A DNA stretch of 64,000 nt. Origin: Proteiniphilum saccharofermentans (lineage in GTDB: Bacteria > Bacteroidota > Bacteroidia > Bacteroidales > Dysgonomonadaceae). Under the pieces are notes generated by a model, which did not search any database, was not told the DNA's origin, and saw only the letters and a program-made list of their open reading frames with translations. A program made the position numbers and the translations under genes. This document shows, one piece after another, positions 1 to 64,000 of this stretch. Within the stretch, counting starts at the first letter, position 1. The number at the start of each line of letters is the position of its first letter. Location of the stretch: positions 3,472,001 through 3,536,000 of the forward strand of contig NZ_LT605205.1 in the NCBI RefSeq assembly GCF_900095135.1. Reading direction: 5' to 3'.

Positions 1-1671
1 TCCGGAAACAGTTTCCGGTTCGTCCGGCAATTTGTTCTCTCCGACTTTTTTCTCAATTTGATCTTTCAGATAAGACGAAATAATATTGCTTCCACCCGAT
101 ACTTCGGTACGGTTGTAATCCTCTTTTTCGGACTCCGGCTCTTGGACAATGGGTACTACTTTTTTTCCGATAATCAACTGATCTCCGATGCCGATCCGGG
201 AAGAATTCAATCCGTTCCATGATTGAAGCTGTGCCACCTGAATACCGTTTTTCCGTGCGATATCTCCGAGTGTATCACCTTTCCTGACCCGATAATACTG
301 ATTGACTGTCTGGGTTTTTCCATCGGGATTGTCAGTAACAGCTTGTGCCAGCTGTTTCTCTGTCGTTGCCTGGGGTGCCACTGCTTTTTTCCCCACGATC
401 AACTGTTTTCCGATATTGAGCCTGTTGGAACTAAGCCCATTCCAGGATTTGAGCAAGGCAACGGTCGTGCCATTCCGTCTGGCAATAGTAGAAAGATTAT
501 CTCCTTTTTTTACCCGATAATAGACATTGGTTGTATTTCCCGATACCGATGAAACCGAACCGTCCAGAAAACCGTCGGTATTAGCCCTGTGCGTAAAATA
601 CCGCTCCTTATCATAATTAATAATGGTATCGTTTTTATCGATAAATGCATACATCTTTTCCGTAGGCAAAACCAATGCATGTGCTTTAAAATCACCAGGA
701 ATAATATTCTTCTTAAACTGAGGGTTCAATCTCTGTAACTCACCCAGAGATATATCCAGTACTCCTGCAATTTGTTCCAGGTGTATCCTCTCGTTCACCT
801 GCACCGTATCGAGCGCAACTGTCAGGGATGAAGAGTGTGCAGGGCAAATATTATGATCTGCATAGTAATGCATAATATAATTGGCTGCGATAAAAGCGGG
901 TACGTACCCTCTGGTTTCTCGCGGTAAACGGTAATAAATCTCCCAGTAATCCCGTTTACCACCACTCCGTGCAATCGCCTTGTTCACATTCCCCGGCCCG
1001 CAGTTATAGGCTGCAATTACTAAGTTCCAGTCCCCATAAATCGCATATAGGTCTTTGAGGTAACGTACGGCAGCATCTGTTGATTTATAAGGATCACGCC
1101 TTTCATCTACCAGACTGTTTACTTCCAATCCGTAACCTTTACCCGTACGCAGCATAAACTGCCACAACCCCGTAGCCCCGACACGGGACACTGCTACAGG
1201 ATTGAGCGCTGATTCAATTACAGGAAGATATTTTAGTTCCAACGGAAGTCCGTGTCTGTCCAACGCCTGCTCAAACATAGGGAAGTAATAGTCGCCCAGC
1301 GCCAGCATATAGCTCACTTGGTCCCTCTTACGGACAGCATACATCTCTATGTAATTCTTCACCACGCTATTGAAAGAAAGCTCCATCTCCGAGGGTAAAT
1401 TATAGAGTCTTTTAATATAAACTGAGTCATGAAAGACCACATTCTGTCCCCTTTTACAATCAATCTCCGCATTCGACAGATCAAGTTGCCAGTTACGTAA
1501 GAGGTCACTCAGTTTTTCCGTCATACTCTCCGGATAAACGATTGCATTATCCTGAATGGTGTCTGCACTGGCCGATGAAGTTTGCGGTGAATTTTCCGGT
1601 AGGCTATTTTGAGCTATAAGTCCCAGCCCGGGCCATAGAGCTACCAATATAAGTAAGATAGTTTTCTGCAT
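1..1671 (-). CDS. mltD: MltD-like membrane-bound lytic murein transglycosylase with LysM repeats (3' end cut by window edge)
   Basis: Predicted periplasmic or outer-membrane enzyme that cleaves the MurNAc-GlcNAc bond of peptidoglycan. The ATG is at 1671-1669, and the frame stays open for 557 codons to base 1, so the C-terminus is missing. A signal peptide (MQKTILLILVALWPGLGLIAQ) is followed by a family-1 SLT domain at about residues 110-270. It has the typical motif KYLPVIESALNP with catalytic Glu near residue 153, then GLWQFM and AAYNCGPGNV. A divergent LysM-like segment (LEQIAGVLDISLGELQRLNP) precedes two clear LysM repeats, each starting YYRVKKGD or YYRVRKGD and ending in IGKQLIVGK-like sequence. 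It is the last visible gene after parA-parB-DUF5683 on the same strand. The number of LysM repeats beyond the edge is unknown. Confidence 0.9.
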   Translation of the reverse strand, partial: MQKTILLILVALWPGLGLIAQNSLPENSPQTSSASADTIQDNAIVYPESMTEKLSDLLRNWQLDLSNAEIDCKRGQNVVFHDSVYIKRLYNLPSEMELSFNSVVKNYIEMYAVRKRDQVSYMLALGDYYFPMFEQALDRHGLPLELKYLPVIESALNPVAVSRVGATGLWQFMLRTGKGYGLEVNSLVDERRDPYKSTDAAVRYLKDLYAIYGDWNLVIAAYNCGPGNVNKAIARSGGKRDYWEIYYRLPRETRGYVPAFIAANYIMHYYADHNICPAHSSSLTVALDTVQVNERIHLEQIAGVLDISLGELQRLNPQFKKNIIPGDFKAHALVLPTEKMYAFIDKNDTIINYDKERYFTHRANTDGFLDGSVSSVSGNTTNVYYRVKKGDNLSTIARRNGTTVALLKSWNGLSSNRLNIGKQLIVGKKAVAPQATTEKQLAQAVTDNPDGKTQTVNQYYRVRKGDTLGDIARKNGIQVAQLQSWNGLNSSRIGIGDQLIIGKKVVPIVQEPESEKEDYNRTEVSGGSNIISSYLKDQIEKKVGENKLPDEPETVSG

Positions 1672-1681
1672 ACCAATTAAG

Positions 1682-1704
1682 GATTCATCCCGGGAGGATG
1701 AATC
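1682..1704 (-). other. Perfect 9-bp stem-loop between the DUF5683 gene and mltD
   Basis: GATTCATCC (1682-1690) and GGATGAATC (1696-1704) are perfect inverted copies around a 5-base loop. The hairpin sits in the 47-bp gap between two co-directional genes, 11 bases before the mltD start codon. No T-run follows on the minus strand, so it looks more like an mRNA-processing or translation-modulating hairpin than an intrinsic terminator. The role is inferred only from position. Confidence 0.4.
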
Positions 1705-1718
1705 ATGTTGTTTTAGTG

Positions 1719-2489
1719 TTAAAAATTAAAACTCAATTGCAACCCGTATGAGGTGCTTCCCAGATTAAGTCCCTTCTCTCCCCTGATTAGAACAGGAGCT
1801 ACGCGCATTGAGAGATCCGGACTCATATCGAAATCAAACAACTGCGCATCCACGTAAGCATCTATAATAAAAATCAAATAGACTCCCACGGTAGCGATAA
1901 TACTCAGATCCCTGTAGTAACGATAGTGATCTTTCCTTTGCTGCAATACCCCCGTGAACCACTGTGTATCTACCGTCTCCGGATCTTGTCCGTAAGGCAG
2001 CATATCGTGCCAACGGTTGGTTGCGGGGTCATCATCCATAATATCTTGATAGGCTCCCAAATAATCCCTGTAATAACCGTTATTCCAGGTAATGGCATAT
2101 GTCAATCCGGCATAGGCTCCATAAACAATGGGTAATTTCCAGTATTTACGGTTATAAATCTGTCCTAACCCAGGCAAAATGGCGGAATAGATAACCGCTT
2201 TCCGAGGAGAAGGACTGAATGTATGGGAAGGTGCGAAAAACTTATCGGAAGTCATTTCGATAAGTGTGCCTGCTTTTGTGATGACGGAATCCTGCTTACC
2301 GGCAACCTCTCCTCCATTTTTGAGATCAACGGAAACGGAGTCGGACACCTGCCGGAGAAGCGAATCTCCTGCCAACACGGGGACACTATCCAGTGGCTGT
2401 TCTCGTGAATGACTCTGCGCCTGGACATCCACTGCGCAAAAAAGGATCGACAGACAAGTAAGGATTCCAGCCACATTCATCATCAGCAA
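1719..2489 (-). CDS. DUF5683 family membrane protein
   Basis: 256-residue protein of the Bacteroidota-specific DUF5683 family; function unknown. It has an N-terminal signal peptide (LTCLSILFCAVDVQAQ), a polar Ser/Asp-rich linker to about residue 85, then the conserved core: SPRKAVIYSAILPGLGQIYN, a hydrophobic segment (YGAYAGLTYAITW), NNGYYRDYLGAYQD, a second membrane segment (IIATVGVYLIFIIDAYVDAQLFDFDMS), and an end in a beta-rich outer-membrane-like tail (LQLSFNF). Its start codon abuts the parB stop at 2490, so it is translated from the parB message. Several Met codons occur in the first four positions, so the exact start is uncertain. In Bacteroidota this family usually sits between parB and an mltD-type gene, as here. 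Confidence 0.85.
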   Translation of the reverse strand: MLMMNVAGILTCLSILFCAVDVQAQSHSREQPLDSVPVLAGDSLLRQVSDSVSVDLKNGGEVAGKQDSVITKAGTLIEMTSDKFFAPSHTFSPSPRKAVIYSAILPGLGQIYNRKYWKLPIVYGAYAGLTYAITWNNGYYRDYLGAYQDIMDDDPATNRWHDMLPYGQDPETVDTQWFTGVLQQRKDHYRYYRDLSIIATVGVYLIFIIDAYVDAQLFDFDMSPDLSMRVAPVLIRGEKGLNLGSTSYGLQLSFNF

Positions 2490-3398
2490 TTATTTTTGCA
2501 TTTTATCAAACATGACGATAATACGTTCCAGATCTTCCGGAGAATCGAAAGGGATCGTAATCTTACCCTTGCCACGTTTGTTATAACTGAACTGCACATC
2601 GGTCTGGAAATAGGCAGAAAGATGTTGTTTTAACGCATCAAAATCATCTGGCGATTGTTGTCTCGAAGTTGATTTCCCGGTTTTTGGCTTACGGCTACCG
2701 ACATCTTTTAGTTGCTGGATAGGCGCTCCTTCGTCATAATCTTTCACCATTGACTCCACTTTCCGCACTGACAACCCTTCTTCGAGGATCAGGTTGTAGA
2801 GGGAGAGTTGCGCTACCGGATCGTTCATGGTGATCAATGCACGCGCATGCCCCATGTCAATTTTTTTGTTTTTTACTCCCATCTGTACTTCCGCCGGAAG
2901 CTTCAACAGGCGCAGGTAATTGGTGACAGTCGCACGCTTCTTACCCACTCTTTCGCTCAACTGTTCCTGTGTCAGGGAAAGGGTATCGATGAGATTCTGG
3001 TATGCCAGGGCGATTTCTATAGAGTTGAGATCTTCACGTTGAATATTTTCAATCAGCGCCATCTCCATCATCTCATCATTGTCGGCCGTCTTGATATAAG
3101 CCGGGATAGAAGACAATCCTGCCATCTGAGAGGCACGGTAACGACGCTCACCCGCAATGATCTGGTAAGTATCGTCATCGAGTTTCCTTAAGGTGACAGG
3201 TTGAATAACACCGATCGATTTAATGGAGGCGGACAACTCCCTCAATCCCTCTTCATCGAATGCCCTACGCGGTTGGTCAGGGTTGGGGACAATCTTATCG
3301 AGTTCCACCTCACTAATGGAAGAAGAGCCTTGTGTTTCACCGTCGTTAAAGGTGATCAACGCATCCAGTCCTCGTCCTAATGCATTCTTTTTCGCCAT
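2490..3398 (-). CDS. parB: ParB/Spo0J chromosome-partitioning protein (CTPase DNA clamp)
   Basis: 302 residues, normal for chromosomal ParB. The order is the N-terminal peptide KNALGRGLDALI that contacts ParA, the ParB/sulfiredoxin-like CTP-binding fold at about residues 28-120 with the box GERRYRAS, the helix-turn-helix at about 125-200 that reads parS (EQLSERVGKKRATVTNYLRLLKLP), and a C-terminal dimerisation domain after a polar linker. It acts with ParA upstream to segregate origins and load SMC. The gene is separated from parA by 332 bp of tandem hairpins, unlike the usual tight parAB arrangement, and a TAnnTTTG box just upstream suggests its own promoter. I found no full parS palindrome in the window. 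Confidence 0.97.
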   Translation of the reverse strand: MAKKNALGRGLDALITFNDGETQGSSSISEVELDKIVPNPDQPRRAFDEEGLRELSASIKSIGVIQPVTLRKLDDDTYQIIAGERRYRASQMAGLSSIPAYIKTADNDEMMEMALIENIQREDLNSIEIALAYQNLIDTLSLTQEQLSERVGKKRATVTNYLRLLKLPAEVQMGVKNKKIDMGHARALITMNDPVAQLSLYNLILEEGLSVRKVESMVKDYDEGAPIQQLKDVGSRKPKTGKSTSRQQSPDDFDALKQHLSAYFQTDVQFSYNKRGKGKITIPFDSPEDLERIIVMFDKMQK

Positions 3399-3418
3399 AG
3401 TCTATACCATAAAGGGTA

Positions 3419-3426
3419 CAAAGTTA
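3419..3426 (-). promoter_or_regulatory. Candidate -7 element for parB
   Basis: CAAAGTTA on the plus strand reads TAACTTTG on the minus strand, matching the Bacteroidota TAnnTTTG box 20 bases before the parB start. I see no TTTG partner at the usual spacing, so only half of the consensus is present. Confidence 0.35.
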
Positions 3427-3430
3427 GTGA

Positions 3431-3720
3431 ACATTTTCGTTAAGCAAGAGCAGAACAAATAAATTTGTTTTGTCGAGCGCAGAAAATGTCTAATTTTAAT
3501 GAACTATTCTGTTAAGCCAAATGCACAGAGCCAAGCTTGCTTGAGTTATGTCATAGCGAAGAATAGTCTGATGAAATCGAACTATTTCGTTAAGCGAATA
3601 CATAGTCAAAACAAGTTTTGCCTCTGTTGAGCGTAGAAATAGTCTAATGTAATTGAACGTTTTCGTTATGTCATATGTGCAAAAGACAGGGAAACTGTCT
3701 TTTGCCATGACGAGAAAAAG
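3431..3720. repeat. Tandem array of four two-stem hairpin units between parA and parB
   Basis: Four units of about 75 bp share internal motifs near CGTTAAGC on the left and GTCGAGCGCAGA on the right, but have different matching stems. Outer stems: ACATTTTC 3431-3438 with GAAAATGT 3482-3489; ACTATTC 3503-3509 with GAATAGT 3561-3567; ACTATTTC 3581-3588 with GAAATAGT 3636-3643; ACGTTTTC near 3657, weakly paired with GAAAAAGT-type sequence near 3714. Inner stems: 3451-3460 with 3463-3472; CAAGC 3532-3536 with GCTTG 3539-3543; CAAAAC 3607-3612 with GTTTTG 3615-3620; and an 11-bp perfect stem 3679-3689 with 3695-3705. Stems change in step between units while the internal-loop sequences stay constant. 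Related copies lie near 13567 and 20045. Confidence 0.8.
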
Positions 3721-3730
3721 TAGAAAAATT

Positions 3731-4492
3731 TCAATTTTTTTCGATCAACTCTTGTGCCAGTTGTATATGATTTGTCGCCCCGCGGGAACCGGCATCGTAC
3801 ATAAGTGCCGGCTTGGCATGGCTCTGTGATTCACTGAGTGTAATGTTACGCTGAATAACTGTAGTGAATACCAACTCTTTGAAATGATGTTTTACCTCTT
3901 CGTATATCTGATTATGAAGACGCAGACGAGAGTCATACATAGTGAGTACAAAACCCTCTATTTCAAGCTTGGTATTCAGTTTCGATTTGATGATCTTTAT
4001 CGTATTAAGCAACTTACTCAACCCTTCAAGGGCAAAATATTCGCATTGTACGGGTATCAATACCGAATCGGCAGCAGTAAGCGCATTGACCGTAATGATA
4101 CCCAACGACGGCGAGCAATCGATCAGGATAAAATCATACTGCCCTCTTACCGGATGCAAAAGATCCCTGAGCCTTTTTTCCCTGTTCTCCATCTGCACCA
4201 TCTCCAATTCCGCACCTACCAGATTGATATGGGACGAGATAATATCGATATTTTCAAATGGAGTATTCTGCACCGCCTCTGCGGGGGTACATTTACCGAT
4301 CAACCCTTCATAAATAGTATTTGCAGCTTTTTTAATATCAATACCCAAACCGGAGGAGGCGTTCGCCTGCGGGTCGGCATCTACCACCAACACCTTTTTT
4401 TCCAACGCGGCAAGTGATGCCGCAAGATTAATCGTAGTTGTGGTCTTGCCCACCCCTCCCTTCTGATTTGCCAGAGCAATGATTCTTCCCAT
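3731..4492 (-). CDS. parA: ParA/Soj chromosome-partitioning ATPase
   Basis: 253 residues, a standard Soj-type deviant Walker ATPase. The deviant P-loop KGGVGKTTTTINLA at about residues 10-23 carries the signature Lys; ALEKKVLVVDADPQ is the Walker A' region, and FILIDCSPSLG is the Walker B-like strand. It forms ATP-dependent dimers on the nucleoid that are released by ParB. It is the first gene of the parA-parB-DUF5683-mltD group and lies downstream of, and co-directional with, the radical SAM gene that ends at 4619. Nothing is missing from the family signatures. Confidence 0.97.
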   Translation of the reverse strand: MGRIIALANQKGGVGKTTTTINLAASLAALEKKVLVVDADPQANASSGLGIDIKKAANTIYEGLIGKCTPAEAVQNTPFENIDIISSHINLVGAELEMVQMENREKRLRDLLHPVRGQYDFILIDCSPSLGIITVNALTAADSVLIPVQCEYFALEGLSKLLNTIKIIKSKLNTKLEIEGFVLTMYDSRLRLHNQIYEEVKHHFKELVFTTVIQRNITLSESQSHAKPALMYDAGSRGATNHIQLAQELIEKN

Positions 4493-4618
4493 ATTATTCT
4501 ATTTACAGGCAACAAAATAAGTAATAAATCAGTTAACTCTATGTTAATTATTTAAAACATTGTTTTTTTTGTTGATAAATAGGGGAAATCAAGACAATCT
4601 ACACAGGAAACCAGGTAT

Positions 4619-5950
4619 CTATTCCCATATAAAATCGATATCTTTTTCGTATTTACCCAATAGGTTATCTTTCTGAAAGAAAAACTCTTCTTCTCCGAAA
4701 GCCGGCTTGAGTTCATCGAACCAGGTAGCCTTTTTATCGTATTGGGCAAAGAAAGGAATATCCACTAAATTAGGATTACGGCACTGAAGGAAGCGAAGCG
4801 CAAACACCTTCTCACCTCTCACTTCCGCCACACCCAACACCTGAATTTTTCCGGGATTAGCACTCATACTGGGACCACGGACAGTCCGGCAGATACCACT
4901 CACATTACGGTAAGCCTTCCTGAAAACATTCCATGCTTTTTCAAGCGGCACCTCGAAAAAAGTCTTGGAACCTGTATCCCGTGCAACAAACATATAATAA
5001 GGGATCAATCCCTGCCTGACCTGCTCTTTCCACATATTCGCCCACACCTTCGGATCATCGTTAATATGACGCAACAAAGGCGATTGGGTTCTGATCTGCG
5101 CACCGGTATTAAGTATCCTCTCAATAGCCTGTTTCACCGCATCGGTAGAGAGCTCTACCGGATGATTAAAATGTCCCTGAAAAGCAAGGTGCTTTCCTGC
5201 TTTCTTCACCTTCTCGAATAAGCGTAACATGTCATCGGCATCTTTGTCTGTCAGAAACCGGTAAGGCCAGTAAGCTAACGTCTTAGATCCTATACGGATA
5301 TTACGGATATGTGAAAATTCCTTTGTCAGTAGCGGTTCGATATAGGCCGACATGATACTTGCTTTCGCTGTAAGCGGATCGCCCCCTGTAAAAAGGACAT
5401 CCGACACCTTGGGATGCTTCAACAGATATTTATGGAGTAGATCTGCCTCTTTCATCGCAAATTTCAGCTCATTCATGCCGGAGAACTGCGGCCAGCGGAA
5501 ACAGAAAGTACAATAAGCGTGACATGTCTGCCCCTGACTGGGAAAGAAGAGCACCGTCTCGCGGTATTTATGTTGCATACCATGCAATTTTATCCCGTCT
5601 ACCATCGGCACATTATGTTCCTGTCCTGCCGGATTGGGATTCAGCTTCATCCTGATATCATAAACTTTCTGCTTTAATCCTGCCTCATCATTTGCATCGA
5701 TCAATTTTTTCACCTGCGCATAATGGGTTTTCGATAGCATCTCTTCCCGGGGAAAAGTCAGTGTGAAGATGGGATCTTCCGGTACATTACTCCAGTCGAT
5801 CAACTCTTCCACCACATAGTTGTTCGCCTTAAAAGGCAGTACCCGACCCACCACTCCAATCGCTTCCCGTTCCTGATCGGACAGGGCACTCAGTTGGGGC
5901 AGATCATTATAGTTACGCAAAATGAAATTTCTATACTTTTTATTTTCCAT
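4619..5950 (-). CDS. KamA-family (lysine 2,3-aminomutase-like) radical SAM/PLP protein
   Basis: 443-residue radical SAM protein. The iron-sulfur motif CHAYCTFC (Cys143, Cys147, Cys150) has the CX3CX2C spacing; DVLFTGGDPL is the SAM-binding GGD(P) motif; and the C-terminal SMSANPGKIQVLG occupies the place where aminomutases hold the PLP lysine, usually in a GGGGK context. Known relatives migrate an amino group from C2 to C3 of lysine or glutamate, or modify EF-P (EpmB). Two features differ from classical KAM as I remember it: no GGGGK, and an Arg where the substrate-binding Asp usually precedes the PLP loop, so lysine may not be the substrate. It is a single gene with a long 5' region; neighbours give no pathway clue. 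Confidence 0.8.
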   Translation of the reverse strand: MENKKYRNFILRNYNDLPQLSALSDQEREAIGVVGRVLPFKANNYVVEELIDWSNVPEDPIFTLTFPREEMLSKTHYAQVKKLIDANDEAGLKQKVYDIRMKLNPNPAGQEHNVPMVDGIKLHGMQHKYRETVLFFPSQGQTCHAYCTFCFRWPQFSGMNELKFAMKEADLLHKYLLKHPKVSDVLFTGGDPLTAKASIMSAYIEPLLTKEFSHIRNIRIGSKTLAYWPYRFLTDKDADDMLRLFEKVKKAGKHLAFQGHFNHPVELSTDAVKQAIERILNTGAQIRTQSPLLRHINDDPKVWANMWKEQVRQGLIPYYMFVARDTGSKTFFEVPLEKAWNVFRKAYRNVSGICRTVRGPSMSANPGKIQVLGVAEVRGEKVFALRFLQCRNPNLVDIPFFAQYDKKATWFDELKPAFGEEEFFFQKDNLLGKYEKDIDFIWE

Positions 5951-6055
5951 ATCAATTGAATTATGTTTTATTTGGTGAACTACAGGAAGTGAATAAGAAC
6001 CCGAATATCGGGAAATGAGGGTTTAGATTGCAGTTCGAGATAAACAAAAATAAGA

Positions 6056-6063
6056 CAAAAGTA
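6056..6063 (-). promoter_or_regulatory. Candidate -7 element for the KamA-family gene
   Basis: CAAAAGTA (TACTTTTG on the minus strand) matches TAnnTTTG about 105 bases before the start at 5950. An overlapping second candidate, CAAAAATA, lies at 6045-6052. No well-spaced TTTG was found. The 5951-6369 interval between divergent genes otherwise holds only AT-rich sequence, the arg operon promoter box and a leader hairpin. Confidence 0.35.
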
Positions 6064-6187
6064 TCAAAAAGACAACCAAATTAATACATTTTTGTATTTT
6101 TTGGGGAAATAAAAAATCAGTTTGCCTATTTTTGAAGAAAAAAGCAATATTTCTCATCAAAGTATCGATAAATACAAATATAATGAT

Positions 6188-6195
6188 TACTTTTG
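6188..6195 (+). promoter_or_regulatory. Candidate -7 element of the arginine operon
   Basis: TACTTTTG fits the Bacteroidota TAnnTTTG box. Transcription would start near 6202 and leave a leader of about 165 bases before the ATG at 6370. A correctly spaced TTTG is not obvious. Confidence 0.45.
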
Positions 6196-6271
6196 CAGCC
6201 TGATGAAAATATATTTTTCACATACACACTACCCCAAAGCAACAGTTTTAGTCCGACGATGCTTTTGACTT

Positions 6272-6295
6272 ATACGGAGGCTCCGGTTTCCGTAT
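6272..6295 (+). promoter_or_regulatory. Hairpin followed by T-rich tract in the arginine operon leader
   Basis: ATACGGA (6272-6278) and TCCGTAT (6289-6295) form a perfect 7-bp stem around a 10-base loop. A pyrimidine-rich stretch (CATTTCCCCTTTTATCTTTTTT) follows within ten to thirty bases. The combination inside a roughly 165-base untranslated leader is compatible with attenuation of the arg genes, but no arginine-rich leader peptide is visible, so the regulatory role is only a guess. Confidence 0.3.
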
Positions 6296-6369
6296 CATTT
6301 CCCCTTTTATCTTTTTTCGCCTTCGGGCATCACTCTACCAACAACCCATTAATTTTTTATTGTTTTAGG

Positions 6370-6987
6370 ATGAATGTTATTATTCATATAGCCAATAGCG
6401 GCTACGTAGGTTATGCGCAAGAGATTTGCGATTTGATTTACGAGTCGGCGCAAGCACGCGGTACTGGTATTGCTAAGCGCAGTGCCGAGTATATTGCTGA
6501 AAAGATCGAGGCCGGCAAAGCGGTAATCGCCCTCGATGGCGATAAACTTGTGGGCTTTGCCTATATTGAAACTTTCAGTCATAACCGTTTTGTGGCTAAC
6601 TCGGGACTGGTGGTACATCCTGATTACCGCAATCAGGGATTAGCCAAGAAAATCAAACGAAAAATTTTCGATCTCTCCCGCAAACTCTATCCGAACGCCA
6701 AGATATTCAGTATCACTACCGGTCTGGCCGTGATGAAAATGAACACGGAACTGGGATTCAAACCGGTCACTTTTTCAGAACTGACCGACGACGAGGAGTT
6801 CTGGAAAGGATGCCAGGGATGCCGTAATTTTGATATCCTGCAACGTAATAACTACAAAATGTGCTTATGTACAGGGTTGCTTTACGACCCCAAAGCTCAT
6901 CCGGTACAGCAGGCCAGTCCCTTCGCGAAGAAGGTGGTTAAACCGGTCATCAAAATAAAGAAAACCAATAAATTGCATAAAAGATGA
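6370..6987 (+). CDS. GNAT acyltransferase heading the arginine operon; candidate N-acyl(succinyl)glutamate synthase
   Basis: 205-residue GNAT protein. The frame is open from 6193, but the upstream 59 codons are not protein-like and overlap the promoter box, so the start is set at the ATG at 6370 (MNVIIHIANSGYVG). The acetyl/acyl-CoA loop is visible as VVHPDYRNQGLAKKIKRKI, preceded by the beta-strand FAYIETFSHNRF. It overlaps argG by four bases (ATGA), so the two are translationally coupled. Position as the first gene of an otherwise complete arg operon lacking any argA or argJ suggests it makes the N-acylglutamate that argB uses. Because argF' here is of the succinyl type, succinyl-CoA is the likely donor. 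The donor assignment is inference. Confidence 0.8.
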   Translation: MNVIIHIANSGYVGYAQEICDLIYESAQARGTGIAKRSAEYIAEKIEAGKAVIALDGDKLVGFAYIETFSHNRFVANSGLVVHPDYRNQGLAKKIKRKIFDLSRKLYPNAKIFSITTGLAVMKMNTELGFKPVTFSELTDDEEFWKGCQGCRNFDILQRNNYKMCLCTGLLYDPKAHPVQQASPFAKKVVKPVIKIKKTNKLHKR

Positions 6988-8174
6988 AGAAAAAAGTAGT
7001 ATTAGCATTTAGTGGCGGCCTCGATACCTCCTTCTGTGTACCCTGGCTGATCAATGAGAAAGGACTGGAAGTACACACTGTGATTGTGAATACCGGTGGC
7101 TTTTCCGATGAAGAAGCAAAATCGATTGAAGAACGGGCCCTAAAACTGGGCGCTACCACGCACACCTGTATCAATGCTGTTGAAGATTATTATGAGAAAG
7201 GTATCAGATACCTGATCTACGGCAACATATTAAAGAACAACACCTATCCGTTGTCGGTCAGTTCCGAGCGTTTCTTTCAGGCAATGGCAGTCCTGGATCA
7301 TGTAAAGAAAGTAGGGGCTGATTTCGTGGCGCACGGGAGTACTGGTGCCGGAAACGACCAGGTACGTTTCGATCTTGTATTTGAAGTGCTGGCACCGGAG
7401 GTACAAATCCTTGCACCGATCCGCGAACTAAGTCTCTCCCGCCAGCAGGAGATCGACTACCTGAAAGAGAAAGGATTCGATTTCTCGTGGGAGAAATCGA
7501 AATATTCTATCAACCAGGGGATCTGGGGCACCAGCGTAGGCGGTGTGGAAACGTTGAAATCATCGGGTGTCCTTCCCGAAGAGGCATATCCATCGCAGGT
7601 GACCGACTGGGGTACTGAGCGGATCACTTTAGGATTTGAAAAAGGTGAACCGGTCTCACTGAACGGTGAAAAGATGCCACCCGTGACGCTGATCCATACG
7701 TTGCACAAGATCGCCTCGAAATACGGTATCGGCCGTGATGTTCACGTAGGTGATACTATCATCGGCACCAAAGGGCGTGTCGCTTTTGAAGCGCCTGCCC
7801 CACTGATCATTGTCAAGGCGCATCATCTGTTGGAAAAACATGTACTGACCAAACAGCAACTCTACTGGAAAGACCAGCTCTCCAACTGGTATGGACAACT
7901 CATGCACGAAGCACAATATCTGGAGCCCGTGATGCGTAATATCGAGACTTTCCTCGATGACACCCAACAGTTTGTGACCGGTGATGTGGAAATAGAACTG
8001 CGTCCCCACCATTTTGCGGTATTGGGATGTTCCAGCGAATACGACCTGATGAACTCTAAATTCGGCGAATACGGAGAGACCAACAAATCGTTCTCCGGAC
8101 AGGATGTAGTAGGATTCACAAAAGTGATCGCCAACCCGTTGAAAATTTATTATACCATTCACGACAATGATTAA
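6984..8174 (+). CDS. argG: Argininosuccinate synthase
   Basis: 396 residues. ATP-dependent condensation of citrulline with aspartate in arginine synthesis. The N-terminal PP-loop LAFSGGLDTSFCVPWL is the family signature; GSTGAGNDQVRFD and SINQGIWGTSVGG are further conserved substrate-binding motifs, and IGFDP-type C-terminal regions are replaced by the Bacteroidota form. The start at 6984 overlaps the GNAT stop, and its own end overlaps argC by eight bases. In Bacteroidota, as here, argG is placed early in the operon although it acts late in the pathway. Confidence 0.97.
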   Translation: MKKKVVLAFSGGLDTSFCVPWLINEKGLEVHTVIVNTGGFSDEEAKSIEERALKLGATTHTCINAVEDYYEKGIRYLIYGNILKNNTYPLSVSSERFFQAMAVLDHVKKVGADFVAHGSTGAGNDQVRFDLVFEVLAPEVQILAPIRELSLSRQQEIDYLKEKGFDFSWEKSKYSINQGIWGTSVGGVETLKSSGVLPEEAYPSQVTDWGTERITLGFEKGEPVSLNGEKMPPVTLIHTLHKIASKYGIGRDVHVGDTIIGTKGRVAFEAPAPLIIVKAHHLLEKHVLTKQQLYWKDQLSNWYGQLMHEAQYLEPVMRNIETFLDDTQQFVTGDVEIELRPHHFAVLGCSSEYDLMNSKFGEYGETNKSFSGQDVVGFTKVIANPLKIYYTIHDND

Positions 8175-9141
8175 CGTAAGTATAGCAGGCGGAACCGGCT
8201 ATACGGCAGGCGAACTGCTCCGTATCCTGCTCCGCCATCCTGAAGTCAATATAGAATCGGTCATCAGCACCACCTCGGTGGGGATGCCCGTAGCGGAGAT
8301 GCACCGTGATCTGTTGGGTGAGACCGATCTGGTCTTTAGCGACACTTTTCGTCAACCCGATGTGCTATTCCTTTGCCTGGGACATGGACTGTCGCGTGCA
8401 TTTCTGAATGACAACGATATTCCTATCTCATGCAAGATCATCGATCTTGGAAATGATTTCCGCAATAATCCGGTATTTAACGACAGGAATTTTGTGTTCG
8501 GACTGTGCGAACAAAATCGCGAACAGATCCGCACGGCAGATAGTGTGGCCAATCCAGGCTGTTTTGCCACGACCATCATGCTGGCACTATTGCCGCTGGC
8601 ATCCCGGAATCTATTGACAGACGAAATACATATACATGCCATTACAGGTTCCACGGGTGCAGGGAAGCGGCCAGCCGATACAACTCACTTCAGTTATCGC
8701 GATAATAATATCTCCGTATATAAGCCATTCACACATCAGCATCTGGAAGAGATCGCCAACACATTGACGAGTGCGGGTAACAGCGACCTACCGCAGATCA
8801 ATTTCGTACCAATGCGGGGTGATTTCACACGAGGTATTTTCGCCAGCGTATATACAAGATGGGATAAGAGCATGTCGGAATCGGCTGTGATCGATCTTTA
8901 CGAAGAGTATTACCGGTCATCTCCGTTCGTGTTTGTTTCCAAACAGCCCATCAGCCTGAAAGAGGTAGTAAACACCAATAAGGGATTATTACATATCGAG
9001 TTTCATAACGGCTATATCCACATTACCTCGATTACCGATAACCTCGTAAAAGGTGCGTCAGGACAGGCAGTACAAAATATGAACCTGATGTTCGGACTGG
9101 ATGAAACGACAGGGCTGAAACTGAAAGGAAGCGCATTCTGA
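8167..9141 (+). CDS. argC: N-acetyl/N-succinyl-gamma-glutamyl-phosphate reductase
   Basis: 324 residues. NADPH-dependent reduction of the N-acylglutamyl phosphate to the semialdehyde. The Rossmann start ISIAGGTGYTAGELLRILLRHP is clear, and the catalytic cysteine lies in SVANPGCFATTIMLAL. GSTGAGKRPADTTHF and FVPMRGDFTRGIFASVYT complete the family signature. The start overlaps the argG 3' end. The acyl group on the substrate in this organism is probably succinyl, by inference from argF'. Confidence 0.96.
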   Translation: MINVSIAGGTGYTAGELLRILLRHPEVNIESVISTTSVGMPVAEMHRDLLGETDLVFSDTFRQPDVLFLCLGHGLSRAFLNDNDIPISCKIIDLGNDFRNNPVFNDRNFVFGLCEQNREQIRTADSVANPGCFATTIMLALLPLASRNLLTDEIHIHAITGSTGAGKRPADTTHFSYRDNNISVYKPFTHQHLEEIANTLTSAGNSDLPQINFVPMRGDFTRGIFASVYTRWDKSMSESAVIDLYEEYYRSSPFVFVSKQPISLKEVVNTNKGLLHIEFHNGYIHITSITDNLVKGASGQAVQNMNLMFGLDETTGLKLKGSAF

Positions 9142-9332
9142 TGAAGGAGGAAAAGTGGTTAGATGGTTAGGTAATATTCAAGATTCAAGAATTCAAAGAT
9201 TCAAAAATTATGAATTGTAAATCGACGGAGTCAATTGCAAATCAGCGAAGCTAAATTTTCAAATCCCAAACCAAACATCCCAAATTCTTTCTTCACTTTT
9301 CATTTTCAATTTTCAATTTTCAATTTGACAAG
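9142..9332. repeat. Low-complexity spacer with two mini-hairpins between argC and argD
   Basis: AT-rich spacer made of repeated TTCAA/TTCAAAGATTCAA blocks and ending with three TTTTCAA copies before the argD ATG. It contains two back-to-back modules of the form AAATC-xyz-NNN-z'y'x'-AAT: GAC-GGA-GTC at 9223-9231 and AGC-GAA-GCT at 9243-9251. The second contains GCGAAGC, known as an exceptionally stable DNA mini-hairpin. No coding potential. Confidence 0.6.
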
Positions 9333-10457
9333 ATGAATCTATTCGACGTATATAGTTTATGGGAGATTGAACCGATACGGGCACAGGGTTGCCATGTATG
9401 GGATAATGAAGGAACGAAGTATCTCGACCTTTACGGCGGACATGCAGTGATCTCCATCGGACACTCCCATCCCCATTATGTAAAAGCGGTGCAGGATCAG
9501 GTGGAGAAGATCGGCTTCTACTCCAACTCGGTACAAAATTCTTTACAGCAGGAACTGGCCGATAAACTGGGAGAACAATCCGGTTATGCCGACTATTCGC
9601 TTTTTCTCTGTAACTCCGGTGCCGAAGCCAATGAAAATGCATTGAAACTGGCATCGTTCCATACCGGAAAGAAACGTGTGATCGCGTTCCACGGGGCTTT
9701 CCACGGACGCACCTCCGGTGCGGTCGCTGTTACGGAGAATCCGGCCATTCAAGCTCCTTTCAACACAGGGCATGAGGTCACCTTTGTGCCACTCAATGAT
9801 ATAGAAGCAGTGAAAGCTGAAATCCTGAAAGGTGATGTAGCGGCAGTTATTATCGAAGGTATCCTCGGTGTTGCCGGTATTTTTACTCCGGAAACTTTAT
9901 TCTTGCAACAACTGGCACTTCTCTGTAGGCAAAACGACGTAATATTGATCCTCGACGAGATACAATCGGGTTACGGTCGCAGTGGACAATTCTTTGCTCA
10001 TCAATCAGCCGGCATACGACCCGACTTAATTACGATGGCCAAAGGGATGGGTAACGGCTTTCCGATCGGAGGTTTACTCATCTCATCCAAATTCGAAGCA
10101 AAAAAGGGAATACTCGGAACCACTTTCGGAGGCAATCATTTGGCTTGTGCAGCTGCCATTGCGGTTCTCGATGTATTGAAAGCGGAGTCGCTGGTGGAAA
10201 ATGCAGCGGATATGGGTAATTATCTGAAACAGGAGCTATCGGAAATAAATGGTATCACGGAGATCCGTGGATGGGGATTGATGCTCGGTATCGAATTCCT
10301 TCCGGAATTTGGTGCCGTTCGCAACCGGCTTCTTTTTGAAAGCCATATTTTTACCGGCGGGGCAAAGAACAACGTGATGCGTTTGTTACCTCCACTTTCG
10401 ATATCAAAAGCAGAAATCGATATTTTTATTACTGAACTAAAAGATAAATTGATATGA
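9333..10457 (+). CDS. argD: Acylornithine aminotransferase
   Basis: 374 residues, class-III PLP aminotransferase converting N-acylglutamate semialdehyde plus glutamate to N-acylornithine. The PLP lysine lies in LITMAKGMGNGFPIGGLL; ILDEIQSGYGRSGQFFAHQ holds the PLP-contacting Asp; NSGAEANENALKLA and GAFHGRTSGAVAVT are typical of ArgD. The predicted substrate in this pathway is N-succinylglutamate semialdehyde. The start follows a low-complexity spacer, and the end overlaps argF' by four bases. Confidence 0.95.
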   Translation: MNLFDVYSLWEIEPIRAQGCHVWDNEGTKYLDLYGGHAVISIGHSHPHYVKAVQDQVEKIGFYSNSVQNSLQQELADKLGEQSGYADYSLFLCNSGAEANENALKLASFHTGKKRVIAFHGAFHGRTSGAVAVTENPAIQAPFNTGHEVTFVPLNDIEAVKAEILKGDVAAVIIEGILGVAGIFTPETLFLQQLALLCRQNDVILILDEIQSGYGRSGQFFAHQSAGIRPDLITMAKGMGNGFPIGGLLISSKFEAKKGILGTTFGGNHLACAAAIAVLDVLKAESLVENAADMGNYLKQELSEINGITEIRGWGLMLGIEFLPEFGAVRNRLLFESHIFTGGAKNNVMRLLPPLSISKAEIDIFITELKDKLI

Positions 10458-11407
10458 GAAACTTCACATCCGTGCATGACATCGGAGACCTGAAAAGTGC
10501 ACTTGCAAAGGCAAAACAAGTCAAAGAGAATCCTTTTGCAGACCAGGAACTGGGTAAAAATAAAACCTTGTTGATGATCTTTTTCAATTCAAGCCTGCGT
10601 ACCCGCCTGAGCACCCAGAAAGCGGCATTGAACCTCGGCATGAACGTAATTGTACTCGATATCAATCAAGGCGCCTGGAAGTTAGAGACCGAAAAAGGAG
10701 TCATTATGGATGGAGATAAACCGGAACATATCCTGGAAGCGATCCCCGTGATGGGCTCTTACTGCGATGTGATCGGGGTACGCTCTTTTGCCCAGTTCGA
10801 AAACAAGGCTTCTGATTATAATGAAGTCATACTGAATCAGTTTATACAATATTCGGGTAAACCGGTCTTCAGTATGGAGGCAGCTACACGTCATCCATTG
10901 CAAAGTTTTGCCGACCTGATCACTATTGAAGAATATAAAAAAACAGAGAAGCCGAAAGTGGTACTCACCTGGGCACCCCATCCACGCGCGTTACCCCAGG
11001 CGGTTCCCAACTCATTTGCCGAGTGGATGAACGCTGCCGGCTATGAATTCGTGATCACCCATCCCAAAGGATATGAACTGGACGACGAGTTTGTCGGTAA
11101 GGCCGTGGTAGAATATGACAAAGAGAAAGCTTACAAAGGAGCCGACTTTATTTATGCCAAAAACTGGGCGGCATACCAGGATCCGAACTATGGAAAAATT
11201 TTGAGTACCGACCGTGCATGGACTGTAGACACCGAAAAAATGGCCCTGACTAATAACGCTTATTTTATGCATTGTCTGCCGGTACGCCGTAACATGATCG
11301 TTAGCGACGAGGTGATCGACAGCCCGCAATCGATTGTGATCCCAGAAGCGGCTAACCGTGTGGTTTCAGCACAAGTGGTACTGAAAGAGATATTACTGGG
11401 ATTGTAA
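10454..11407 (+). CDS. argF': N-succinylornithine transcarbamylase
   Basis: 317 residues. Transfers carbamoyl phosphate to N-succinyl-L-ornithine, a Bacteroidota variant of the ornithine step. The carbamoyl-phosphate loop is FFNSSLRTRLSTQ rather than the STRTR of ordinary OTCases; HCLPVRRN is the C-terminal signature. The sequence DGDKPEH puts a proline at residue 90. Published work on Bacteroides fragilis showed that Pro90, against Glu92 in the Xanthomonas acetylornithine enzyme, sets succinyl over acetyl specificity. That makes this a succinyl-pathway organism. Start coupled to argD by ATGA overlap. Confidence 0.95.
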   Translation: MRNFTSVHDIGDLKSALAKAKQVKENPFADQELGKNKTLLMIFFNSSLRTRLSTQKAALNLGMNVIVLDINQGAWKLETEKGVIMDGDKPEHILEAIPVMGSYCDVIGVRSFAQFENKASDYNEVILNQFIQYSGKPVFSMEAATRHPLQSFADLITIEEYKKTEKPKVVLTWAPHPRALPQAVPNSFAEWMNAAGYEFVITHPKGYELDDEFVGKAVVEYDKEKAYKGADFIYAKNWAAYQDPNYGKILSTDRAWTVDTEKMALTNNAYFMHCLPVRRNMIVSDEVIDSPQSIVIPEAANRVVSAQVVLKEILLGL

Positions 11408-11574
11408 AGTGGAACGGTGGAAAAGTGGGAAGGTAATAAGGATGATGTGATGATTGAACGATGTGATGATATGATAATCATTAATTGGTAATTATAATCT
11501 GCTAATCAAACATATCCGTAAGTCACTAATCAATCTTCTTCAATCCTATCCAATCTGAATCAATCTATATAAAT

Positions 11575-12363
11575 ATGACAGAGAGCAAAAAAGCAGCCCT
11601 TTCAATTGTAAAGATCGGGGGAAATATAGTAGATAATCCGCAGGCGTTGGAATCATTCCTGAATGACTTTCATCAACTCGAAGGGCATAAACTCTTGGTA
11701 CACGGTGGGGGGGTGATGGCATCTAAGATGGCAAAACAACTTGGGATCGAGACCAAAATGATACATGGTCGCCGCATCACCGACGAAGAAACACTGAAAT
11801 TGGTTACTATGGTATATGCAGGATGGGGAAACAAAAATATAGTGGCATTACTACAAAAAACAGGATGTAATGCCATCGGGCTCTCAGGTGCCGATGCCAA
11901 TACCATTCCGGCAATACGTCGCTCTCCTGTACCGATTGATTTTGGTTTTGCCGGCGATCCTGATCCGGATAAAACCAACACGGATTTTATCTCTCAACTG
12001 ATAGAGAGTGGCATCACTCCAGTGTTTTGTGCCATCACGCACGACGGTAGCGGTTCATTACTGAACACAAACGCCGATACCATCGCCTATACATTAGCAA
12101 CAGCACTTTCAGAAAAGTATCTTGTTACGATCTACTACTGCTTTGAGAAAGAAGGTGTAATGATGGATGTGAACGATCCGACCAGTATGATTCTGACGAT
12201 GACCCGGGAAGAGTATGAAACATACAAACAAAAGGGCATTATCGTCGACGGTATGATCCCAAAACTGGACAATTCTTTCAGAGCAATAGAGAATGGCGTG
12301 TCGAAAGTGGTGATTTTACATGCGAAAAACTTATTATCCGGAAAAGGGACGACCTTAGGATGA
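11575..12363 (+). CDS. argB: N-acetyl/N-succinylglutamate kinase
   Basis: 262 residues, amino acid kinase family. Phosphorylates the gamma-carboxylate of the N-acylglutamate. Signatures: SIVKIGGNIVDNP at the N-terminus, LLVHGGGVMASKMAKQLG for the acylglutamate loop, and KEGVMMDVNDPTSMI plus IVDGMIPKLDNSFRAIENGV at the C-terminus. It follows a 167-bp spacer (11408-11574) of low-complexity AATC-rich sequence, so it may be less tightly coupled to argF'. Acceptance of a succinyl substrate is inferred. Confidence 0.95.
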   Translation: MTESKKAALSIVKIGGNIVDNPQALESFLNDFHQLEGHKLLVHGGGVMASKMAKQLGIETKMIHGRRITDEETLKLVTMVYAGWGNKNIVALLQKTGCNAIGLSGADANTIPAIRRSPVPIDFGFAGDPDPDKTNTDFISQLIESGITPVFCAITHDGSGSLLNTNADTIAYTLATALSEKYLVTIYYCFEKEGVMMDVNDPTSMILTMTREEYETYKQKGIIVDGMIPKLDNSFRAIENGVSKVVILHAKNLLSGKGTTLG

Positions 12364-12523
12364 TGTGTTGATGTGATGATGTGTTGATTCCGTCAAGTCG
12401 TGACAGGTAGTGATGTATCTCAATATACCGGGATAACGAGATTGAATGAGATTGAATGAGATTGAATGAGATTGAAACGTCAGATTTAATTGGTAATTGG
12501 TAATTTGTAATTGGTAATTTCTT
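12364..12523. repeat. Spacer with decamer tandem repeat between argB and argE
   Basis: Four consecutive GAGATTGAAT-type decamers occupy 12438-12477 (the last ends GAAA), followed by three TTGGTAA/TTTGTAA blocks directly before the argE start. Similar blocks recur at 26540-26585 and 40619-40642. No ORF or clear promoter seen. Confidence 0.6.
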
Positions 12524-13579
12524 ATGGATACTTTTACACAAAACGCGGTTGAACTGTTAAGGAAACTGGTTTCTATCCAATCATTTTCCGGAGAGGAGCA
12601 TCTGCGGAGCAATTTTCTGACGGAATATTTCAATGAAAAAGGGATTTCCACAGAGCGTATCGGCAATAACCTGATTGTCCGTCAACCCCATCACGACGTA
12701 TCGAAACCGACGCTGATGATGAATTCGCATCTCGATACTGTTCGACCGAATACCGGATATACTTTCGATCCGTTTAGCCCACCCCACTCCAATTCACATG
12801 TTTACGGGTTGGGAAGCAATGATGCGGGAGCCAGTGTGGTTACTCTGCTGCAGACATTCTTATATTTCTACGAAAAGGAACTACCTGTTAATCTCTTACT
12901 GGCTTTGTCCGCGGAAGAGGAAAACTCCGGTCCGAATGGAATGACGTTGCTTTGGCAGAAACTCTCGGGCGAAGTGGATATGGCTATTATCGGAGAACCA
13001 ACCGGTATGAGAGCAGCCATAGCCGAAAGAGGATTACTGGTGATCGACGGGGAAGCGAAGGGGGTGAGCGGTCATGCAGCCCGTAACGAGGGAGTAAACG
13101 CACTCTATATTGCACTGGACGATATCGCCGTCCTAAGATCGATGAAGTTCGACAAAATATCACCCACGATGGGAGAGGTAAAACTAACCGTCACGCAGAT
13201 CAATTCGGGCACACAACACAATGTGGTTCCGGACCGGTGCAGTTTTGTGGTGGATATCCGTCCGACGGAAATGTATACCAACAGCGAGATCATGGAGATC
13301 CTGCAACCGAAAGTAAAAAGCGAACTGAAAGCACGTTCGCTTACCAATCGGAGCTCAGCTACACCGACTGATCACCTGTTAATGCAATGCGTACAACAAC
13401 TCGGTATTGAAAGCTATACCTCCCCGACCACATCCGACTGGATGAGGGTCACCTGCCCTGCCCTGAAAATGGGGCCTGGGGAATCAGCACGTTCCCACCG
13501 CCCCGATGAGTTCGTATTGATAGATGAACTGAAACAGGGTATCGAAGGATACATCCGTTTTATAGAACGTTTTCGTTAA
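12524..13579 (+). CDS. argE: M20-family N-acylornithine/N-acylcitrulline deacylase
   Basis: 351 residues. Zinc-dependent M20 hydrolase removing the acyl group late in arginine synthesis. Metal-site motifs: MNSHLDTV, GLGSNDAGAS, LSAEEENSG with the catalytic Glu, and IGEPTG; the lid domain follows, and the terminal GPGESARSHRPDEF carries the last His ligand. With a succinylornithine transcarbamylase upstream, the natural substrate is expected to be N-succinylcitrulline, not N-acetylornithine. The last codons (GAACGTTTTCGTTAA) are also the left edge of a hairpin repeat, which therefore supplies the stop codon. Confidence 0.92.
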   Translation: MDTFTQNAVELLRKLVSIQSFSGEEHLRSNFLTEYFNEKGISTERIGNNLIVRQPHHDVSKPTLMMNSHLDTVRPNTGYTFDPFSPPHSNSHVYGLGSNDAGASVVTLLQTFLYFYEKELPVNLLLALSAEEENSGPNGMTLLWQKLSGEVDMAIIGEPTGMRAAIAERGLLVIDGEAKGVSGHAARNEGVNALYIALDDIAVLRSMKFDKISPTMGEVKLTVTQINSGTQHNVVPDRCSFVVDIRPTEMYTNSEIMEILQPKVKSELKARSLTNRSSATPTDHLLMQCVQQLGIESYTSPTTSDWMRVTCPALKMGPGESARSHRPDEFVLIDELKQGIEGYIRFIERFR

Positions 13580-13695
13580 TCTAAAATAACGGTTAAGCGA
13601 GAGCAGTGTCAAGCTTGCTTGACACATTGCCGAGCGATAGTTATTTATCAAAATGAGCAGAGCCAAGTTTGGTTGAGTTATGCGAGGGCAAGTGA
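13567..13695. repeat. Hairpin-repeat element between argE and argH
   Basis: Second locus of the family seen at 3431-3720. Outer stem AATAAC (13585-13590) with GTTATT (13640-13645); conserved internal segments GGTTAAGCGA and CCGAGCGATA; inner perfect 9-bp stem GTGTCAAGC (13606-13614) with GCTTGACAC (13617-13625). A degenerate second unit (GAGCCAAGTTTGGTTGAG, near 13660) follows, and a partial left edge overlaps the argE stop codon. Here the element reads the same way as the genes; at parA-parB it reads opposite to them. Confidence 0.75.
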
Positions 13696-13725
13696 AAATT
13701 AATAAAATAACATTATCTAAAAGAT

Positions 13726-15021
13726 ATGGCAAAAATATGGGATAAAGGCTTTGATGCCAATCAGAGAGTGGAAGATTTTACCGTAGGAAACGACCGCGAG
13801 CTCGACCTGCGTTTGGCAAAATATGATATCCTGGGTTCGATGGCTCATATCAAAATGCTGGTAAAAATCGGCCTTCTGGAAACAGAAGAGGAGAAGGTAC
13901 TACGAACCGAATTGCAAAATATCCTGGCAGAGGTGGAACGGGGAAATTTCAGGCTCGACAATGATGCCGAGGATATCCACTCACAGGTGGAAGCGATGCT
14001 GACTGAGAGGCTGGGAGAAATGGGTAAAAAAATCCATTCGGGCCGTTCCCGTAACGACCAGGTATTGGTAGATATCAAGCTTTATCTCAGAGAAGAAATC
14101 CTGCAGATCAAAGAAGGAGTAATTCAACTGTTCAATTTGCTGCAGTCACTCAGCGAACAGCATAAAGAGGTATTGCTGCCCGGTTACACGCACGGACAGA
14201 TTGCGATGCCCTCTTCTTTCGGATTGTGGTTCGGTGCCTATGCCGAATCGTTGGTAGACGACATGCATACGCTTGCGGCAGCATGGCAGGTAGCCGACCA
14301 AAATCCATTGGGCTCTGCCGCCGGTTATGGCAGTTCTTTCCCATTGGATCGAGAGATGACCACCCGCGAACTGGGATTCGCAACTATGAGCTACAACGTC
14401 GTTGCTGCCCAGATGGGACGTGGCAAGACTGAACGGATCCTGGCCCAAAGCATGTCAAATATTGCTTCCACACTCAACAAACTGGCCGCAGATAACTGTA
14501 TGTACCTTTCAGGGAACTATGGATTTATCTCCTACCCCGACGAGCTGACCACAGGGTCGAGTATTATGCCTCACAAGAAAAATCCCGACGTGTGGGAATT
14601 GATCCGGGGTCACAGTAACCGACTGCAGAGCCTGCCCAATGAGATCACGCTGATGATCACCAATATGCCGCACGGCTATCATCGTGACTACCAGTTGCTG
14701 AAGGAAGTACTCTTCCCGGCGTTAGAAACCCTTCACAGGCTTTTACAGATGACATGTTTCATGCTGGAAAATATTTCGGTTAACAAAGACATTCTCTCCG
14801 ACCCACGATATGAATACCTCTTTACCGTAGAAGAGGTGAACAACCGTGTATTACAGGGTATTCCGTTCAGAGAAGCTTATCAGCAGGTAGGTAAAGAAGT
14901 ACAGGCCGGTTCTTTCCGTGCCCCGAAAGAAATACACCATACCCACGCCGGCAGTGTCGGCAATCTCTGTACGGAAGAGATCAGAAAGAAGATGGAGAGA
15001 GCCTCAGCGGTCATCAGGTAA
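13726..15021 (+). CDS. argH: Argininosuccinate lyase
   Basis: 431 residues, fumarase/aspartase superfamily. Splits argininosuccinate into arginine and fumarate, the last step of the pathway. The signature GSSIMPHKKNPDVWELIRG is intact, with the catalytic Ser in the flexible loop; HSGRSRNDQVLVDIKLYLREE and PGYTHGQIAMPSSFGLW are the other two conserved regions. It ends the arg operon and is followed within 55 bp by an IS1182-type element. Confidence 0.96.
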   Translation: MAKIWDKGFDANQRVEDFTVGNDRELDLRLAKYDILGSMAHIKMLVKIGLLETEEEKVLRTELQNILAEVERGNFRLDNDAEDIHSQVEAMLTERLGEMGKKIHSGRSRNDQVLVDIKLYLREEILQIKEGVIQLFNLLQSLSEQHKEVLLPGYTHGQIAMPSSFGLWFGAYAESLVDDMHTLAAAWQVADQNPLGSAAGYGSSFPLDREMTTRELGFATMSYNVVAAQMGRGKTERILAQSMSNIASTLNKLAADNCMYLSGNYGFISYPDELTTGSSIMPHKKNPDVWELIRGHSNRLQSLPNEITLMITNMPHGYHRDYQLLKEVLFPALETLHRLLQMTCFMLENISVNKDILSDPRYEYLFTVEEVNNRVLQGIPFREAYQQVGKEVQAGSFRAPKEIHHTHAGSVGNLCTEEIRKKMERASAVIR

Positions 15022-15073
15022 CAAAGTGCATGGGCTTTTTTATATACTCGGTCTGTGATGACGTGAATATAAA

Positions 15074-16717
15074 TAGGGTCTGCTTATTAAATCCCAATCA
15101 GGCACACAATTTCATTTGTGGCCCGAGTGGATAAATGTTTATATTTCTCACTTTCATCAGCTTCAATAGTAACGAGACAAAATAAGACAGGGGAATATCC
15201 CTCATGTGCCGGATCAGGTTCATCACAAAAATGATAGCCCCTATCCAACTGTTTGACGTCGAGGACAGTCTGGCCCGGATATCATTTAAACCATATCCAC
15301 GCTTGCCCTGACCAAACTTCCCTTCAACCTGGTTGCGTTCCCCCGCCTCTCGTCGCTCTTTACGTTTTTGGTGTCTGCTCTTGATCTCTTTTACCGGTTT
15401 TCGTCCCAGTGGCTCCCCGGTGTAGCGGATCCTTTTTTCTTTCAAAAACCGCCTGTTCTCCCGGGTGAGATATATCTTGTCCACCTGGACCAGCTCCGGA
15501 TACTTCCCGGTCAGCTTCCTAAAGCGTTCAACCTGTGCCTGAAGATCCTGTCCCTCGTTGAAGGCATCCCAGTCAAAATGATCCACCCTGGCATAGCCAT
15601 CCAACAGGCTGATATTTATTTTCGCCCCAAACTCCGTCTTTGCCTTGGCTTTGCCGCGGACGATGGGGCGTACATGCGGTTGATGAATGTTCACGATGCG
15701 ATCTTCTACTTGATGGCTCTTCTTCTTGTACATTGTCTCCTGCTGTTCCAGCAGATGCTGGATGACAAAAAAATATTTCAGTTGCCGCCGGTCGAAAGGA
15801 ATCGGTTGATCCTTTATGGTGTCCAACATATTGTTAATAATCCGTACATCCCGTTTCAGGTAGTTGATCTGCTTTCGTATCGCTTTTCTTAACACGTTGG
15901 CTGGTTTTCTCTTCATTTTCGACACATTCAGGAAATCCTTGCGGGCAACCCTCCTGTAGGTGCGGGGTTTATCCCGGACTCCCAGCTTCAAACACAGTTC
16001 ATCAATCAGTTCTTCCGCCTTTTGACGGCTCTCGTTTAACAGGTCCAGGTCGGTGGGGTATTTGATATCCGCATCACAGACTGTAGCATCCATTTGAAGT
16101 TTCCCCTTGTTCCCGGGATGCGGATCGGGATCGTCATCATTATTAACCCCATCATCCTTCGCAACCGTGTCAACCTCTTCTTGTTTTGCCCCGGCTTTCA
16201 GCTTTAATCCTTTTCTTATCAAATCATCTGTCAATGATTCAAAGACATCCAGGTCGATTCGCTTTCTGATGGATACCGGCAGTGAGGGTGTCATCACCTG
16301 TTCATAAGTGAAAGCCTCAAGCCCAAGAAAATACTGCATGTAGGGATTTTCCTGGATCATCTCTATCACGCCGCGGTCATCCGTCTTCATGATGTGCTTT
16401 ATGATGACCACTCCCAGCACAAGCCTGGCATCCTTGGTGGGTGCACCCCGGTTGCTCTTGAAGTTCTTGTAATAAAGCCGGGCGAACTCTTCCCAGGGAA
16501 CTATTTTTGAAAGAAAAACCCACCGGTTATTCTCATCCAGTTTTGCCTCGAAGGGCATCTTGAACTCGGAAATTGAAAGCTGTCTGGAGCTCTTGTATCG
16601 TATCATAAAATGCAAGGTTTATGAAGTAAAAATACTCAATTTCTTGCAGTTATGCAAATATTATGACGATTAATCTACTGATTTTCAGCATAAATATCGA
16701 TTATTCAGCAGACCCTA
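15074..16717 (-). mobile_element. IS1182-family insertion sequence, complete
   Basis: A single transposase gene is bounded by inverted ends TAGGGTCTGCT (15074-15084) and AGCAGACCCTA (16707-16717), about 1.64 kb in all. The outermost TA at both ends could be part of the terminal repeat or a duplicated target, so I cannot fix a target-site duplication. It sits between argH and an unknown gene. Whether it broke anything is unclear; an open 41-codon stretch abuts the right end. Confidence 0.88.
15098..16615 (-). CDS. IS1182-family DDE transposase
   Basis: 505 residues with no frameshift, so probably active. The N-terminal DUF772-like region (about 30-130: NNRWVFLSKIVPWEEFARLYYKN, then GAPTKDARLVLGVVIIKHI) is typical of IS1182/IS5-like transposases. 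QMDATVCDADIKYPTDLDLLNESR includes the first catalytic Asp, VQVDKIYLTRENRRFLKEKRIR lies near the second, and RNQVEGKFGQGKRGYGLNDIRARL carries the terminal Glu. An internal Met at 16606 (MIRYKSSRQ) is an alternative start. It lies entirely inside the inverted repeats. Confidence 0.92.
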   Translation of the reverse strand: MHFMIRYKSSRQLSISEFKMPFEAKLDENNRWVFLSKIVPWEEFARLYYKNFKSNRGAPTKDARLVLGVVIIKHIMKTDDRGVIEMIQENPYMQYFLGLEAFTYEQVMTPSLPVSIRKRIDLDVFESLTDDLIRKGLKLKAGAKQEEVDTVAKDDGVNNDDDPDPHPGNKGKLQMDATVCDADIKYPTDLDLLNESRQKAEELIDELCLKLGVRDKPRTYRRVARKDFLNVSKMKRKPANVLRKAIRKQINYLKRDVRIINNMLDTIKDQPIPFDRRQLKYFFVIQHLLEQQETMYKKKSHQVEDRIVNIHQPHVRPIVRGKAKAKTEFGAKINISLLDGYARVDHFDWDAFNEGQDLQAQVERFRKLTGKYPELVQVDKIYLTRENRRFLKEKRIRYTGEPLGRKPVKEIKSRHQKRKERREAGERNQVEGKFGQGKRGYGLNDIRARLSSTSNSWIGAIIFVMNLIRHMRDIPLSYFVSLLLKLMKVRNINIYPLGPQMKLCA

Positions 16718-16837
16718 GTTATATCCATTCTTTACATTACGCACAATATCCGTCAGCCTGACATTCGGCTGTTGACGGGCAAAGTTCTGTGAACCGACAC
16801 AAACGACAGCACAGGTGAAACATCTTTCAAAAAACCT

Positions 16838-17761
16838 TTAGTTTATCTCAATTATTCTTTCTTCAATGACTGTAGTATTACTTAATACTACAGTTTTTGT
16901 CATAATACTATAAATAATCCAACCCGTTTCATGTATTCTTGATGCTGTCAATATTTCATTCTTTAGGTCCTTTAGATCTTCTAATTTAGGTAGCACAGCA
17001 TTCACATTCATACTCTCTGTTATTTTATTCAAATATTCCAATGTTGCATTCACCAGTTGCTCCTCATCGACCTCTTGTACCGACCTTAGAACAAAACTAT
17101 TATCATCCATATCAATCTCGTCAAGATAAACAAATATATCAGCATCAAAATCCTCCGGACCGAGAAAGCTTGGGATTCTTAACTGGGTTTGTAAAACCTC
17201 CAATAATTTGTATTGTGCTCCGTGAAATGAGTGGTATTGTTGGATATCCTGAATAGAGGCCGATTCAATCGCTTCTTTGGTTGAATATATAGCCTGAATC
17301 TGCTCCAACCCTTTAGCCATTTCCGGAATGAATTCAAATTCTTTTTTTAAAATCCCGATAGTCTCTTCGATATAATTTTTAATTTCTTCCCAATTTATTA
17401 CTTCTGTAAATGTACCCAGTTCATCAGTCTTATAAATGACTTTCATATCTTCGGTTACACTCATAAGTTTTTGCATTCTCGGATCAGTGTTGTTTGTTTG
17501 TATATTTTTATACAGCCACTGTATTGTATAAGAGTCATCCGTCTGGTCGAGAACTGTCACTTCTACATCATAAGTTGTAAATTCCCTCAATATGGTATCT
17601 GTCTCTTGAAGTCTGATTTTCTCATGTGTTACCGTGTAATTCTGTTGCTCTCCTTTATCCCAATACGTAATGACCTGCACAGTTGAGTCTGCCATATTGA
17701 TTTGTCCGATTGCAGTATTTCCTGTTACAAGAAGCAAAATAGCAAATAATGTCTTTTTCAT
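16838..17761 (-). CDS. Exported protein of unknown function
   Basis: 307 residues, not recognised. A clear Sec signal peptide (MKKTLFAILLLVTGNTAIGQ) is followed by a soluble acidic protein with alternating short beta-strands (VQVITYWDKGEQQNYTVTHEKI) and a helical middle (residues about 125-195). There is no lipobox and there are no catalytic motifs. It has a well-formed promoter at 17881-17913 and a 5' leader of about 110 bases with a GTTCAA/TTGAAC palindrome. It probably stands alone; the IS lies downstream and two EamA genes lie upstream on the same strand. Confidence 0.75.
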   Translation of the reverse strand: MKKTLFAILLLVTGNTAIGQINMADSTVQVITYWDKGEQQNYTVTHEKIRLQETDTILREFTTYDVEVTVLDQTDDSYTIQWLYKNIQTNNTDPRMQKLMSVTEDMKVIYKTDELGTFTEVINWEEIKNYIEETIGILKKEFEFIPEMAKGLEQIQAIYSTKEAIESASIQDIQQYHSFHGAQYKLLEVLQTQLRIPSFLGPEDFDADIFVYLDEIDMDDNSFVLRSVQEVDEEQLVNATLEYLNKITESMNVNAVLPKLEDLKDLKNEILTASRIHETGWIIYSIMTKTVVLSNTTVIEERIIEIN

Positions 17762-17880
17762 TTTCTATACTGTATACTGTTTTAAATGGCTTATAAAGGA
17801 AAAAGTATTTGCTAAGTGCAGGAAAAATTGGACGAATAGTTCAATTTGAACCGGAACGAAACCGATGCTTTTTCGTTACG

Positions 17881-17913
17881 CAAATATACAGGATAAAAAT
17901 GAATTATCACAAA
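17881..17913 (-). promoter_or_regulatory. Bacteroidota-type promoter of the exported-protein gene
   Basis: On the minus strand TTTG (17913-17910), 21 bases, TATATTTG (17888-17881): both consensus elements at accepted spacing. The predicted transcript starts near 17874. The rest of 17762-17978 holds AT-rich sequence and one short palindrome. Confidence 0.6.
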
Positions 17914-17978
17914 AAAGAAATAGAACGGCCGGGGCGTTTGATAAGTTCATTTACAAATGCCTGTTCGTATATAACATT

Positions 17979-18866
17979 CTAATTTTCAAGCAGGATAATC
18001 AACACGGAACCAAGGATCATGATTATTGAGCCGATAATCTTTTTTCTGATCTCCTTTTCCTGAAAAAATTTATAGCCAAACAGAATACTTACAATGATTG
18101 AAAGCTGAAAGAGCGATAACGCATAACCCACCGGGATATGATCAAAGACATAATTTGTAGTATATTGCATTGTTCCAATACAAGCAATCAAAAGCAAAAA
18201 TTTATTCATGTTTTTCAGTTTAACCGTTCTCCTGAACTCTGTATTAAGTCTGGTCTTATAAAAGAACAACACGATAAAAGAAAACAAAGCACCGAATATA
18301 CACCAACTTATAAATGCGAATATTGTCGAGGATGCCAAGATCACTCTTTTTATAAAAACAGCTTCAATAGCTGTCAGTACCATTGCCCAGATTCTGAATT
18401 GAATAGCCGGATTTTTCAGAAGCTTCCATGAGAACCTTTCATCGGTTGTATCTAAAACATAATAACTTCCATAAATAATAAGCGATATCCCCATAATACC
18501 CCAAATATCCGGTATTTCCGAAAGCAAAAATAGTCCGGCAATTATTCCGACAACCGACTTGTATGAGTTTATGGGACCCAAAATCGATAGATCCCCCGTT
18601 TGAAGTGCTTTCACAAGAAAACCGTTTCCCATAGCACCTGCGATTCCTCCTAGAATTGAATACAACCAAAAATCTTTTCCTAAGTCAGGTATTTGTATGA
18701 AAAAGAGAAGAATACCACAAAACAATGAGAGTAAGAAATAGGTCAGAAAGTTAACGATTAACGGATTGTTCCCTTTTGAGGTAAGTTGTTTCTGATAGAC
18801 ATTCGCCAAAGGATTAGAGATTACTCTTAGGATAACGGCTATTGCAACTAAAACTGTTCCGGTCAT
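17979..18866 (-). CDS. EamA/DMT-family transporter
   Basis: 295 residues with about ten membrane helices in two EamA halves (roughly 1-135 and 150-290), the drug/metabolite transporter layout. Recognisable features are the helix-ending GGIAGAMGNGFLVKALQTGD and the C-terminal ALSLFQLSIIVSILFGYKFFQEKEI, where an acidic helix end precedes the last helix. The substrate cannot be told from sequence. It lies 25 bp downstream of a second EamA gene on the same strand, so they probably share a transcript. The two proteins are not close copies of each other. Confidence 0.85.
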   Translation of the reverse strand: MTGTVLVAIAVILRVISNPLANVYQKQLTSKGNNPLIVNFLTYFLLSLFCGILLFFIQIPDLGKDFWLYSILGGIAGAMGNGFLVKALQTGDLSILGPINSYKSVVGIIAGLFLLSEIPDIWGIMGISLIIYGSYYVLDTTDERFSWKLLKNPAIQFRIWAMVLTAIEAVFIKRVILASSTIFAFISWCIFGALFSFIVLFFYKTRLNTEFRRTVKLKNMNKFLLLIACIGTMQYTTNYVFDHIPVGYALSLFQLSIIVSILFGYKFFQEKEIRKKIIGSIIMILGSVLIILLEN

Positions 18867-18891
18867 TTATAAAGGGTCGTAAATAAGTAAT

Positions 18892-19803
18892 TTATCTCTT
18901 CAGTACATTCACACCAACAATTCCTGTCAGCACCATTATACCACCGATAATGTGATAAGCATGAAGCGTTTCATTCAAGAACAGTATGCCACTGAAAACA
19001 GCGATTACAGGGCTAAAGTTATTGAAAATGGATACCTGTGAAGCCGGTATTGCCGTCAGGGCACTGTTAGTCAGGAAGGAAGTCAGAAAAGAGGAAAGGA
19101 TACCCAGATAAAGTATCGTCCACAAAAATTCACTGTTGTTAAAAGGGGCAAAATAGAGCGACAACGTACCCGAGTTAAGATGTACAGTTACAGCGATCAG
19201 GTTGAACACAACGCAGGCAGTCACAGTCATGAAAAATGTAATATCCATGGCATTGAACTGTTGCGTAACTTTCTTTCCCAAGACAAAGTAGATAGCCATG
19301 GATACCACGGAAAGAAGGATGAAAAAATCGCCTTTCAACGTTTCGTTACTAATTTCTCCCAGTCCGTTCTTATACATAATATACACAACGCCGCCTACCG
19401 ACAACAACACAAAAATAATTTGCCAAAAGGAATTTTTCTCCTTCAGGAATACCGCTGCCAGAATAACCGTAAAAATGGGTGCGATTGCCGATAGAATACC
19501 GGCTTCGGAAGCAGTGGTAAACTGCAGGCCTATTGTCTGCATTGAGAAAAGCAGTAACGGATAAAACAGGGATAATACGAGCAGAGGGAATATCCTTTTC
19601 CTGTCAATCACAGGCCATCCCTTCCTGCGCAACAAATAAAAAAAGAATAAACCGGCAGTTGCCGCCGTAAAGCGGTGTGCGAGCAAATCAATCGACGAGG
19701 CATGGCGCAACGCCATCTTTACAAAGATAAAAGAAAAGCCGATAATGATGGTCATCAACGTAAGGCCGGCATAAGCTGTTATTTCCCTGTTTACCTGTCT
19801 CAT
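18892..19803 (-). CDS. EamA/DMT-family transporter
   Basis: 303 residues from the ATG at 19803 (MRQVNREITAYAGLTLM); a GTG ten codons upstream is possible but lies in a G-rich low-complexity stretch. Ten membrane segments in two EamA repeats; conserved pieces are FIFVKMALRHASSIDLLAHRF in the first half, with ILSAIAPIFTVILAAVFLKEKNS, and QVSIFNNFSPVIAVFSGILFLNETLHAYH in the second half. Likely an exporter of amino acids or metabolites; substrate unknown. Promoter at 19902-19932. Confidence 0.85.
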   Translation of the reverse strand: MRQVNREITAYAGLTLMTIIIGFSFIFVKMALRHASSIDLLAHRFTAATAGLFFFYLLRRKGWPVIDRKRIFPLLVLSLFYPLLLFSMQTIGLQFTTASEAGILSAIAPIFTVILAAVFLKEKNSFWQIIFVLLSVGGVVYIMYKNGLGEISNETLKGDFFILLSVVSMAIYFVLGKKVTQQFNAMDITFFMTVTACVVFNLIAVTVHLNSGTLSLYFAPFNNSEFLWTILYLGILSSFLTSFLTNSALTAIPASQVSIFNNFSPVIAVFSGILFLNETLHAYHIIGGIMVLTGIVGVNVLKR

Positions 19804-19901
19804 TCGATTAAGTTTTTTCTCCAAATCTCCCACTCAAAGTCTCCTAGTCTCCCATTCTCCTCCCCTCAAAGTCTCCCGATCATCCTTCCCATTTTATAAG
19901 G

Positions 19902-19932
19902 CAAAGGTAACATAGAAGTTCTTATCACCAAA
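19902..19932 (-). promoter_or_regulatory. Bacteroidota-type promoter of the EamA pair
   Basis: Minus-strand TTTG (19932-19929), 19 bases, TACCTTTG (19909-19902). The leader of about 90 bases contains repeated GGGAGACTTTGAG-like G-rich blocks. Confidence 0.6.
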
Positions 19933-19971
19933 ACAGATGACATTTTGCTACTTTGTATGCGCTTTTTTTTG

Positions 19972-19979
19972 TACTTTTG
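19972..19979 (+). promoter_or_regulatory. Candidate -7 element for pta
   Basis: TACTTTTG matches TAnnTTTG. TTTG motifs lie 16 and 24 bases upstream, neither at the best spacing. A transcript from here would carry the hairpin repeat 20045-20187 in a leader of about 220 bases. The 19804-20204 gap holds two divergent promoters and this repeat, with no gene. Confidence 0.4.
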
Positions 19980-20044
19980 CGGGAAATATTGGATATTCTG
20001 AAATCGTATCCCGATAGGGGTCAAAGAACCAAAACATACATTTA

Positions 20045-20187
20045 ACTTTTTCGTTGGGCCAAATGAACAGGGATCAAGTTTACTTGAATGTTTTTGATAA
20101 GCGAGTACAGAGTCAAAACAAGTTTTGACTCTGTCGAGCGCAGAAAACAGCTAAGTTTACTTAAATTCTTCCATGACCGGAAAAAGT
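20045..20187. repeat. Nested hairpin-repeat element upstream of pta
   Basis: Third locus of the hairpin family. Outermost stem ACTTTTTC (20045-20052) with GAAAAAGT (20180-20187); nested second outer stem TGTTTT (20089-20094) with AAAACA (20144-20149); innermost perfect 12-bp stem CAGAGTCAAAAC (20108-20119) with GTTTTGACTCTG (20122-20133). The shared internal-loop motifs GATAAGCGAG and TCGAGCGCAG are present. One unit appears inserted inside another. Confidence 0.78.
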
Positions 20188-20204
20188 CTAACTATTATTG
20201 AATA

Positions 20205-21218
20205 ATGAACTTACTTGACAGTTTGATCGAAAGGGCAAAAGCGAATAAACAACGTATCGTATTGCCCGAAGGTACCGAAAAGCGAACTCTCACAGCAGCC
20301 GATCAACTGCTCCGTGACGATGTGGCAGAAATTATCCTGCTGGGAAATCCTGTGGAGATCCGGGAAATCGCAAAAGAGTCAAAGCTTTTTAACATAGAAA
20401 AAGCGCAAATCGTCGACCCGAAAGAGCATGACAAAAAAGATGCGTACACCCAACTCCTCACCGAATTACGCAAAAAGAAAGGAATGACCTATGAACAGGC
20501 ATCCTTGTTAGTGGAAGACCCGTTATACCTGGCCTGCCTGATGATCAGTGCCGGGGATGCCGACGGTGAGATCGCCGGTGCGAAAAATACCACAGGCGAT
20601 GTACTCCGCCCCGCTTTGCAGATTATCAAGACCTCACCGGGAGTGAAGGTCGTGTCAGGGGCATTCATTATGTTCACACAAACGCCACAATATGGGGAAA
20701 ACGGTACGCTTCTTTTTGCCGATTGTGCCGTAATGCCTAATCCCACTGCGGAGGAATTGGCATCCATCGCCGTTGCTTCGGCACAAACAATGAAAAGTCT
20801 GGTAGGTGTAGAACCGCGTGTGGCCATGCTCAGCTTCTCCACCAAAGGAAGTGCTGAACACGAGATGATCGACAAGGTACGTGAGGCAGCCCGTATCGCT
20901 AAAGAGATTGACCCAAAATTACAAATCGATGGAGAACTGCAGGCGGATGCCGCAATTGTCCCTTCTGTAGGAGCAAGCAAAGCGCCGGGAAGTATCATCG
21001 CCGGCAAGGCCAATGTACTGGTTTTCCCTACACTCGAAGCGGGAAATATCGGTTACAAATTAGTACAAAGATTAGGAAATGCCGGGGCTGTAGGACCAGT
21101 ATTACAAGGTATGGCAGCACCAGTAAACGACCTTTCACGCGGTTGCTCAGTAGAGGATATTTACAATATGGTAGCCATCACAGCTAATCAGGCTATCGGA
21201 TTAAAACAGAATAAATAG
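20205..21218 (+). CDS. pta: Phosphate acetyltransferase
   Basis: 337 residues, the short single-domain PTA form without the N-terminal DRTGG/CobQ extension. Interconverts acetyl-CoA and acetyl phosphate; with AckA it gives acetate and ATP in fermentation. Signatures: RIVLPEGTEKRTLTAADQLL, GDADGEIAGAKNTTGDVLRPAL, PNPTAEELASIAVASAQT, and the C-terminal NVLVFPTLEAGNIGYKLVQRLG. First gene of a three-gene group with a dehydrogenase homologue and ackA. Confidence 0.96.
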   Translation: MNLLDSLIERAKANKQRIVLPEGTEKRTLTAADQLLRDDVAEIILLGNPVEIREIAKESKLFNIEKAQIVDPKEHDKKDAYTQLLTELRKKKGMTYEQASLLVEDPLYLACLMISAGDADGEIAGAKNTTGDVLRPALQIIKTSPGVKVVSGAFIMFTQTPQYGENGTLLFADCAVMPNPTAEELASIAVASAQTMKSLVGVEPRVAMLSFSTKGSAEHEMIDKVREAARIAKEIDPKLQIDGELQADAAIVPSVGASKAPGSIIAGKANVLVFPTLEAGNIGYKLVQRLGNAGAVGPVLQGMAAPVNDLSRGCSVEDIYNMVAITANQAIGLKQNK

Positions 21219-21227
21219 TTGCCGGAT

Positions 21228-22205
21228 ATGAGTGAAATAATCATAGAACCTATTGAAAATTACGGACTTACCATCACCTCTGAAAGCAAAAAGAAACAGT
21301 TGTTTTCAAAAATCGGGGTAGTAGGTGCAGGAAAAGAGGGACGAACCATCATCAATATGGCTGCAACAGCCGGAATGGAGGTAATTTTTCTGGATGAATC
21401 ACAGGAACGGATCGATTTTGTGATGAGGGAACTGAAAAAGGTGATGGATCATAAGATCAGCAGTTGGGGGTTAACCTCGTCGGAAAAGAAGATCATTATG
21501 AACCGCATCACTCCTACCCTTCAATACGAGGATTTTAAGGGTTGCGATCTGGTGATCGAATGTACCCGGTATTCGGAAAGCGGGCGGCGAAGTACGCCGG
21601 TGCGCAAGAATATCTTCAAAAGACTGGAAGAGATATTGGATGAGGATGCGATTATTGCTTCCAACGGCTCCACTGTGATCATCAGTGAGTTGGCTGCCGA
21701 TCTCGATCATAAGGAGCGCTGCGTGAGCCTCTATTTCCCGGTGTCACATCCCGACGCCCGCATTCTGGAAATCGTAAGTGGTATGTACACCTCGGAAGAG
21801 GTGTACCACAAAATGGAGATCTTTGCCAGACTGATCAAGTACAAACCGCATCGCATCAACGAAAGCAATGGGAACGTGAGCCTCCGGATGCTGGTAGTTA
21901 TGATCAATGAGGCTTGCCAGATATTACTGGAAAGGGTCAGTTCCATAGAAGATATCGAAGAGACTTTTACCATTATCTACGGACAACGCTACGGTATTTT
22001 CCGTATGGCCGACATTATCGGTATCGAACGCCTTGTAACCCTTATGGAAGCGATGTTTAACGACTTTGGGGCAAAGCATTACAAACCCAATCCTATTCTA
22101 TGGAAACTGTACCGCTCCAATCAATTGGGTGTACGTACGGGAAAAGGGTTTTATATCTATGATGAAGACGGGAATCCCGTTTCAATCAACAAAAACATCG
22201 TTTAA
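21228..22205 (+). CDS. Divergent 3-hydroxyacyl-CoA dehydrogenase-family protein
   Basis: 325 residues from the ATG at 21228; the frame is open to the pta stop, but the only earlier start is TTG. The Rossmann loop IGVVGAGKEGRTIINMA is intact, as are LVIECTRYSE and the C-terminal GIFRMADIIGIERLVTLMEAM and GVRTGKGFYIYDEDG, which place it in the HAD family. The two key catalytic sites are altered: the HFFNP motif reads LYFPVSHP (His replaced by Tyr in my alignment), and the later GFFVNR reads GNVSLRM (no Asn). The Glu of the dyad remains (LEIVSG). It may be an enzyme with changed chemistry. Nine bases after pta and before ackA. Confidence 0.82.
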   Translation: MSEIIIEPIENYGLTITSESKKKQLFSKIGVVGAGKEGRTIINMAATAGMEVIFLDESQERIDFVMRELKKVMDHKISSWGLTSSEKKIIMNRITPTLQYEDFKGCDLVIECTRYSESGRRSTPVRKNIFKRLEEILDEDAIIASNGSTVIISELAADLDHKERCVSLYFPVSHPDARILEIVSGMYTSEEVYHKMEIFARLIKYKPHRINESNGNVSLRMLVVMINEACQILLERVSSIEDIEETFTIIYGQRYGIFRMADIIGIERLVTLMEAMFNDFGAKHYKPNPILWKLYRSNQLGVRTGKGFYIYDEDGNPVSINKNIV

Positions 22206-22316
22206 TTAGATTCAAGATTTAGCTACGCTGATTTCAAATTCAAGATTTCAAATTCAAAATTTAAGATTAAGGATTTGAAGATCAAAATAATTGAGATATA
22301 AAGAACAAAGAAGAAG
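22206..22316. repeat. Low-complexity spacer with AGC-TAC-GCT mini-hairpin before ackA
   Basis: AT-rich TTCAA/TTTCAAATTC blocks with GATTTAGCTACGCTGATTT at 22216-22234, the same motif (inverted orientation) as 9239-9258 and like 40512-40530. No gene. Confidence 0.55.
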
Positions 22317-23522
22317 ATGATGAAGATATTGGTATTAAATTGCGGAAGTTCATCCATCAAATATAAGCTTTTCGAAATGGAAAGCAAAGAAGTGGTTGCC
22401 CAGGGAGGCGTCGAAAAAATCGGGATGAAGGGTTCTTTCCTAAAATTCACACTTCCCGACGGACAGAAAGTGATGTTAGAAGGGGAGATTCTTGAACATC
22501 GTGCCGGTATTGAATATATTTTAGGAGTACTCCTCAGTGAGAAATATGGATGCATCAAATCATTAGATGAAATAGAGGCAGTAGGACACCGCGTAGTGCA
22601 TGGCGGCGAGCGTTTTAATTCAAGTGTGCTCATTACCGATGAAGTGATCGATATACTGAACGAATGTATAGAGTTGGCGCCACTGCACAATCCCCCCAAC
22701 CTGAAAGGTATTTATGCTATTCAGGAACTGATGCCTGATACACCGCAGGTTAGTGTTTTTGATACAGCCTTCCATCAGACTATGCCCGATTATGCCTATA
22801 TGTACGGGATACCCTATTCATTATACGAAAAGTACGGCATTCGCCGGTATGGCTTTCATGGTACCAGCCACCGCTATGTCTCGGCAAGGGCCTGCGAATT
22901 CTTGGGAGTTCCTTATGAAGAGCAACGCATTATCACAGCTCACATCGGTAATGGAGGATCGGTGACCGCTATCAAAAACGGAAAATCGGTTGATACCAGC
23001 ATGGGTATGACACCCGTCGAAGGACTCATCATGGGCACCCGTTCAGGTGACGTTGATCCTGGAGCCGTCTCCTATATTATGGAGAAAGAACATATGGGTA
23101 CCAATGGAATATCGACACTGCTAAATAAATTCTCCGGAGTACTCGGCATTTCCGGGATCTCTTCTGATATGCGTGAACTGGAAGCAGCCATCAAGGCCGG
23201 GAACAAACGAGCCATGCTGGCTATGGAGACCTACAATTATCGTATCAAGAAATATATTGGCTCATACGCCGCCGCCCTGGGAGGAGTGGATATTCTGGTA
23301 TTTACCGGAGGTGTAGGAGAAAACCAGTTTGTTACCCGAAGAGATGTCTGTAAGAACATGGAATTCATGGGGATTGAACTGGATGAGGAACTGAATGCTT
23401 CGGTACGCGCCAAAGAGATAGTGATCAGCAAACCAACTTCCAAAGTGAAAGTGGTGATTATCCCGACCGACGAAGAATTGTCGATTGCAAACGATACGAT
23501 AGAGATTTTGCAGAAAGGATAA
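22317..23522 (+). CDS. ackA: Acetate kinase
   Basis: 401 residues, standard length. Converts acetyl phosphate and ADP to acetate and ATP. Signature MKILVLNCGSSSIKYKLF at the N-terminus, FDTAFHQTMPDYAYMYGIPY, RYGFHGTSHRYVS with a catalytic His, THIGNGGS-type ITAHIGNGGSVTAI, and the ASKHA end VFTGGVGENQFVTRR. Two adjacent Met codons (22317 and 22320) are possible starts. Followed 60 bases later by a strong terminator shared with the rplI operon. Confidence 0.97.
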   Translation: MMKILVLNCGSSSIKYKLFEMESKEVVAQGGVEKIGMKGSFLKFTLPDGQKVMLEGEILEHRAGIEYILGVLLSEKYGCIKSLDEIEAVGHRVVHGGERFNSSVLITDEVIDILNECIELAPLHNPPNLKGIYAIQELMPDTPQVSVFDTAFHQTMPDYAYMYGIPYSLYEKYGIRRYGFHGTSHRYVSARACEFLGVPYEEQRIITAHIGNGGSVTAIKNGKSVDTSMGMTPVEGLIMGTRSGDVDPGAVSYIMEKEHMGTNGISTLLNKFSGVLGISGISSDMRELEAAIKAGNKRAMLAMETYNYRIKKYIGSYAAALGGVDILVFTGGVGENQFVTRRDVCKNMEFMGIELDEELNASVRAKEIVISKPTSKVKVVIIPTDEELSIANDTIEILQKG

Positions 23523-23576
23523 ACAAAACTTTTTCAACAACTATGACTACAATGGCAATACTGCCATACGATCAAT

Positions 23577-23608
23577 AAAAAAGCTCCGGATTTTCCGGAG
23601 CCTTTTTT
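23577..23608. terminator. Bidirectional intrinsic terminator between ackA and rplI
   Basis: GCTCCGGA (23583-23590) and TCCGGAGC (23594-23601) form an 8-bp GC-rich stem with a 3-base loop. On the plus strand CTTTTTT follows; on the minus strand the A-run 23577-23582 gives TTTTTT. It therefore serves both convergent transcription units. Confidence 0.9.
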
Positions 23609-23628
23609 ATATATGGGGTTGCAAATAA

Positions 23629-24072
23629 TTATTCCGCTACCACTTCAAAGGGAATATCTACTGAAACCTCTTTGTGAAGCCTTACCACAGCGTTGTAGTT
23701 TCCTACCTCTTTCACCTGGTCTTTTATCACGATCAGTTTCCTGTCCACTTCGAAACCTTTTTCTTTCAGTGCATCGGCAACCTGAATATTGGTAACCGAA
23801 CCGAAAATTGTTCCGGTAGAACTGGTTTTTGCGCCGATAGTCAGTGTAACGCCTTCCATCTTTTCGGCAAGCGCCTGCGCGTCTGTTTTTATCTGGGCCA
23901 GTTTGTGTGCACGTTGCTTCTGGTTCTCAGCCAACACCTTCTTTGCAGATTCGGTGGCAATAACCGCCTTACCCTGGGGGATAAGGAAATTACGGGCATA
24001 TCCTTTCCTCACATTCACTACATCGTCTTTGTAGCCTAAACTCTGTATATCTTCTTTTAAAATTACTTCCAT
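23629..24072 (-). CDS. rplI: 50S ribosomal protein L9
   Basis: 147 residues. Starts [36 protein letters not shown], the N-terminal rRNA-binding domain, then the long helix ([20 protein letters not shown]) and the C-terminal domain ending [10 protein letters not shown]. Third gene of rpsF-rpsR-rplI, 15 bp after rpsR. Confidence 0.98.
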
Positions 24073-24087
24073 TTCTCTTCCTCCTTT

Positions 24088-24354
24088 TTATTTCATTAAA
24101 TCGGTTACATATGGAAGCAAAGCTATATGACGAGCTCTCTTCACTGCTTGCGCAATCCGGCGCTGAAACTTCAATGACGTACCGGTAATCCTTCTCGGCA
24201 AGATCTTTCCCTGTTCGTTCAGGAACTTCTTCAGGAATTCGGGATCTTTATAGTCGATATACTTGATACCGTTCTTTTTGAAACGGCAATATTTTTTCTT
24301 CTTCACATCTACCGATAGCGGGGTCAGATATCTGATTTCTGTCTGTTTAGCCAT
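24088..24354 (-). CDS. rpsR: 30S ribosomal protein S18
   Basis: 88 residues. The conserved core [26 protein letters not shown] and [32 protein letters not shown] is complete. It pairs with S6 on the 30S platform; its gene follows rpsF by three bases, as expected for cotranslated partners. Only one Cys remains at the N-terminus, so no zinc site. Confidence 0.98.
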
Positions 24355-24357
24355 TTC

Positions 24358-24795
24358 TTAATCCTCCTTTTCGTTAAGTTCTACTTTCGCTTCAACAGCT
24401 TCCGTTTTTTCTTTCTTTACTGTTTTTGCAGCATCACCGGCTGAAGCACGTGCTTCCTGCCTCTTGCCGCCTCTGTTGTTTCTTCTTTTTTCGGCATATT
24501 CCAGCGCGAATTTATCCTGTTTCACAGTTAAGAAACGGATCACACGTTCGTCACGACGGAAATTCACTTCCAGTTTGTCGATCACTGACGGATCTGCATT
24601 GAACTCCAGGAAGGTATAAAATCCTGTCGTCTTCTTGTCGATGGGATACGCCAGTTTGCGCAAACCCCAGTCTTCTTCGTTCACAATTTCGGCCCCTTGA
24701 TCCGTGAGGAGGGTTTTGAATTTTTCAACCGCTTCCTTCATCTGAGCATCAGACAAAACGGGAGTCAAAATGAAAACGGTTTCGTAATTGTTCAT
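24358..24795 (-). CDS. rpsF: 30S ribosomal protein S6 with acidic/basic C-terminal tail
   Basis: 145 residues. The S6 fold is residues 1-95 ([25 protein letters not shown] through [15 protein letters not shown]). About 40 extra residues rich in Lys, Arg, Glu and Ala follow ([15 protein letters not shown] to the end), a common low-complexity extension in Bacteroidota. First gene of the ribosomal operon, with a well-defined promoter 45 bases upstream. Confidence 0.98.
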
Positions 24796-24839
24796 ACTAA
24801 TTTAATTATTAATTCGTTAATTGAAAAAATTTCGAGCCG

Positions 24840-24870
24840 CAAAGATACAATAAATTATCCAATTCTCAAA
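24840..24870 (-). promoter_or_regulatory. Bacteroidota-type promoter of rpsF-rpsR-rplI
   Basis: Minus-strand TTTG (24870-24867), 19 bases, TATCTTTG (24847-24840): a full consensus match. The predicted start is near 24833, leaving a leader of about 38 bases. Confidence 0.7.
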
Positions 24871-24959
24871 ATGTCAATAATGATTACTTTCAGAGCAGCC
24901 GATAATTCAACTTTTTAGACCCACGTTTGTTATCTTGATATCGTAAATCCATTAAAAAA

Positions 24960-26489
24960 ATGAAGAAAACAATCAACCAGGCGCTTGTAATTTTCGGCGC
25001 GTCGGGCGATCTTACATACCGGAAACTGATCCCTGCCGTGTTCGACCTGTTTATGAACGATTCACTACCGGAGGGATATGCTATCCTCGGGGTGAGCCGG
25101 ACTGAATTCTCGAACAAACAGTTCCGCAAGAGGATGAAAGAAGGCATCCGACAGTTTGCCCACTATAAGGAAGCGGAAGAAAAGAAAATAGACAGTTTCC
25201 TCTCCTCTGTTTTTTATCTGAGTATTGATACCGCAAAGGGAGAAGAATATATATATGTAAAAAAGAAACTGAGCGAACTGAACAAGAAATTTAATCTTGG
25301 GCATAACTATATTTTTTATCTCTCTACTCCTCCGTCCCTCTACCCTATCATTCCAAAATTCTTATATGGACAGGGACTTACATTACAACAAAAGGGCTTC
25401 CGGAGGATTATTATCGAAAAGCCTTTCGGACACGACCTCTCGTCGGCTATTGAGCTCAATAAACAATTACAGGAGTTTTTTCAGGAGGATCAGATCTATA
25501 GGATCGACCACTATTTGGGTAAGGAGACGGTACAAAATATGTTGGTGACCCGTTTTGCGAACGGCATTTACGAACCACTTTGGAATCGAAACTATATCCA
25601 GCATGTGGAAATAACGGCAGCCGAAAGTGTTGGCGTGGAAGATCGGGGCGGTTATTATGATGGATCAGGCGCACTGCGCGACATGATCCAGAACCATTTG
25701 CTTCAAGTGTTGTCGTTAGTAGCCATGGAGCCTCCGAATAAAATAACGCCTGAAGAGATCCGCTATGAAAAGATGAAAGTCTTCCGCTCCCTGCGTCCCC
25801 TGAGTAAAACTGACCTGAAAAAGAATGTGATCCGCGGACAATACACCGAAGCAACCGTACGGGGAAAACATTACAAGGGATATCGCGAAGAAAGCAATGT
25901 AAAACCTGATTCCCGCACAGAGACTTATGCCGCAATGAAGATCTTTATCGACAACTGGCGTTGGGAAGGAGTACCCTTTTATATCCGTACGGGGAAACGA
26001 TTGCCCACACAAGTGTCTGAAGTCGTGATCCATTTCAGGCCATCGCCGCAAAGGTTGTTCAAAGCAGCCGAAGGGACAGTTCATTCCGATAACCAACTTA
26101 TCCTGCGTATCCAACCCGATGAAGGTATTCTGCTAAAGACCGGGATGAAAGTGCCGGGTAGTGGCTATGAAGTGAAATCTGTCAATATGGATTTTCATTA
26201 TTCGGACTTGAACGACCATTATATACCCAGCGCCTATGAAAGATTGATACTCGACTGTATGGCAGGGGATAATATGCTTTTTATGCAGGGTGCCGCAGCC
26301 GAAGTGACATGGAAATTCGTACAGCCTATCCTCGACTACTGGGAGAACGACAAAGATGCACCCCTCCACGGTTATCCTGCCGGCTCCTGGGGCCCGGACG
26401 TGGCTGACGATCTGGTCGAAGGCAAAGAAAACACATGGCGATACCCATGCAAAAATCTGGCAGAAGACGGGATTTATTGTGAATTATGA
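24960..26489 (+). CDS. zwf: Glucose-6-phosphate 1-dehydrogenase
   Basis: 509 residues. Oxidises glucose-6-phosphate to 6-phosphogluconolactone with NAD(P). The coenzyme motif IFGASGDLTYRKL is at residues 12-24, and the active-site RIDHYLGKETVQN is intact; IIEKPFGHDL and FYIRTGKRLP are also conserved. It is followed by pgl, so the first two oxidative pentose-phosphate steps are together; gnd is not in the window. Confidence 0.97.
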   Translation: MKKTINQALVIFGASGDLTYRKLIPAVFDLFMNDSLPEGYAILGVSRTEFSNKQFRKRMKEGIRQFAHYKEAEEKKIDSFLSSVFYLSIDTAKGEEYIYVKKKLSELNKKFNLGHNYIFYLSTPPSLYPIIPKFLYGQGLTLQQKGFRRIIIEKPFGHDLSSAIELNKQLQEFFQEDQIYRIDHYLGKETVQNMLVTRFANGIYEPLWNRNYIQHVEITAAESVGVEDRGGYYDGSGALRDMIQNHLLQVLSLVAMEPPNKITPEEIRYEKMKVFRSLRPLSKTDLKKNVIRGQYTEATVRGKHYKGYREESNVKPDSRTETYAAMKIFIDNWRWEGVPFYIRTGKRLPTQVSEVVIHFRPSPQRLFKAAEGTVHSDNQLILRIQPDEGILLKTGMKVPGSGYEVKSVNMDFHYSDLNDHYIPSAYERLILDCMAGDNMLFMQGAAAEVTWKFVQPILDYWENDKDAPLHGYPAGSWGPDVADDLVEGKENTWRYPCKNLAEDGIYCEL

Positions 26490-26585
26490 ATTATGATTTA
26501 TAATTTATGATATAGGATATGGGATCCTATAATTAGCTGCTGACAATTGGTAATTAGTAATTGATAATTGGTAATTGAAAAAAGG

Positions 26586-27314
26586 ATGTACATACAAATT
26601 TTTAAAACGAAAGACGACTTGAACCGGGTATTTACAGACAGGCTAAAAGAAATCATTTCTGAAAAAGGCACAATAACGATCGCACTGTCGGGAGGTTCTA
26701 CCCCAAAATCATTATTCGATTATTGGGCACAACTGCCGGAAGGCGAAATCAACTGGAAAAAAGTTAAATTCTTCTGGGGCGATGAGCGTTGTGTTTCGCC
26801 ATCCGACGATGAGAGCAACTACAAAATGACAAAAGAGCATCTGTTCGATTTCGTGCCGGTACCCAACGAAAATATTTTCCGTATCCATGGAGAAAACGAT
26901 CCCGGATCGGAAGCCGTAAGGTATGGCAAACTACTCTCCGGGGAGTTAGAAACGACCAATAGTGTACCTTCTTTCGATGTTTTGATGCTGGGAATGGGAG
27001 ACGACGGACATACCGCTTCCATTTTCCCTCATGAGATAATACTCTGGGATAGCCCGGAGAATTGTGTAACGGCTACTCACCCCGTAAGCGGGCAAAGACG
27101 GGTGAGCCTCTCCGGTAAAGTAATCAATGCGGCAAAGGACATCTTTTTTCTGGTGACCGGAGAAAACAAAGCAGAGAAAGTAAAAGAGATCATAGAACAA
27201 CCCGACAAAGCCGCAGAAAAATATCCGGCTGCACTGGTACGACCGGAGTCGGGAAATCTTTATTGGTTCCTTGACACCCCAGCTGCCAAATTACTTAGAC
27301 ACTTAACCACTTAG
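26586..27314 (+). CDS. pgl: 6-phosphogluconolactonase
   Basis: 242 residues from the ATG at 26586; the frame opens earlier only at a TTG in low-complexity spacer. Hydrolyses the lactone made by Zwf. Signatures: TIALSGGSTPKSLFDYWA, VKFFWGDERCVSPSDDESNYKM, and LMLGMGDDGHTASIFPH, the last with the catalytic His. Separated from zwf by 96 bases of repeated AATTGGTAATT/TTATGATT blocks. Convergent with the DUF58 gene, 21 bp away. Confidence 0.94.
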   Translation: MYIQIFKTKDDLNRVFTDRLKEIISEKGTITIALSGGSTPKSLFDYWAQLPEGEINWKKVKFFWGDERCVSPSDDESNYKMTKEHLFDFVPVPNENIFRIHGENDPGSEAVRYGKLLSGELETTNSVPSFDVLMLGMGDDGHTASIFPHEIILWDSPENCVTATHPVSGQRRVSLSGKVINAAKDIFFLVTGENKAEKVKEIIEQPDKAAEKYPAALVRPESGNLYWFLDTPAAKLLRHLTT

Positions 27315-27335
27315 GCACTCTCCCACTCTCCCACA

Positions 27336-28667
27336 TCACACCATCCCCCTTGCTTTTATCTCCAGGTACTTATTGATGCTGTCGATGGTCAGGTTTTCAG
27401 GGGAGGAAAGCAAACACTGAATGCCGTGTCGGTTTAATTCCTTTACGATCAGCCGTTTTTCAAAAGCAAATTTCTCTGCAATAATCTTATCGTACACTTC
27501 ATTCAGTTTTTCGGCTTTTTTGTCAATCAAGCGGCTCAATTCTGTATTTTTGAAGAATATCACAATAAGTAAATGGTTTTTGGATATCGCTTTAAGGTAG
27601 GGAAGTTGCCGTTGCAATGCATCGGTCGTCTCAAAATTGGTATAAAGGATCAACAGGCTTCGTTGTGTAATGCTTTGCTTGATCCCTACGTATAACCGGT
27701 TGAAATCGCTCTCAAGAAAGTCGGTTTCAATACGGTACAATGCATTCATGATTTTTTGCATTTGTCCGGCTTGCCGGTTAGCAGGAACACGATCTTCTAC
27801 TTTTTTGGAGAAAGTAAACAGTCCTGCCTTGTCCTGCTTCCTGATAACAATATTACTTAGTGCCAACGTAGAGTTGATAGCCCAATCCAGCAGGGTCATT
27901 CCATCAAAAGGCATTTGCATGCTCCGCCCCTTATCAATTAGCATGTAAACCGGTTGTGATTTCTCTTCCTGGTATTGATTTACCATCAATTCCCCCTTTT
28001 TGGAAGTCGCTTTCCAATTGATGGTACGGATATCATCCCCCTGGACATACTCTTTGATTTGTTCAAATTCCATCGTATGCCCGATCCGACGGATTTTCTT
28101 TAATCCATACTCAAACGGATTATGCGAAAAGGCAATCAGGTCATATTTTTTCATCTGGATGAACGAGGGATAAGCTGCCACCGTGGCATTTTCCGAAAAA
28201 ATATAACGCCGCATAGCCAGGCGAAGAGGGGTAAGTACAGAAACATTGAGTTTTCCGAACAGGTATTCACCCCGTTGCACAGGGCGTAGAGTGTATTCAT
28301 ACTCTTTCTCCGCAAATTTCCCGATATCACTTTCCATTAAAAAATCACGCTTCTGGTATTGATAGGGAATTTCGTCAATAATATGCATACGCACGGGAAC
28401 AGGATAATGATTGTGGATTTTTATCCGGACTATATTTTCATCACCGTTCGAGAGCATCTCAGGCAAAACCCGCGATGAAGAAATATTATCCTTTCCCGAA
28501 AAAAGAACGAATATATCCACCAAAAGCAGCAATAATAAAACTATAAGCAGCCCTACAGCCACAGGATACAACCAATCCACAAAAAATGAAATGAAAGAGA
28601 GCACTGCAATACCGAGCAGCGACCAATAAAACACATGGTTTATATATAGCGATTTCAATATCTTCAT
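27336..28667 (-). CDS. DUF58 (von Willebrand-like) membrane protein
   Basis: 443 residues. Two N-terminal membrane helices (about 10-55) precede a soluble region; the DUF58 signature VQGDDIRTINWKATSKKGELMVNQY lies near residues 210-235, followed by a vWA-like fold with a degenerate metal site (VYMLIDKGRSMQMP). DUF58 proteins accompany MoxR AAA+ ATPases and are thought to be their clients or adaptors in envelope maintenance. It is 42 bp downstream of the MoxR gene on the same strand. Function in this organism is unknown. Confidence 0.88.
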   Translation of the reverse strand: MKILKSLYINHVFYWSLLGIAVLSFISFFVDWLYPVAVGLLIVLLLLLLVDIFVLFSGKDNISSSRVLPEMLSNGDENIVRIKIHNHYPVPVRMHIIDEIPYQYQKRDFLMESDIGKFAEKEYEYTLRPVQRGEYLFGKLNVSVLTPLRLAMRRYIFSENATVAAYPSFIQMKKYDLIAFSHNPFEYGLKKIRRIGHTMEFEQIKEYVQGDDIRTINWKATSKKGELMVNQYQEEKSQPVYMLIDKGRSMQMPFDGMTLLDWAINSTLALSNIVIRKQDKAGLFTFSKKVEDRVPANRQAGQMQKIMNALYRIETDFLESDFNRLYVGIKQSITQRSLLILYTNFETTDALQRQLPYLKAISKNHLLIVIFFKNTELSRLIDKKAEKLNEVYDKIIAEKFAFEKRLIVKELNRHGIQCLLSSPENLTIDSINKYLEIKARGMV

Positions 28668-28709
28668 TGTCTTCTCATTTCATCAGGGATATGCAGGAAA
28701 CGGGTTACT

Positions 28710-29708
28710 TTATCGAGGGACTTCTATACCGGCTACGATCTCCGCAATGATCTGTTCCGCTTTCAAACCTTCCATCTCTTTCTCGGGCGACACAATCACA
28801 CGATGGCGCAATACCGGAACCACTACATCCTTAATGTCTTCAGGGGTCACAAAATCACGTCCATTGAGAGCTGCCATTCCTTTAGCGGCATTCAAAATTG
28901 CGAGAGAGGCACGCGGTGATGCACCCAGATAAAGCAACGGTGTCTGGCGTGTTTGCTGGACAATATTCGCAATATAGGCCATCAAGTGGCTTTCCACGAT
29001 AACCTCACGCACCAATAACTGGAACTTCACAACCTGGTCTCCCGACATCACATTGCTGATATTCTCGATTTTATTAAAACCTTTTGTTTCATGCTCCCTG
29101 CGGATGATCTCAAACTCTTCGGACAAGTTGGGATAATCGACTACTATCTTGAAAAGAAACCGGTCTAACTGTGCTTCCGGCAAACGGTAAGTGCCTTCCT
29201 GTTCAATGGGATTCTGTGTAGCGATCACAATAAATGGCGCTTCCATACGATATGTGTCACCGTCGAGGGTAATCTGCCGTTCTTCCATCACTTCAAACAT
29301 AGCTGCCTGTGTTTTGGCCGGCGCACGGTTTACTTCGTCCACCAGGATAAGGTTGGCGAAGACAGGGCCTTTCCGGAACTGGAAATCCGAGGTTTTCATA
29401 TCGAAGACCGATGTTCCGAGAATATCGGATGGCATCAGGTCGGGTGTAAATTGTATCCGGCTGAAAGAGGTATCCACCGCCTTTGCCAAAAGTTTCACAG
29501 CAAGTGTCTTGGCAATGCCCGGCACACCTTCCAGAAGCACATGGCCATTGGCAAGCAGCGCAACCAACAGATAATCAATTAATTTATCCTGTCCCACAAT
29601 CACTTTTTGTAGTTCCGCCCTCACGGCATCCATCGTATTCCGCAACTCGCTTAAATCGATCCTCGATTCAAACCGGATATTCTCTTCTACATTTTCGTTC
29701 AACTCCAT
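28710..29708 (-). CDS. MoxR-family AAA+ ATPase
   Basis: 332 residues. Walker A is in LLEGVPGIAKTLAVKLLAKA (about 58-77), Walker B in NLILVDEVNRAPAKTQAAMFEVMEE, sensor 1 in FIVIATQNPIEQEGTYRLPEAQLDRFLF, and a C-terminal AAA lid follows (GASPRASLAILNAAKGMAALNGRDFV). MoxR ATPases act as chaperones for vWA-containing partners; the partner here should be the DUF58 protein just downstream. A heptad minisatellite fills its 5' spacer. Confidence 0.94.
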   Translation of the reverse strand: MELNENVEENIRFESRIDLSELRNTMDAVRAELQKVIVGQDKLIDYLLVALLANGHVLLEGVPGIAKTLAVKLLAKAVDTSFSRIQFTPDLMPSDILGTSVFDMKTSDFQFRKGPVFANLILVDEVNRAPAKTQAAMFEVMEERQITLDGDTYRMEAPFIVIATQNPIEQEGTYRLPEAQLDRFLFKIVVDYPNLSEEFEIIRREHETKGFNKIENISNVMSGDQVVKFQLLVREVIVESHLMAYIANIVQQTRQTPLLYLGASPRASLAILNAAKGMAALNGRDFVTPEDIKDVVVPVLRHRVIVSPEKEMEGLKAEQIIAEIVAGIEVPR

Positions 29709-29745
29709 ATCTTTTATTGTTGAATTGTTTAATCATTATTACTTG

Positions 29746-29864
29746 TCCCACATCCCACATCCCACATCCCACATCCCACATCCCACATCCCACATCCCAC
29801 ATCCCACTTCCCATATCCCATATCCCATATTCCAAATCCCATATTCCAAATCCCAAATCCCAAA
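29746..29864. repeat. Heptanucleotide tandem repeat (about 17 units) upstream of the MoxR gene
   Basis: Eight perfect TCCCACA units (29746-29801), one TCCCACT, then decaying TCCCATA, TTCCAAA and TCCCAAA units up to 29864. The array fills nearly the whole 164-bp gap between the DUF4350 gene and the MoxR gene. On the minus strand it is G-rich (TGTGGGA). The perfect copies at one end and degenerate copies at the other suggest growth by slippage. Confidence 0.92.
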
Positions 29865-29872
29865 TTGGCACA

Positions 29873-31099
29873 TCAACTCCCCTCCCAAAACCGATCTATC
29901 AATGTGCCCAGTTGTATAAGTTGTTGTTTACTGCACTGAGGCTGATGATTTACCTTTTCAATTAAAGAAAAAATCTCTTTGATCAGTTCCTCCTCTTTCC
30001 CTGACTTGAGGCACAACCGTTTAATTAACTTATTTTCAGTTAGTTGCGTATCTATATTATAGGTTCTCCGCACCCTATCCAGAAAATAAATAATCTTTTT
30101 TCGGGCAATATCAGAAGTATTTCCTTCCTGAAAATAGAGATTTCCTATTGTTTGTACGAACTCAACAGTGGTATTCTTCACCGGTTTTATGACAGGCACA
30201 ACGCGTTGTTTACGTTTGGCCGTAAAAAAAATAAAACCAATCAGTCCGTAAACAAAGATCAACCATGTCATCCGTAACGCCGGATATTGAAAGATAACGC
30301 CCAACTGGCTTCTTTGCGACCTTTCATTATATTGTTGTGAAGCAACGAACCACACTACCGGCTGGTCGGGAAGATAACTTAATACCCTTTCTGCATACTC
30401 CTGCAACGCCTCGCCCGACATCAACGAATAATTAGAAAAAGCAACCGGTTGATTATGCAGAAGGATTTTACCCTCCCCGAATCTGAATTCCATAAAACTA
30501 ATGTATTCCGACTCATTCGGTAATGTCATATAACCCAGTGCTGTGGAGGATGTTGTATCAGCATGCACAAAAGCGTACTGCCCAAAAACCGGAGAATAAA
30601 TGTATTCATCATCATCCCATTCCTGTCTTGAGAATTTAAGCTTCATCCCGGGCCTGTCGCCAATGTGAGGATTAAAAAGAACCGGAAGACTGTATGAGAC
30701 GTACTCGCAAATAGCCTGTAACGTATCGGTTAAATAAGGATCAAATCCATCGGACGCAATCAAAAGTATACTACCTTGTTTGACTGCATTCAATATTTTG
30801 TTAGTCGAACCCTTATCTATATACACAGATTCCCTGATGAACAGGTAGGTCTCTTTCGGTGTATCCAGGCTGTCCTGATATTGAAAATATTCAAAGGGAC
30901 TTTTACTGTAACGAACAACACTGTCATCGAACAAACGATCGATTTCCTGATTCAACACATACAAGTCCAAAGGCTTTTTCTCATCCAGATAGTAGCTTGG
31001 CGACCAATCCAACGGCTTCTGGCGTGCCTGGCCTATCACAATCATCACGGCAATGAGGATCGCAAAAACCAACAGATATGTCTTTAGCGCCCTACTCAT
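29873..31099 (-). CDS. DUF4350 domain membrane protein
   Basis: 408 residues. One N-terminal membrane helix (TYLLVFAILIAVMIVIGQ), an extracytoplasmic DUF4350 domain at about 35-260 (region GSILLIASDGFDPYLTDTL resembles the family core), a second helix near 275-295 (MTWLIFVYGLIGFIFFTA), and a cytoplasmic helical tail. Its start overlaps the DUF4129 gene by eight bases. It belongs to the MoxR/DUF58 module; the family has no known biochemical role. Confidence 0.85.
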   Translation of the reverse strand: MSRALKTYLLVFAILIAVMIVIGQARQKPLDWSPSYYLDEKKPLDLYVLNQEIDRLFDDSVVRYSKSPFEYFQYQDSLDTPKETYLFIRESVYIDKGSTNKILNAVKQGSILLIASDGFDPYLTDTLQAICEYVSYSLPVLFNPHIGDRPGMKLKFSRQEWDDDEYIYSPVFGQYAFVHADTTSSTALGYMTLPNESEYISFMEFRFGEGKILLHNQPVAFSNYSLMSGEALQEYAERVLSYLPDQPVVWFVASQQYNERSQRSQLGVIFQYPALRMTWLIFVYGLIGFIFFTAKRKQRVVPVIKPVKNTTVEFVQTIGNLYFQEGNTSDIARKKIIYFLDRVRRTYNIDTQLTENKLIKRLCLKSGKEEELIKEIFSLIEKVNHQPQCSKQQLIQLGTLIDRFWEGS

Positions 31100-31940
31100 T
31101 GTTCAATTCTGTTTTTATATGACGCAGGAATGTTTCCCGGGCTTTCCGGTACTCCGAATCATTAATAGAAAACCCGCCATACCAGATATAGTTATACAGA
31201 TAGGAGAGGTATCTGAATTTTTCCTGCAATGTCTTATCCTTAATTTCGGAGAAATAATCTATATTCGTTTTGTCGGGATTCCACCGGATAATATTATTGT
31301 CAGTATAAGATCTGAGCACCCATAAATAAAGCAACCGGACGGACTGGCGTGTATCACCCTGCTGCTCAGCCTCACTGAGGAGGGTTTCAAAATTTGCTTC
31401 GCGGATATGCTCCTCCACATTTGAGAGGGTGACGGCCACCATTTCATTTTTCTTTTCAAAGAACCAGCGCCCACGGTGATTCATGAATAGGCGGACAACA
31501 ATATATAACGCCACCAAAAAAATCACCACCAGCACAATATTCAATATTTTATCTGACAGGTTGTTGATTGATGAAACGTCGGGGGTTCCGAAAAGCTTCC
31601 GGATCCACGCCGAGATCATTTCCTTGAGTCGTTGGAAAAAACTTTTATTGATATTCCGCTCATAATTCAATGCGTCGTCCGATGCATACCTTTCAGCAAG
31701 ATAGCCGTCGAAATACCGCATAGTGCCCAGCAAAGAAGTATCTCCCGGAATCACATTAATAATGCTGTCCCGTTGGAACCGGGTCAAACTATCCGGATCA
31801 ATAAATGTAGGTTCCAATATAATATGCAGGGAATCGGCATCCGTTTCTTCAATTGGTGCGACAACGCTATCCTGCGGAGAAACTTCAAAAAATGAGATAA
31901 ATCCGACAATAAATATGACAATCAAAAAATTATTCCACAT
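31092..31940 (-). CDS. DUF4129 domain membrane protein
   Basis: 282 residues. A hydrophobic N-terminal segment (FLIVIFIVGFISFFEV), an extracytoplasmic linker, one central membrane helix (ILNIVLVVIFLVALYIVVRLFM), and a C-terminal cytoplasmic DUF4129 region (EAEQQGDTRQSVRLLYLWVLRSY) that is the diagnostic motif. Overlaps both neighbours, consistent with one operon. Confidence 0.85.
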   Translation of the reverse strand: MWNNFLIVIFIVGFISFFEVSPQDSVVAPIEETDADSLHIILEPTFIDPDSLTRFQRDSIINVIPGDTSLLGTMRYFDGYLAERYASDDALNYERNINKSFFQRLKEMISAWIRKLFGTPDVSSINNLSDKILNIVLVVIFLVALYIVVRLFMNHRGRWFFEKKNEMVAVTLSNVEEHIREANFETLLSEAEQQGDTRQSVRLLYLWVLRSYTDNNIIRWNPDKTNIDYFSEIKDKTLQEKFRYLSYLYNYIWYGGFSINDSEYRKARETFLRHIKTELNNE

Positions 31941-32859
31941 TCTGTCCTATTAGATCTATTTCCGATAAAGCCTGGGTATGATACCGCTGTTCCTGCATAC
32001 TGTAATAGACAATACCCTGGTTCACTGTTAAAATATTGGACAATATATATGACAAGACAAACGACACTATGTACAAAATAGATATATAAATTCCAAAATC
32101 TGCATTCAACTCCCCGTTGCCGGTTGTAAATAATGAAAACATCATAAATATATAGGGAATCATCGTCACCATACCCTGTAGAATACTCAATATAAAATAG
32201 ATGACTACCGCCGATCCTATAATATGCCAAAACTTTTTTGAAAACAGAATTTTCCATCCTTGCCGCATCGCATCGGTAAAGGATACTTCATTGAGAAGGT
32301 ATACATAGAATGTCTGGGTAATCCAGACCGTCGCAACGGGTATAAGCAGGATCAGGATAAAGACACCCACTACCAGCAAGACCAAGACACTTGCCAACAA
32401 AGTCGCCACGATAATAAGCGGAAAGAATGTAACAAGCGAATAAAGACCAAACCGGATAATCCTGGGTAAGAATCTCCTGATCCGTTCAAAAATCTCTGAC
32501 GAAGTAAAATCCTCTCTCCCTGTCTCTTCAATCAACCCCAGATAAACGACAGGATAGCTCACAGCAAAAATAGAGAAGAGGATACTCAGCACTATCATCA
32601 TGATCAACATGGAAACAAACAGAACAGGATTATCTGAGAAATAATAACTTATGTCATATCCGATACCGTCATCGACACTACTAAACAGTGCTGTAAAAAG
32701 ATCGCGAAAAACAAAGAAATAGATTACACAGAGTAAAACCAGAATACCGCCTGTGATTACAATATAATTCCCGAAAAAATTCTTCCAGTAGCTTTTAAAA
32801 AATGCTATAGTGTCGATGATATAACCACTGAAATCCCTTTGTTTATATAACTGAAACAT
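31930..32859 (-). CDS. Multi-pass membrane protein of the MoxR module
   Basis: 309 residues with about six membrane helices and no recognised catalytic motif. The N-terminus (MFQLYKQRDFSGYIIDTIAFFK) is cytoplasmic and resembles the common Bacteroidota protein found between SpoIIM-like and DUF4129 genes, possibly DUF975/glycerophosphoryl-diester-phosphodiesterase-membrane-domain related. Overlaps the DUF4129 start by 11 bases. Function unknown. Confidence 0.7.
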   Translation of the reverse strand: MFQLYKQRDFSGYIIDTIAFFKSYWKNFFGNYIVITGGILVLLCVIYFFVFRDLFTALFSSVDDGIGYDISYYFSDNPVLFVSMLIMMIVLSILFSIFAVSYPVVYLGLIEETGREDFTSSEIFERIRRFLPRIIRFGLYSLVTFFPLIIVATLLASVLVLLVVGVFILILLIPVATVWITQTFYVYLLNEVSFTDAMRQGWKILFSKKFWHIIGSAVVIYFILSILQGMVTMIPYIFMMFSLFTTGNGELNADFGIYISILYIVSFVLSYILSNILTVNQGIVYYSMQEQRYHTQALSEIDLIGQNVE

Positions 32860-32877
32860 ATATAGTTTTAAATTAAT

Positions 32878-33843
32878 TCATTGTTTTTCAGACTTCTTTA
32901 CCACCATAAACGGATAAACCATATAGTAGAAAAAAATGAATGAAAAAGAGCCCAGAATAATCACCAGATTTACCGACAGAGGCATACTGCCGGAGAGCCT
33001 CGTCACAAAGCCTTCTATAAAACCCGCCGCCACAAAAAACGGCATGGTACTCAATATGATATATAAACTCTCTTTGAATCCTTTCTGAAAAGAAGTGAAG
33101 CGCGAATAGGTTCCCGGAAAAAGAATGGACGCCGCTACCACAAATCCTGCGGCAGTTGCCACGATAATACTGAATATCTCCATGGCGCCATGAAGCCAGA
33201 TACCCTGTAAACTTTCAGCAAAAACATCGTGCTCATAAAAGAAATATTGAAATGCACCTATCATGATCCCGTTCGACATGGCAATATAAAAAGTAGGGAC
33301 ACCCGCCAGCACTCCGAAAATAAACGCCCGTAATGCTACATAAATATTGTTCACGGTAATTCCGATAAAAGATCCCATACGTCCACCCGACTTATACACT
33401 GCCATCGGATCACCTTTCTCAATATTTTCCAATGTCATATTCACATATCCATCACCAAGGATCAGGCGCACAAAAGTATCGTCATATTTTGCAGAAACGG
33501 CACCAAGGATGGTGAAAAACAGAAACATCACAAACGCGAACCACATCGTTTTTCTATATTTGTGTATCAGGAGGGGAACGTCGGTTTTAAAGAATTTCCA
33601 CAACCTGTTCCTTTCGAGGCGTTTCGTTTTATAAATTTTACGGTATATTTGTGAAACCAAAAAATTGAGGTAATCGGTCGTCCTGCTTTTTGGATAATAG
33701 GTCTGGGCAAAAGATAAGTCGTTGAGCAAATGGATATAAAGGTTAGCCATCTCATCCGGATTCTGAGGGTGATCAGAGGCTAACAACTGTTCAAATTCCA
33801 GCCACTTGCTTTTATTTTGCTTTATGAATGCGACTTCCTTCAT
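32878..33843 (-). CDS. Stage II sporulation protein M (SpoIIM/DUF95) family membrane protein
   Basis: 321 residues, not a sporulation protein in this lineage. A helical N-terminal region (MKEVAFIKQNKSKWLEFEQLLA, a typical start of the family) is followed by five or six membrane helices. Conserved pieces are the GSFIGITVNNIYVALRAFIFGVLAG stretch and GIWLHGAMEIFSIIVATAAGFVVA with its His-Gly-Glu motif. First gene of the minus-strand module, divergent from the RDD gene 24 bp away. Confidence 0.88.
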   Translation of the reverse strand: MKEVAFIKQNKSKWLEFEQLLASDHPQNPDEMANLYIHLLNDLSFAQTYYPKSRTTDYLNFLVSQIYRKIYKTKRLERNRLWKFFKTDVPLLIHKYRKTMWFAFVMFLFFTILGAVSAKYDDTFVRLILGDGYVNMTLENIEKGDPMAVYKSGGRMGSFIGITVNNIYVALRAFIFGVLAGVPTFYIAMSNGIMIGAFQYFFYEHDVFAESLQGIWLHGAMEIFSIIVATAAGFVVAASILFPGTYSRFTSFQKGFKESLYIILSTMPFFVAAGFIEGFVTRLSGSMPLSVNLVIILGSFSFIFFYYMVYPFMVVKKSEKQ

Positions 33844-33867
33844 ATAGTTCGCTAAATTAATGATAAA

Positions 33868-34608
33868 ATGTCAAAGTTATACATTACTACTACACAAAAT
33901 GTACCGCTTTTTTTCACTCCCGCATCGATAGGCGAACGGATGCTGGGATATATCATCGACATGATCGTAAAAGCTTCCTACGTCATCAGCCTATATTACC
34001 TGTTCAGATACCTGAAATTATTGGATGTATTTATCAACATGGAAACATGGGGGCAGATTGCACTATTTCTGGCGATATACTCTCCTGTTGCATTTTATTC
34101 GCTCGTAAGTGAGAGTTTAATGGAAGGAAGAACTCTGGGAAAGATGGTGGTCAAGACGCGGGTAGTAAAAATCGACGGTTACCAGGCATCATTCACCGAT
34201 TATTTCACACGATGGATATTCAGGTTGGTCGATATTGATATGGGATTTGTGCCGGGTGTATTATTTATGCTGTTTACCGGGTACACACAACGACTTGGCG
34301 ACCTGGCCGCAGGGACAGCCGTAATTTCTGAAAAATCGAAATACAACCTGTCACATACTATTCTGGCAGATATAAACGGAGATTATGAGCCCTATTTCTC
34401 AAGGACTCAGATGCTGCAATTTAACGATAATGACATGCGCATCATCAAAGAAAATGCCCTCTATGCCATTCAAAACAGGGACGCGGCTTTAATGGAGAGG
34501 CTTACGACAAAAATTGAAGAGGTAATCCGTATTAAGCACAAATTCCCGACCCAGGAAAAATTTATCCGGAAAGTAATCGAAAATTATAACTACTATACCG
34601 GAGAATAG
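33868..34608 (+). CDS. RDD-family membrane protein
   Basis: 246 residues. The RDD domain covers about 15-155, with its three Arg/Asp landmarks in GERMLGYIIDMIVK, LMEGRTLGKMVVKTRVVK, and FTRWIFRLVDID plus RLGDLAAGTAVISE; four membrane helices, then a soluble cytoplasmic tail. RDD genes usually sit divergently next to the SpoIIM-MoxR-DUF58 set in Bacteroidota, as here. Convergent with def, 19 bp away. Confidence 0.9.
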   Translation: MSKLYITTTQNVPLFFTPASIGERMLGYIIDMIVKASYVISLYYLFRYLKLLDVFINMETWGQIALFLAIYSPVAFYSLVSESLMEGRTLGKMVVKTRVVKIDGYQASFTDYFTRWIFRLVDIDMGFVPGVLFMLFTGYTQRLGDLAAGTAVISEKSKYNLSHTILADINGDYEPYFSRTQMLQFNDNDMRIIKENALYAIQNRDAALMERLTTKIEEVIRIKHKFPTQEKFIRKVIENYNYYTGE

Positions 34609-34627
34609 ACAAAAAAGATGTCCCGGA

Positions 34628-35188
34628 CTATCTCACCGTTTTGATCCTGTAGGCACAAGCCACTTTCCCCTTTTCCATATTGGCCAGTTTGCCTTTCACC
34701 ATCCTTTTACGAAGAGGAGATATCTTGTCGATAAACAGGATACCCTCTATATGATCATATTCATGTTGGATCACCCGTGCCATATAACCGGAGTATGTTT
34801 CATCGCGCGGCTGCAGGTCCTCATCTATATACTGAATACGGATTTGGCTTTCACGGGATACCTTCTCATGAATGCCGGGTATACTCAGACATCCCTCTTC
34901 CGAAGAATCCAACTCCCCACTCCGTTCAATAATATGGGCATTAATAAATGCCTTTTTAAAATCCTTGAATTCAGGATGCCCGTCATCGGCAAGCGGGGAG
35001 AGATCTACAACAAAGATACGATCTTCCAGTCCCACCTGCGGGCCGGCAAGCCCTACCCCGTCGGCACCATACATGGTCTCGAACATGTTATCGATCAATT
35101 CCTTTAAATTGGAATAATTTGCAGGATCAATATCCTGTGCCACTTTTCGCAAAACCGGGTGTCCGTAAATATATATAGGTAAAATCAT
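34628..35188 (-). CDS. def: Peptide deformylase
   Basis: 186 residues. Removes the formyl group from nascent proteins. All three motifs are present: [19 protein letters not shown] with the metal-binding Cys, and the QHEYDHIEG zinc/iron site. In the first motif a Gly replaces the more usual Ala (GLAAPQ), a tolerated variant. Third gene in the lptB-ruvX-def series on the minus strand. Confidence 0.97.
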
Positions 35189-35232
35189 AATTAACTAATC
35201 AAATCCGAAAAACGCTTTTCACTCTTAACTTT

Positions 35233-35661
35233 TTATTTTCCACTCATTATTCTTCTGCTTTCCATATAACCCTGCAGGATAATGGCAGCACTGATTTCAT
35301 CGACCAACTCTTTATTTTGACGATCTTTCTTTTTCAATCCGGCATCTCTCATTGCCTGTTCGGCCATTTTGGATGAAAACCGCTCGTCCCAATATTCCAC
35401 GGGAATTTGAGGATATAATTTTTTCAATCGGTTTACGAAAGGCTCCACCCTTTTCATATTTTCCGAAGGTTCATTGTTCATCTGTTTGGGTAGCCCCACC
35501 ACAATACACGACACATCCTCCTTTTGAAGATACTCATTCAGAAAATCAAAAATTTTGGATGTCTCCACTGTAGTCAGACCATTGGCAATGATCTGCAGCT
35601 GATCGCTCACGGCTATACCCGTACGCTTTTTCCCATAATCGATAGAAAGAATGCGACCCAT
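35233..35661 (-). CDS. ruvX: YqgF/RuvX-type Holliday-junction resolvase-like protein
   Basis: 142 residues from the ATG at 35661; an upstream in-frame extension overlaps lptB and is not conserved. RNase H-like fold: RILSIDYGKKRTGIAVSD carries the first catalytic Asp, CIVVGLPKQMNNEPSENMKRV the second motif with its Glu-containing variant, and VEYWDERFSSKMAEQAMRDAG the third. In other bacteria the protein acts in 16S rRNA 5' processing. It starts four bases after the lptB stop. Confidence 0.94.
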   Translation of the reverse strand: MGRILSIDYGKKRTGIAVSDQLQIIANGLTTVETSKIFDFLNEYLQKEDVSCIVVGLPKQMNNEPSENMKRVEPFVNRLKKLYPQIPVEYWDERFSSKMAEQAMRDAGLKKKDRQNKELVDEISAAIILQGYMESRRIMSGK

Positions 35662-35665
35662 AACC

Positions 35666-36499
35666 TTAAGGAGCATCAAATGTGCGTCTGCGTAACTCGA
35701 AATCGCGTCCAAGATATTTCTCCCTTACTACCGGATTGGCAGCCAGCTCTTCGGCCGTACCCTGAAACAACACCTTCCCTTCAAAAAGCAAATAAGCACG
35801 GTCGGTAATACTCAACGTCTCATCCACATTATGGTCGGTAATAAGAATACCGATATTTCGATATTTCAATTGGGCTACAATCGATTGGATATCCTGTACA
35901 GCAATCGGGTCGATACCGGCAAACGGTTCATCGAGCATAATAAATTTCGGGTCGATAGCCAGACAGCGAGCTATCTCAGCCCGGCGGCGTTCACCACCCG
36001 AAAGCCGGTCACCCGTATTCTTCCTCACCTTCCCCAGTCCGAACTCATCGATGAGGCTTTCCAATTTATCTTTTTGTTCCTGAGGTGATTTATCGGTAAA
36101 TTCCAACACCGATCTGATATTATCCTCCACTGTCATTTTCCGAAAAATAGATGCCTCTTGCGCCAGATAACTAATCCCGTGCTGGGCCCGTTTATAGACC
36201 GGGAAGCGGGTGATATTCTGCTTTCCTATAAATATTTCTCCTTCATTCGGCACAATCAACCCTACTGTCATATAGAAAGTAGTTGTCTTACCGGCTCCGT
36301 TTGGACCGAGTAGCCCGACGATCTCACCTTGCTTTACATCGATGGAGACATGATTTACCACCGTCCGCTTACCATACTTCTTCACCAGATTATCGGTACG
36401 CAACGTCAACGATTCTTCCTGCTGCAGGCTCTCCTCCGCTGTTGTATTTACCCCTTCAGTCTCAACGCCGGGGACTATGCCATCTCTCGTTTCGTCCAT
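35666..36499 (-). CDS. lptB: LPS-export ABC transporter ATPase LptB
   Basis: 277 residues; about 30 more at the N-terminus than E. coli LptB (an acidic [16 protein letters not shown]-type lead). The ATPase follows: Walker [18 protein letters not shown]-loop [15 protein letters not shown], signature [17 protein letters not shown], Walker [14 protein letters not shown], and H-loop ILITDHNV. LptB powers lipopolysaccharide transfer with LptFG. The [12 protein letters not shown] stretch is typical of LptB, not LivG. A TAnnTTTG box lies upstream. Confidence 0.95.
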
Positions 36500-36517
36500 T
36501 TACTCGAAATATTTTTG

Positions 36518-36525
36518 CAAAGTTA
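36518..36525 (-). promoter_or_regulatory. Candidate -7 element of lptB
   Basis: CAAAGTTA reads TAACTTTG on the minus strand, 19 bases before the lptB start. No TTTG at the right spacing. The rest of 36500-36663 shows no gene or repeat. Confidence 0.4.
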
Positions 36526-36663
36526 GGAAAAAGTTGGAAGATAGGAGACACAGATAACAGAAAGGTTGTAAAATTCACAGTTTTAAGAGTGAAAAACCGA
36601 TCAGAATGGGATATGGAGAAAGGTGCCTTATTCAAAAAGGAAAAACATAGAGGAGCCAATTAT

Positions 36664-38226
36664 TCAACGCTTTGGTTCAGGGGTTTGTGATACATTAAAA
36701 GGATTGAAGAAATAGAGATCCCCCTTTTCATACAGCGGGATCTGCAACTTCAGCCGTTCCAGATAATCATCATAATCGTTATTCTGCCCCCATGCTGCTT
36801 CGGATAAGGCAGTGATACGGGGAAAAGTCATAAATTCAAACCTTTCGGTTGTCGCTATGACTTCTGTCCACAAATTGGCCTGCATACCGACAACCTGCTC
36901 AAGACGACTTCCATTCACCCATTTTTCCGGAGTGAAGGAATATGCCTTCTTCAGATCTGCAAAGTCACCGCTCCATCGGCGACCGACAGCATGGGTAGAA
37001 TCCTGTACAAAATCAAAATAATAGGGTATTCTCGGACATAAAACCACCTTATAATCTTTCTCAAGTGCTTTTTCCAACTGTGCGGGTTGGTCGTGTCGCC
37101 ACCAAAAAATCAAAGTTTTTTCAGAAGGGAACGATATATCAGCCATCTCGTCCCATGCCAGTATCTTATTGTTCATGGCAAAAAGAGAGTCAGCCATACG
37201 CACCATAAAATATTTTTCCACCTGCGATAAATCCTTCAAATTATGTTTTGCCATAAGGGTTTTAATCCCTTCATTATGATTCCATGCCCCATTACCGAAA
37301 TGCACTTCGTCGCCTCCCAGATGGATCATTTCCGAAGGAAAGAGCACATTCACCTCTTTCAGGATATCGGTAAGATATTGATATGTACCTTCATTTCCCG
37401 GATCAAAAGTAAATTCAGGATATCTTTCCGATCCTCCGCCGCTGAATTGGGGATAGGCACGGTTGGCAGCACGGGCATGTCCCGGCATGTCGATCTCGGG
37501 AATTACCACTATCTTCCGCTCTGCAGCATATTGCACAATCTCCCTTATCTCTTCCTGTGTGTAGAACTGTGGTGCGGCATCACTATCACTATGATTTCCT
37601 ATTCCGCCGATATAGCCAAGAAGAGGGTATTTTTTTATTTCTATGCGCCAGCCGGGTTCATCGGTCAAATGCCAATGGAAACGGTTCAGTTTGTAAAAAG
37701 CCATCCAGTCCAATAGCTGTTTTACCTTTTCCTTACCGAAAAAATGCCGTGATTCATCCAGCATAAACCCACGCCACTCATAGCGCGGCGCATCTTCAAT
37801 ATTCCAGCAGGAGATCGAATTGTCTTCAGATGCAGAAATGAGATGTAACAGCGATGTAATTCCCCGGAAAATACCTTCTTTGTCGCCAGCGGAGAGAGTG
37901 ACACCTTTGGGTGACATCTTCAGGGAATATCCCTCCTTATTGTTTCCGGCTCTATTCTCTTTCAGTAACGATATGGATCGGCTTCCGGGTTGGGATTGAA
38001 TGGAGAGCGGCAACCTTTTCATGTCGAACAATATTTTCTGTAAGAAAAGGGCTTCGTCAGAAAACGATGGATCGTTAATGTATACCGTTGTCTTACTGTC
38101 CAATAGAAATGAGCCGGTGACTTCCTGATAGGATCCGGGCAATGGAATTATAGGAGGCGTCGCCTGTGCTCGTAACAATTGCGCTGCTAAAGAGAAAAGG
38201 AGCAAGAATAACACATTTATCTTCAT
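36664..38226 (-). CDS. GH20 beta-N-acetylhexosaminidase
   Basis: 520 residues. A signal peptide (MKINVLFLLLFSLAAQLLRAQA), a GH20b N-terminal domain to about residue 145, then the TIM-barrel catalytic domain starting RYEWRGFMLDESRHF. The catalytic Asp306-Glu307 pair lies in HLGGDEVHFG, and LNRFHWHLTDEPGWRIEI is the other GH20 landmark. Likely periplasmic, releasing terminal GlcNAc or GalNAc from glycans. There is no C-terminal carbohydrate-binding module, so it is shorter than many Bacteroidota homologues. Confidence 0.93.
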   Translation of the reverse strand: MKINVLFLLLFSLAAQLLRAQATPPIIPLPGSYQEVTGSFLLDSKTTVYINDPSFSDEALFLQKILFDMKRLPLSIQSQPGSRSISLLKENRAGNNKEGYSLKMSPKGVTLSAGDKEGIFRGITSLLHLISASEDNSISCWNIEDAPRYEWRGFMLDESRHFFGKEKVKQLLDWMAFYKLNRFHWHLTDEPGWRIEIKKYPLLGYIGGIGNHSDSDAAPQFYTQEEIREIVQYAAERKIVVIPEIDMPGHARAANRAYPQFSGGGSERYPEFTFDPGNEGTYQYLTDILKEVNVLFPSEMIHLGGDEVHFGNGAWNHNEGIKTLMAKHNLKDLSQVEKYFMVRMADSLFAMNNKILAWDEMADISFPSEKTLIFWWRHDQPAQLEKALEKDYKVVLCPRIPYYFDFVQDSTHAVGRRWSGDFADLKKAYSFTPEKWVNGSRLEQVVGMQANLWTEVIATTERFEFMTFPRITALSEAAWGQNNDYDDYLERLKLQIPLYEKGDLYFFNPFNVSQTPEPKR

Positions 38227-38245
38227 ATAACCAAAACATTTATTT

Positions 38246-38599
38246 TTATTCTGAAATAATCACTGTCGACTGGTCCATTTGCCCGGCAACGGGTGGATTC
38301 ATTTTTGCCAATTCCACCTCAATGCGACCGATCTCCGGAAATGCCTCCTTCACTCTCCGTAAAATACGGTATGCTGCATTTTCAATCAATTTGGAAGGTT
38401 TTGCCATCTCCTCTTTTACCAAACCATATACTTCCGCATAATTGACCGTATCCTTAATGTCATCGCTGATACAGGCCTCTGATAAATCGGCTGAGAAGCG
38501 CAATGTCACGGAAAAATTATTTCCGTGAATTGTCTCATGTTCCAATACACCATGGTAAGCAAAAAAATACATATTTTTTAATTCGATAGATGTCTTCAT
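38246..38599 (-). CDS. folB: Dihydroneopterin aldolase
   Basis: 117 residues. Folate pathway aldolase (FolB family). Recognisable by IELKNMYFFAYHGVLEHE at the start, DTVNYAEVYGLVKEEM, and LIENAAYRILRRVKEAFPEI. Just 19 bp upstream of the GH20 gene on the same strand, so probably cotranscribed, though the functions are unrelated. Confidence 0.93.
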   Translation of the reverse strand: MKTSIELKNMYFFAYHGVLEHETIHGNNFSVTLRFSADLSEACISDDIKDTVNYAEVYGLVKEEMAKPSKLIENAAYRILRRVKEAFPEIGRIEVELAKMNPPVAGQMDQSTVIISE

Positions 38600-38644
38600 T
38601 GATTTATTCTTCTTATCAGGAACTCAATTATGGGAATATTTCGT

Positions 38645-38672
38645 TATATTTGTTGTTCTAAATACAAATATA
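38645..38672. promoter_or_regulatory. Face-to-face -7 elements between folB and the M24 peptidase gene
   Basis: TATATTTG at 38645-38652 reads rightwards, and CAAATATA at 38665-38672 reads leftwards as TATATTTG; together they make the inverted repeat ATATTTGT/ACAAATAT. Both fit TAnnTTTG. The predicted start points fall within a few bases of each other near 38659. Confidence 0.5.
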
Positions 38673-38694
38673 ATGAAAGCAAATTTATAATCAT

Positions 38695-40485
38695 ATGAAG
38701 ACAACCGAAATTCCCAAAAGACTTTCAGCCATAAGGCAATTTATGGAGGAGAAACAACTCGATCTATTCATCGTTCCCAGTACTGATGCCCATCTGAGTG
38801 AGTACCCACCCAAGCACTGGGAATCCAGAAAATGGATCAGCGGCTTTACCGGTTCCGCAGGAACGGCTGTAGTCGCAAAAGATAAAGCAGGTGTATGGAC
38901 GGATTCGCGCTATTTCCTTCAAGCGGCCGACGAACTGAAAGATACGGGATTCGAATTGTTTAAAATGGGGCAACCGGACACACCCGATATGACGGATTGG
39001 ATCATTGAGCAGGCCGGCACCGGCGGGACAGTGGGAATCGACGGATTGGTTTACGCAGCCTCCGATGCAAAAGCCCTAAAAACAAAACTCGATGCAAAAG
39101 GGATTCGATTGGAAACCTCCCTTGATCCTTTTGCAACCATATGGAAGGATCGTCCGGAAATCCCTGAAAACAAAGTCTTCACTTTGCCTGACAGCGTAGC
39201 CGGGGAACCAGTTACGAGCAAGATCGCCCGTATCAATGCCGAATTGAAAAAGGTGGATGCGGACGGCTTGATCATAGTAACCCTCGATGCGGTAGCATGG
39301 ACTTTTAATCTTCGGGGAAACGACGTGGATTACAACCCCGTAGCAGTTGCATATGGCTACGTTTCGGAGAAGGAGACAGTACTGTTTATCGATCCCGAAA
39401 AGTTGACCGATGAAGTAGCTAAGACGTATAAAAAGCAAGGGATTAAGATTACCGACTATAATGATATTTTCGAATATGTCGCCGGATTACCGGAAAATAA
39501 CACTGTCTGCATTACCGGTAATAAAATCAATTATAAGTTGCTGCAAACTATCCCTTCCTCATGCAAGATTGTGGACGTACCGTCGCCCGTGGATCTGATG
39601 AAGAGCATAAAGAACGAAACTGAATTAAAAGGATTCAGGAATGCCATGATCAAAGACGGTGTGGCACTTGTGAAATTCTATATGTGGCTGGAAAAGGCCG
39701 TTCCCGCAGGAGAAGTGACAGAAATGACCGTGGAAGAAAAGTTGCATGAGTATCGTTCTCAACAGGATCTCTTTGTAGGCGACAGTTTCGGCACTATTGC
39801 CGGATATGCGGGGAATGGCGCCGTTATTCATTATCATGCTTCTCCCGCAACCTCCCTACAGGTACAGCCGGAAGGATTATTACTGATCGATTCCGGTGGC
39901 CAGTACAAAGACGGGACGACCGATATCACCCGCACGGTGACTGTCGGTAAGTTAAGCCGACAGATGAAAAAAGATTATACCCTAGTGTTGAAAGGACATA
40001 TTGCCCTGGCTACCGCTATCTATCCCGAAGGGACACGTGGGTCGCAACTTGATATCCTTGCCAGAAAAGCACTGTGGGAAAACGAGCTCACTTACTGGCA
40101 CGGTACCGGACACGGCATCGGACATTTCCTCAACGTTCACGAAGGGCCTCAAAGCATACGTATGGAAGAAAACCCGACTCAGCTCAGGCCGGGAATGGTT
40201 ACTTCCAACGAGCCGGGGGTATATCGTGCCAACCAGTATGGTATCCGCATAGAGAACCTGATTGTCACACAAGAGTACAAGAAGACCAAAGAGTTCGGTA
40301 CTTTTTATAATTTTGAAACCATCACGCTTTGTCCTATCGACACCAAACCGATAGTCAAAAAGCTACTCACCAAAAATGAGATCAAATGGCTCAACAATTA
40401 TCATAAAATGGTGTTCAAAAAACTCAAAAGATATCTGAACGAAGAGGAAAGAGCATGGCTGAAGCGTAAAACAAAAGCGATATAA
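38695..40485 (+). CDS. M24B Xaa-Pro aminopeptidase
   Basis: 596 residues, the three-domain form (two creatinase-like N-terminal domains, then the pita-bread catalytic domain from about residue 300). Metal ligands are visible: the two Asp in LLIDSGGQYKDGTTDITRT, His in WHGTGHGIGHFLNVHEGP, Glu in VTSNEPGVYR, and Glu in GIRIENLIV. It cleaves the N-terminal residue preceding proline. Cytoplasmic, no signal peptide. It ends with a conserved C-terminal helical M24_C segment. Alone in its transcript, with the low-complexity spacer behind it. Confidence 0.95.
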   Translation: MKTTEIPKRLSAIRQFMEEKQLDLFIVPSTDAHLSEYPPKHWESRKWISGFTGSAGTAVVAKDKAGVWTDSRYFLQAADELKDTGFELFKMGQPDTPDMTDWIIEQAGTGGTVGIDGLVYAASDAKALKTKLDAKGIRLETSLDPFATIWKDRPEIPENKVFTLPDSVAGEPVTSKIARINAELKKVDADGLIIVTLDAVAWTFNLRGNDVDYNPVAVAYGYVSEKETVLFIDPEKLTDEVAKTYKKQGIKITDYNDIFEYVAGLPENNTVCITGNKINYKLLQTIPSSCKIVDVPSPVDLMKSIKNETELKGFRNAMIKDGVALVKFYMWLEKAVPAGEVTEMTVEEKLHEYRSQQDLFVGDSFGTIAGYAGNGAVIHYHASPATSLQVQPEGLLLIDSGGQYKDGTTDITRTVTVGKLSRQMKKDYTLVLKGHIALATAIYPEGTRGSQLDILARKALWENELTYWHGTGHGIGHFLNVHEGPQSIRMEENPTQLRPGMVTSNEPGVYRANQYGIRIENLIVTQEYKKTKEFGTFYNFETITLCPIDTKPIVKKLLTKNEIKWLNNYHKMVFKKLKRYLNEEERAWLKRKTKAI

Positions 40486-40651
40486 TTTGAGAATTAGGAA
40501 TCAGGATTTGAGATTTAGCTGTGCTGATTTTGGTTCCGCCGGATGTTGTTTCAATTCAAAGATTCAAAGATTCAAAGATTTAAAAATTCAAAGATTCAAA
40601 GATTTAAAGATTTAAAGATTGGTAATTGGTAATTAGTAATTTTTCAAACAA
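40486..40651. repeat. Low-complexity spacer with AGC-TGT-GCT mini-hairpin
   Basis: Ten or so near-copies of the 9-mer GATTCAAA/GATTTAAA fill 40560-40620, followed by TTGGTAA blocks. GATTTAGCTGTGCTGATTT at 40512-40530 is the third copy of the motif seen at 9239-9258 (inverted) and 22216-22234. No gene. Confidence 0.6.
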
Positions 40652-41179
40652 ATGCCCCTTATAAAATCAGTTCGCGGTTTCACACCTGAAATCGGTGAAA
40701 ACACTTATATGGCAGAAAATGCCACTATCATCGGAGATGTGATCATCGGCCGTGATTGCAGTATCTGGTTCAATACCGTGTTGCGCGGTGATGTGAACTC
40801 TATTCGTATCGGAGACCGGGTGAACATACAGGATGGTACAGTTATTCATACCTTGTATCAGAAGTCGGTATCAATCATCGGGAATGATGTATCCATCGGT
40901 CATAATGCAGTTATCCACGGTGCTGAAGTGAAAGACGGTGCACTTATTGGCATGGGCGCTATCGTGCTCGATCATGCTGTGGTAGGCGAAGGGGCCATCA
41001 TCGCTGCCGGCTCTGTAGTGCTCAGCGGTACACAAGTGGAACCCGGCAGCATCTATGCCGGTGTACCGGCCAAGTTCGTCAAGAAGGTCGATCCGGAGCA
41101 ATCCAAGGAGATGAACCAGAAAATAGCCGGCAACTATTTAATGTACGCAAGTTGGTTCACCTCAGATCCACGAACTTGA
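40652..41179 (+). CDS. Gamma-class carbonic anhydrase-like protein
   Basis: 175 residues, a left-handed beta-helix hexapeptide-repeat protein of the YrdA/PaaY/CaiE group. The three metal-binding His are visible in VIHTLYQKS, SIGHNAVIHG (two). The repeated pattern GDVIIGRDCSIWFNTVLRGDVNSIRIGDRVNIQDGTVIH is typical. Predicted trimer; hydration of CO2 or thioester hydrolysis. Its 3' end overlaps the convergent ligase gene by 23 bp. Confidence 0.93.
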   Translation: MPLIKSVRGFTPEIGENTYMAENATIIGDVIIGRDCSIWFNTVLRGDVNSIRIGDRVNIQDGTVIHTLYQKSVSIIGNDVSIGHNAVIHGAEVKDGALIGMGAIVLDHAVVGEGAIIAAGSVVLSGTQVEPGSIYAGVPAKFVKKVDPEQSKEMNQKIAGNYLMYASWFTSDPRT

Positions 41180-42452
41180 TTGCCTTCCGGCTCGTTTCGG
41201 GATACTTAATTTTGGCAATATACTCCGGAGAAGCAAACTGGATAGTGGGTGCTACCCGCACACGGGAGCGGAAGAGATCTTTCAATTCCTTTTCAAACTT
41301 TTCCGAAGGATGCTCGCAACCCACCCGCACCACGATCTCATCAGTACCCAGATCATTGGTATAGACATCTATAATATAATCCTTTACTTGTGGTATATTG
41401 TCGAGCACATCGTAAAGCGCCGGCGGATAGAGCGAAGTGCCTTTAAATTTGATTAGTTGGCCTTTCCTCCCTACGAGAGGACTCAACCGGATGCTGTTCC
41501 GCCCGCATGCACAAGGCGAAGTGTAATGACAGCAAATGTCTCCCGTCCGGAATCGTAAAAGGGGCATCCCTGTAACACCCAAGGTAGTAATGGTAACTTC
41601 TCCCGGTTCTCCTTCGGGTACCGGATTCCCGGCATCATCCAGAAACTCGGTGATAATCAGTTCGGGTTGCTGATGTCCACCGTTCTGATGCTCACATTCG
41701 GTAAACGATGCCTGCATCTCGGTCGAAGCATAAGTACTCAAGAGCATGGGTACATGCCATTTCTCATGGATACGCTGTCCCAACGTATTCAGCGTGAGAT
41801 CGGGATTGCGGAGATTCTCGCCGATGCAGATAGCTTTCTTTAACGAACTTGCATTATAATCGATACCGTTCTGCTCGGCATAGTCAATCAGTTTGAGCAG
41901 AAACGAGGGTACCACCATACAAAATGTGGGTTTAACGGTACGAATACTATCCCATTGCAGTTGTGGTATTCCGTTTCCAACCCGTATAATTCCCGCACCA
42001 AGCATACGGGCACCCATATAATACGCCAATCCGGCCATAAACCGACGATCGAGCGTGGTCATCAACTGCATCACATCGGCTGCCGAACAGCCGGCTGTAG
42101 AAAAAGAAAGATACTCATTATAAGCCAGCCGGTCGAGATCGTTATTGGTCAGGGCAAACATCACCGGTTCACCCAAAGTACCGGATGTGGTGACATAATC
42201 GATTATCTCCGAACGATCCACGCAGATAAAATCATGATTATGCTTTTGCAGATCAACCTTATCGGTAGTGGGCAGGTGACGCAGATCTTCCAGCGTTTGG
42301 ATTTTTCGAAAATCGATATTGTTTTCGGCAAACATCCTTTGATAAAATGGCGAACGTACTGCCAGATATCCGATGTTTTCTACCAGTAATTTCTCTTGAA
42401 ATCTCCTGATGGTATCTGCTGTTTCAAACTGAATATGAGTATGATGTTTCAT
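41157..42452 (-). CDS. Phenylacetate-CoA ligase-like AMP-forming acyl/aryl ligase of the pigment cluster
   Basis: 431 residues, ANL superfamily. The AMP motif DYVTTSGTLGEPVMFALTN, then YASTEMQASFTECEHQNGGH and PLLRFRTGDICCHY; the short C-terminal domain ends with the Lys-containing KIKYPETSRKAIKF. As the only ligase in a cluster that also has an aromatic ammonia-lyase and ACPs, it most likely activates the cinnamate/coumarate-type starter acid for ACP loading. Last gene of the cluster; its start overlaps the C45 gene (ATGA). The substrate is inferred from context. Confidence 0.88.
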   Translation of the reverse strand: MKHHTHIQFETADTIRRFQEKLLVENIGYLAVRSPFYQRMFAENNIDFRKIQTLEDLRHLPTTDKVDLQKHNHDFICVDRSEIIDYVTTSGTLGEPVMFALTNNDLDRLAYNEYLSFSTAGCSAADVMQLMTTLDRRFMAGLAYYMGARMLGAGIIRVGNGIPQLQWDSIRTVKPTFCMVVPSFLLKLIDYAEQNGIDYNASSLKKAICIGENLRNPDLTLNTLGQRIHEKWHVPMLLSTYASTEMQASFTECEHQNGGHQQPELIITEFLDDAGNPVPEGEPGEVTITTLGVTGMPLLRFRTGDICCHYTSPCACGRNSIRLSPLVGRKGQLIKFKGTSLYPPALYDVLDNIPQVKDYIIDVYTNDLGTDEIVVRVGCEHPSEKFEKELKDLFRSRVRVAPTIQFASPEYIAKIKYPETSRKAIKFVDLR

Positions 42453-44131
42453 TTCCGGTTGTTTTTTCTGATCTTTTTCTCAATATTCTCCTTATCTCCC
42501 AAACGTGGAATTTCCTTTGTCAATGCCGTTTGCCAATAACGAAGGGCTTCAGTTGGTTTATCCTGTGAAAAGTAATAATCTCCCAATAGTTCATAAGTAT
42601 AATAATATTCGGCATTGGTTTGCAGGAATATTTCCAGCACCTGAGGATCCACAGTTTCGCCCTTTCTCATGGCGCTACCGATTTCATCTTTTATCCGACG
42701 ATAATCAAGAACATTGGCGTAAGTACCGGAAAAGAGCCCGGCATCGGATTCTATGGACAGAGCTGCATCTACACTGGATACGGTGATTTTCGTACTGTCC
42801 ATTTTCCCGAAAATTTCAGCCAAGTCATACATCACAAATTCTCCCATTTGCCATGGTGAGGTAGTGACCCACATTTTCAGTTCCTGCGGTTTGAAAATCA
42901 CTGAGTGATGTGCGATGAATTGGTTGATCGATTTCTCGTTAGTAAGTCCGATAAGTTTGTCTTGCAAGCCCAACGTATCACGCAGGATTCCGGCGGCTTT
43001 TTGATGGTCGACTTTTCCTGCGCGATCGAGTAATTCATTCATCCGGTGCAAGCGGTAATCACTATCTGTTGTGCGGATATTATCCATATTTTTTGAATCA
43101 TTCTCAAATACGTCGGATTGATAGTGATTGGTACATACAATCCGTTCGGACGATGATTGGTACATTCCTATTTCATCGGGAGACTTCTCGATAATCACAG
43201 CTTTTCCATCCTTTGCTGAGCCGATAAGCAGGCTTTCGGCCACAAATGTCTCGTGCGCTTCGGCTATTTTATAAGCCTCATCAATAGTGGAGGCATACTG
43301 TAGAATAATACGGGCCAGGATTGAAACAGGTGTTGCAGAACCAGTGGGTATGGATGCTTGCGATGCGTTAATAGTAACGGTAAGCCCCGCTTCGTTCATT
43401 CCCGAAAGCACGCCTGTCATACCAATCCAACAGACTGAAGCAAATTTATAACCTTTATCGGGATTATAAAAGGCCACTACTTTGTTTTTGGCAAACTCTT
43501 CACCCACGAAAAAGTCGAAATTACGACCGATAATCAATGTTGAGCCGGCACTTTCACTTCCCCAAACGCCAAACGAGCTACAACCCACCAGCATATATGC
43601 CTGCATCATATGGCCGATGTCATGGGCCGCATGGTAGTTGAGCTGACGCTCATAGGGTGTCCCGATGGCATCGAACTCGTCTGTACACGAAAGTGAAATA
43701 CCATAAATCTCTTCCCGGTTTTCCTCAGGAATCTGTTCACCCAAATTACGGTTAAAGATTACCAGAAAATAACGCAGAAATTTCAGGTATTTTTCTGAGG
43801 GAATGATTTTTTTAATTTCATCTACAAATACTTTCTCCTGATAATAAAGCAGGTCTTCCGAAATGCGTCCAATGGCGACTCCCCTCTCAAAAGGAGTACC
43901 TTTCACATACAATTCCCAGAGTCCCTGCCGGTTCAGGACAAGGGTGTTGTCTCCGTATGAACGGAGGCTGTCCGCGATGGATAGCGGCAGTTCCTGCAGA
44001 TCCGACACACTCAGATCGGGTTGCTTCATATCGGCAGATGAATAAAGAATATACGAACCTGCCGCAAGGATTATTAATAAAGTTAAAACCCCTACAGTCA
44101 GCCATTTTGCTATTTTTAGCAGGATATGCAT
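42449..44131 (-). CDS. Membrane-anchored C45-type (acyl-CoA:6-APA acyltransferase-like) Ntn hydrolase
   Basis: 560 residues. One N-terminal membrane anchor (LTVGVLTLLIILAAGSYILY), then the C45/acyl-transferase fold. The likely autoprocessing point and nucleophile is Cys184 in LVGCSSFGVW, followed by RNFDF and GMTGVLSGMNEAGLTVTINAS, the family core. The last 80 residues look like TPR helices (YTYELLGDYYFSQDKPTEALRYW). Such genes recur in flexirubin clusters, for example Flavobacterium johnsoniae. A plausible role is to transfer the acyl/polyene chain or trim it in the periplasm. Confidence 0.85.
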   Translation of the reverse strand: MHILLKIAKWLTVGVLTLLIILAAGSYILYSSADMKQPDLSVSDLQELPLSIADSLRSYGDNTLVLNRQGLWELYVKGTPFERGVAIGRISEDLLYYQEKVFVDEIKKIIPSEKYLKFLRYFLVIFNRNLGEQIPEENREEIYGISLSCTDEFDAIGTPYERQLNYHAAHDIGHMMQAYMLVGCSSFGVWGSESAGSTLIIGRNFDFFVGEEFAKNKVVAFYNPDKGYKFASVCWIGMTGVLSGMNEAGLTVTINASQASIPTGSATPVSILARIILQYASTIDEAYKIAEAHETFVAESLLIGSAKDGKAVIIEKSPDEIGMYQSSSERIVCTNHYQSDVFENDSKNMDNIRTTDSDYRLHRMNELLDRAGKVDHQKAAGILRDTLGLQDKLIGLTNEKSINQFIAHHSVIFKPQELKMWVTTSPWQMGEFVMYDLAEIFGKMDSTKITVSSVDAALSIESDAGLFSGTYANVLDYRRIKDEIGSAMRKGETVDPQVLEIFLQTNAEYYYTYELLGDYYFSQDKPTEALRYWQTALTKEIPRLGDKENIEKKIRKNNRK

Positions 44132-44132
44132 A

Positions 44133-45629
44133 TCAACTGTTTCCTATTTTCTTTGCAATATATTCTTCGCCCAGCAATTCACTGCAACTGATCAGGGATG
44201 TGAGTGTCACCCCGAGCACACCGTGCATATTTACATTTTGTCCGGCAAAAAAAAGATTTCTCACCTTGCTACGTATCGGAATAAGCGTGGAAAGCGGATT
44301 CTGGTAATTTTTCATTATGCCATATGCCGAACCTTCGGGTGTACCGGTATAGTCACGGTACGACAGTGGAGTCGTAGTCACTATGTGCTCCGTATTCTCC
44401 AGAACAGAGGGATCAAACTGTCTGACAAACCGGAGAATATCTTCGGTTTTCCGTTCCTTGAATTGCCGGTAATCATCACCGCGCCGCTCATAAAGGGTAT
44501 CTTTCCACGGTTCTACTTCTTGGTAAAGCATTGGCGTGAGCAATTCTACCACATTGGTATACCGGATATCATGTTCATTGGGACGCATCGAGGTCAATAC
44601 ACCAACCACACCCTTATCATCCGGAAAAGATGTCCTGTGCCATGCATCCTGCCCATCGGCATAAAAATAGATATTATGATTGATATATCGATCAGCATTT
44701 TTTTTCTTGATCAGGTACACGGTGAAAAAACCATAGGAATTGGGCAATGAACTCAGTCTCGACAGGTATGCCTTACGGATGTTGGTGGTTCTATCTGTGA
44801 TTTCGAGTGTTTTCATCGGATGCATCGTAGATATGACATACTTTGCCTGAATCAGTCCCCGGTTGTTCACCTCCACCCCACTCACCATATTCTGGTCACA
44901 ACGGATCGCTGTAGCCTGCGCAAGTGTAATCACTTTTCCGCCATTACCCTCAATCTTGCGTATAAGAGCGTCTGTCAGTTGCATGCTACTCCCTACAAAA
45001 CGGTAGGAACCATGCAGGTAAGACGATGTGGTCATTGCATGAATATAAAAGGTAGACACCAGTTTGTCACCGCCGTAGAGCATGGCCGGATTCGAAAGCA
45101 CATGGCGCAGGCGTTCATTTTGAGTGATCCCGGCAATGGTCTTCCAGGCCGAGAGAGAAAACACATCCAGATTTGAGGTTGAAATCCTACCTTTCTTGAA
45201 TCCATCTACAGTCACCGCACTTGCAATATCCGAGATCATTTTCATATAATGTTGCAGGTTTTCCCTCTCGTACGGAAAGTCTCTGGCGAGAGTCTCAATA
45301 AACCGTTCTTCCCCCATCGCATAGGAATAGGACTTGTCGGGATAGACAATCCGGTCGAAACCCTCTTCATCCAAACGGACAAGTTTGATCTCATCCATAA
45401 TGCCCAGATAAGAGAAACAGCGGTGCAAAATCTCACCTTCATCCATGCTCCCGATATAGTGCACACCGGTATCCAGCATGCGTCCGTAACGCTTGAATCC
45501 TTGAAAACAGCCACCCGGTATGCCATTTTTCTCAAGCACGCATACCGAATAGCCCTCTTTGGAGAGTACTGCTCCGCAGAGCAATCCGCCTAATCCACTA
45601 CCGATAATGACAATATCATATTTTTGCAT
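44133..45629 (-). CDS. Phytoene-desaturase/CrtI-like FAD-dependent oxidoreductase
   Basis: 498 residues. N-terminal FAD dinucleotide fold YDIVIIGSGLGGLLCGAVLSKEGYSVCVLEKN, and the C-terminal FAD motif NLFFAGQNVNMHGVLGVTLTS. This family includes carotenoid desaturases, isomerases and RetSat. There are no phytoene synthase or other carotenoid genes in the window, so a role on the polyene or lipid chain of the pigment is more likely. It lies one base from the C45 start and six bases after the MMPL fusion. Confidence 0.88.
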   Translation of the reverse strand: MQKYDIVIIGSGLGGLLCGAVLSKEGYSVCVLEKNGIPGGCFQGFKRYGRMLDTGVHYIGSMDEGEILHRCFSYLGIMDEIKLVRLDEEGFDRIVYPDKSYSYAMGEERFIETLARDFPYERENLQHYMKMISDIASAVTVDGFKKGRISTSNLDVFSLSAWKTIAGITQNERLRHVLSNPAMLYGGDKLVSTFYIHAMTTSSYLHGSYRFVGSSMQLTDALIRKIEGNGGKVITLAQATAIRCDQNMVSGVEVNNRGLIQAKYVISTMHPMKTLEITDRTTNIRKAYLSRLSSLPNSYGFFTVYLIKKKNADRYINHNIYFYADGQDAWHRTSFPDDKGVVGVLTSMRPNEHDIRYTNVVELLTPMLYQEVEPWKDTLYERRGDDYRQFKERKTEDILRFVRQFDPSVLENTEHIVTTTPLSYRDYTGTPEGSAYGIMKNYQNPLSTLIPIRSKVRNLFFAGQNVNMHGVLGVTLTSLISCSELLGEEYIAKKIGNS

Positions 45630-45635
45630 AAAACG

Positions 45636-48600
45636 TTATCCCTCTTTCTTTCTGAATATAAAAACCTGATTGGATGTCAGCTTGTCATTCGAATGCCGCT
45701 CCAAATCCAGGCCGTGCTTTTGGGCAAATACTTCAAACTGTTTTGCCGTAGGGAACTGCAACTGTTGTTCGGTTTTGTTGAATTTGAAGAAACGGGTGGA
45801 AAGCATCTCGGTGAACCGGGTTACCTTGTGCCCGCGGTTCCGGTCGGCATCACTATCGCGGACGATGATCATGCCATTGTCATTTATTTTCTCCACACAT
45901 TTCTCCAACAAAATCTCCTGCGAGCGGTAATCCATGTAATGTAGCATATCATTTACCACGAAGACATCGGCAGACGGATAATCGTACTCTAACGCATCAG
46001 TACAATCAAAACGAAGTTGTGCCGTTTTAGAGAAATTGTGATTGGCTATCGCAATTTTATCCTCGTCGTAATCAATACCCAAAACCCTACGCTCAGCTGA
46101 AGTCGTGGACAACATATAAGCGAGCATACCGTATCCGCAACCTACATCCACCACCGAGGCACTGCGGGGAATAATACGTTCGAAATAAGCGTAATATTTC
46201 TCCATTGCCGATTTCACCCGCACATACCACTCCTCCACCGGCCCTTTATATACATAATTCTGGACAAGTTTATGCCTGAAATAGAGGTTTTCAGGCCGGT
46301 CGTAACACTCTTGTAACCGATAATATTCTTTGCTTATGGTGTTTTTCACCGCTTTTGCGGCATCATGTGCCGAGCCGTATTCTGATAGCTTTTCAGCCGG
46401 AATTCTCGGTAAAAAGCTTGCACCGTAAGTACCCGGCTTCACATAAAACATCTGGCGTTTATTGAGTATCTGCCCTGTACCGTAAATCACTATCGGAACG
46501 ATGTCCAACTGCAAACTTTCAGCCAGCATAAAAGCGCCTTTGTGAAACCTTTTAATTTTTCCATCAGCCGACCGGGTTCCCTCAGGAAATACTACAACCG
46601 AATAGCCATCGGCGACTTTCTCCCGAAGCGTTTCACCCATGTTTTCAAACCCTTTTTGGGTAGATATAAATCCGGCATATCGCACTACATGTCCGAAAAC
46701 AGGAGAATTCCACACCCATCGATTGGTTACCATCACAATTTTTGGTGAGAGCGAAAGCATGATCAGGATATCGATCATGGATTGATGATTAGCTACGATA
46801 ACAGCCTGCTTTTTCAGATCTTCGTTACAGTCATTAATGATCTTCTTCCTTGTATAGAAAATCAGGAAGAGGAACAGCCGTGTACTGTACATGATCATTC
46901 GGCTGAACAGCGCTTTTTTCTTTCTGACCGGAATGGGAACTAACGCTAGCAGCAGTCTTACAATAAACAGAAGAAGGCTTCCCAATACAAATGACACATA
47001 GATAAGTGCCGTGGATACCAGATAAAAAAGCGTGTAAGGATAATTTCCTTTACGTGCGGGACGGGTAATGAAAGTGCGGAACAGAACCGGGATCACCGTA
47101 TATGAAACCAGCAAAACAGACATCATGCCCAGGATGCTGATCAACGAAATAGATTTCAATGCGGGATGTTTGGCAAAGATCAGTACACCCATTCCCACTG
47201 TAGCGGTAAATGCCGAAAACAGAATAGCTATTTTGTGGGAGTCGACCAATTTCTTACCGGTACGATATTCCTGCTGCATACCATCCATCATAAAGATGGA
47301 GAAGTCGTCGCCCAATCCAAAAATAAACGTGGACAATATGATATTGATAATATTGAATTCGATGCCGAAGATGGCCATCAATCCCAGAATAATCACCCAA
47401 CTGATCGCCATCGGTGCAAAAGCCATTAACGTAAGTTCGAACCGCCCGTATGAAATGAGCAATGCCAGAAAGATAATCAGCGACGACAGGAATAAAATGG
47501 TATTGAAATCGTCATTGATCACCGAAACCCATTTATTGATAAAAAATGCACGGTCGAAGATCACCAGATCAGGATCAGACCCCATTGTATCATATACAAA
47601 ATCTTTTTGACTGTCGGATAATTGCACCTGGGTAATGCAGAGAAGCGAATTGCCGTCACTCACCACCCAATCTGCAAGAAATGGAATATTCTCACCCAAC
47701 TCTTCCGGGGAAAAGGGCAGGAATTCTTTATCCAACAAGCTAAAAAACGGCTCAAAAGCATCGGGAGAGAAACCATATTTAGCTCCACTCTCCCTAATTT
47801 CGGTTTTCAGCCATTGTTTCCTGTCGGGTGTCCAGAAATCATTCCATCGACGGATACGCTCTTGCTGCTGTTGCGGCGAGATCATCAGTTTCTCCGACGA
47901 GACAAAGTCCCGAATCTTTCCCTCGGTTTTTAATCGGACAAGGAGTTGATTATTTTCGGCATAATTTTGCAGTGCCTCATCCACTGTTTCTCCTACCGAA
48001 ACAAACATGACCTGTTGCCGGTCGCCCGTCATAAAAAGACGGTTCATTTTCTTCTCGGCCTCTTTGATACTTGCGGGTTCATAATTCAGGTTAGACATAT
48101 CACTGTCGAATTTCACATTGCCCATCGTGAAAAGTCCGGCAATAAAAATTACAAAGATTACAACCAAAAGAACTTTATTCTTCTCAAAAGGATAAGATGT
48201 GATTTTCCCCACTATCTCCAACGCTTTCCGTGAGGTTTGCGAATCGGTTTTTCTGCCCAGGAGATGAGGCAGGAAGATCAAACAGAACAGAGTGGTGCCC
48301 ACTAACGAAAGGGCAGAGAACAATCCGAAATCACGCAACATGTCGGACGAAGTGAACAGCAGCGAAAGGAATGCACCGATGGTGGTGAATCCACCTACAA
48401 CCAACGGATAGGAAAGCTCTTCGACCAGTTGGTGTCGGGATTTCACATGGTTGTAGTGGGTGATTACGTGAATGGAATAGCTCAGTGCAATACCCAACAC
48501 TACCGCTCCTACCCCTATGGCAATAGCCGAAATAGATCCTTTGATGAAAAAAATCATTGCCAAAGCAAAAACTCCACCGTAAACGACCGGAGTAAGCAAA

Positions 48601-49499
48601 AGAGGGATTGCACTTCGGCTTCTGAACATCACCGACATAAACAGGATGATGACAAGTAATGCCACTCCGAGTGTAAGATAGGTATCTTTTTTCACCTGCC
48701 GGGCATTGTACACCGCTACCGAGGGGCCACCAAAGAACTGTACACGCAGACCGGAATATTCCTGCTCCACTTCGGTCGAAAGTCTTTCCAATTCAGCAAT
48801 CAAATTGTCATTTTTTCCGGTTTCTCCCGTACCGTATTTTGGCGAAAGAATAAGCAAAAGCGTAGATAGATCGGACGAGAAGATATGGTTGTCATATATT
48901 TCGTAATTCGAGATATTTTCAAAATCTTTCAGTCCCAGCATTACATTTCCACCAAGACCCAGCGGATCTCGCGGGATGGTTGATTTAAGAGCAAGTCCGG
49001 CAGGCGACATCAGATTTACAAGATTTTGCCGCATCCGCTGATCAATAGCATCTTCCGTCAACAGCGTATCCATGCGCTGATAGTCATCATCTGCCAGAAA
49101 AGCGGGCAGATGGCCATACAGGAAATCGCTGGTCTGATCCACCACACCTCCTCCCACTTCCGACAGGATATCGAGCAGATAATCAGCAGCAACACCCAAG
49201 CCGATCAATTCACTCATCCGGTCGCCTGCAAGCACAATCGAGTCAAGCAACTCTTCCTGCCTGAGTGAATCTCGCGATGAAACCATCACGATGATCTTGT
49301 CTTTTACTTTGAGATTTTGAAAGACCTGTTCGCTTTTTTCTGAACTCGCATTATCGGGGAAAAAACGGGTAAATTCTTCTTCGAAACGCAACTGGACGGC
49401 AAACAGGAGCAACAGCACAAAACTGCCAAACATCAATACATTTCGCAAAATCTTCTTTCGCGATAAATATTCGTAGATGTTGACAAAGAATTTACTCAT
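45636..49499 (-). CDS. MMPL/RND exporter fused to a lysophospholipid-type acyltransferase and a SAM methyltransferase
   Basis: 1287 residues, one uninterrupted frame. Residues about 1-840 form an RND/MMPL exporter with twelve membrane helices in two halves (first half with VLGIALSYSIHVITHYNHVK, second with FGLGDDFSIFMMDGMQQEYR). Residues about 880-1040 are a PlsC-type acyltransferase with NHQSMID (HX4D, His near 904) and VVFPEGTRS near 974. Residues about 1095-1280 are a class-I methyltransferase (VVDVGCGYGMLAYML near 1117, then LGIDYDEDKIA). In aryl-polyene clusters these are usually separate genes. The fusion suggests coupled acylation, methylation and export at the inner membrane. Confidence 0.9.
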   Translation of the reverse strand: MSKFFVNIYEYLSRKKILRNVLMFGSFVLLLLFAVQLRFEEEFTRFFPDNASSEKSEQVFQNLKVKDKIIVMVSSRDSLRQEELLDSIVLAGDRMSELIGLGVAADYLLDILSEVGGGVVDQTSDFLYGHLPAFLADDDYQRMDTLLTEDAIDQRMRQNLVNLMSPAGLALKSTIPRDPLGLGGNVMLGLKDFENISNYEIYDNHIFSSDLSTLLLILSPKYGTGETGKNDNLIAELERLSTEVEQEYSGLRVQFFGGPSVAVYNARQVKKDTYLTLGVALLVIILFMSVMFRSRSAIPLLLTPVVYGGVFALAMIFFIKGSISAIAIGVGAVVLGIALSYSIHVITHYNHVKSRHQLVEELSYPLVVGGFTTIGAFLSLLFTSSDMLRDFGLFSALSLVGTTLFCLIFLPHLLGRKTDSQTSRKALEIVGKITSYPFEKNKVLLVVIFVIFIAGLFTMGNVKFDSDMSNLNYEPASIKEAEKKMNRLFMTGDRQQVMFVSVGETVDEALQNYAENNQLLVRLKTEGKIRDFVSSEKLMISPQQQQERIRRWNDFWTPDRKQWLKTEIRESGAKYGFSPDAFEPFFSLLDKEFLPFSPEELGENIPFLADWVVSDGNSLLCITQVQLSDSQKDFVYDTMGSDPDLVIFDRAFFINKWVSVINDDFNTILFLSSLIIFLALLISYGRFELTLMAFAPMAISWVIILGLMAIFGIEFNIINIILSTFIFGLGDDFSIFMMDGMQQEYRTGKKLVDSHKIAILFSAFTATVGMGVLIFAKHPALKSISLISILGMMSVLLVSYTVIPVLFRTFITRPARKGNYPYTLFYLVSTALIYVSFVLGSLLLFIVRLLLALVPIPVRKKKALFSRMIMYSTRLFLFLIFYTRKKIINDCNEDLKKQAVIVANHQSMIDILIMLSLSPKIVMVTNRWVWNSPVFGHVVRYAGFISTQKGFENMGETLREKVADGYSVVVFPEGTRSADGKIKRFHKGAFMLAESLQLDIVPIVIYGTGQILNKRQMFYVKPGTYGASFLPRIPAEKLSEYGSAHDAAKAVKNTISKEYYRLQECYDRPENLYFRHKLVQNYVYKGPVEEWYVRVKSAMEKYYAYFERIIPRSASVVDVGCGYGMLAYMLSTTSAERRVLGIDYDEDKIAIANHNFSKTAQLRFDCTDALEYDYPSADVFVVNDMLHYMDYRSQEILLEKCVEKINDNGMIIVRDSDADRNRGHKVTRFTEMLSTRFFKFNKTEQQLQFPTAKQFEVFAQKHGLDLERHSNDKLTSNQVFIFRKKEG

Positions 49500-50659
49500 A
49501 GCACAGCCGTTTTGGGTTTACGGAATATTATTAACAGCATGTAGCAAAGCAGCCCGGCAACCAAACCGCATGCCATGGCAAAGACTATACTACCCAAAAC
49601 ATATTGCAGGAGCGAACTCATCACAAATTCAAGCGACATATTTTCGACAGAGAAATTCAATGCCCTACCCAACAACCGGGCACCGGTAGCATAACTTCCG
49701 AACAGGATAATCGGGATCATCGGTGGAATACTGATATTGGATGCCACAAGCGTAATCACTTTGTTGAGTTTGAGCAAATGCGCCAGCAGAAAAGCGATCA
49801 TCATCTGATAACCCCATACCGGCACAATTCCCATAAAAACACCCAGCATCACGGCACCGGCAATTCGTCCATTGCTTTCAGTGGAATGAGTGATATTGTT
49901 CCGGATAAATTTCCGTATATTTTCCTTTGTCAGACTGCGTACCGTTTTCCATGGATAATACCAGAGTAACGCAATCAATACTAAAACGGTATTGAGCAGG
50001 CTGATGCGGGTAAAATCACGCCATGGATGGAAGTGGCTCACCCGTTCACCTTCGGGTGGATAATATACCCGTACGGGTACATTACGTACATTCACCCCAC
50101 GCCAGGCCGATTGCACAATGATCTCCAACTCAAACTCATATTTTCCGGTGAAGAGTTTCAGATTTTTTATTTTTTCTAAAGGATAAAGCCGGTAACCCGA
50201 TTGTGTATCCCCCATTTTTTTTCCTGTTTCGATCCGGAACCAGAAGTTCGAAAATTTATTGGCAAAGGTATTCTTACCGGGCATATTATCTGCCTGCAAG
50301 TTGCGTGACCCTACAAGCAGCGCATCAGGTGTCTTTTCAATCTCGTTCAAAAAGACGGGAATATCTTCGGGATAATGCTGCCCGTCGGAATCGAGTGTGA
50401 TGGCATAGCGGAAATTCTCTTTGGCAGCCGTTTTCAAACCGGCTTTCAGTGCTGCTCCCTTACCTTTGTTTTTGAGGAGATGGATAACACGAACCTCCGG
50501 AAATTGAGACAACACTTCCGGGGTATTATCTGTTGAACCGTCGTTTACCACTAATATAGGAAGTCCGAAAGGAAGGGTACGCTTAATCACACCGCCCACT
50601 GTGGTTGCGTTATTGTATGTGGGAATTATTATAATCGTATTTTTCAGATGTTCTTCCAT
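49496..50659 (-). CDS. GT2 glycosyltransferase with C-terminal DUF2062 membrane domain
   Basis: 387 residues from the ATG at 50659; an earlier in-frame Met would overlap the dehydratase further. N-terminal GT-A fold: IIIIPTYNNATTVGGVI, LVVNDGSTDNTPEVL, and TLDSDGQHYPEDI with the metal-binding DSD, as in dolichyl-phosphate mannosyltransferase-like enzymes. From about 240 on are membrane helices of the DUF2062 type (GAVMLGVFMGIVPVWGYQMMIA). Likely uses a nucleotide sugar on a lipid acceptor. The start overlaps the dehydratase gene, the end overlaps the MMPL fusion by four bases. Confidence 0.9.
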   Translation of the reverse strand: MEEHLKNTIIIIPTYNNATTVGGVIKRTLPFGLPILVVNDGSTDNTPEVLSQFPEVRVIHLLKNKGKGAALKAGLKTAAKENFRYAITLDSDGQHYPEDIPVFLNEIEKTPDALLVGSRNLQADNMPGKNTFANKFSNFWFRIETGKKMGDTQSGYRLYPLEKIKNLKLFTGKYEFELEIIVQSAWRGVNVRNVPVRVYYPPEGERVSHFHPWRDFTRISLLNTVLVLIALLWYYPWKTVRSLTKENIRKFIRNNITHSTESNGRIAGAVMLGVFMGIVPVWGYQMMIAFLLAHLLKLNKVITLVASNISIPPMIPIILFGSYATGARLLGRALNFSVENMSLEFVMSSLLQYVLGSIVFAMACGLVAGLLCYMLLIIFRKPKTAVL

Positions 50660-51015
50660 TCGCGAGACAAAGTGGCTTTCAGTTTCATACACTGCGTGTC
50701 GCCTATAAAAACTGCAGCACGCACTTCCTGATCGTCGGTCAACCCGAATTCTATATCAAATACCTTATTCTCCATAGGATTTATTGCCGACAAAAATTTA
50801 CACTCTCTGATTTTCTCAAAAGAAACAGTACATTCCAATCTTGCGGAGACGGCACGCTTCACCACATTTAACAGGCATACACCCGGTACTATAGGCATTT
50901 CGGGAAAATGACCTGCAAAAACAGAGTGTGTAGCATCTGTTTCACAACGGAAACGGCAAATCCCCCCAGTCTCGCTTTGAAACTTGAGTTGAAAAAGTTT
51001 TTCCAATTTATCCAT
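50644..51015 (-). CDS. FabZ-like 3-hydroxyacyl-ACP dehydratase (hot-dog fold)
   Basis: 123 residues from the ATG at 51015 (MDKLEKLFQLKF); the longer frame adds nine unlikely residues. The active-site motif HSVFAGHFPEMPIVPGVCLL has the His-Phe-Pro and Pro-Gly of FabZ-type enzymes, and the rest is compatible with a single hot-dog domain. Would dehydrate beta-hydroxyacyl-ACP during polyene extension together with the second dehydratase at 57630. Preceded by a TAnnTTTG box. Confidence 0.82.
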   Translation of the reverse strand: MDKLEKLFQLKFQSETGGICRFRCETDATHSVFAGHFPEMPIVPGVCLLNVVKRAVSARLECTVSFEKIRECKFLSAINPMENKVFDIEFGLTDDQEVRAAVFIGDTQCMKLKATLSREWKNI

Positions 51016-51039
51016 TAAGAATGCAGCTCTTAGATCACA

Positions 51040-51047
51040 CAAATGTA
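51040..51047 (-). promoter_or_regulatory. Candidate internal -7 element in the pigment cluster
   Basis: CAAATGTA reads TACATTTG on the minus strand, 25 bases before the dehydratase start and inside the 77-bp gap after the lipoprotein gene. No correctly spaced TTTG. It could drive the 50644-41157 half of the cluster. Confidence 0.35.
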
Positions 51048-51092
51048 CATGAAATTTTTGATTTTACCTGTTGCAAGGCGGATGATCTTCGG

Positions 51093-51716
51093 TTATTCCA
51101 TCTCCCTGATCACTATTGTAGGGCCAAAAATACCACGATATTTCAGGGTAATAGTAAACGGATAGACAGGGTATGGAACCTCAACATTTACACCGGGAGC
51201 TTTTATTTTGATAATTTTCTGATCCTCACGATTTATTCTGTATTGATATTTTCCGTTCGGAGTCTCTGCTGAAATCAGTTCTTCAGATTGCCTGCACAAC
51301 GATTTCTGCGCTACGAAATGTTCCGGTAGATGGGCTCCAAACAATAATGTGAAATTGTTTTTGAAAAGGTTTACCATCGGCGGTTTGTTCATGGCATCGA
51401 GCAGATAATGTATAACAAAGGTATCAGGCCGTAATTCAAAATCAGCCATACTCATTCCGAAGTAGCTATTGATAAGTATTCGGACAGTTTCGCGATCTTG
51501 TCTCTTCACAAGCATCATTCCATTCAGGTGTTTTCCAAAAAATGATATTTCCATGTCGAAAGTTTGCAGGCTATCGCTTGCTTCTATCACCGACGGAATA
51601 TCGGCACGGGTAAGAGACACTGTTTCGGCTTGTCTGCATCCGCTGCGTATGGAGGATGCACACGAAGTAGCGAGCAGACAAAAGGCTGCAATACTAACGA
51701 ACAGTGAATTTCTCAT
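51093..51716 (-). CDS. Cluster-associated outer-membrane lipoprotein
   Basis: 207 residues from the ATG at 51716. The lipobox LLATSC ends the signal peptide (MRNSLFVSIAAFCLLATSCASS), so the protein is acylated at Cys. The rest is beta-rich with no known catalytic motif; layout and neighbours resemble LolB-like or DUF3261/DUF4292-type proteins that sit next to LolA homologues in aryl-polyene clusters. Its 5' end overlaps the LolA-like gene by 23 bases. A role in placing the polyene lipid in the outer membrane is inference. Confidence 0.7.
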   Translation of the reverse strand: MRNSLFVSIAAFCLLATSCASSIRSGCRQAETVSLTRADIPSVIEASDSLQTFDMEISFFGKHLNGMMLVKRQDRETVRILINSYFGMSMADFELRPDTFVIHYLLDAMNKPPMVNLFKNNFTLLFGAHLPEHFVAQKSLCRQSEELISAETPNGKYQYRINREDQKIIKIKAPGVNVEVPYPVYPFTITLKYRGIFGPTIVIREME

Positions 51717-52326
51717 CCAATTGAAGTGTGTTATATTGAGAATTGGTGAAAATGTAATCAGTATAATCATCATTGTTCTCAGTCATCCGGAGCCGTTTTA
51801 CGTCCATCGTTTTCTTGTCGAAAGTAATATCGATTTCCTTAATATAAACCTTTACAGCCTTACTTGCCGGTACTATGTTTACAAAATATTCTGAGTCCGA
51901 CTGAAAATACTCTAAATCATACTCCCTATCCAAAGCTGAAATATTACCTATCATGCTCGCTTCAATCAGGCCTTTCATTTGTACCATCATTTTGTTTGAA
52001 CCGAGATTAACGGTTGTCTTTTTCCCCCCTGTGAGTGTTTGCAATTTATCGCCATTAATGGTAACGGCATACTGCATCGGTTTTTCGTATTGAAGACTAA
52101 TCTTATTAGGTTTACGGTAGTAAAACATACCGGTAGAAACCATTTTATCGGAAAAAACTTTCATGAATTTCTCCTGCCGGAAACTGCTTTCCACCGACTG
52201 GATCTTCCCTGCAGCATCTCTCAGTTTCTTTTCAAACTCCACTGCATTCGTAATGGGCTTCCTCTCTTGTCCGAAGATGGTAAAAGAGAGCAAAAGGACA
52301 TATAACAGGGCTGTAAATCTATACAT
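51694..52326 (-). CDS. LolA-like periplasmic lipoprotein carrier
   Basis: 210 residues. Signal peptide (MYRFTALLYVLLLSFTIFGQ), then the LolA fold with IQSVESSFRQEKFMKVFSDKM, STGMFYYRKPNKISLQYEKP and the late VYIKEIDITFDKKTMDVKRLRM. LolA homologues in aryl-polyene clusters are thought to shuttle the pigment-lipid across the periplasm. It pairs with the downstream lipoprotein, a plausible LolB-like acceptor. A 90-bp gap separates it from the deacetylase gene. Confidence 0.88.
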   Translation of the reverse strand: MYRFTALLYVLLLSFTIFGQERKPITNAVEFEKKLRDAAGKIQSVESSFRQEKFMKVFSDKMVSTGMFYYRKPNKISLQYEKPMQYAVTINGDKLQTLTGGKKTTVNLGSNKMMVQMKGLIEASMIGNISALDREYDLEYFQSDSEYFVNIVPASKAVKVYIKEIDITFDKKTMDVKRLRMTENNDDYTDYIFTNSQYNTLQLDEKFTVR

Positions 52327-52415
52327 ACTATCGATTTTTTGAACTAAAAACTAAATGAAAAATTAAAAGTGAAAAATTAAGAAACTCATTAGCCTATTAT
52401 CCAATCATCACATCT

Positions 52416-53105
52416 TCAAATTATTAAATCATCACTCATTATTGGTACCACCACCTTATATCCGTTTTCTTTCAGATGTATCAATAGTTTTTCCGTCAAT
52501 TCTGCGCAAAACGGCATCCGGTCATGCAACAAAATAATGACTCCCGGTTTCAGTTTTCGTCTAATCCGATACAATGCTTTATCTGCTGTTTGGGCTTGCG
52601 TATCAAGTGACCGGATACTCCATCCGATGGTGGTCCACCCAAATTGCCTAACCACACTTCCTACCTTGGGATTGGTTACACCGAAAGGAGGGCGAAAAAG
52701 ACACACTTGCCGTTCCGAAGCGCGCTCGAGAACCTGCTGCGCTCTCAACAAATCATCTTTCATCTTCCGTTTTCCGTAAAGCGGAAACTTACTTTCATGA
52801 CTATATGAATGGTTCCCTATTTCATGTCCTCCATCCACGATCTGCCTGACAATATCGGGGAATTGTTCCGCTTTCTTTCCGATACAAAAAAAACAGGCTT
52901 TGACATTATATTTCTTCAGCACTTCGAGCAGCGGTAATGTTGTTGCAGGTTCCGGCCCATCATCATAAGTGAGTGCGACCACCTTTTCATTGGTATTGAG
53001 TTTACAGACCGTTTTCAGGTACACTCCCGCAGAAATGGACCAGGAAGCCCAAAACAGCATAAACGCCAGAATCAGCATTAAAACCCCAATACCAAGCCAG
53101 ATCAT
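52416..53105 (-). CDS. NodB-type polysaccharide deacetylase family protein
   Basis: 229 residues. One N-terminal membrane anchor (LGIGVLMLILAFMLFWASW), then the NodB domain: VVALTYDDGPEP carries the catalytic Asp pair, GHEIGNHSYSHESKF the metal-binding His pair (HxxxH), and FRPPFGVTNPKV the third motif. Usually removes acetyl groups from glycans; its role in a pigment cluster is unknown. Overlaps the upstream ketosynthase-like gene by four bases. Confidence 0.9.
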   Translation of the reverse strand: MIWLGIGVLMLILAFMLFWASWSISAGVYLKTVCKLNTNEKVVALTYDDGPEPATTLPLLEVLKKYNVKACFFCIGKKAEQFPDIVRQIVDGGHEIGNHSYSHESKFPLYGKRKMKDDLLRAQQVLERASERQVCLFRPPFGVTNPKVGSVVRQFGWTTIGWSIRSLDTQAQTADKALYRIRRKLKPGVIILLHDRMPFCAELTEKLLIHLKENGYKVVVPIMSDDLII

Positions 53106-53971
53106 TCTTCTGTAAATTTTTCTATCAAGACTGCCGTATGATTATTCAGGTAGGAGTTGGTAACCAGCACAAAGCCGTCACCACTCAATTGCGTACAGGC
53201 GTACCATAAACCAAACGAGGAGGCCGTCTGGTATTCGCCGCAAATAGATTTGAACATTTCCCCGGAAACGATACGGGCATCAGCGACTCCATTTGTCTGC
53301 AAAAAACCTGAGTACTTTTGGGTTAATTGCTCCCGGGAAAAATTACCACTCTGCATATCCACCGCCACAATGCGGGCAGTAGTTTGTGCTGTTCTTTTAT
53401 TTCCCAATAAAAAGAAGGATGCTCCCTCTCCTGCAGGAAATTTTCGCCATGTACCCATGCGTTCCAGAATATGATATACCGTTGGCGTAAGCTCGTCCAC
53501 AGCACCTACAAGCACGCTTCCGGCATCCCCTCCCTGCAACTGCATCATACCATCGAGCAAGGCACTCTCAAAAGAGAATGCACGATGCACATAGGTGCTA
53601 TTATAGGTTTTGTTGGCCGACAGTAAAGCGATCTGTGCACCTATGGTATTGAAGGTCGATTGGATAAAGGGTGTTGGCGACAACAACTCCTCATTCTGCG
53701 AGCCGATCGACTGTAAAAACTTCTCGGTATCGGCAAGACAACCCAATCCTGTAGCGGTGATAATTGCTTCCGGTTTTTTAGATGTATCTTGCAAACATTG
53801 CAAACCGGCCGTGACACCCATCTTTACAATACGGCTCATGCGGCGGCGCAACCCTGCCTCTTTGATCCACTCCTTATAATCGGGTTCAGAGGCGGACAAA
53901 CGGCCTTCCACCGCTTTATCCTGCGGATAAATGGATGCAAGAGATTGTATATAAACGGAATGTGTGTCCAT
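53102..53971 (-). CDS. Truncated ketosynthase-like protein without catalytic Cys (chain-length-factor type)
   Basis: 289 residues, matching only the N-terminal part of a thiolase-fold ketosynthase (Ketoacyl-synt_2-like). GLGCLADTEKFLQSIGSQN and SPTPFIQSTFNTIGAQIAL fit the fold, but where the nucleophile elbow should read TACSSG the sequence is TYVHRAFSFESAL, so there is no Cys. The C-terminal His motifs are also lacking. In known aryl-polyene systems such a protein forms a KS-chain length factor heterodimer. The natural partner is the KS encoded six bases upstream (53978-55162). Confidence 0.8.
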   Translation of the reverse strand: MDTHSVYIQSLASIYPQDKAVEGRLSASEPDYKEWIKEAGLRRRMSRIVKMGVTAGLQCLQDTSKKPEAIITATGLGCLADTEKFLQSIGSQNEELLSPTPFIQSTFNTIGAQIALLSANKTYNSTYVHRAFSFESALLDGMMQLQGGDAGSVLVGAVDELTPTVYHILERMGTWRKFPAGEGASFFLLGNKRTAQTTARIVAVDMQSGNFSREQLTQKYSGFLQTNGVADARIVSGEMFKSICGEYQTASSFGLWYACTQLSGDGFVLVTNSYLNNHTAVLIEKFTEE

Positions 53972-53977
53972 TGCACT

Positions 53978-55162
53978 TTATTTCTGAAAAATTAACGATG
54001 CGTTGTTTCCGCCAAATCCAAAGGAATTGGAAAGTACAGTGGTTATATCCTGATCCTCCATCATCCTGGTAACGGGAGATAATCCGGTTTGAGTGATCGG
54101 TGTCCTGAAATTGAGACTGGGATAAATTACCCGTTCACTAATGGCTAGTACACTGAAAACGGCTTCCAGTCCTCCTGCCGCACCAAGCGTATGCCCGGTA
54201 AACGATTTGGTGGAACTGAACGGCGGTACATGCTCACCGAAAAGTCGTTTGATCGCGGTACTTTCGGATAGATCGTTATTGCTTGTTCCCGTTCCGTGCA
54301 CATTGATATAATCAACAACTGAGGGTTCGATGCCGGCTTTTTCCAAAGCATGTCGCATTGCCAGGAAAGCCCCCTCTCCTTCGGGAGATGATGCGGTCTG
54401 GTGATAGGCATCATTAGCATTGGCATAACCCGTGAGCCGGCAATACACTTTCGATCCCGGCATGAGCGATTTCTCCGATTGCAGCACCAAATAACCTGCA
54501 CCTTCACCCAGATTAAGCCCTGCACGGCTCTCATCAAACGGGCGACAAGGAACATTGTCGAGGATCATCAACGAATTGAAACCGTTGAGCGTAAAGCGAC
54601 ATAATGCATCAGTCCCTCCGGCTATCACCACATCGAGCAAGCCCTGCTCGATCATCCGTGCCCCAAACATAATGGAATTGGCCGACGAGGAACAGGCGGT
54701 ACTGATACTCGTCCGGAAACCGTCCAATTGCAAATAGTCGGCAATAGACTCGGTATGGTCGCCAATATCGTGATGTGCAGCCATGCGTAAACGCCCTTTT
54801 TGGGGATTGGCAGCATAATCGGCAAAGAACTGCTCACTCAAATCCATTCCGCCCACCGATGATGATGAGACCAGCCCTATACGCAAATGACTGTTAGAAA
54901 GTCCGGCATCCTGAAATGCTTGCTTACTTGCCGTCATTCCGAGCAAAGCAGTTCGGGAGAACAGACGATCCGAATCCACTCCAAGATAGCTTTTCAACTG
55001 TTCGTTGCTTACTTTTACCTCCGCAACGGGTACCTGGAGTCTGGTCTGAAAAAGTGTAACCTTTCCCAATCCGCTCCCTCCGGCCCTGAATGCCTGCAGA
55101 TGCTCTTCAGCACCACATCCCAGACCTGATATGCACCCTATACCGGTAACGGCAACACTCAT
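53978..55162 (-). CDS. Beta-ketoacyl-ACP synthase (FabF type) of the pigment cluster
   Basis: 394 residues. Complete Cys-His-His triad: Cys157 in SISTACSSSANSIMFG, His289 in INVHGTGTSNNDLSE, and His324 in TKSFTGHTLGAAGG. FabF-like overall, somewhat shorter than E. coli FabF. Probably performs the repeated decarboxylative condensations of polyene growth with the neighbouring Cys-less homologue. Its start overlaps the ACP stop by four bases. Confidence 0.93.
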   Translation of the reverse strand: MSVAVTGIGCISGLGCGAEEHLQAFRAGGSGLGKVTLFQTRLQVPVAEVKVSNEQLKSYLGVDSDRLFSRTALLGMTASKQAFQDAGLSNSHLRIGLVSSSSVGGMDLSEQFFADYAANPQKGRLRMAAHHDIGDHTESIADYLQLDGFRTSISTACSSSANSIMFGARMIEQGLLDVVIAGGTDALCRFTLNGFNSLMILDNVPCRPFDESRAGLNLGEGAGYLVLQSEKSLMPGSKVYCRLTGYANANDAYHQTASSPEGEGAFLAMRHALEKAGIEPSVVDYINVHGTGTSNNDLSESTAIKRLFGEHVPPFSSTKSFTGHTLGAAGGLEAVFSVLAISERVIYPSLNFRTPITQTGLSPVTRMMEDQDITTVLSNSFGFGGNNASLIFQK

Positions 55163-55416
55163 TTTTTACGGTTCTTGTCGATAAAATCGGCCAACGTATT
55201 GATAGAATAAAAAATATCCCTGGCTTCTTCAGGTTTCGTCAGGCGAATACCGTAATTGCGCTCGAGAATAAGAATGATCTCAAGTGCATCGATAGAATCC
55301 AGTCCCAATCCGTCACCGAAAAGCGGGTCTTCGTCCACGATCTCTTCTGCGGTTATATCTTCCAGGTTCAGCGCTTGAATCAGCGCCTCCTTTAGTGCTT
55401 GTTTCAGTTGATCCAT
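55159..55416 (-). CDS. Acyl carrier protein of the pigment cluster
   Basis: 85 residues from the ATG at 55416 (MDQLKQALKEAL); a longer frame adds ten residues without support. The phosphopantetheine serine lies in GLGLDSIDALEIILILE. It is acidic and helical, as expected. Carries the growing aryl-polyene chain; one of two ACPs in the cluster (the other at 61257). It has its own promoter. Confidence 0.93.
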   Translation of the reverse strand: MDQLKQALKEALIQALNLEDITAEEIVDEDPLFGDGLGLDSIDALEIILILERNYGIRLTKPEEARDIFYSINTLADFIDKNRKK

Positions 55417-55443
55417 AAATAAAGATAATATTATTTTATACAA

Positions 55444-55475
55444 CAAAGGTAACGAACCCTTATCTTTCCATCAAA
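55444..55475 (-). promoter_or_regulatory. Internal Bacteroidota-type promoter driving ACP-KS-CLF and downstream genes
   Basis: Minus-strand TTTG (55475-55472), 20 bases, TACCTTTG (55451-55444). The -33 element lies inside the last codons of the upstream ketosynthase gene. The predicted start is near 55437, about 20 bases before the ACP ATG. Confidence 0.6.
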
Positions 55476-57202
55476 TAAAATTCCGACAGAAAGTTTTCAC
55501 CCAGCAAGTCGCACCAGCCCACGATACAATAGTGTAAACCCTGTTCATTCATCACTATTTCGGCATATTGCATCAAAAAGTCCTTATCAAATTCCCGTTG
55601 GATAAAAAAGATATTTTCGCCCTTCATCTTCCAATAGATGCATATCTCACCCAACATGACATTGGGCAGTGTATACACAAAAATGGCAGGACTCGCCTCC
55701 CGGTCGCCCACCGCATCAAGATTCCGACGATACTGGATATCCGTATCGAGTGATGAAGAACAATTCGCCATGATGACACCTTTCGATTCAGGAGGCAACT
55801 CTGCAAACCCATCCACTGAACGGGTAAGCCAGGCAGTGGTGATAAAACCCAGTTTCGATAAATCGTCCATCTTGTAAAACTTGCGATATGCCAAGCCGAG
55901 AAATGCATACACTTTGCGGATAAAAATAGGAAAATCGTCCGCCAGTTCATTCACAAACACACGTTCATCATTGAGATACACTCCCGAAGGACTTATACTG
56001 CATGTAGAGAGAATTTTCGTTCTTTTTGAGGTTTGGGGAAAGACTTCAACCGCACGCTCTTTCCCAATCACAACGGCTGCATTACAACCGCCAAAGCCCG
56101 AAGCCGTTTTCAGACAATAAGTGAGGTTCATTGGGCGATGCCGGGAATCAATATTGAGAGGATATGGTACACCGATGGTTTCAAACCCCGGCACACCAAA
56201 TACTATATTGTTCTCGAGTTGCTGCTTGCAAAGAATTGTTTCGATCACTCCTGCCGCACCAAGCGTATGCCCGAAATAGGGCTTGAGGCTTTGCAGAGGC
56301 TTTCCGGAAAGTCCGGAAAGATATAAGGCCTTACTTTCCATTTCATCGTTATAAGGAGTGGCCGTACCATGTGCGTTGATAAAAAAGTGGTCTTCCATAG
56401 AAATGCCGGCTTGCCCTAGTGCCTGATCTATTGCCAGATGCAGTTCCTCCCCCGTACGCGACGGTCCTGAAATATGGTTCGCATCATTAGTGATTGCCCC
56501 GCCGAGCAGGACTACAGGTTGCGTCTCTCTGACACAAATTTTATCGCCGGTGAGCAAGACCGAACCACAGGCTTCACCCAAAGAAAGTCCGTCACGACCG
56601 GCATCATAGGGTTTACAAATACCTGTGCTTATCGACTTAAACGCGTGGAATCCACTTACGATAAAGTCCGACAGTTCATCTCCACCCGCCACTATCATGT
56701 ACTTAAACAGTCCACTCCCTATTAGTCTCTTTGCCACAATCATAGCCGAAACACCCGAAATACAGGCATTACAAAGCACAATAGGCGTAGCAGTAAATTT
56801 GAAATATGCGGCAACTTTTTCTGCAGAATGGGAAAGGAGAAGTTCTTCCCCGGTTTCGTTCCCTGTGGAAAGACGGCCAATATTCCCTTTGGTGGATACC
56901 AGTATAAACCCACAGTCGCTCTGCTGCACATTTACCCCGCTCTTCTCAATCGTCTGACGGATGGAGAGGATAAGGAGTTGTTCCAAACGTGAAAAGCCGT
57001 GTAAATTATTTTCTGTAACGAGTAGCTGTAAACGATCGTTATTAATTCTTGCCCCAAAAAACGATTCGGAATAAAGTTGAGAATCGGAGACAAGCCGCAC
57101 ACCCGATTGATACCGAAGCATCTGTTCCCGGCATTCTCCGGTAGAAAACCCCAGTGAGCTGATCATGGCATCTGCCGTCAGATAAATCACCGGATGTTCC
57201 AT
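55460..57202 (-). CDS. Ketosynthase with an additional C-terminal ketosynthase-like region
   Basis: 580 residues from the ATG at 57202, preceded by a GGAAAGAG ribosome-binding-like sequence; an ATG four codons earlier is possible. Residues about 1-400 form a complete FabF-like KS with Cys147 (VLCNACISGVSAM), His278 (NAHGTATPYND) and His312 (PYFGHTLGAAG). The last 180 residues resemble the N-terminal half of a Cys-less KS/CLF (SPAIFVYTLPNVMLGEICIY lines up with SPTPFIQSTFNTIGAQIAL of the gene at 53102). So this looks like a KS joined to a partial chain-length-factor domain. Overlaps the thioesterase stop by 16 bases. Confidence 0.85.
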   Translation of the reverse strand: MEHPVIYLTADAMISSLGFSTGECREQMLRYQSGVRLVSDSQLYSESFFGARINNDRLQLLVTENNLHGFSRLEQLLILSIRQTIEKSGVNVQQSDCGFILVSTKGNIGRLSTGNETGEELLLSHSAEKVAAYFKFTATPIVLCNACISGVSAMIVAKRLIGSGLFKYMIVAGGDELSDFIVSGFHAFKSISTGICKPYDAGRDGLSLGEACGSVLLTGDKICVRETQPVVLLGGAITNDANHISGPSRTGEELHLAIDQALGQAGISMEDHFFINAHGTATPYNDEMESKALYLSGLSGKPLQSLKPYFGHTLGAAGVIETILCKQQLENNIVFGVPGFETIGVPYPLNIDSRHRPMNLTYCLKTASGFGGCNAAVVIGKERAVEVFPQTSKRTKILSTCSISPSGVYLNDERVFVNELADDFPIFIRKVYAFLGLAYRKFYKMDDLSKLGFITTAWLTRSVDGFAELPPESKGVIMANCSSSLDTDIQYRRNLDAVGDREASPAIFVYTLPNVMLGEICIYWKMKGENIFFIQREFDKDFLMQYAEIVMNEQGLHYCIVGWCDLLGENFLSEFYLMER

Positions 57203-57630
57203 TTCTCTTTCCATCTCAAATAAAAATCGGGATTATTCAACTCTAATAAATTTGAGGTTAGATGGATGAAAACCTGTGTGGTTGATGCCTCGGCAACTAC
57301 GGCACCGTCGCTTTTGCGATAAATAGTATAGTCGAACTGTATCTTTGCCGCATCACAATCCACATAGCGTGTTTCTACAATGGCCTGTTCGTTAAATGAG
57401 AGGGATAACTTGTAATCAATATCAAGCTTCACGATCGGCGCTGCAAAACCGGCTTTCCTCATATCCATATAGCTAAGTCCGTAGCGTTGACCAAAGGATT
57501 CACGCCCGTCTTCGATGTATCTCACATACTCGCCGTGCCATACTATCTGCAATGCATCCACTTCGCTGAACCGCACCTGAATTTCCACGCGGTCGGTAAG
57601 CGACGCTTCCCGTTTTTGTTTTCGCTTCAT
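57187..57630 (-). CDS. Acyl-CoA/acyl-ACP thioesterase, 4-hydroxybenzoyl-CoA thioesterase type
   Basis: 147 residues, single hot-dog domain. RFSEVDALQIVWHGEYVRYIEDGRE is the YbgC/4HBT signature with the catalytic Asp; YKLSLSFNEQAIVETRYVD and FDYTIYRKSDGAVVAEASTTQVFI complete the fold. It could release the finished chain or edit mis-primed ACP. Coupled to the upstream dehydratase by a one-base TAATG overlap and to the KS by an overlap downstream. Confidence 0.9.
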   Translation of the reverse strand: MKRKQKREASLTDRVEIQVRFSEVDALQIVWHGEYVRYIEDGRESFGQRYGLSYMDMRKAGFAAPIVKLDIDYKLSLSFNEQAIVETRYVDCDAAKIQFDYTIYRKSDGAVVAEASTTQVFIHLTSNLLELNNPDFYLRWKEKWNIR

Positions 57631-58079
57631 TATTTGTTCAAGTATATTTTCAGTTCACCCTCGGCAATCAATTCATCTTCCACCCACGACTTTACACCCG
57701 CAAGCGTAATATTTCCCACCTCCTGGATTATGCTAACCACTGTCAACAATTCATTTCCGACCCGGGGGTGTGCATGGATGGAAAATTTGCTTACTGCGCC
57801 GATAAATCCCACAGGGACAGTTTCTTTATTTTGTACGAAGAGAAAACCGATCCGGGCCGCTGCCGACTGTGCAAAATGCTCGATCACCCCCTCCTCGGTG
57901 AGTATACCATTGCAACAGAAAAGGTTTTCTTCCGTGACCGTAAGTCCTGAAAACGAATCACGATCGACTATACCGAAAAACTTATCGACCATCACCATTG
58001 GTTCTCGTTGCGGGATCAGTTCCAGAACAGCATCATCGGAATAAACCGGATATTGAAAATAAGATATGTAAGGGTTCAC
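57630..58079 (-). CDS. FabA/FabZ-superfamily 3-hydroxyacyl-ACP dehydratase
   Basis: 149 residues. VLELIPQREPMVMVDKFFGI is the FabZ-like entry motif, and EHFAQSAAARIGFLFV marks the central hot-dog helix; the HFP catalytic motif is not in canonical form, as in the APE dehydratase group. Second dehydratase of the cluster. Upstream of it, in transcription order, lies the IS1595 element, so its native promoter link to the ammonia-lyase end may be broken. Confidence 0.8.
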   Translation of the reverse strand: MNPYISYFQYPVYSDDAVLELIPQREPMVMVDKFFGIVDRDSFSGLTVTEENLFCCNGILTEEGVIEHFAQSAAARIGFLFVQNKETVPVGFIGAVSKFSIHAHPRVGNELLTVVSIIQEVGNITLAGVKSWVEDELIAEGELKIYLNK

Positions 58080-58107
58080 TTTTAATTTTTAATTTTTAAT
58101 TTTTAAT

Positions 58108-59190
58108 ATGATTATCCGCAGTTATTCCTAAAGAATTTAGCGGGAAAAAGTTATAAATAAGTTTCAAAAATGCTTGTGCAATTCACTGATATTCATTATA
58201 TTTACATCGATAACGATATAAAGATTCAAGCTATGAATATCCTGGATTTTGCTATAAATTACCCCGATGAGGAATCCTGTCGGAAAAAATTCAAAGAACA
58301 AAGAGACCAAATGGGAGTAACCTGTCGGCATTGCAATTGTAAAGAACATTATTGGCTGGAAAACAAGCAGGCCTATGAATGCAAGCGTTGTCGCGCACGC
58401 CAAACCTTGCGTTCAGGCACCGTCATGCAGCACTCCAACCTGCCTTACCGTTACTGGTTCGTGGCCATGCACCTGCTCACGGCGACCAAGGGCTCCTTTT
58501 CCGCGGCGGAGCTGCAGCGCCAGCTGGGGCACAAGCGTTACCAGCCCATATGGGAAATGGTCAATAAACTGCGTGACGTGATGGGCAAACGCGATGATGA
58601 GTACACCCTTGAGGGAGCCATCGAGTTGGACGACGCCTTCTTTTCCACCGAAATATCCCTTCAAGAGAGGGACAAACCGTTGAAGCGCGGCCGCGGGAGC
58701 CAAAAAAAGACCAAAGTGCTGGTAATGGCTGAAAGCAAAACCGTTGAAAACCCCAAACCGGGTAAGAAACCCAAGAAGGTCAGATACCTGAAGATGAAAG
58801 TCATCAACGACTTGAAAGCCGGTACAATTACAAGGAATGTCAAAGAGCACGTTGAAAGCACGGCGGACCTGACCACCGATGACTCAACTTCTTACACTAA
58901 ATTGAAAGAGCATGTCCATTCACATACGGCATCCGTTATTCCACACGAGGATCTTTCCAATGTGCTGCCCTGGGTCCATACCGCGATCAGCAATGCCAAA
59001 CGACAGCTCTTGGGCGTGTATTACAAGATAAAACCGGAATACTTGCAATATTATCTCAACCAGTTCTGTTATAAATTCAACAGGCGTTACTTCGGGGAAA
59101 ACCAGTTTGAAAGACTGTTGATAGCCGCTGTAACGTATGCTCCTGATTTCAAGTCAAGAATTTACAATAGGAACTATTGCGGATAATCAT
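58108..59190 (+). mobile_element. IS1595-family element inserted in the pigment cluster
   Basis: Inverted ends ATGATTATCCGCA (58108-58120) and TGCGGATAATCAT (59178-59190), imperfect for about 25 bases (TTCCT is also shared). About 1.08 kb with one transposase gene. Flanks TTTTTAAT on both sides would suit an 8-bp duplication, but poly-T on the right leaves a two-base uncertainty. It splits co-directional genes that would otherwise be about 56 bp apart, and its gene points the opposite way. Confidence 0.85.
58233..59186 (+). CDS. IS1595-family (ISXO2-like) transposase
   Basis: 317 residues from the ATG at 58233 (MNILDFAINYPDEESCRK); an ATG 21 codons upstream is also open. N-terminal zinc ribbon CRHC-x-CKRC at about 30-55, then the ISXO2-like DDE domain with GAIELDDAFFS, LTTDDSTSYTKLKEHV and VLPWVHTAISNAKRQLLGVYYKIKPEYLQYYLNQFCYKFNRR. 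The reading frame is intact. The middle (58430-58700) is visibly more GC-rich than the neighbouring cluster genes, in keeping with recent arrival. Confidence 0.92.
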   Translation: MNILDFAINYPDEESCRKKFKEQRDQMGVTCRHCNCKEHYWLENKQAYECKRCRARQTLRSGTVMQHSNLPYRYWFVAMHLLTATKGSFSAAELQRQLGHKRYQPIWEMVNKLRDVMGKRDDEYTLEGAIELDDAFFSTEISLQERDKPLKRGRGSQKKTKVLVMAESKTVENPKPGKKPKKVRYLKMKVINDLKAGTITRNVKEHVESTADLTTDDSTSYTKLKEHVHSHTASVIPHEDLSNVLPWVHTAISNAKRQLLGVYYKIKPEYLQYYLNQFCYKFNRRYFGENQFERLLIAAVTYAPDFKSRIYNRNYCG

Positions 59191-59217
59191 TTTTTTTAAT
59201 TTTTCATTCTTCATTTT

Positions 59218-60309
59218 TCACTCTTCATTCTTTACACATTCCAGAATACTATGTCCCAGTCCGATATTATCATGAATCTTGTCGATCTTCAGACCGGCTT
59301 TCTCAATAATCCGCATCATATCCCCGGAATAGTACATTTTACTGTTTCCGTTTGCCATGGCAGTGAAATAAACACTTGTCTGTGCCAGACAGAATGCCGA
59401 AGTCTCAAACCGTTGCCGGTCCCAAAATGTTTCCATCACGAACAGGCGGGTATTCCCGGTCATGGACTTGCCCGCACGGGAAACAATACTGAAAACCTGT
59501 TCCTCCGAAAAACAATCCAGGAATTGACTCATCCAGATGGCATCAAAAGGGCCGGGAAACGAAGTCTCAGGATCCAATAAATCAGCCTGATATCCGTGAA
59601 TACGATCAGCCTCCGGCAGATGTTCAGTTTGTGATTTCATCAACCCTATCTGCTGTGGTAAATCCATGATGGTAACTTGTACATCGGGTGAATGATTCAC
59701 GCATTGCAATGACCAACGACCGGTATTTCCCCCCACGTCGAGCAACGTTTTGGGCGAATGGGCAAAAACTACTTCAAGCGCCTGGGGAAATGAGTTGTCG
59801 GAATAAAAATGGTCGAACCCGAACCAGCTTTTCCGGACCTGGTCAGGTAGTGACGAAAGTCCTTCATAAATGGTTGGCCAGTCACCAAAAACTTTCAATC
59901 CTTCAGGTTTACCGTTCAACAAAGCTTCTTCAAGCGAAAAGAGTCCCAGATAATTCACATCGTGGTTGAAGCTCATGTTCACTTCAATCATCGGATCGGT
60001 CAGGAAAAACCAGCCCGTCTTACTTAGATAAAAGCGTTCATCTTTCAGCAGAACCGTTCCGGCAGTAAGTGACGACTCCAGTAAGACCTGTGCCGCATAA
60101 CGTGAAATTCCTACCCGTTCAGCCACCTTATCCATAGTCAGCCCGTTATCGCTGTCACGCAAAAGCGAGAAAATCCCGAATTTGTGCATCAGTCTGGCAA
60201 CCTGAAAGACCACCGGTGCAAATGCGATCAAATGTGCCATCCGCTGCGCCTCAGAGGCTGTAAGATGGTCGCTTTCATAAGCTTGTTTTAGTGGTGCTTC
60301 TAATTTCAT
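59218..60309 (-). CDS. SAM-dependent O/C-methyltransferase (PF00891-like) of the pigment cluster
   Basis: 363 residues. N-terminal winged-helix dimerisation region (MDKVAERVGISRYAAQVLLES) and a C-terminal Rossmann methyltransferase: KTLLDVGGNTGRWSLQC for SAM, then PLPQQIGLMK and DAIWMSQFLDCFSEEQV. Plant-type O-methyltransferases and aromatic methyltransferases share this layout. A likely target is the aryl head group of the polyene. The gene ends 27 bp from the IS1595 right end. Confidence 0.9.
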   Translation of the reverse strand: MKLEAPLKQAYESDHLTASEAQRMAHLIAFAPVVFQVARLMHKFGIFSLLRDSDNGLTMDKVAERVGISRYAAQVLLESSLTAGTVLLKDERFYLSKTGWFFLTDPMIEVNMSFNHDVNYLGLFSLEEALLNGKPEGLKVFGDWPTIYEGLSSLPDQVRKSWFGFDHFYSDNSFPQALEVVFAHSPKTLLDVGGNTGRWSLQCVNHSPDVQVTIMDLPQQIGLMKSQTEHLPEADRIHGYQADLLDPETSFPGPFDAIWMSQFLDCFSEEQVFSIVSRAGKSMTGNTRLFVMETFWDRQRFETSAFCLAQTSVYFTAMANGNSKMYYSGDMMRIIEKAGLKIDKIHDNIGLGHSILECVKNEE

Positions 60310-60364
60310 TATTTTCTATTATCGAAAAATACAAATCTTCATAAAAACAGTCATCACAATAACC

Positions 60365-61270
60365 TCATTTCCCCCAGAACCGGTAATAGTTGAACCATTG
60401 GTGCGGATATCCTTGCACAATGGTTTCAAGTGCTTGTACGTATTGTTCCAAAAGCCGGAATTCAGATTTTGATCCGGAGCCTCCGGATACAGATTCGACT
60501 ATCCGGAAATGAAATTTATATTTCATCCCCCGTTCACGCATGGAAAAATAGAAAATTACGGGAACCTGTAAGCGTGAAGCCAGTAGAAAAGGGCCAATGG
60601 GAAAACGGGCTGTTTTACCAAGAAACCCGACTTCAGCAGTCTGTGTATTTTCTAAAAAACGGTCACCCTGAAAACAGATATATTCATGACGGTCGAGTAT
60701 AGCTTTCGCCCGGAGGATATTCGATAACCCGTCCGTTTCATCAAGGGGGAGCACGTTATAGTTGCGACTTTCACTATGCTGCTCAAGCATTTCTTTGATT
60801 TTCCGGTACTCAGCATCGAGCATGGCGATATGTATTTTCTTACCGTATTTATCAAAAAAAGGGGCTCCGATTTCCCAGTTCCCGACATGTGCACTCACCA
60901 TGATAGCCCCTCTCTCCTGATTCAGAATTTCCAGAAAACGGGAATATGATTCATCAAAAACAAACTGATACCGGTCTTTTTTTCCTGCCGAAACAGCGAC
61001 TTTATCGATCAAAGTCTGTCCGAAACGGTAATAATTCACAAACAGGAAAAGGAACGATTGAAAGAGGGATTTCTTCAAAATATTCCGTGCGTACCACCAT
61101 GATGCTGCAGTAGCTTTCGGAGCAAAAGGAATGAAATAGACAACGACAAAAGCCAAAAAAATATACGCGAACCGCACTCCCAATCGGTCAATCAGAAAAA
61201 TAAAGAAACCATAACCGAAAGAGCCTCCACGCGTTTTTCCGCTCCATTCCTTGTCGTTATTGTCGCCCAT
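60365..61270 (-). CDS. LpxL/HtrB-like lysophospholipid acyltransferase of the pigment cluster
   Basis: 301 residues. One N-terminal membrane segment (RFAYIFLAFVVVYFIPFAP), then the LpxL-type HX4E motif in VSAHVGNWEIGAPFF and FQGDRFLENTQTAEVGFLGK, which corresponds to the RD/NxD region. Likely transfers the polyene from ACP to a lipid or sugar acceptor. The start overlaps the ACP gene by 14 bases. Confidence 0.88.
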   Translation of the reverse strand: MGDNNDKEWSGKTRGGSFGYGFFIFLIDRLGVRFAYIFLAFVVVYFIPFAPKATAASWWYARNILKKSLFQSFLFLFVNYYRFGQTLIDKVAVSAGKKDRYQFVFDESYSRFLEILNQERGAIMVSAHVGNWEIGAPFFDKYGKKIHIAMLDAEYRKIKEMLEQHSESRNYNVLPLDETDGLSNILRAKAILDRHEYICFQGDRFLENTQTAEVGFLGKTARFPIGPFLLASRLQVPVIFYFSMRERGMKYKFHFRIVESVSGGSGSKSEFRLLEQYVQALETIVQGYPHQWFNYYRFWGK

Positions 61271-61508
61271 TCATTTTTGATTCTATAAAATCATAGAAGT
61301 CTTGAAAAGTGGCTATTTCCCTGAAATCAGTCGCTTTGGGTGTAAAGTGGAAATTTTGCTCTATCAGCACTACCATATCCACCAGATCGAGACTGTCCAG
61401 ATCGAGCGTTTCCATCAGGTGTGCCTCGGGCGTAATTGTCTCGATATCCACTTCGAACTCCTCTGCAAGATTTTCGTTAATGAGTTTGATAAGTTCCGTT
61501 TTATCCAT
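61257..61508 (-). CDS. Acyl carrier protein of the pigment cluster
   Basis: 83 residues. Phosphopantetheine site in ETLDLDSLDLVDMVVLIEQNF. Acidic, helical; distinct in sequence from the ACP at 55159, so the two probably serve different steps (starter loading against elongation). 27 bp after the KS gene. Confidence 0.94.
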   Translation of the reverse strand: MDKTELIKLINENLAEEFEVDIETITPEAHLMETLDLDSLDLVDMVVLIEQNFHFTPKATDFREIATFQDFYDFIESKMNGRQ

Positions 61509-61535
61509 GATTCAATATAAGATGATTGCGTTATG

Positions 61536-62759
61536 TTATTGCTTGAATTTCTTGATTACCAACGATGAATTGGTACCTCCAAAACCAAATGAATTCGATA
61601 AAAAAGTATCAAAAGAATGATGTATTGCTTTTGTTGGAATGTTGAGTTGGGGGGCATCGTCATCTGCCTGTTCAAAGTTGATAGTCGGAGCGATAAAATC
61701 ATTTTGCATCATCAACATCGAATAGATCACTTCGCTCGCACCTGCCATCCACATTTCGTGCCCGGTCATCGCTTTGGTAGATCCCACATAGGGTTTATGA
61801 TCGCCAAAAACGGCATCGATCGCTTTTGCCTCGTTCAGGTCGCCTACGGGCGTAGAGGTAGCGTGTGCGCTGAGGTAACCGATTTCTTCAAGCGAAATGC
61901 CGGCATCGCGTATCGCCATCTCCAGAGAACGTTTCGGACCATCCACATTGGGTACGGAAATATGGTTCCCATTGGATGAAAACCCATAACCCGCCACTTC
62001 GGCAAGGATGGGTGCACCACGCCTGACTGCCGACTCATAACTCTCGAGAATGACCGTGGCTCCACCACCGCTCGGCACTAACCCATCGCGGTTTCTATCG
62101 AACGGGCGGGATGCTTTTGCCGGTTCGTCTTCACGTACCGAAAACGCTGAAAGCCCGTCAAAGCTGCCTATGGAAAACAGATTTACCTCCTGTGCCCCAC
62201 CACATACAATGCAATCCTGAAGTCCTTGTTTGATAAGCAGGTAACCTATGCCAATAGCGTGCGAACCACTTGCGCAAGCACCTGACACAGTAAAATTTAT
62301 CCCTTTCAGTTTGAATATAACCGACAAATTCATTGTGATGGTAGAGTTCATACTCTGAAAGATAGAGCCTGAACCCACCAATGCAGTATTTCTTTTTTGA
62401 CGAATGATATCGCAGGCCTCAATAACCGGTTGAGCAGAGCTGTCGTTACCGTAGAGAATTCCTACTTCGTTATTTTCCAGGAAATCATTGTCGATCTTAG
62501 CCTGTTCAAAAGCTTCTAAAGTGGCTATGTAAGCATATTTTCCCTGCTCGGGAATCCCTGCACGTTGACGGCGGTCGAGCTGAGTTTTCAGATCGGGCAC
62601 TTCGAGTATACCCGTAAGTCCCGAACGAAAGCCAAATTCCTTCCGTACAGGATCAAACCCGATACCCGATTTCCCTTCATATAAAGATTGACGAACTTCG
62701 TCTTTGTTTTTTCCGATACAGGAATAAATCCCCATTCCCGTGATAACTACTCTGTTCAT
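61536..62759 (-). CDS. Beta-ketoacyl-ACP synthase (FabF/KAS I-II type) of the pigment cluster
   Basis: 407 residues. Triad Cys162 in TVSGACASGSHAIGIG, His299 in YLSAHATSTPVGDLNE, and His334 in TKAMTGHEMWMAG. Full-length FabF-like fold; the AHATST and GHEMWMAG motifs differ from the usual HGT and GHTLGAAG forms seen in the other two KS genes, which hints at a distinct substrate. Sits between fabG and the ACP. Confidence 0.93.
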   Translation of the reverse strand: MNRVVITGMGIYSCIGKNKDEVRQSLYEGKSGIGFDPVRKEFGFRSGLTGILEVPDLKTQLDRRQRAGIPEQGKYAYIATLEAFEQAKIDNDFLENNEVGILYGNDSSAQPVIEACDIIRQKRNTALVGSGSIFQSMNSTITMNLSVIFKLKGINFTVSGACASGSHAIGIGYLLIKQGLQDCIVCGGAQEVNLFSIGSFDGLSAFSVREDEPAKASRPFDRNRDGLVPSGGGATVILESYESAVRRGAPILAEVAGYGFSSNGNHISVPNVDGPKRSLEMAIRDAGISLEEIGYLSAHATSTPVGDLNEAKAIDAVFGDHKPYVGSTKAMTGHEMWMAGASEVIYSMLMMQNDFIAPTINFEQADDDAPQLNIPTKAIHHSFDTFLSNSFGFGGTNSSLVIKKFKQ

Positions 62760-62774
62760 ATAATGAATTGACGA

Positions 62775-63506
62775 TTACGTATAAATCCCCCCGTTGATTG
62801 AAATCACTTCGCCCGTGATGTAACCGGCTTCTTTGGAAACAAGAAATCCGACGAGGGACGCCACCTCTTCAGGTGTCCCGAATCTTCCGGAGGGGATCAT
62901 TTTTTTCAGTTCGTTTTCATCCAAATCCTGTGTCATATCCGATTTGATGAAACCCGGCGCCACCGCATTCACAGTAACTCCTTTTTTTGCCACTTCCTGT
63001 GCAAGCGCCTTGGTTCCGGCAATCACACCGGCTTTGGATGCGGAATAATTTGTCTGACCCGGCATGCCTTTTATACCGGACAAAGATACAATATTCACAA
63101 TCCGGCCAAAACGTTTCACAAGCATATTCTTCACCAACAGACGTGTAATATTATAAAATCCATTAAGACTGACATTGATCACGCTGTCCCATTCGTCTGG
63201 TTCCATCCAGAGCATCAGGTTGTCTTTACGGATACCGGCATTGTTGACAAGCACTTCGATATAATGGTCGGGATGATTTGTTGTCCATTGATTAAACGCT
63301 GCCTCCACCTGTTCGCGGTCAGCTACATCAAAACGGATCAATTCACCATCGGCACCCGCATTACGAACGGCTTCCAATGTTTGCTCTGCTTCTTGTAGAC
63401 TGTTGTTATAATTAATCAAAACGCTGTAACCCATCGATGCCAGACGAATGCAGATTGCCCGCCCGATACCCCGGCTTCCGCCCGTTACGAGTGCATATTT
63501 TGTCAT
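62775..63506 (-). CDS. 3-oxoacyl-ACP reductase (FabG type)
   Basis: 243 residues, classical SDR. TGGSRGIGRAICIRL for NADPH, NNAGIRKDN, the catalytic Ser in VNIVSLSGIKGMPGQTNYSASKAG with Tyr and Lys, and AVAPGFIKSDMTQDL. Reduces beta-keto groups between condensation and dehydration of the polyene. Overlaps the ammonia-lyase stop by four bases. Confidence 0.94.
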   Translation of the reverse strand: MTKYALVTGGSRGIGRAICIRLASMGYSVLINYNNSLQEAEQTLEAVRNAGADGELIRFDVADREQVEAAFNQWTTNHPDHYIEVLVNNAGIRKDNLMLWMEPDEWDSVINVSLNGFYNITRLLVKNMLVKRFGRIVNIVSLSGIKGMPGQTNYSASKAGVIAGTKALAQEVAKKGVTVNAVAPGFIKSDMTQDLDENELKKMIPSGRFGTPEEVASLVGFLVSKEAGYITGEVISINGGIYT

Positions 63507-64000
63507 GATACAATACTTTTGGTTTTCAGATATTCAACAATCCGGTTAATATCTTTGTATCTGGGTTTATCATCCACAAATGTAGGAAAAAAACTTCTTA
63601 TTTCATGATAAATTTCCTGACTTTTTGGGGATAACTTCTCCGCTGCCTGCAAGCAATCAATAGCCTGAACAATAGCCATATAATGAATCGCCATCACCTG
63701 AAAGCCATTTTCGATAACCGTCTTGGCGAGCAACGCAGAGTTGGTCCCCATACTTACGATATCCTGGTTGTCATTGTTATTGGGAATGCTGTGCAGATAC
63801 ATCGGATAAGAAAGGGTCTGGTTTTCAGCTGTGGTCGATGTAGCAGTAAACTGCATAGCTTGCATCCCATAGTTGAGTCCGAGCGTACCGAGATTGACAA
63901 ACGGCGGAAGAATTTCATTCACTTTATCATGCATCAGGTAGTTGAGCTGACGCTCCATCAGCATAATCATTTTGGTGACGGCAATTTTCAGTTTATCCAT
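63503..64000 (-). CDS. Aromatic amino acid ammonia-lyase (HAL/PAL/TAL family), C-terminal part only
   Basis: Only the last 165 residues are present; the true start lies beyond 64000, so the Met at the edge is not the start. QTLSYPMYLHSIPNNNDNQDIVSMGTNSALLAK is the hallmark late motif (NNNDNQDIVSMG) of the histidine/tyrosine ammonia-lyase fold. The MIO active site and the selectivity loop are outside the window. In flexirubin and aryl-polyene clusters this enzyme makes coumarate or cinnamate for the starter unit, which matches the ligase at the other end of this cluster. Confidence 0.9.
   Translation of the reverse strand: MDKLKIAVTKMIMLMERQLNYLMHDKVNEILPPFVNLGTLGLNYGMQAMQFTATSTTAENQTLSYPMYLHSIPNNNDNQDIVSMGTNSALLAKTVIENGFQVMAIHYMAIVQAIDCLQAAEKLSPKSQEIYHEIRSFFPTFVDDKPRYKDINRIVEYLKTKSIVS

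Follow-up and report, generated by a model that had tools for sequence, protein, structure and literature searches.

Between the chromosome-segregation genes parA and parB of Proteiniphilum saccharofermentans lies a run of hairpins, and the question raised by this locus is what these hairpins are and how they came to be there. The window analysed is a stretch of 64 000 nucleotides (contig NZ_LT605205.1, positions 3,472,001 to 3,536,000, forward strand); coordinates refer to it unless a genome or locus is named. An earlier note on this DNA had described four hairpins with co-varying stems at 3431-3720 and had offered a mobile REP-like element as one explanation, beside a structured RNA and a protein-binding cruciform. 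The genome of origin (G000) is a single contig of 4,414,963 bp. The genus set comprised 37 genomes (G000-G036), this one included.

Hairpin units between parA and parB

Four hairpin units were placed in the gap with a covariance model (cmsearch), head-to-tail and all on the plus strand, at 3429-3731. The flanking genes were assigned by Pfam.

2490..3398, minus strand: parB, left flanking gene (Pfam ParB_N, HTH_ParB, ParB_C)
3429..3499, plus strand: hairpin unit 1, loop type B (cmsearch 68.7 bits; RNA fold z -3.5; outer stem 3431-3438/3482-3489)
3501..3577, plus strand: hairpin unit 2, loop type A (cmsearch 85.8 bits; RNA fold z -1.5; outer stem 3503-3510/3560-3567)
3579..3653, plus strand: hairpin unit 3, loop type B (cmsearch 77.7 bits; RNA fold z -1.75; outer stem 3581-3588/3636-3643)
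3655..3731, plus strand: hairpin unit 4, divergent (cmsearch 47.5 bits; RNA fold z -5.3; inner stem 3679-3689/3695-3705, 11 bp)
3731..4492, minus strand: parA, right flanking gene (Pfam AAA_31, CbiA)

The array amid the parAB locus was thus recovered with four model units between the two genes; its place agreed with the earlier description and its extent was slightly longer. The outer stems proposed there were present at the same positions (in unit 1 they read ACATTTTC/GAAAATGT), as was the 11-bp stem of unit 4. Near-constant internal sequences, which had been claimed for all four units, were found in part: units 1 and 3 were alike (GTTAAGC ... GAGCGnAGA), unit 2 was of another type (GTTAAGC ... 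ATAGCGAAGA) and unit 4 was divergent. The linkers differed among the units, and unit 4 abutted the 3′ end of parA.

When single units were folded as RNA, only units 1 and 4 were clearly better than shuffles. DNA parameters applied to the plus strand gave a weaker fold for units 1-3 (z -2.2, -0.5 and -1.2) and a similar one for unit 4. Since units 2 and 3 alone fold little better than shuffles, it is the family as a whole that supports the fold.

Copies in the window and in the genome

Two additional copies were found in the window.

13582..13648, plus strand: variant or degenerate copy (cmsearch 26.8 bits, E 0.0012; inner hairpin folds)
20086..20160, plus strand: fifth copy (cmsearch 60.6 bits)

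The copy at 20086..20160 was apparently inserted into an older one, whose putative halves lie at about 20043-20085 and 20162-20196, and that at 13582..13648 apparently sits within an older one that begins near 13566. At both places, 13.56 and 20.04 kb, the inner hairpins fold; the rejoined outer copies folded no better than shuffles (49/300 and 91/300 as good). A second type of hairpin (stem ATAAC/GTTAT, loop GGTTAAGCGAG ... CGAGCGATA) was observed within a copy of the main element at 13566-13700. The same composite occurred at G000 3566540-3566670 and in L013 from 1501, as if it had spread as one.

The 10-base core TTCGTTAAGC, with one mismatch allowed, was not enriched in the window (five matches, 4.2 expected), although over the whole genome, and when the full unit was used, enrichment was visible. 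A core pattern of 17 positions, 14 of them fixed, had 36 matches in the genome and none for the reversed control. The covariance model, built from 19 own-genome copies, gave at least 99 matches at E 0.01 or better (150 of 2054 candidates scored). These were spread over 49 plus-strand and 50 minus-strand matches, at 89 places (45 plus, 44 minus). The unit starts with (G)AAC and continues with an outer stem of about 8 bp, a near-constant internal loop, an inner stem and a short linker such as CTAATGTAAT. In several copies (L004, L009, L018, L024, L029) an insert of about 29 nt (TTGAAAATCGAGGAGCGAAGGCGACTC) precedes the right arm; a related 29-nt unit stands in tandem at G000 3583445, and the number of units there differs in G021.

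Covariation was assessed at two depths. Among the 19 own-genome copies, 8 of the 16 predicted pairs had double changes. A wider set (145 matches from 90 chosen loci, 129 distinct rows) had them in 14 of 16 pairs; in this alignment, which was fitted to the structure, 97.6% of cells paired (82.9% when shuffled), and the covariation score was 0.433 against 0.162 in shuffles, a signal lost when the partners were slid. In an alignment-free test, from which one short unit of the 129 was dropped, the left arm paired perfectly (7 nt) within the last 30 nt of its own unit in 102 of 128 units; with swapped partners the mean was 34 and the maximum 46 of 128. That paired changes keep the fold and not the letters therefore holds for the family, above controls and with the unaligned test in agreement. 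The earlier note would have been overturned had neither further copies nor covariation been found; both were found.

These data bear on the possibility that the unit is a structured RNA, or a regulatory or terminator hairpin, kept for a function in mRNA. Such a role would suit the strong fold, the covariation and the location of most copies between ORFs (26 of 27 own-genome loci by crude ORF calling, counted on 27 of the 30 loci L031-L060 with L045, L055 and L057 omitted as repeated views of arrays). Against it, the own-genome loci showed no preference in gene orientation by the same crude calling (++ 12, -- 8, +- 3, -+ 3), no Rfam family matched at its gathering score (two weak hits, E 1.8 and 2.9), presence varies between close genomes, and copies also occur inside coding sequence. 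We regard this as the least probable of the accounts weighed here. One own-genome copy (L059, 1501-1580) lay inside an open frame of 825 codons, where an in-frame protein insertion is possible.

Occupied and empty sites, junctions and arrays

The parB and parA locus was read in 30 of the 37 genus genomes. Besides the own genome, G010 had the array (91% identity across the stretch), and the site was without a copy in all 28 other genomes read (nhmmer). Among the seven genomes without the locus, six have their parA and parB matches at most 32 nt apart and G025 has no parAB match. In G021 (P. acetatigenes), whose genes here are 94-96% identical, the junction of the empty site reads TTAGTGAACTTTTTC. 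Comparison of 400 kb of the own genome with 400 kb of G021 gave additional filled and empty pairs in both directions, 8 copy groups being excluded for lack of flanks; for example, a variant copy in the own genome faces AATTGAAAATGG in G021, and some G021 copies have no own counterpart. These presence/absence comparisons suggest that the unit has moved.

Junctions were taken from 27 own-genome loci, which gave 31 distinct ones (4 of them array-internal; the parAB array is not among them). The right junction lay before GAA in 29 of 31 and before GAAC in 16 of 31, on a background of 4.1% and 0.75% in the 400 kb around them and of 6.5% and 0.5% in the left flanks. The two junctions without GAA end in a 29-nt insert. 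In the wider set the rule was weaker (92 of 129), linkers being different in other lineages. The left end was GAAC in 24 and CAAC in 5 of the 31 units, a constancy that is partly built in because the seeds were chosen by GAAC.

The fourth base to the right of the junction was free (GAAA, GAAT or GAAG in 13 of 31), and the ends are thus not accounted for by a duplication of 4 nt. No target-site duplication of fixed length was seen, left and right tetranucleotides differing in 19 of the 29 own-genome GAA junctions; an overlap of 3 nt may nevertheless exist. This speaks against a miniature element (MITE) of a DDE transposon. Some targets resembled the left end of the element further (GAACTATTTC, GAACGTTTTC), which suggests self-targeting, though older copies may have left some of these sequences behind.

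Head-to-tail arrays of 2 to 5 units were found in G010, G013, G019 and G030. Their linkers mostly agreed within an array and some units were identical; in G013, identical tandem units occurred at two places. Possible origins of the arrays are insertion before a copy, rolling-circle readthrough and unequal exchange. In the G019/G030 set, related hairpins were observed in pairs 48-66 nt apart, on opposite strands in L158 (12355-12553) and on the same strand in L159 (11098-11313), and singly in L152 (6944-7021). The pairs are perhaps a longer composite element.

Distribution beyond the genome

Matches were found in 33 of the 37 genus genomes, the own genome included, at 0 to at least 77 per genome, and in none of the 24 genomes of other genera compared alongside. 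With at most 12 candidates scored per genome, at least 15 of 393 genomes and at least 13 of 207 genera of the order had matches, own included; of the 14 other carriers, 10 had one match each. At the level of the phylum and with the same number scored, at least 2 of 395 genomes had matches, the own genome and one from another order.

The element is also borne by phages and plasmids. In IMG/VR, 5 of 75 core-bearing stretches held 7 model matches, and insertions in phage contigs followed GGAAC. In L321, L322 and L352 the copy stands after ATCGGAAC, inside what by reading seems to be one and the same short ORF. The L352 phage contig was seen to hold three copies of the start of this ORF (MAKVKYYAKENS...), at about 2215-2390, 3490-3640 and 4995-5120, with unrelated genes between them; two have the hairpin and one has part of it. 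One copy each was present in 24 plasmid records from Bacteroides, Parabacteroides and Phocaeicola. In plasmid L453 the copy lies inside a gene resembling one that related plasmids annotate as an IS1380-type transposase; where three related copies of this gene lack the hairpin, they read GAAC or GGAC at the site. Record MT837256 of the phage collection has the same insertion and surroundings as L453.

A variant hairpin was observed in L379 and L380 (genomes G405 and G368), directly behind the variable region of an apparent diversity-generating retroelement (DGR). The neighbours in L380 are, by Pfam, an Lcl_C protein, bAvd and a reverse transcriptase. A separate small hairpin behind the variable region, which we take to be of the usual DGR kind, is present at both loci, and the variant copies are therefore read as insertions.

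No title or abstract describing the repeat was found in a literature search that lay outside subscription journals and supplements. Among the matches listed for a 10-mer of the repeat, the papers were unrelated by title, and two longer strings were absent from them.

Search for a mover protein and comparison with known systems

No mover protein was found for the hairpin element. Copy counts in the genus set are based on at most 77 candidates scored per genome, and the association statistics ignore relatedness. Six genomes had more than 70 matches (G000, G007, G010, G019, G021 and G030). The 367 ORFs near copies were clustered and inspected by eye, and none was recognisable as a mobile-element protein; each cluster with at least three members was either one locus viewed repeatedly or made up of ordinary genes.

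The nearest known system is the REP/REPIN repeat moved by a TnpA-REP transposase (RAYT). Like REPs, the unit is small, structured, lineage-limited, high-copy (at least 99 matches) and mostly intergenic (26 of 27 loci), with tandem clusters and an occasional coding insertion. It differs in being longer, in having two stems around a constant internal loop and a GAA(C) junction, and in lacking a RAYT gene in the genome. The tetranucleotide GT[AG]G, which marks the foot of REP hairpins (PMC6006769), was not found; the foot of the unit is GAAC / CTAA, or TTAG on the other strand. Linkage to a RAYT, a check proposed in the earlier note, came out negative. PF01797 (Y1/RAYT) was absent from the own genome and present in 5 of the 37 genus genomes, and no hairpin was found at 8 PF01797 loci of the genus or at 30 from other element-bearing genomes (best E 0.5). 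Among the high-copy genomes, G000, G007, G019, G021 and G030 had no PF01797 match and G010 a partial one (50 of 121 positions).

These results also weigh on the view that the units are relics of a RAYT/REP system, spread by a Y1 protein that was then lost from the own genome and most high-copy relatives, so that the arrays now change by recombination alone. Size and distribution are REP-like, the TTAG next to the foot on the opposite strand resembles the REP guide GTAG, and all five Y1-bearing genus genomes carry copies (14 to 71; trend not significant, p 0.075). PF01797 was found in 10 of the 14 element-bearing genomes of other genera. Yet the five Y1 proteins typed (two from G012, three from other genera) all passed the IS200 cut-off, and the matches of four of them to the REP-transposase model stayed below its cut-off. 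The five high-copy genomes without PF01797, the 38 loci without a hairpin and the identical tandem units, which suggest recent spread, also speak against relics. A lost RAYT is thus a doubtful explanation, with perhaps one chance in a few of being right.

Members of IS200/IS605 and their non-autonomous derivatives share with the unit a hairpin substrate, a short conserved flank on one side and the lack of a clear 4-nt target duplication. The unit differs in being one hairpin and not two ends, in having no linked Y1 gene and in showing no strand bias. With Y1 elements, one replication strand is often preferred. Orientation relative to genes and to replication, which the earlier note had asked to be mapped, was unbiased on both counts; for replication the best half-split was 54 of 89 places (shuffle mean 53.2, p 0.4).

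A miniature derivative of an IS91-type element, moved in trans by a Y2 rolling-circle protein, was also weighed. In IS801 (PMC3189936), the left end is GAAC, targets are GAAC, GGAC, CAAG and CGAC, one-ended miniature fragments exist and action is in trans. The unit has a similar end rule, with a GAAC left end and a GAAC-type target beside its right end; trans action would be a further shared trait, and its arrays would follow from rolling-circle readthrough. Its fourth target base is freer than among those IS801 targets. Moreover, PF04986 (Y2) occurred in 7 of 37 genus genomes and in 0 of the 6 high-copy ones, with no association with copy number (p 0.9), and the ends of the genus IS91 copies that were read had nothing in common with the unit (model matches there only at E 4.2). 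An IS91 derivative is therefore improbable.

BrickBuilt MITEs of Porphyromonas gingivalis are likewise intergenic tandem repeats of the Bacteroidales, whereas they consist of 23-nt repeats with a leader and a tail and have inverted-repeat ends (PMC4596501). Additional literature used for comparison was PMC3733652 and PMC8266576.

In integron attC sites the R′ box GTTRRRY pairs with RYYYAAC. The unit does contain GTTAAGC, but with GTTAA placed in the internal loop and without a visible RYYYAAC partner. The integron integrase model TIGR02249 had no match over its cut-off in the 37 genomes, general tyrosine recombinases scoring below it, and an attC site was rejected on these grounds. Y1, Y2 and integron integrase were all rejected as drivers, as they do not follow copy number.

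One protein family did follow it. PF00078 (RVT_1) was found in 17 of the 37 genus genomes (16 over cut-off), and the median copy number was 21 with it and 6 without (p 0.0008, relatedness ignored). All six genomes with more than 70 copies had a match, if sometimes a weak one, whereas the family was missing from the four without any copy (G005, G008, G033 and G036). This association points to an RNA route instead of an HUH nuclease: the unit would be transcribed, and a group II intron reverse transcriptase would make, in trans, a DNA copy of that RNA at GAA sites. The strong RNA fold of units 1 and 4 would fit, and the best matches of all eight reverse transcriptases typed were group II intron maturases (six over cut-off); five high-copy genomes supplied five of these proteins. 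Copy number and PF00078 both correlate with genome size, though (Spearman 0.53 and 0.62; partial rank correlation left 0.26), so that size accounts for much of the association, and the link among the three perhaps reflects a general load of mobile elements. G023 has 8 RT matches and 2 copies, G004 has 6 and 1, and G019, with at least 77 copies, has an 81-codon RT scrap below cut-off. None of 20 RT loci had a hairpin, and we know of no case in which such an enzyme moves unrelated hairpins in trans. We consider this route very unlikely.

Proposed mechanism and significance

That the unit is a structured, REP-like and mobile-looking element is well supported by sequence comparison: copy number, covariation, empty sites and the fixed junction all favour the mobile REP-like option of the earlier note. 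Going further, we think it somewhat probable that the array in the window represents four copies of a non-autonomous, REP-like mobile DNA hairpin of about 71-78 nt, moved in trans by an HUH-type protein. A nuclease of this type is proposed because hairpin and junction recall IS801/IS91 and REP/IS200. The protein would recognise the element as a folded strand, by way of its constant loop, and, in the manner of Y1 or Y2 HUH nucleases, would join the right end of the element to a GAA(C) target. As the left end is itself GAAC, a copy can serve as target for the next, and insertion before an old copy, or rolling-circle readthrough, would give head-to-tail arrays. No host function would be needed, and the gap between parA and parB would be one tolerated site among about ninety. 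Against a Y1 version of this HUH model stands the expected strand bias, which was not seen (45 plus, 44 minus).

The element lacks features that define the REP/RAYT, IS91 and integron families and is therefore filed as a REP-like non-autonomous variant and not as a member. More tentatively, and with the balance rather against it, it may represent a new class: a mobile hairpin of Bacteroidales, their phages and plasmids, recognised by its constant loop, inserting before GAA(C), self-targeting, and moved by a protein that is neither Y1, Y2 nor integron integrase.

Because copy number ranges from 0 to at least 77 among relatives, the mover can be sought by simply contrasting their gene contents. 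The family also offers a test of whether REP-like repeats can spread without a RAYT. If the proposed reading is right, these mobile, self-targeting hairpins form a family not yet described in Bacteroidales, borne by phages and plasmids, that alters the gaps between genes; here, the altered gap would fall within the chromosome-segregation operon.
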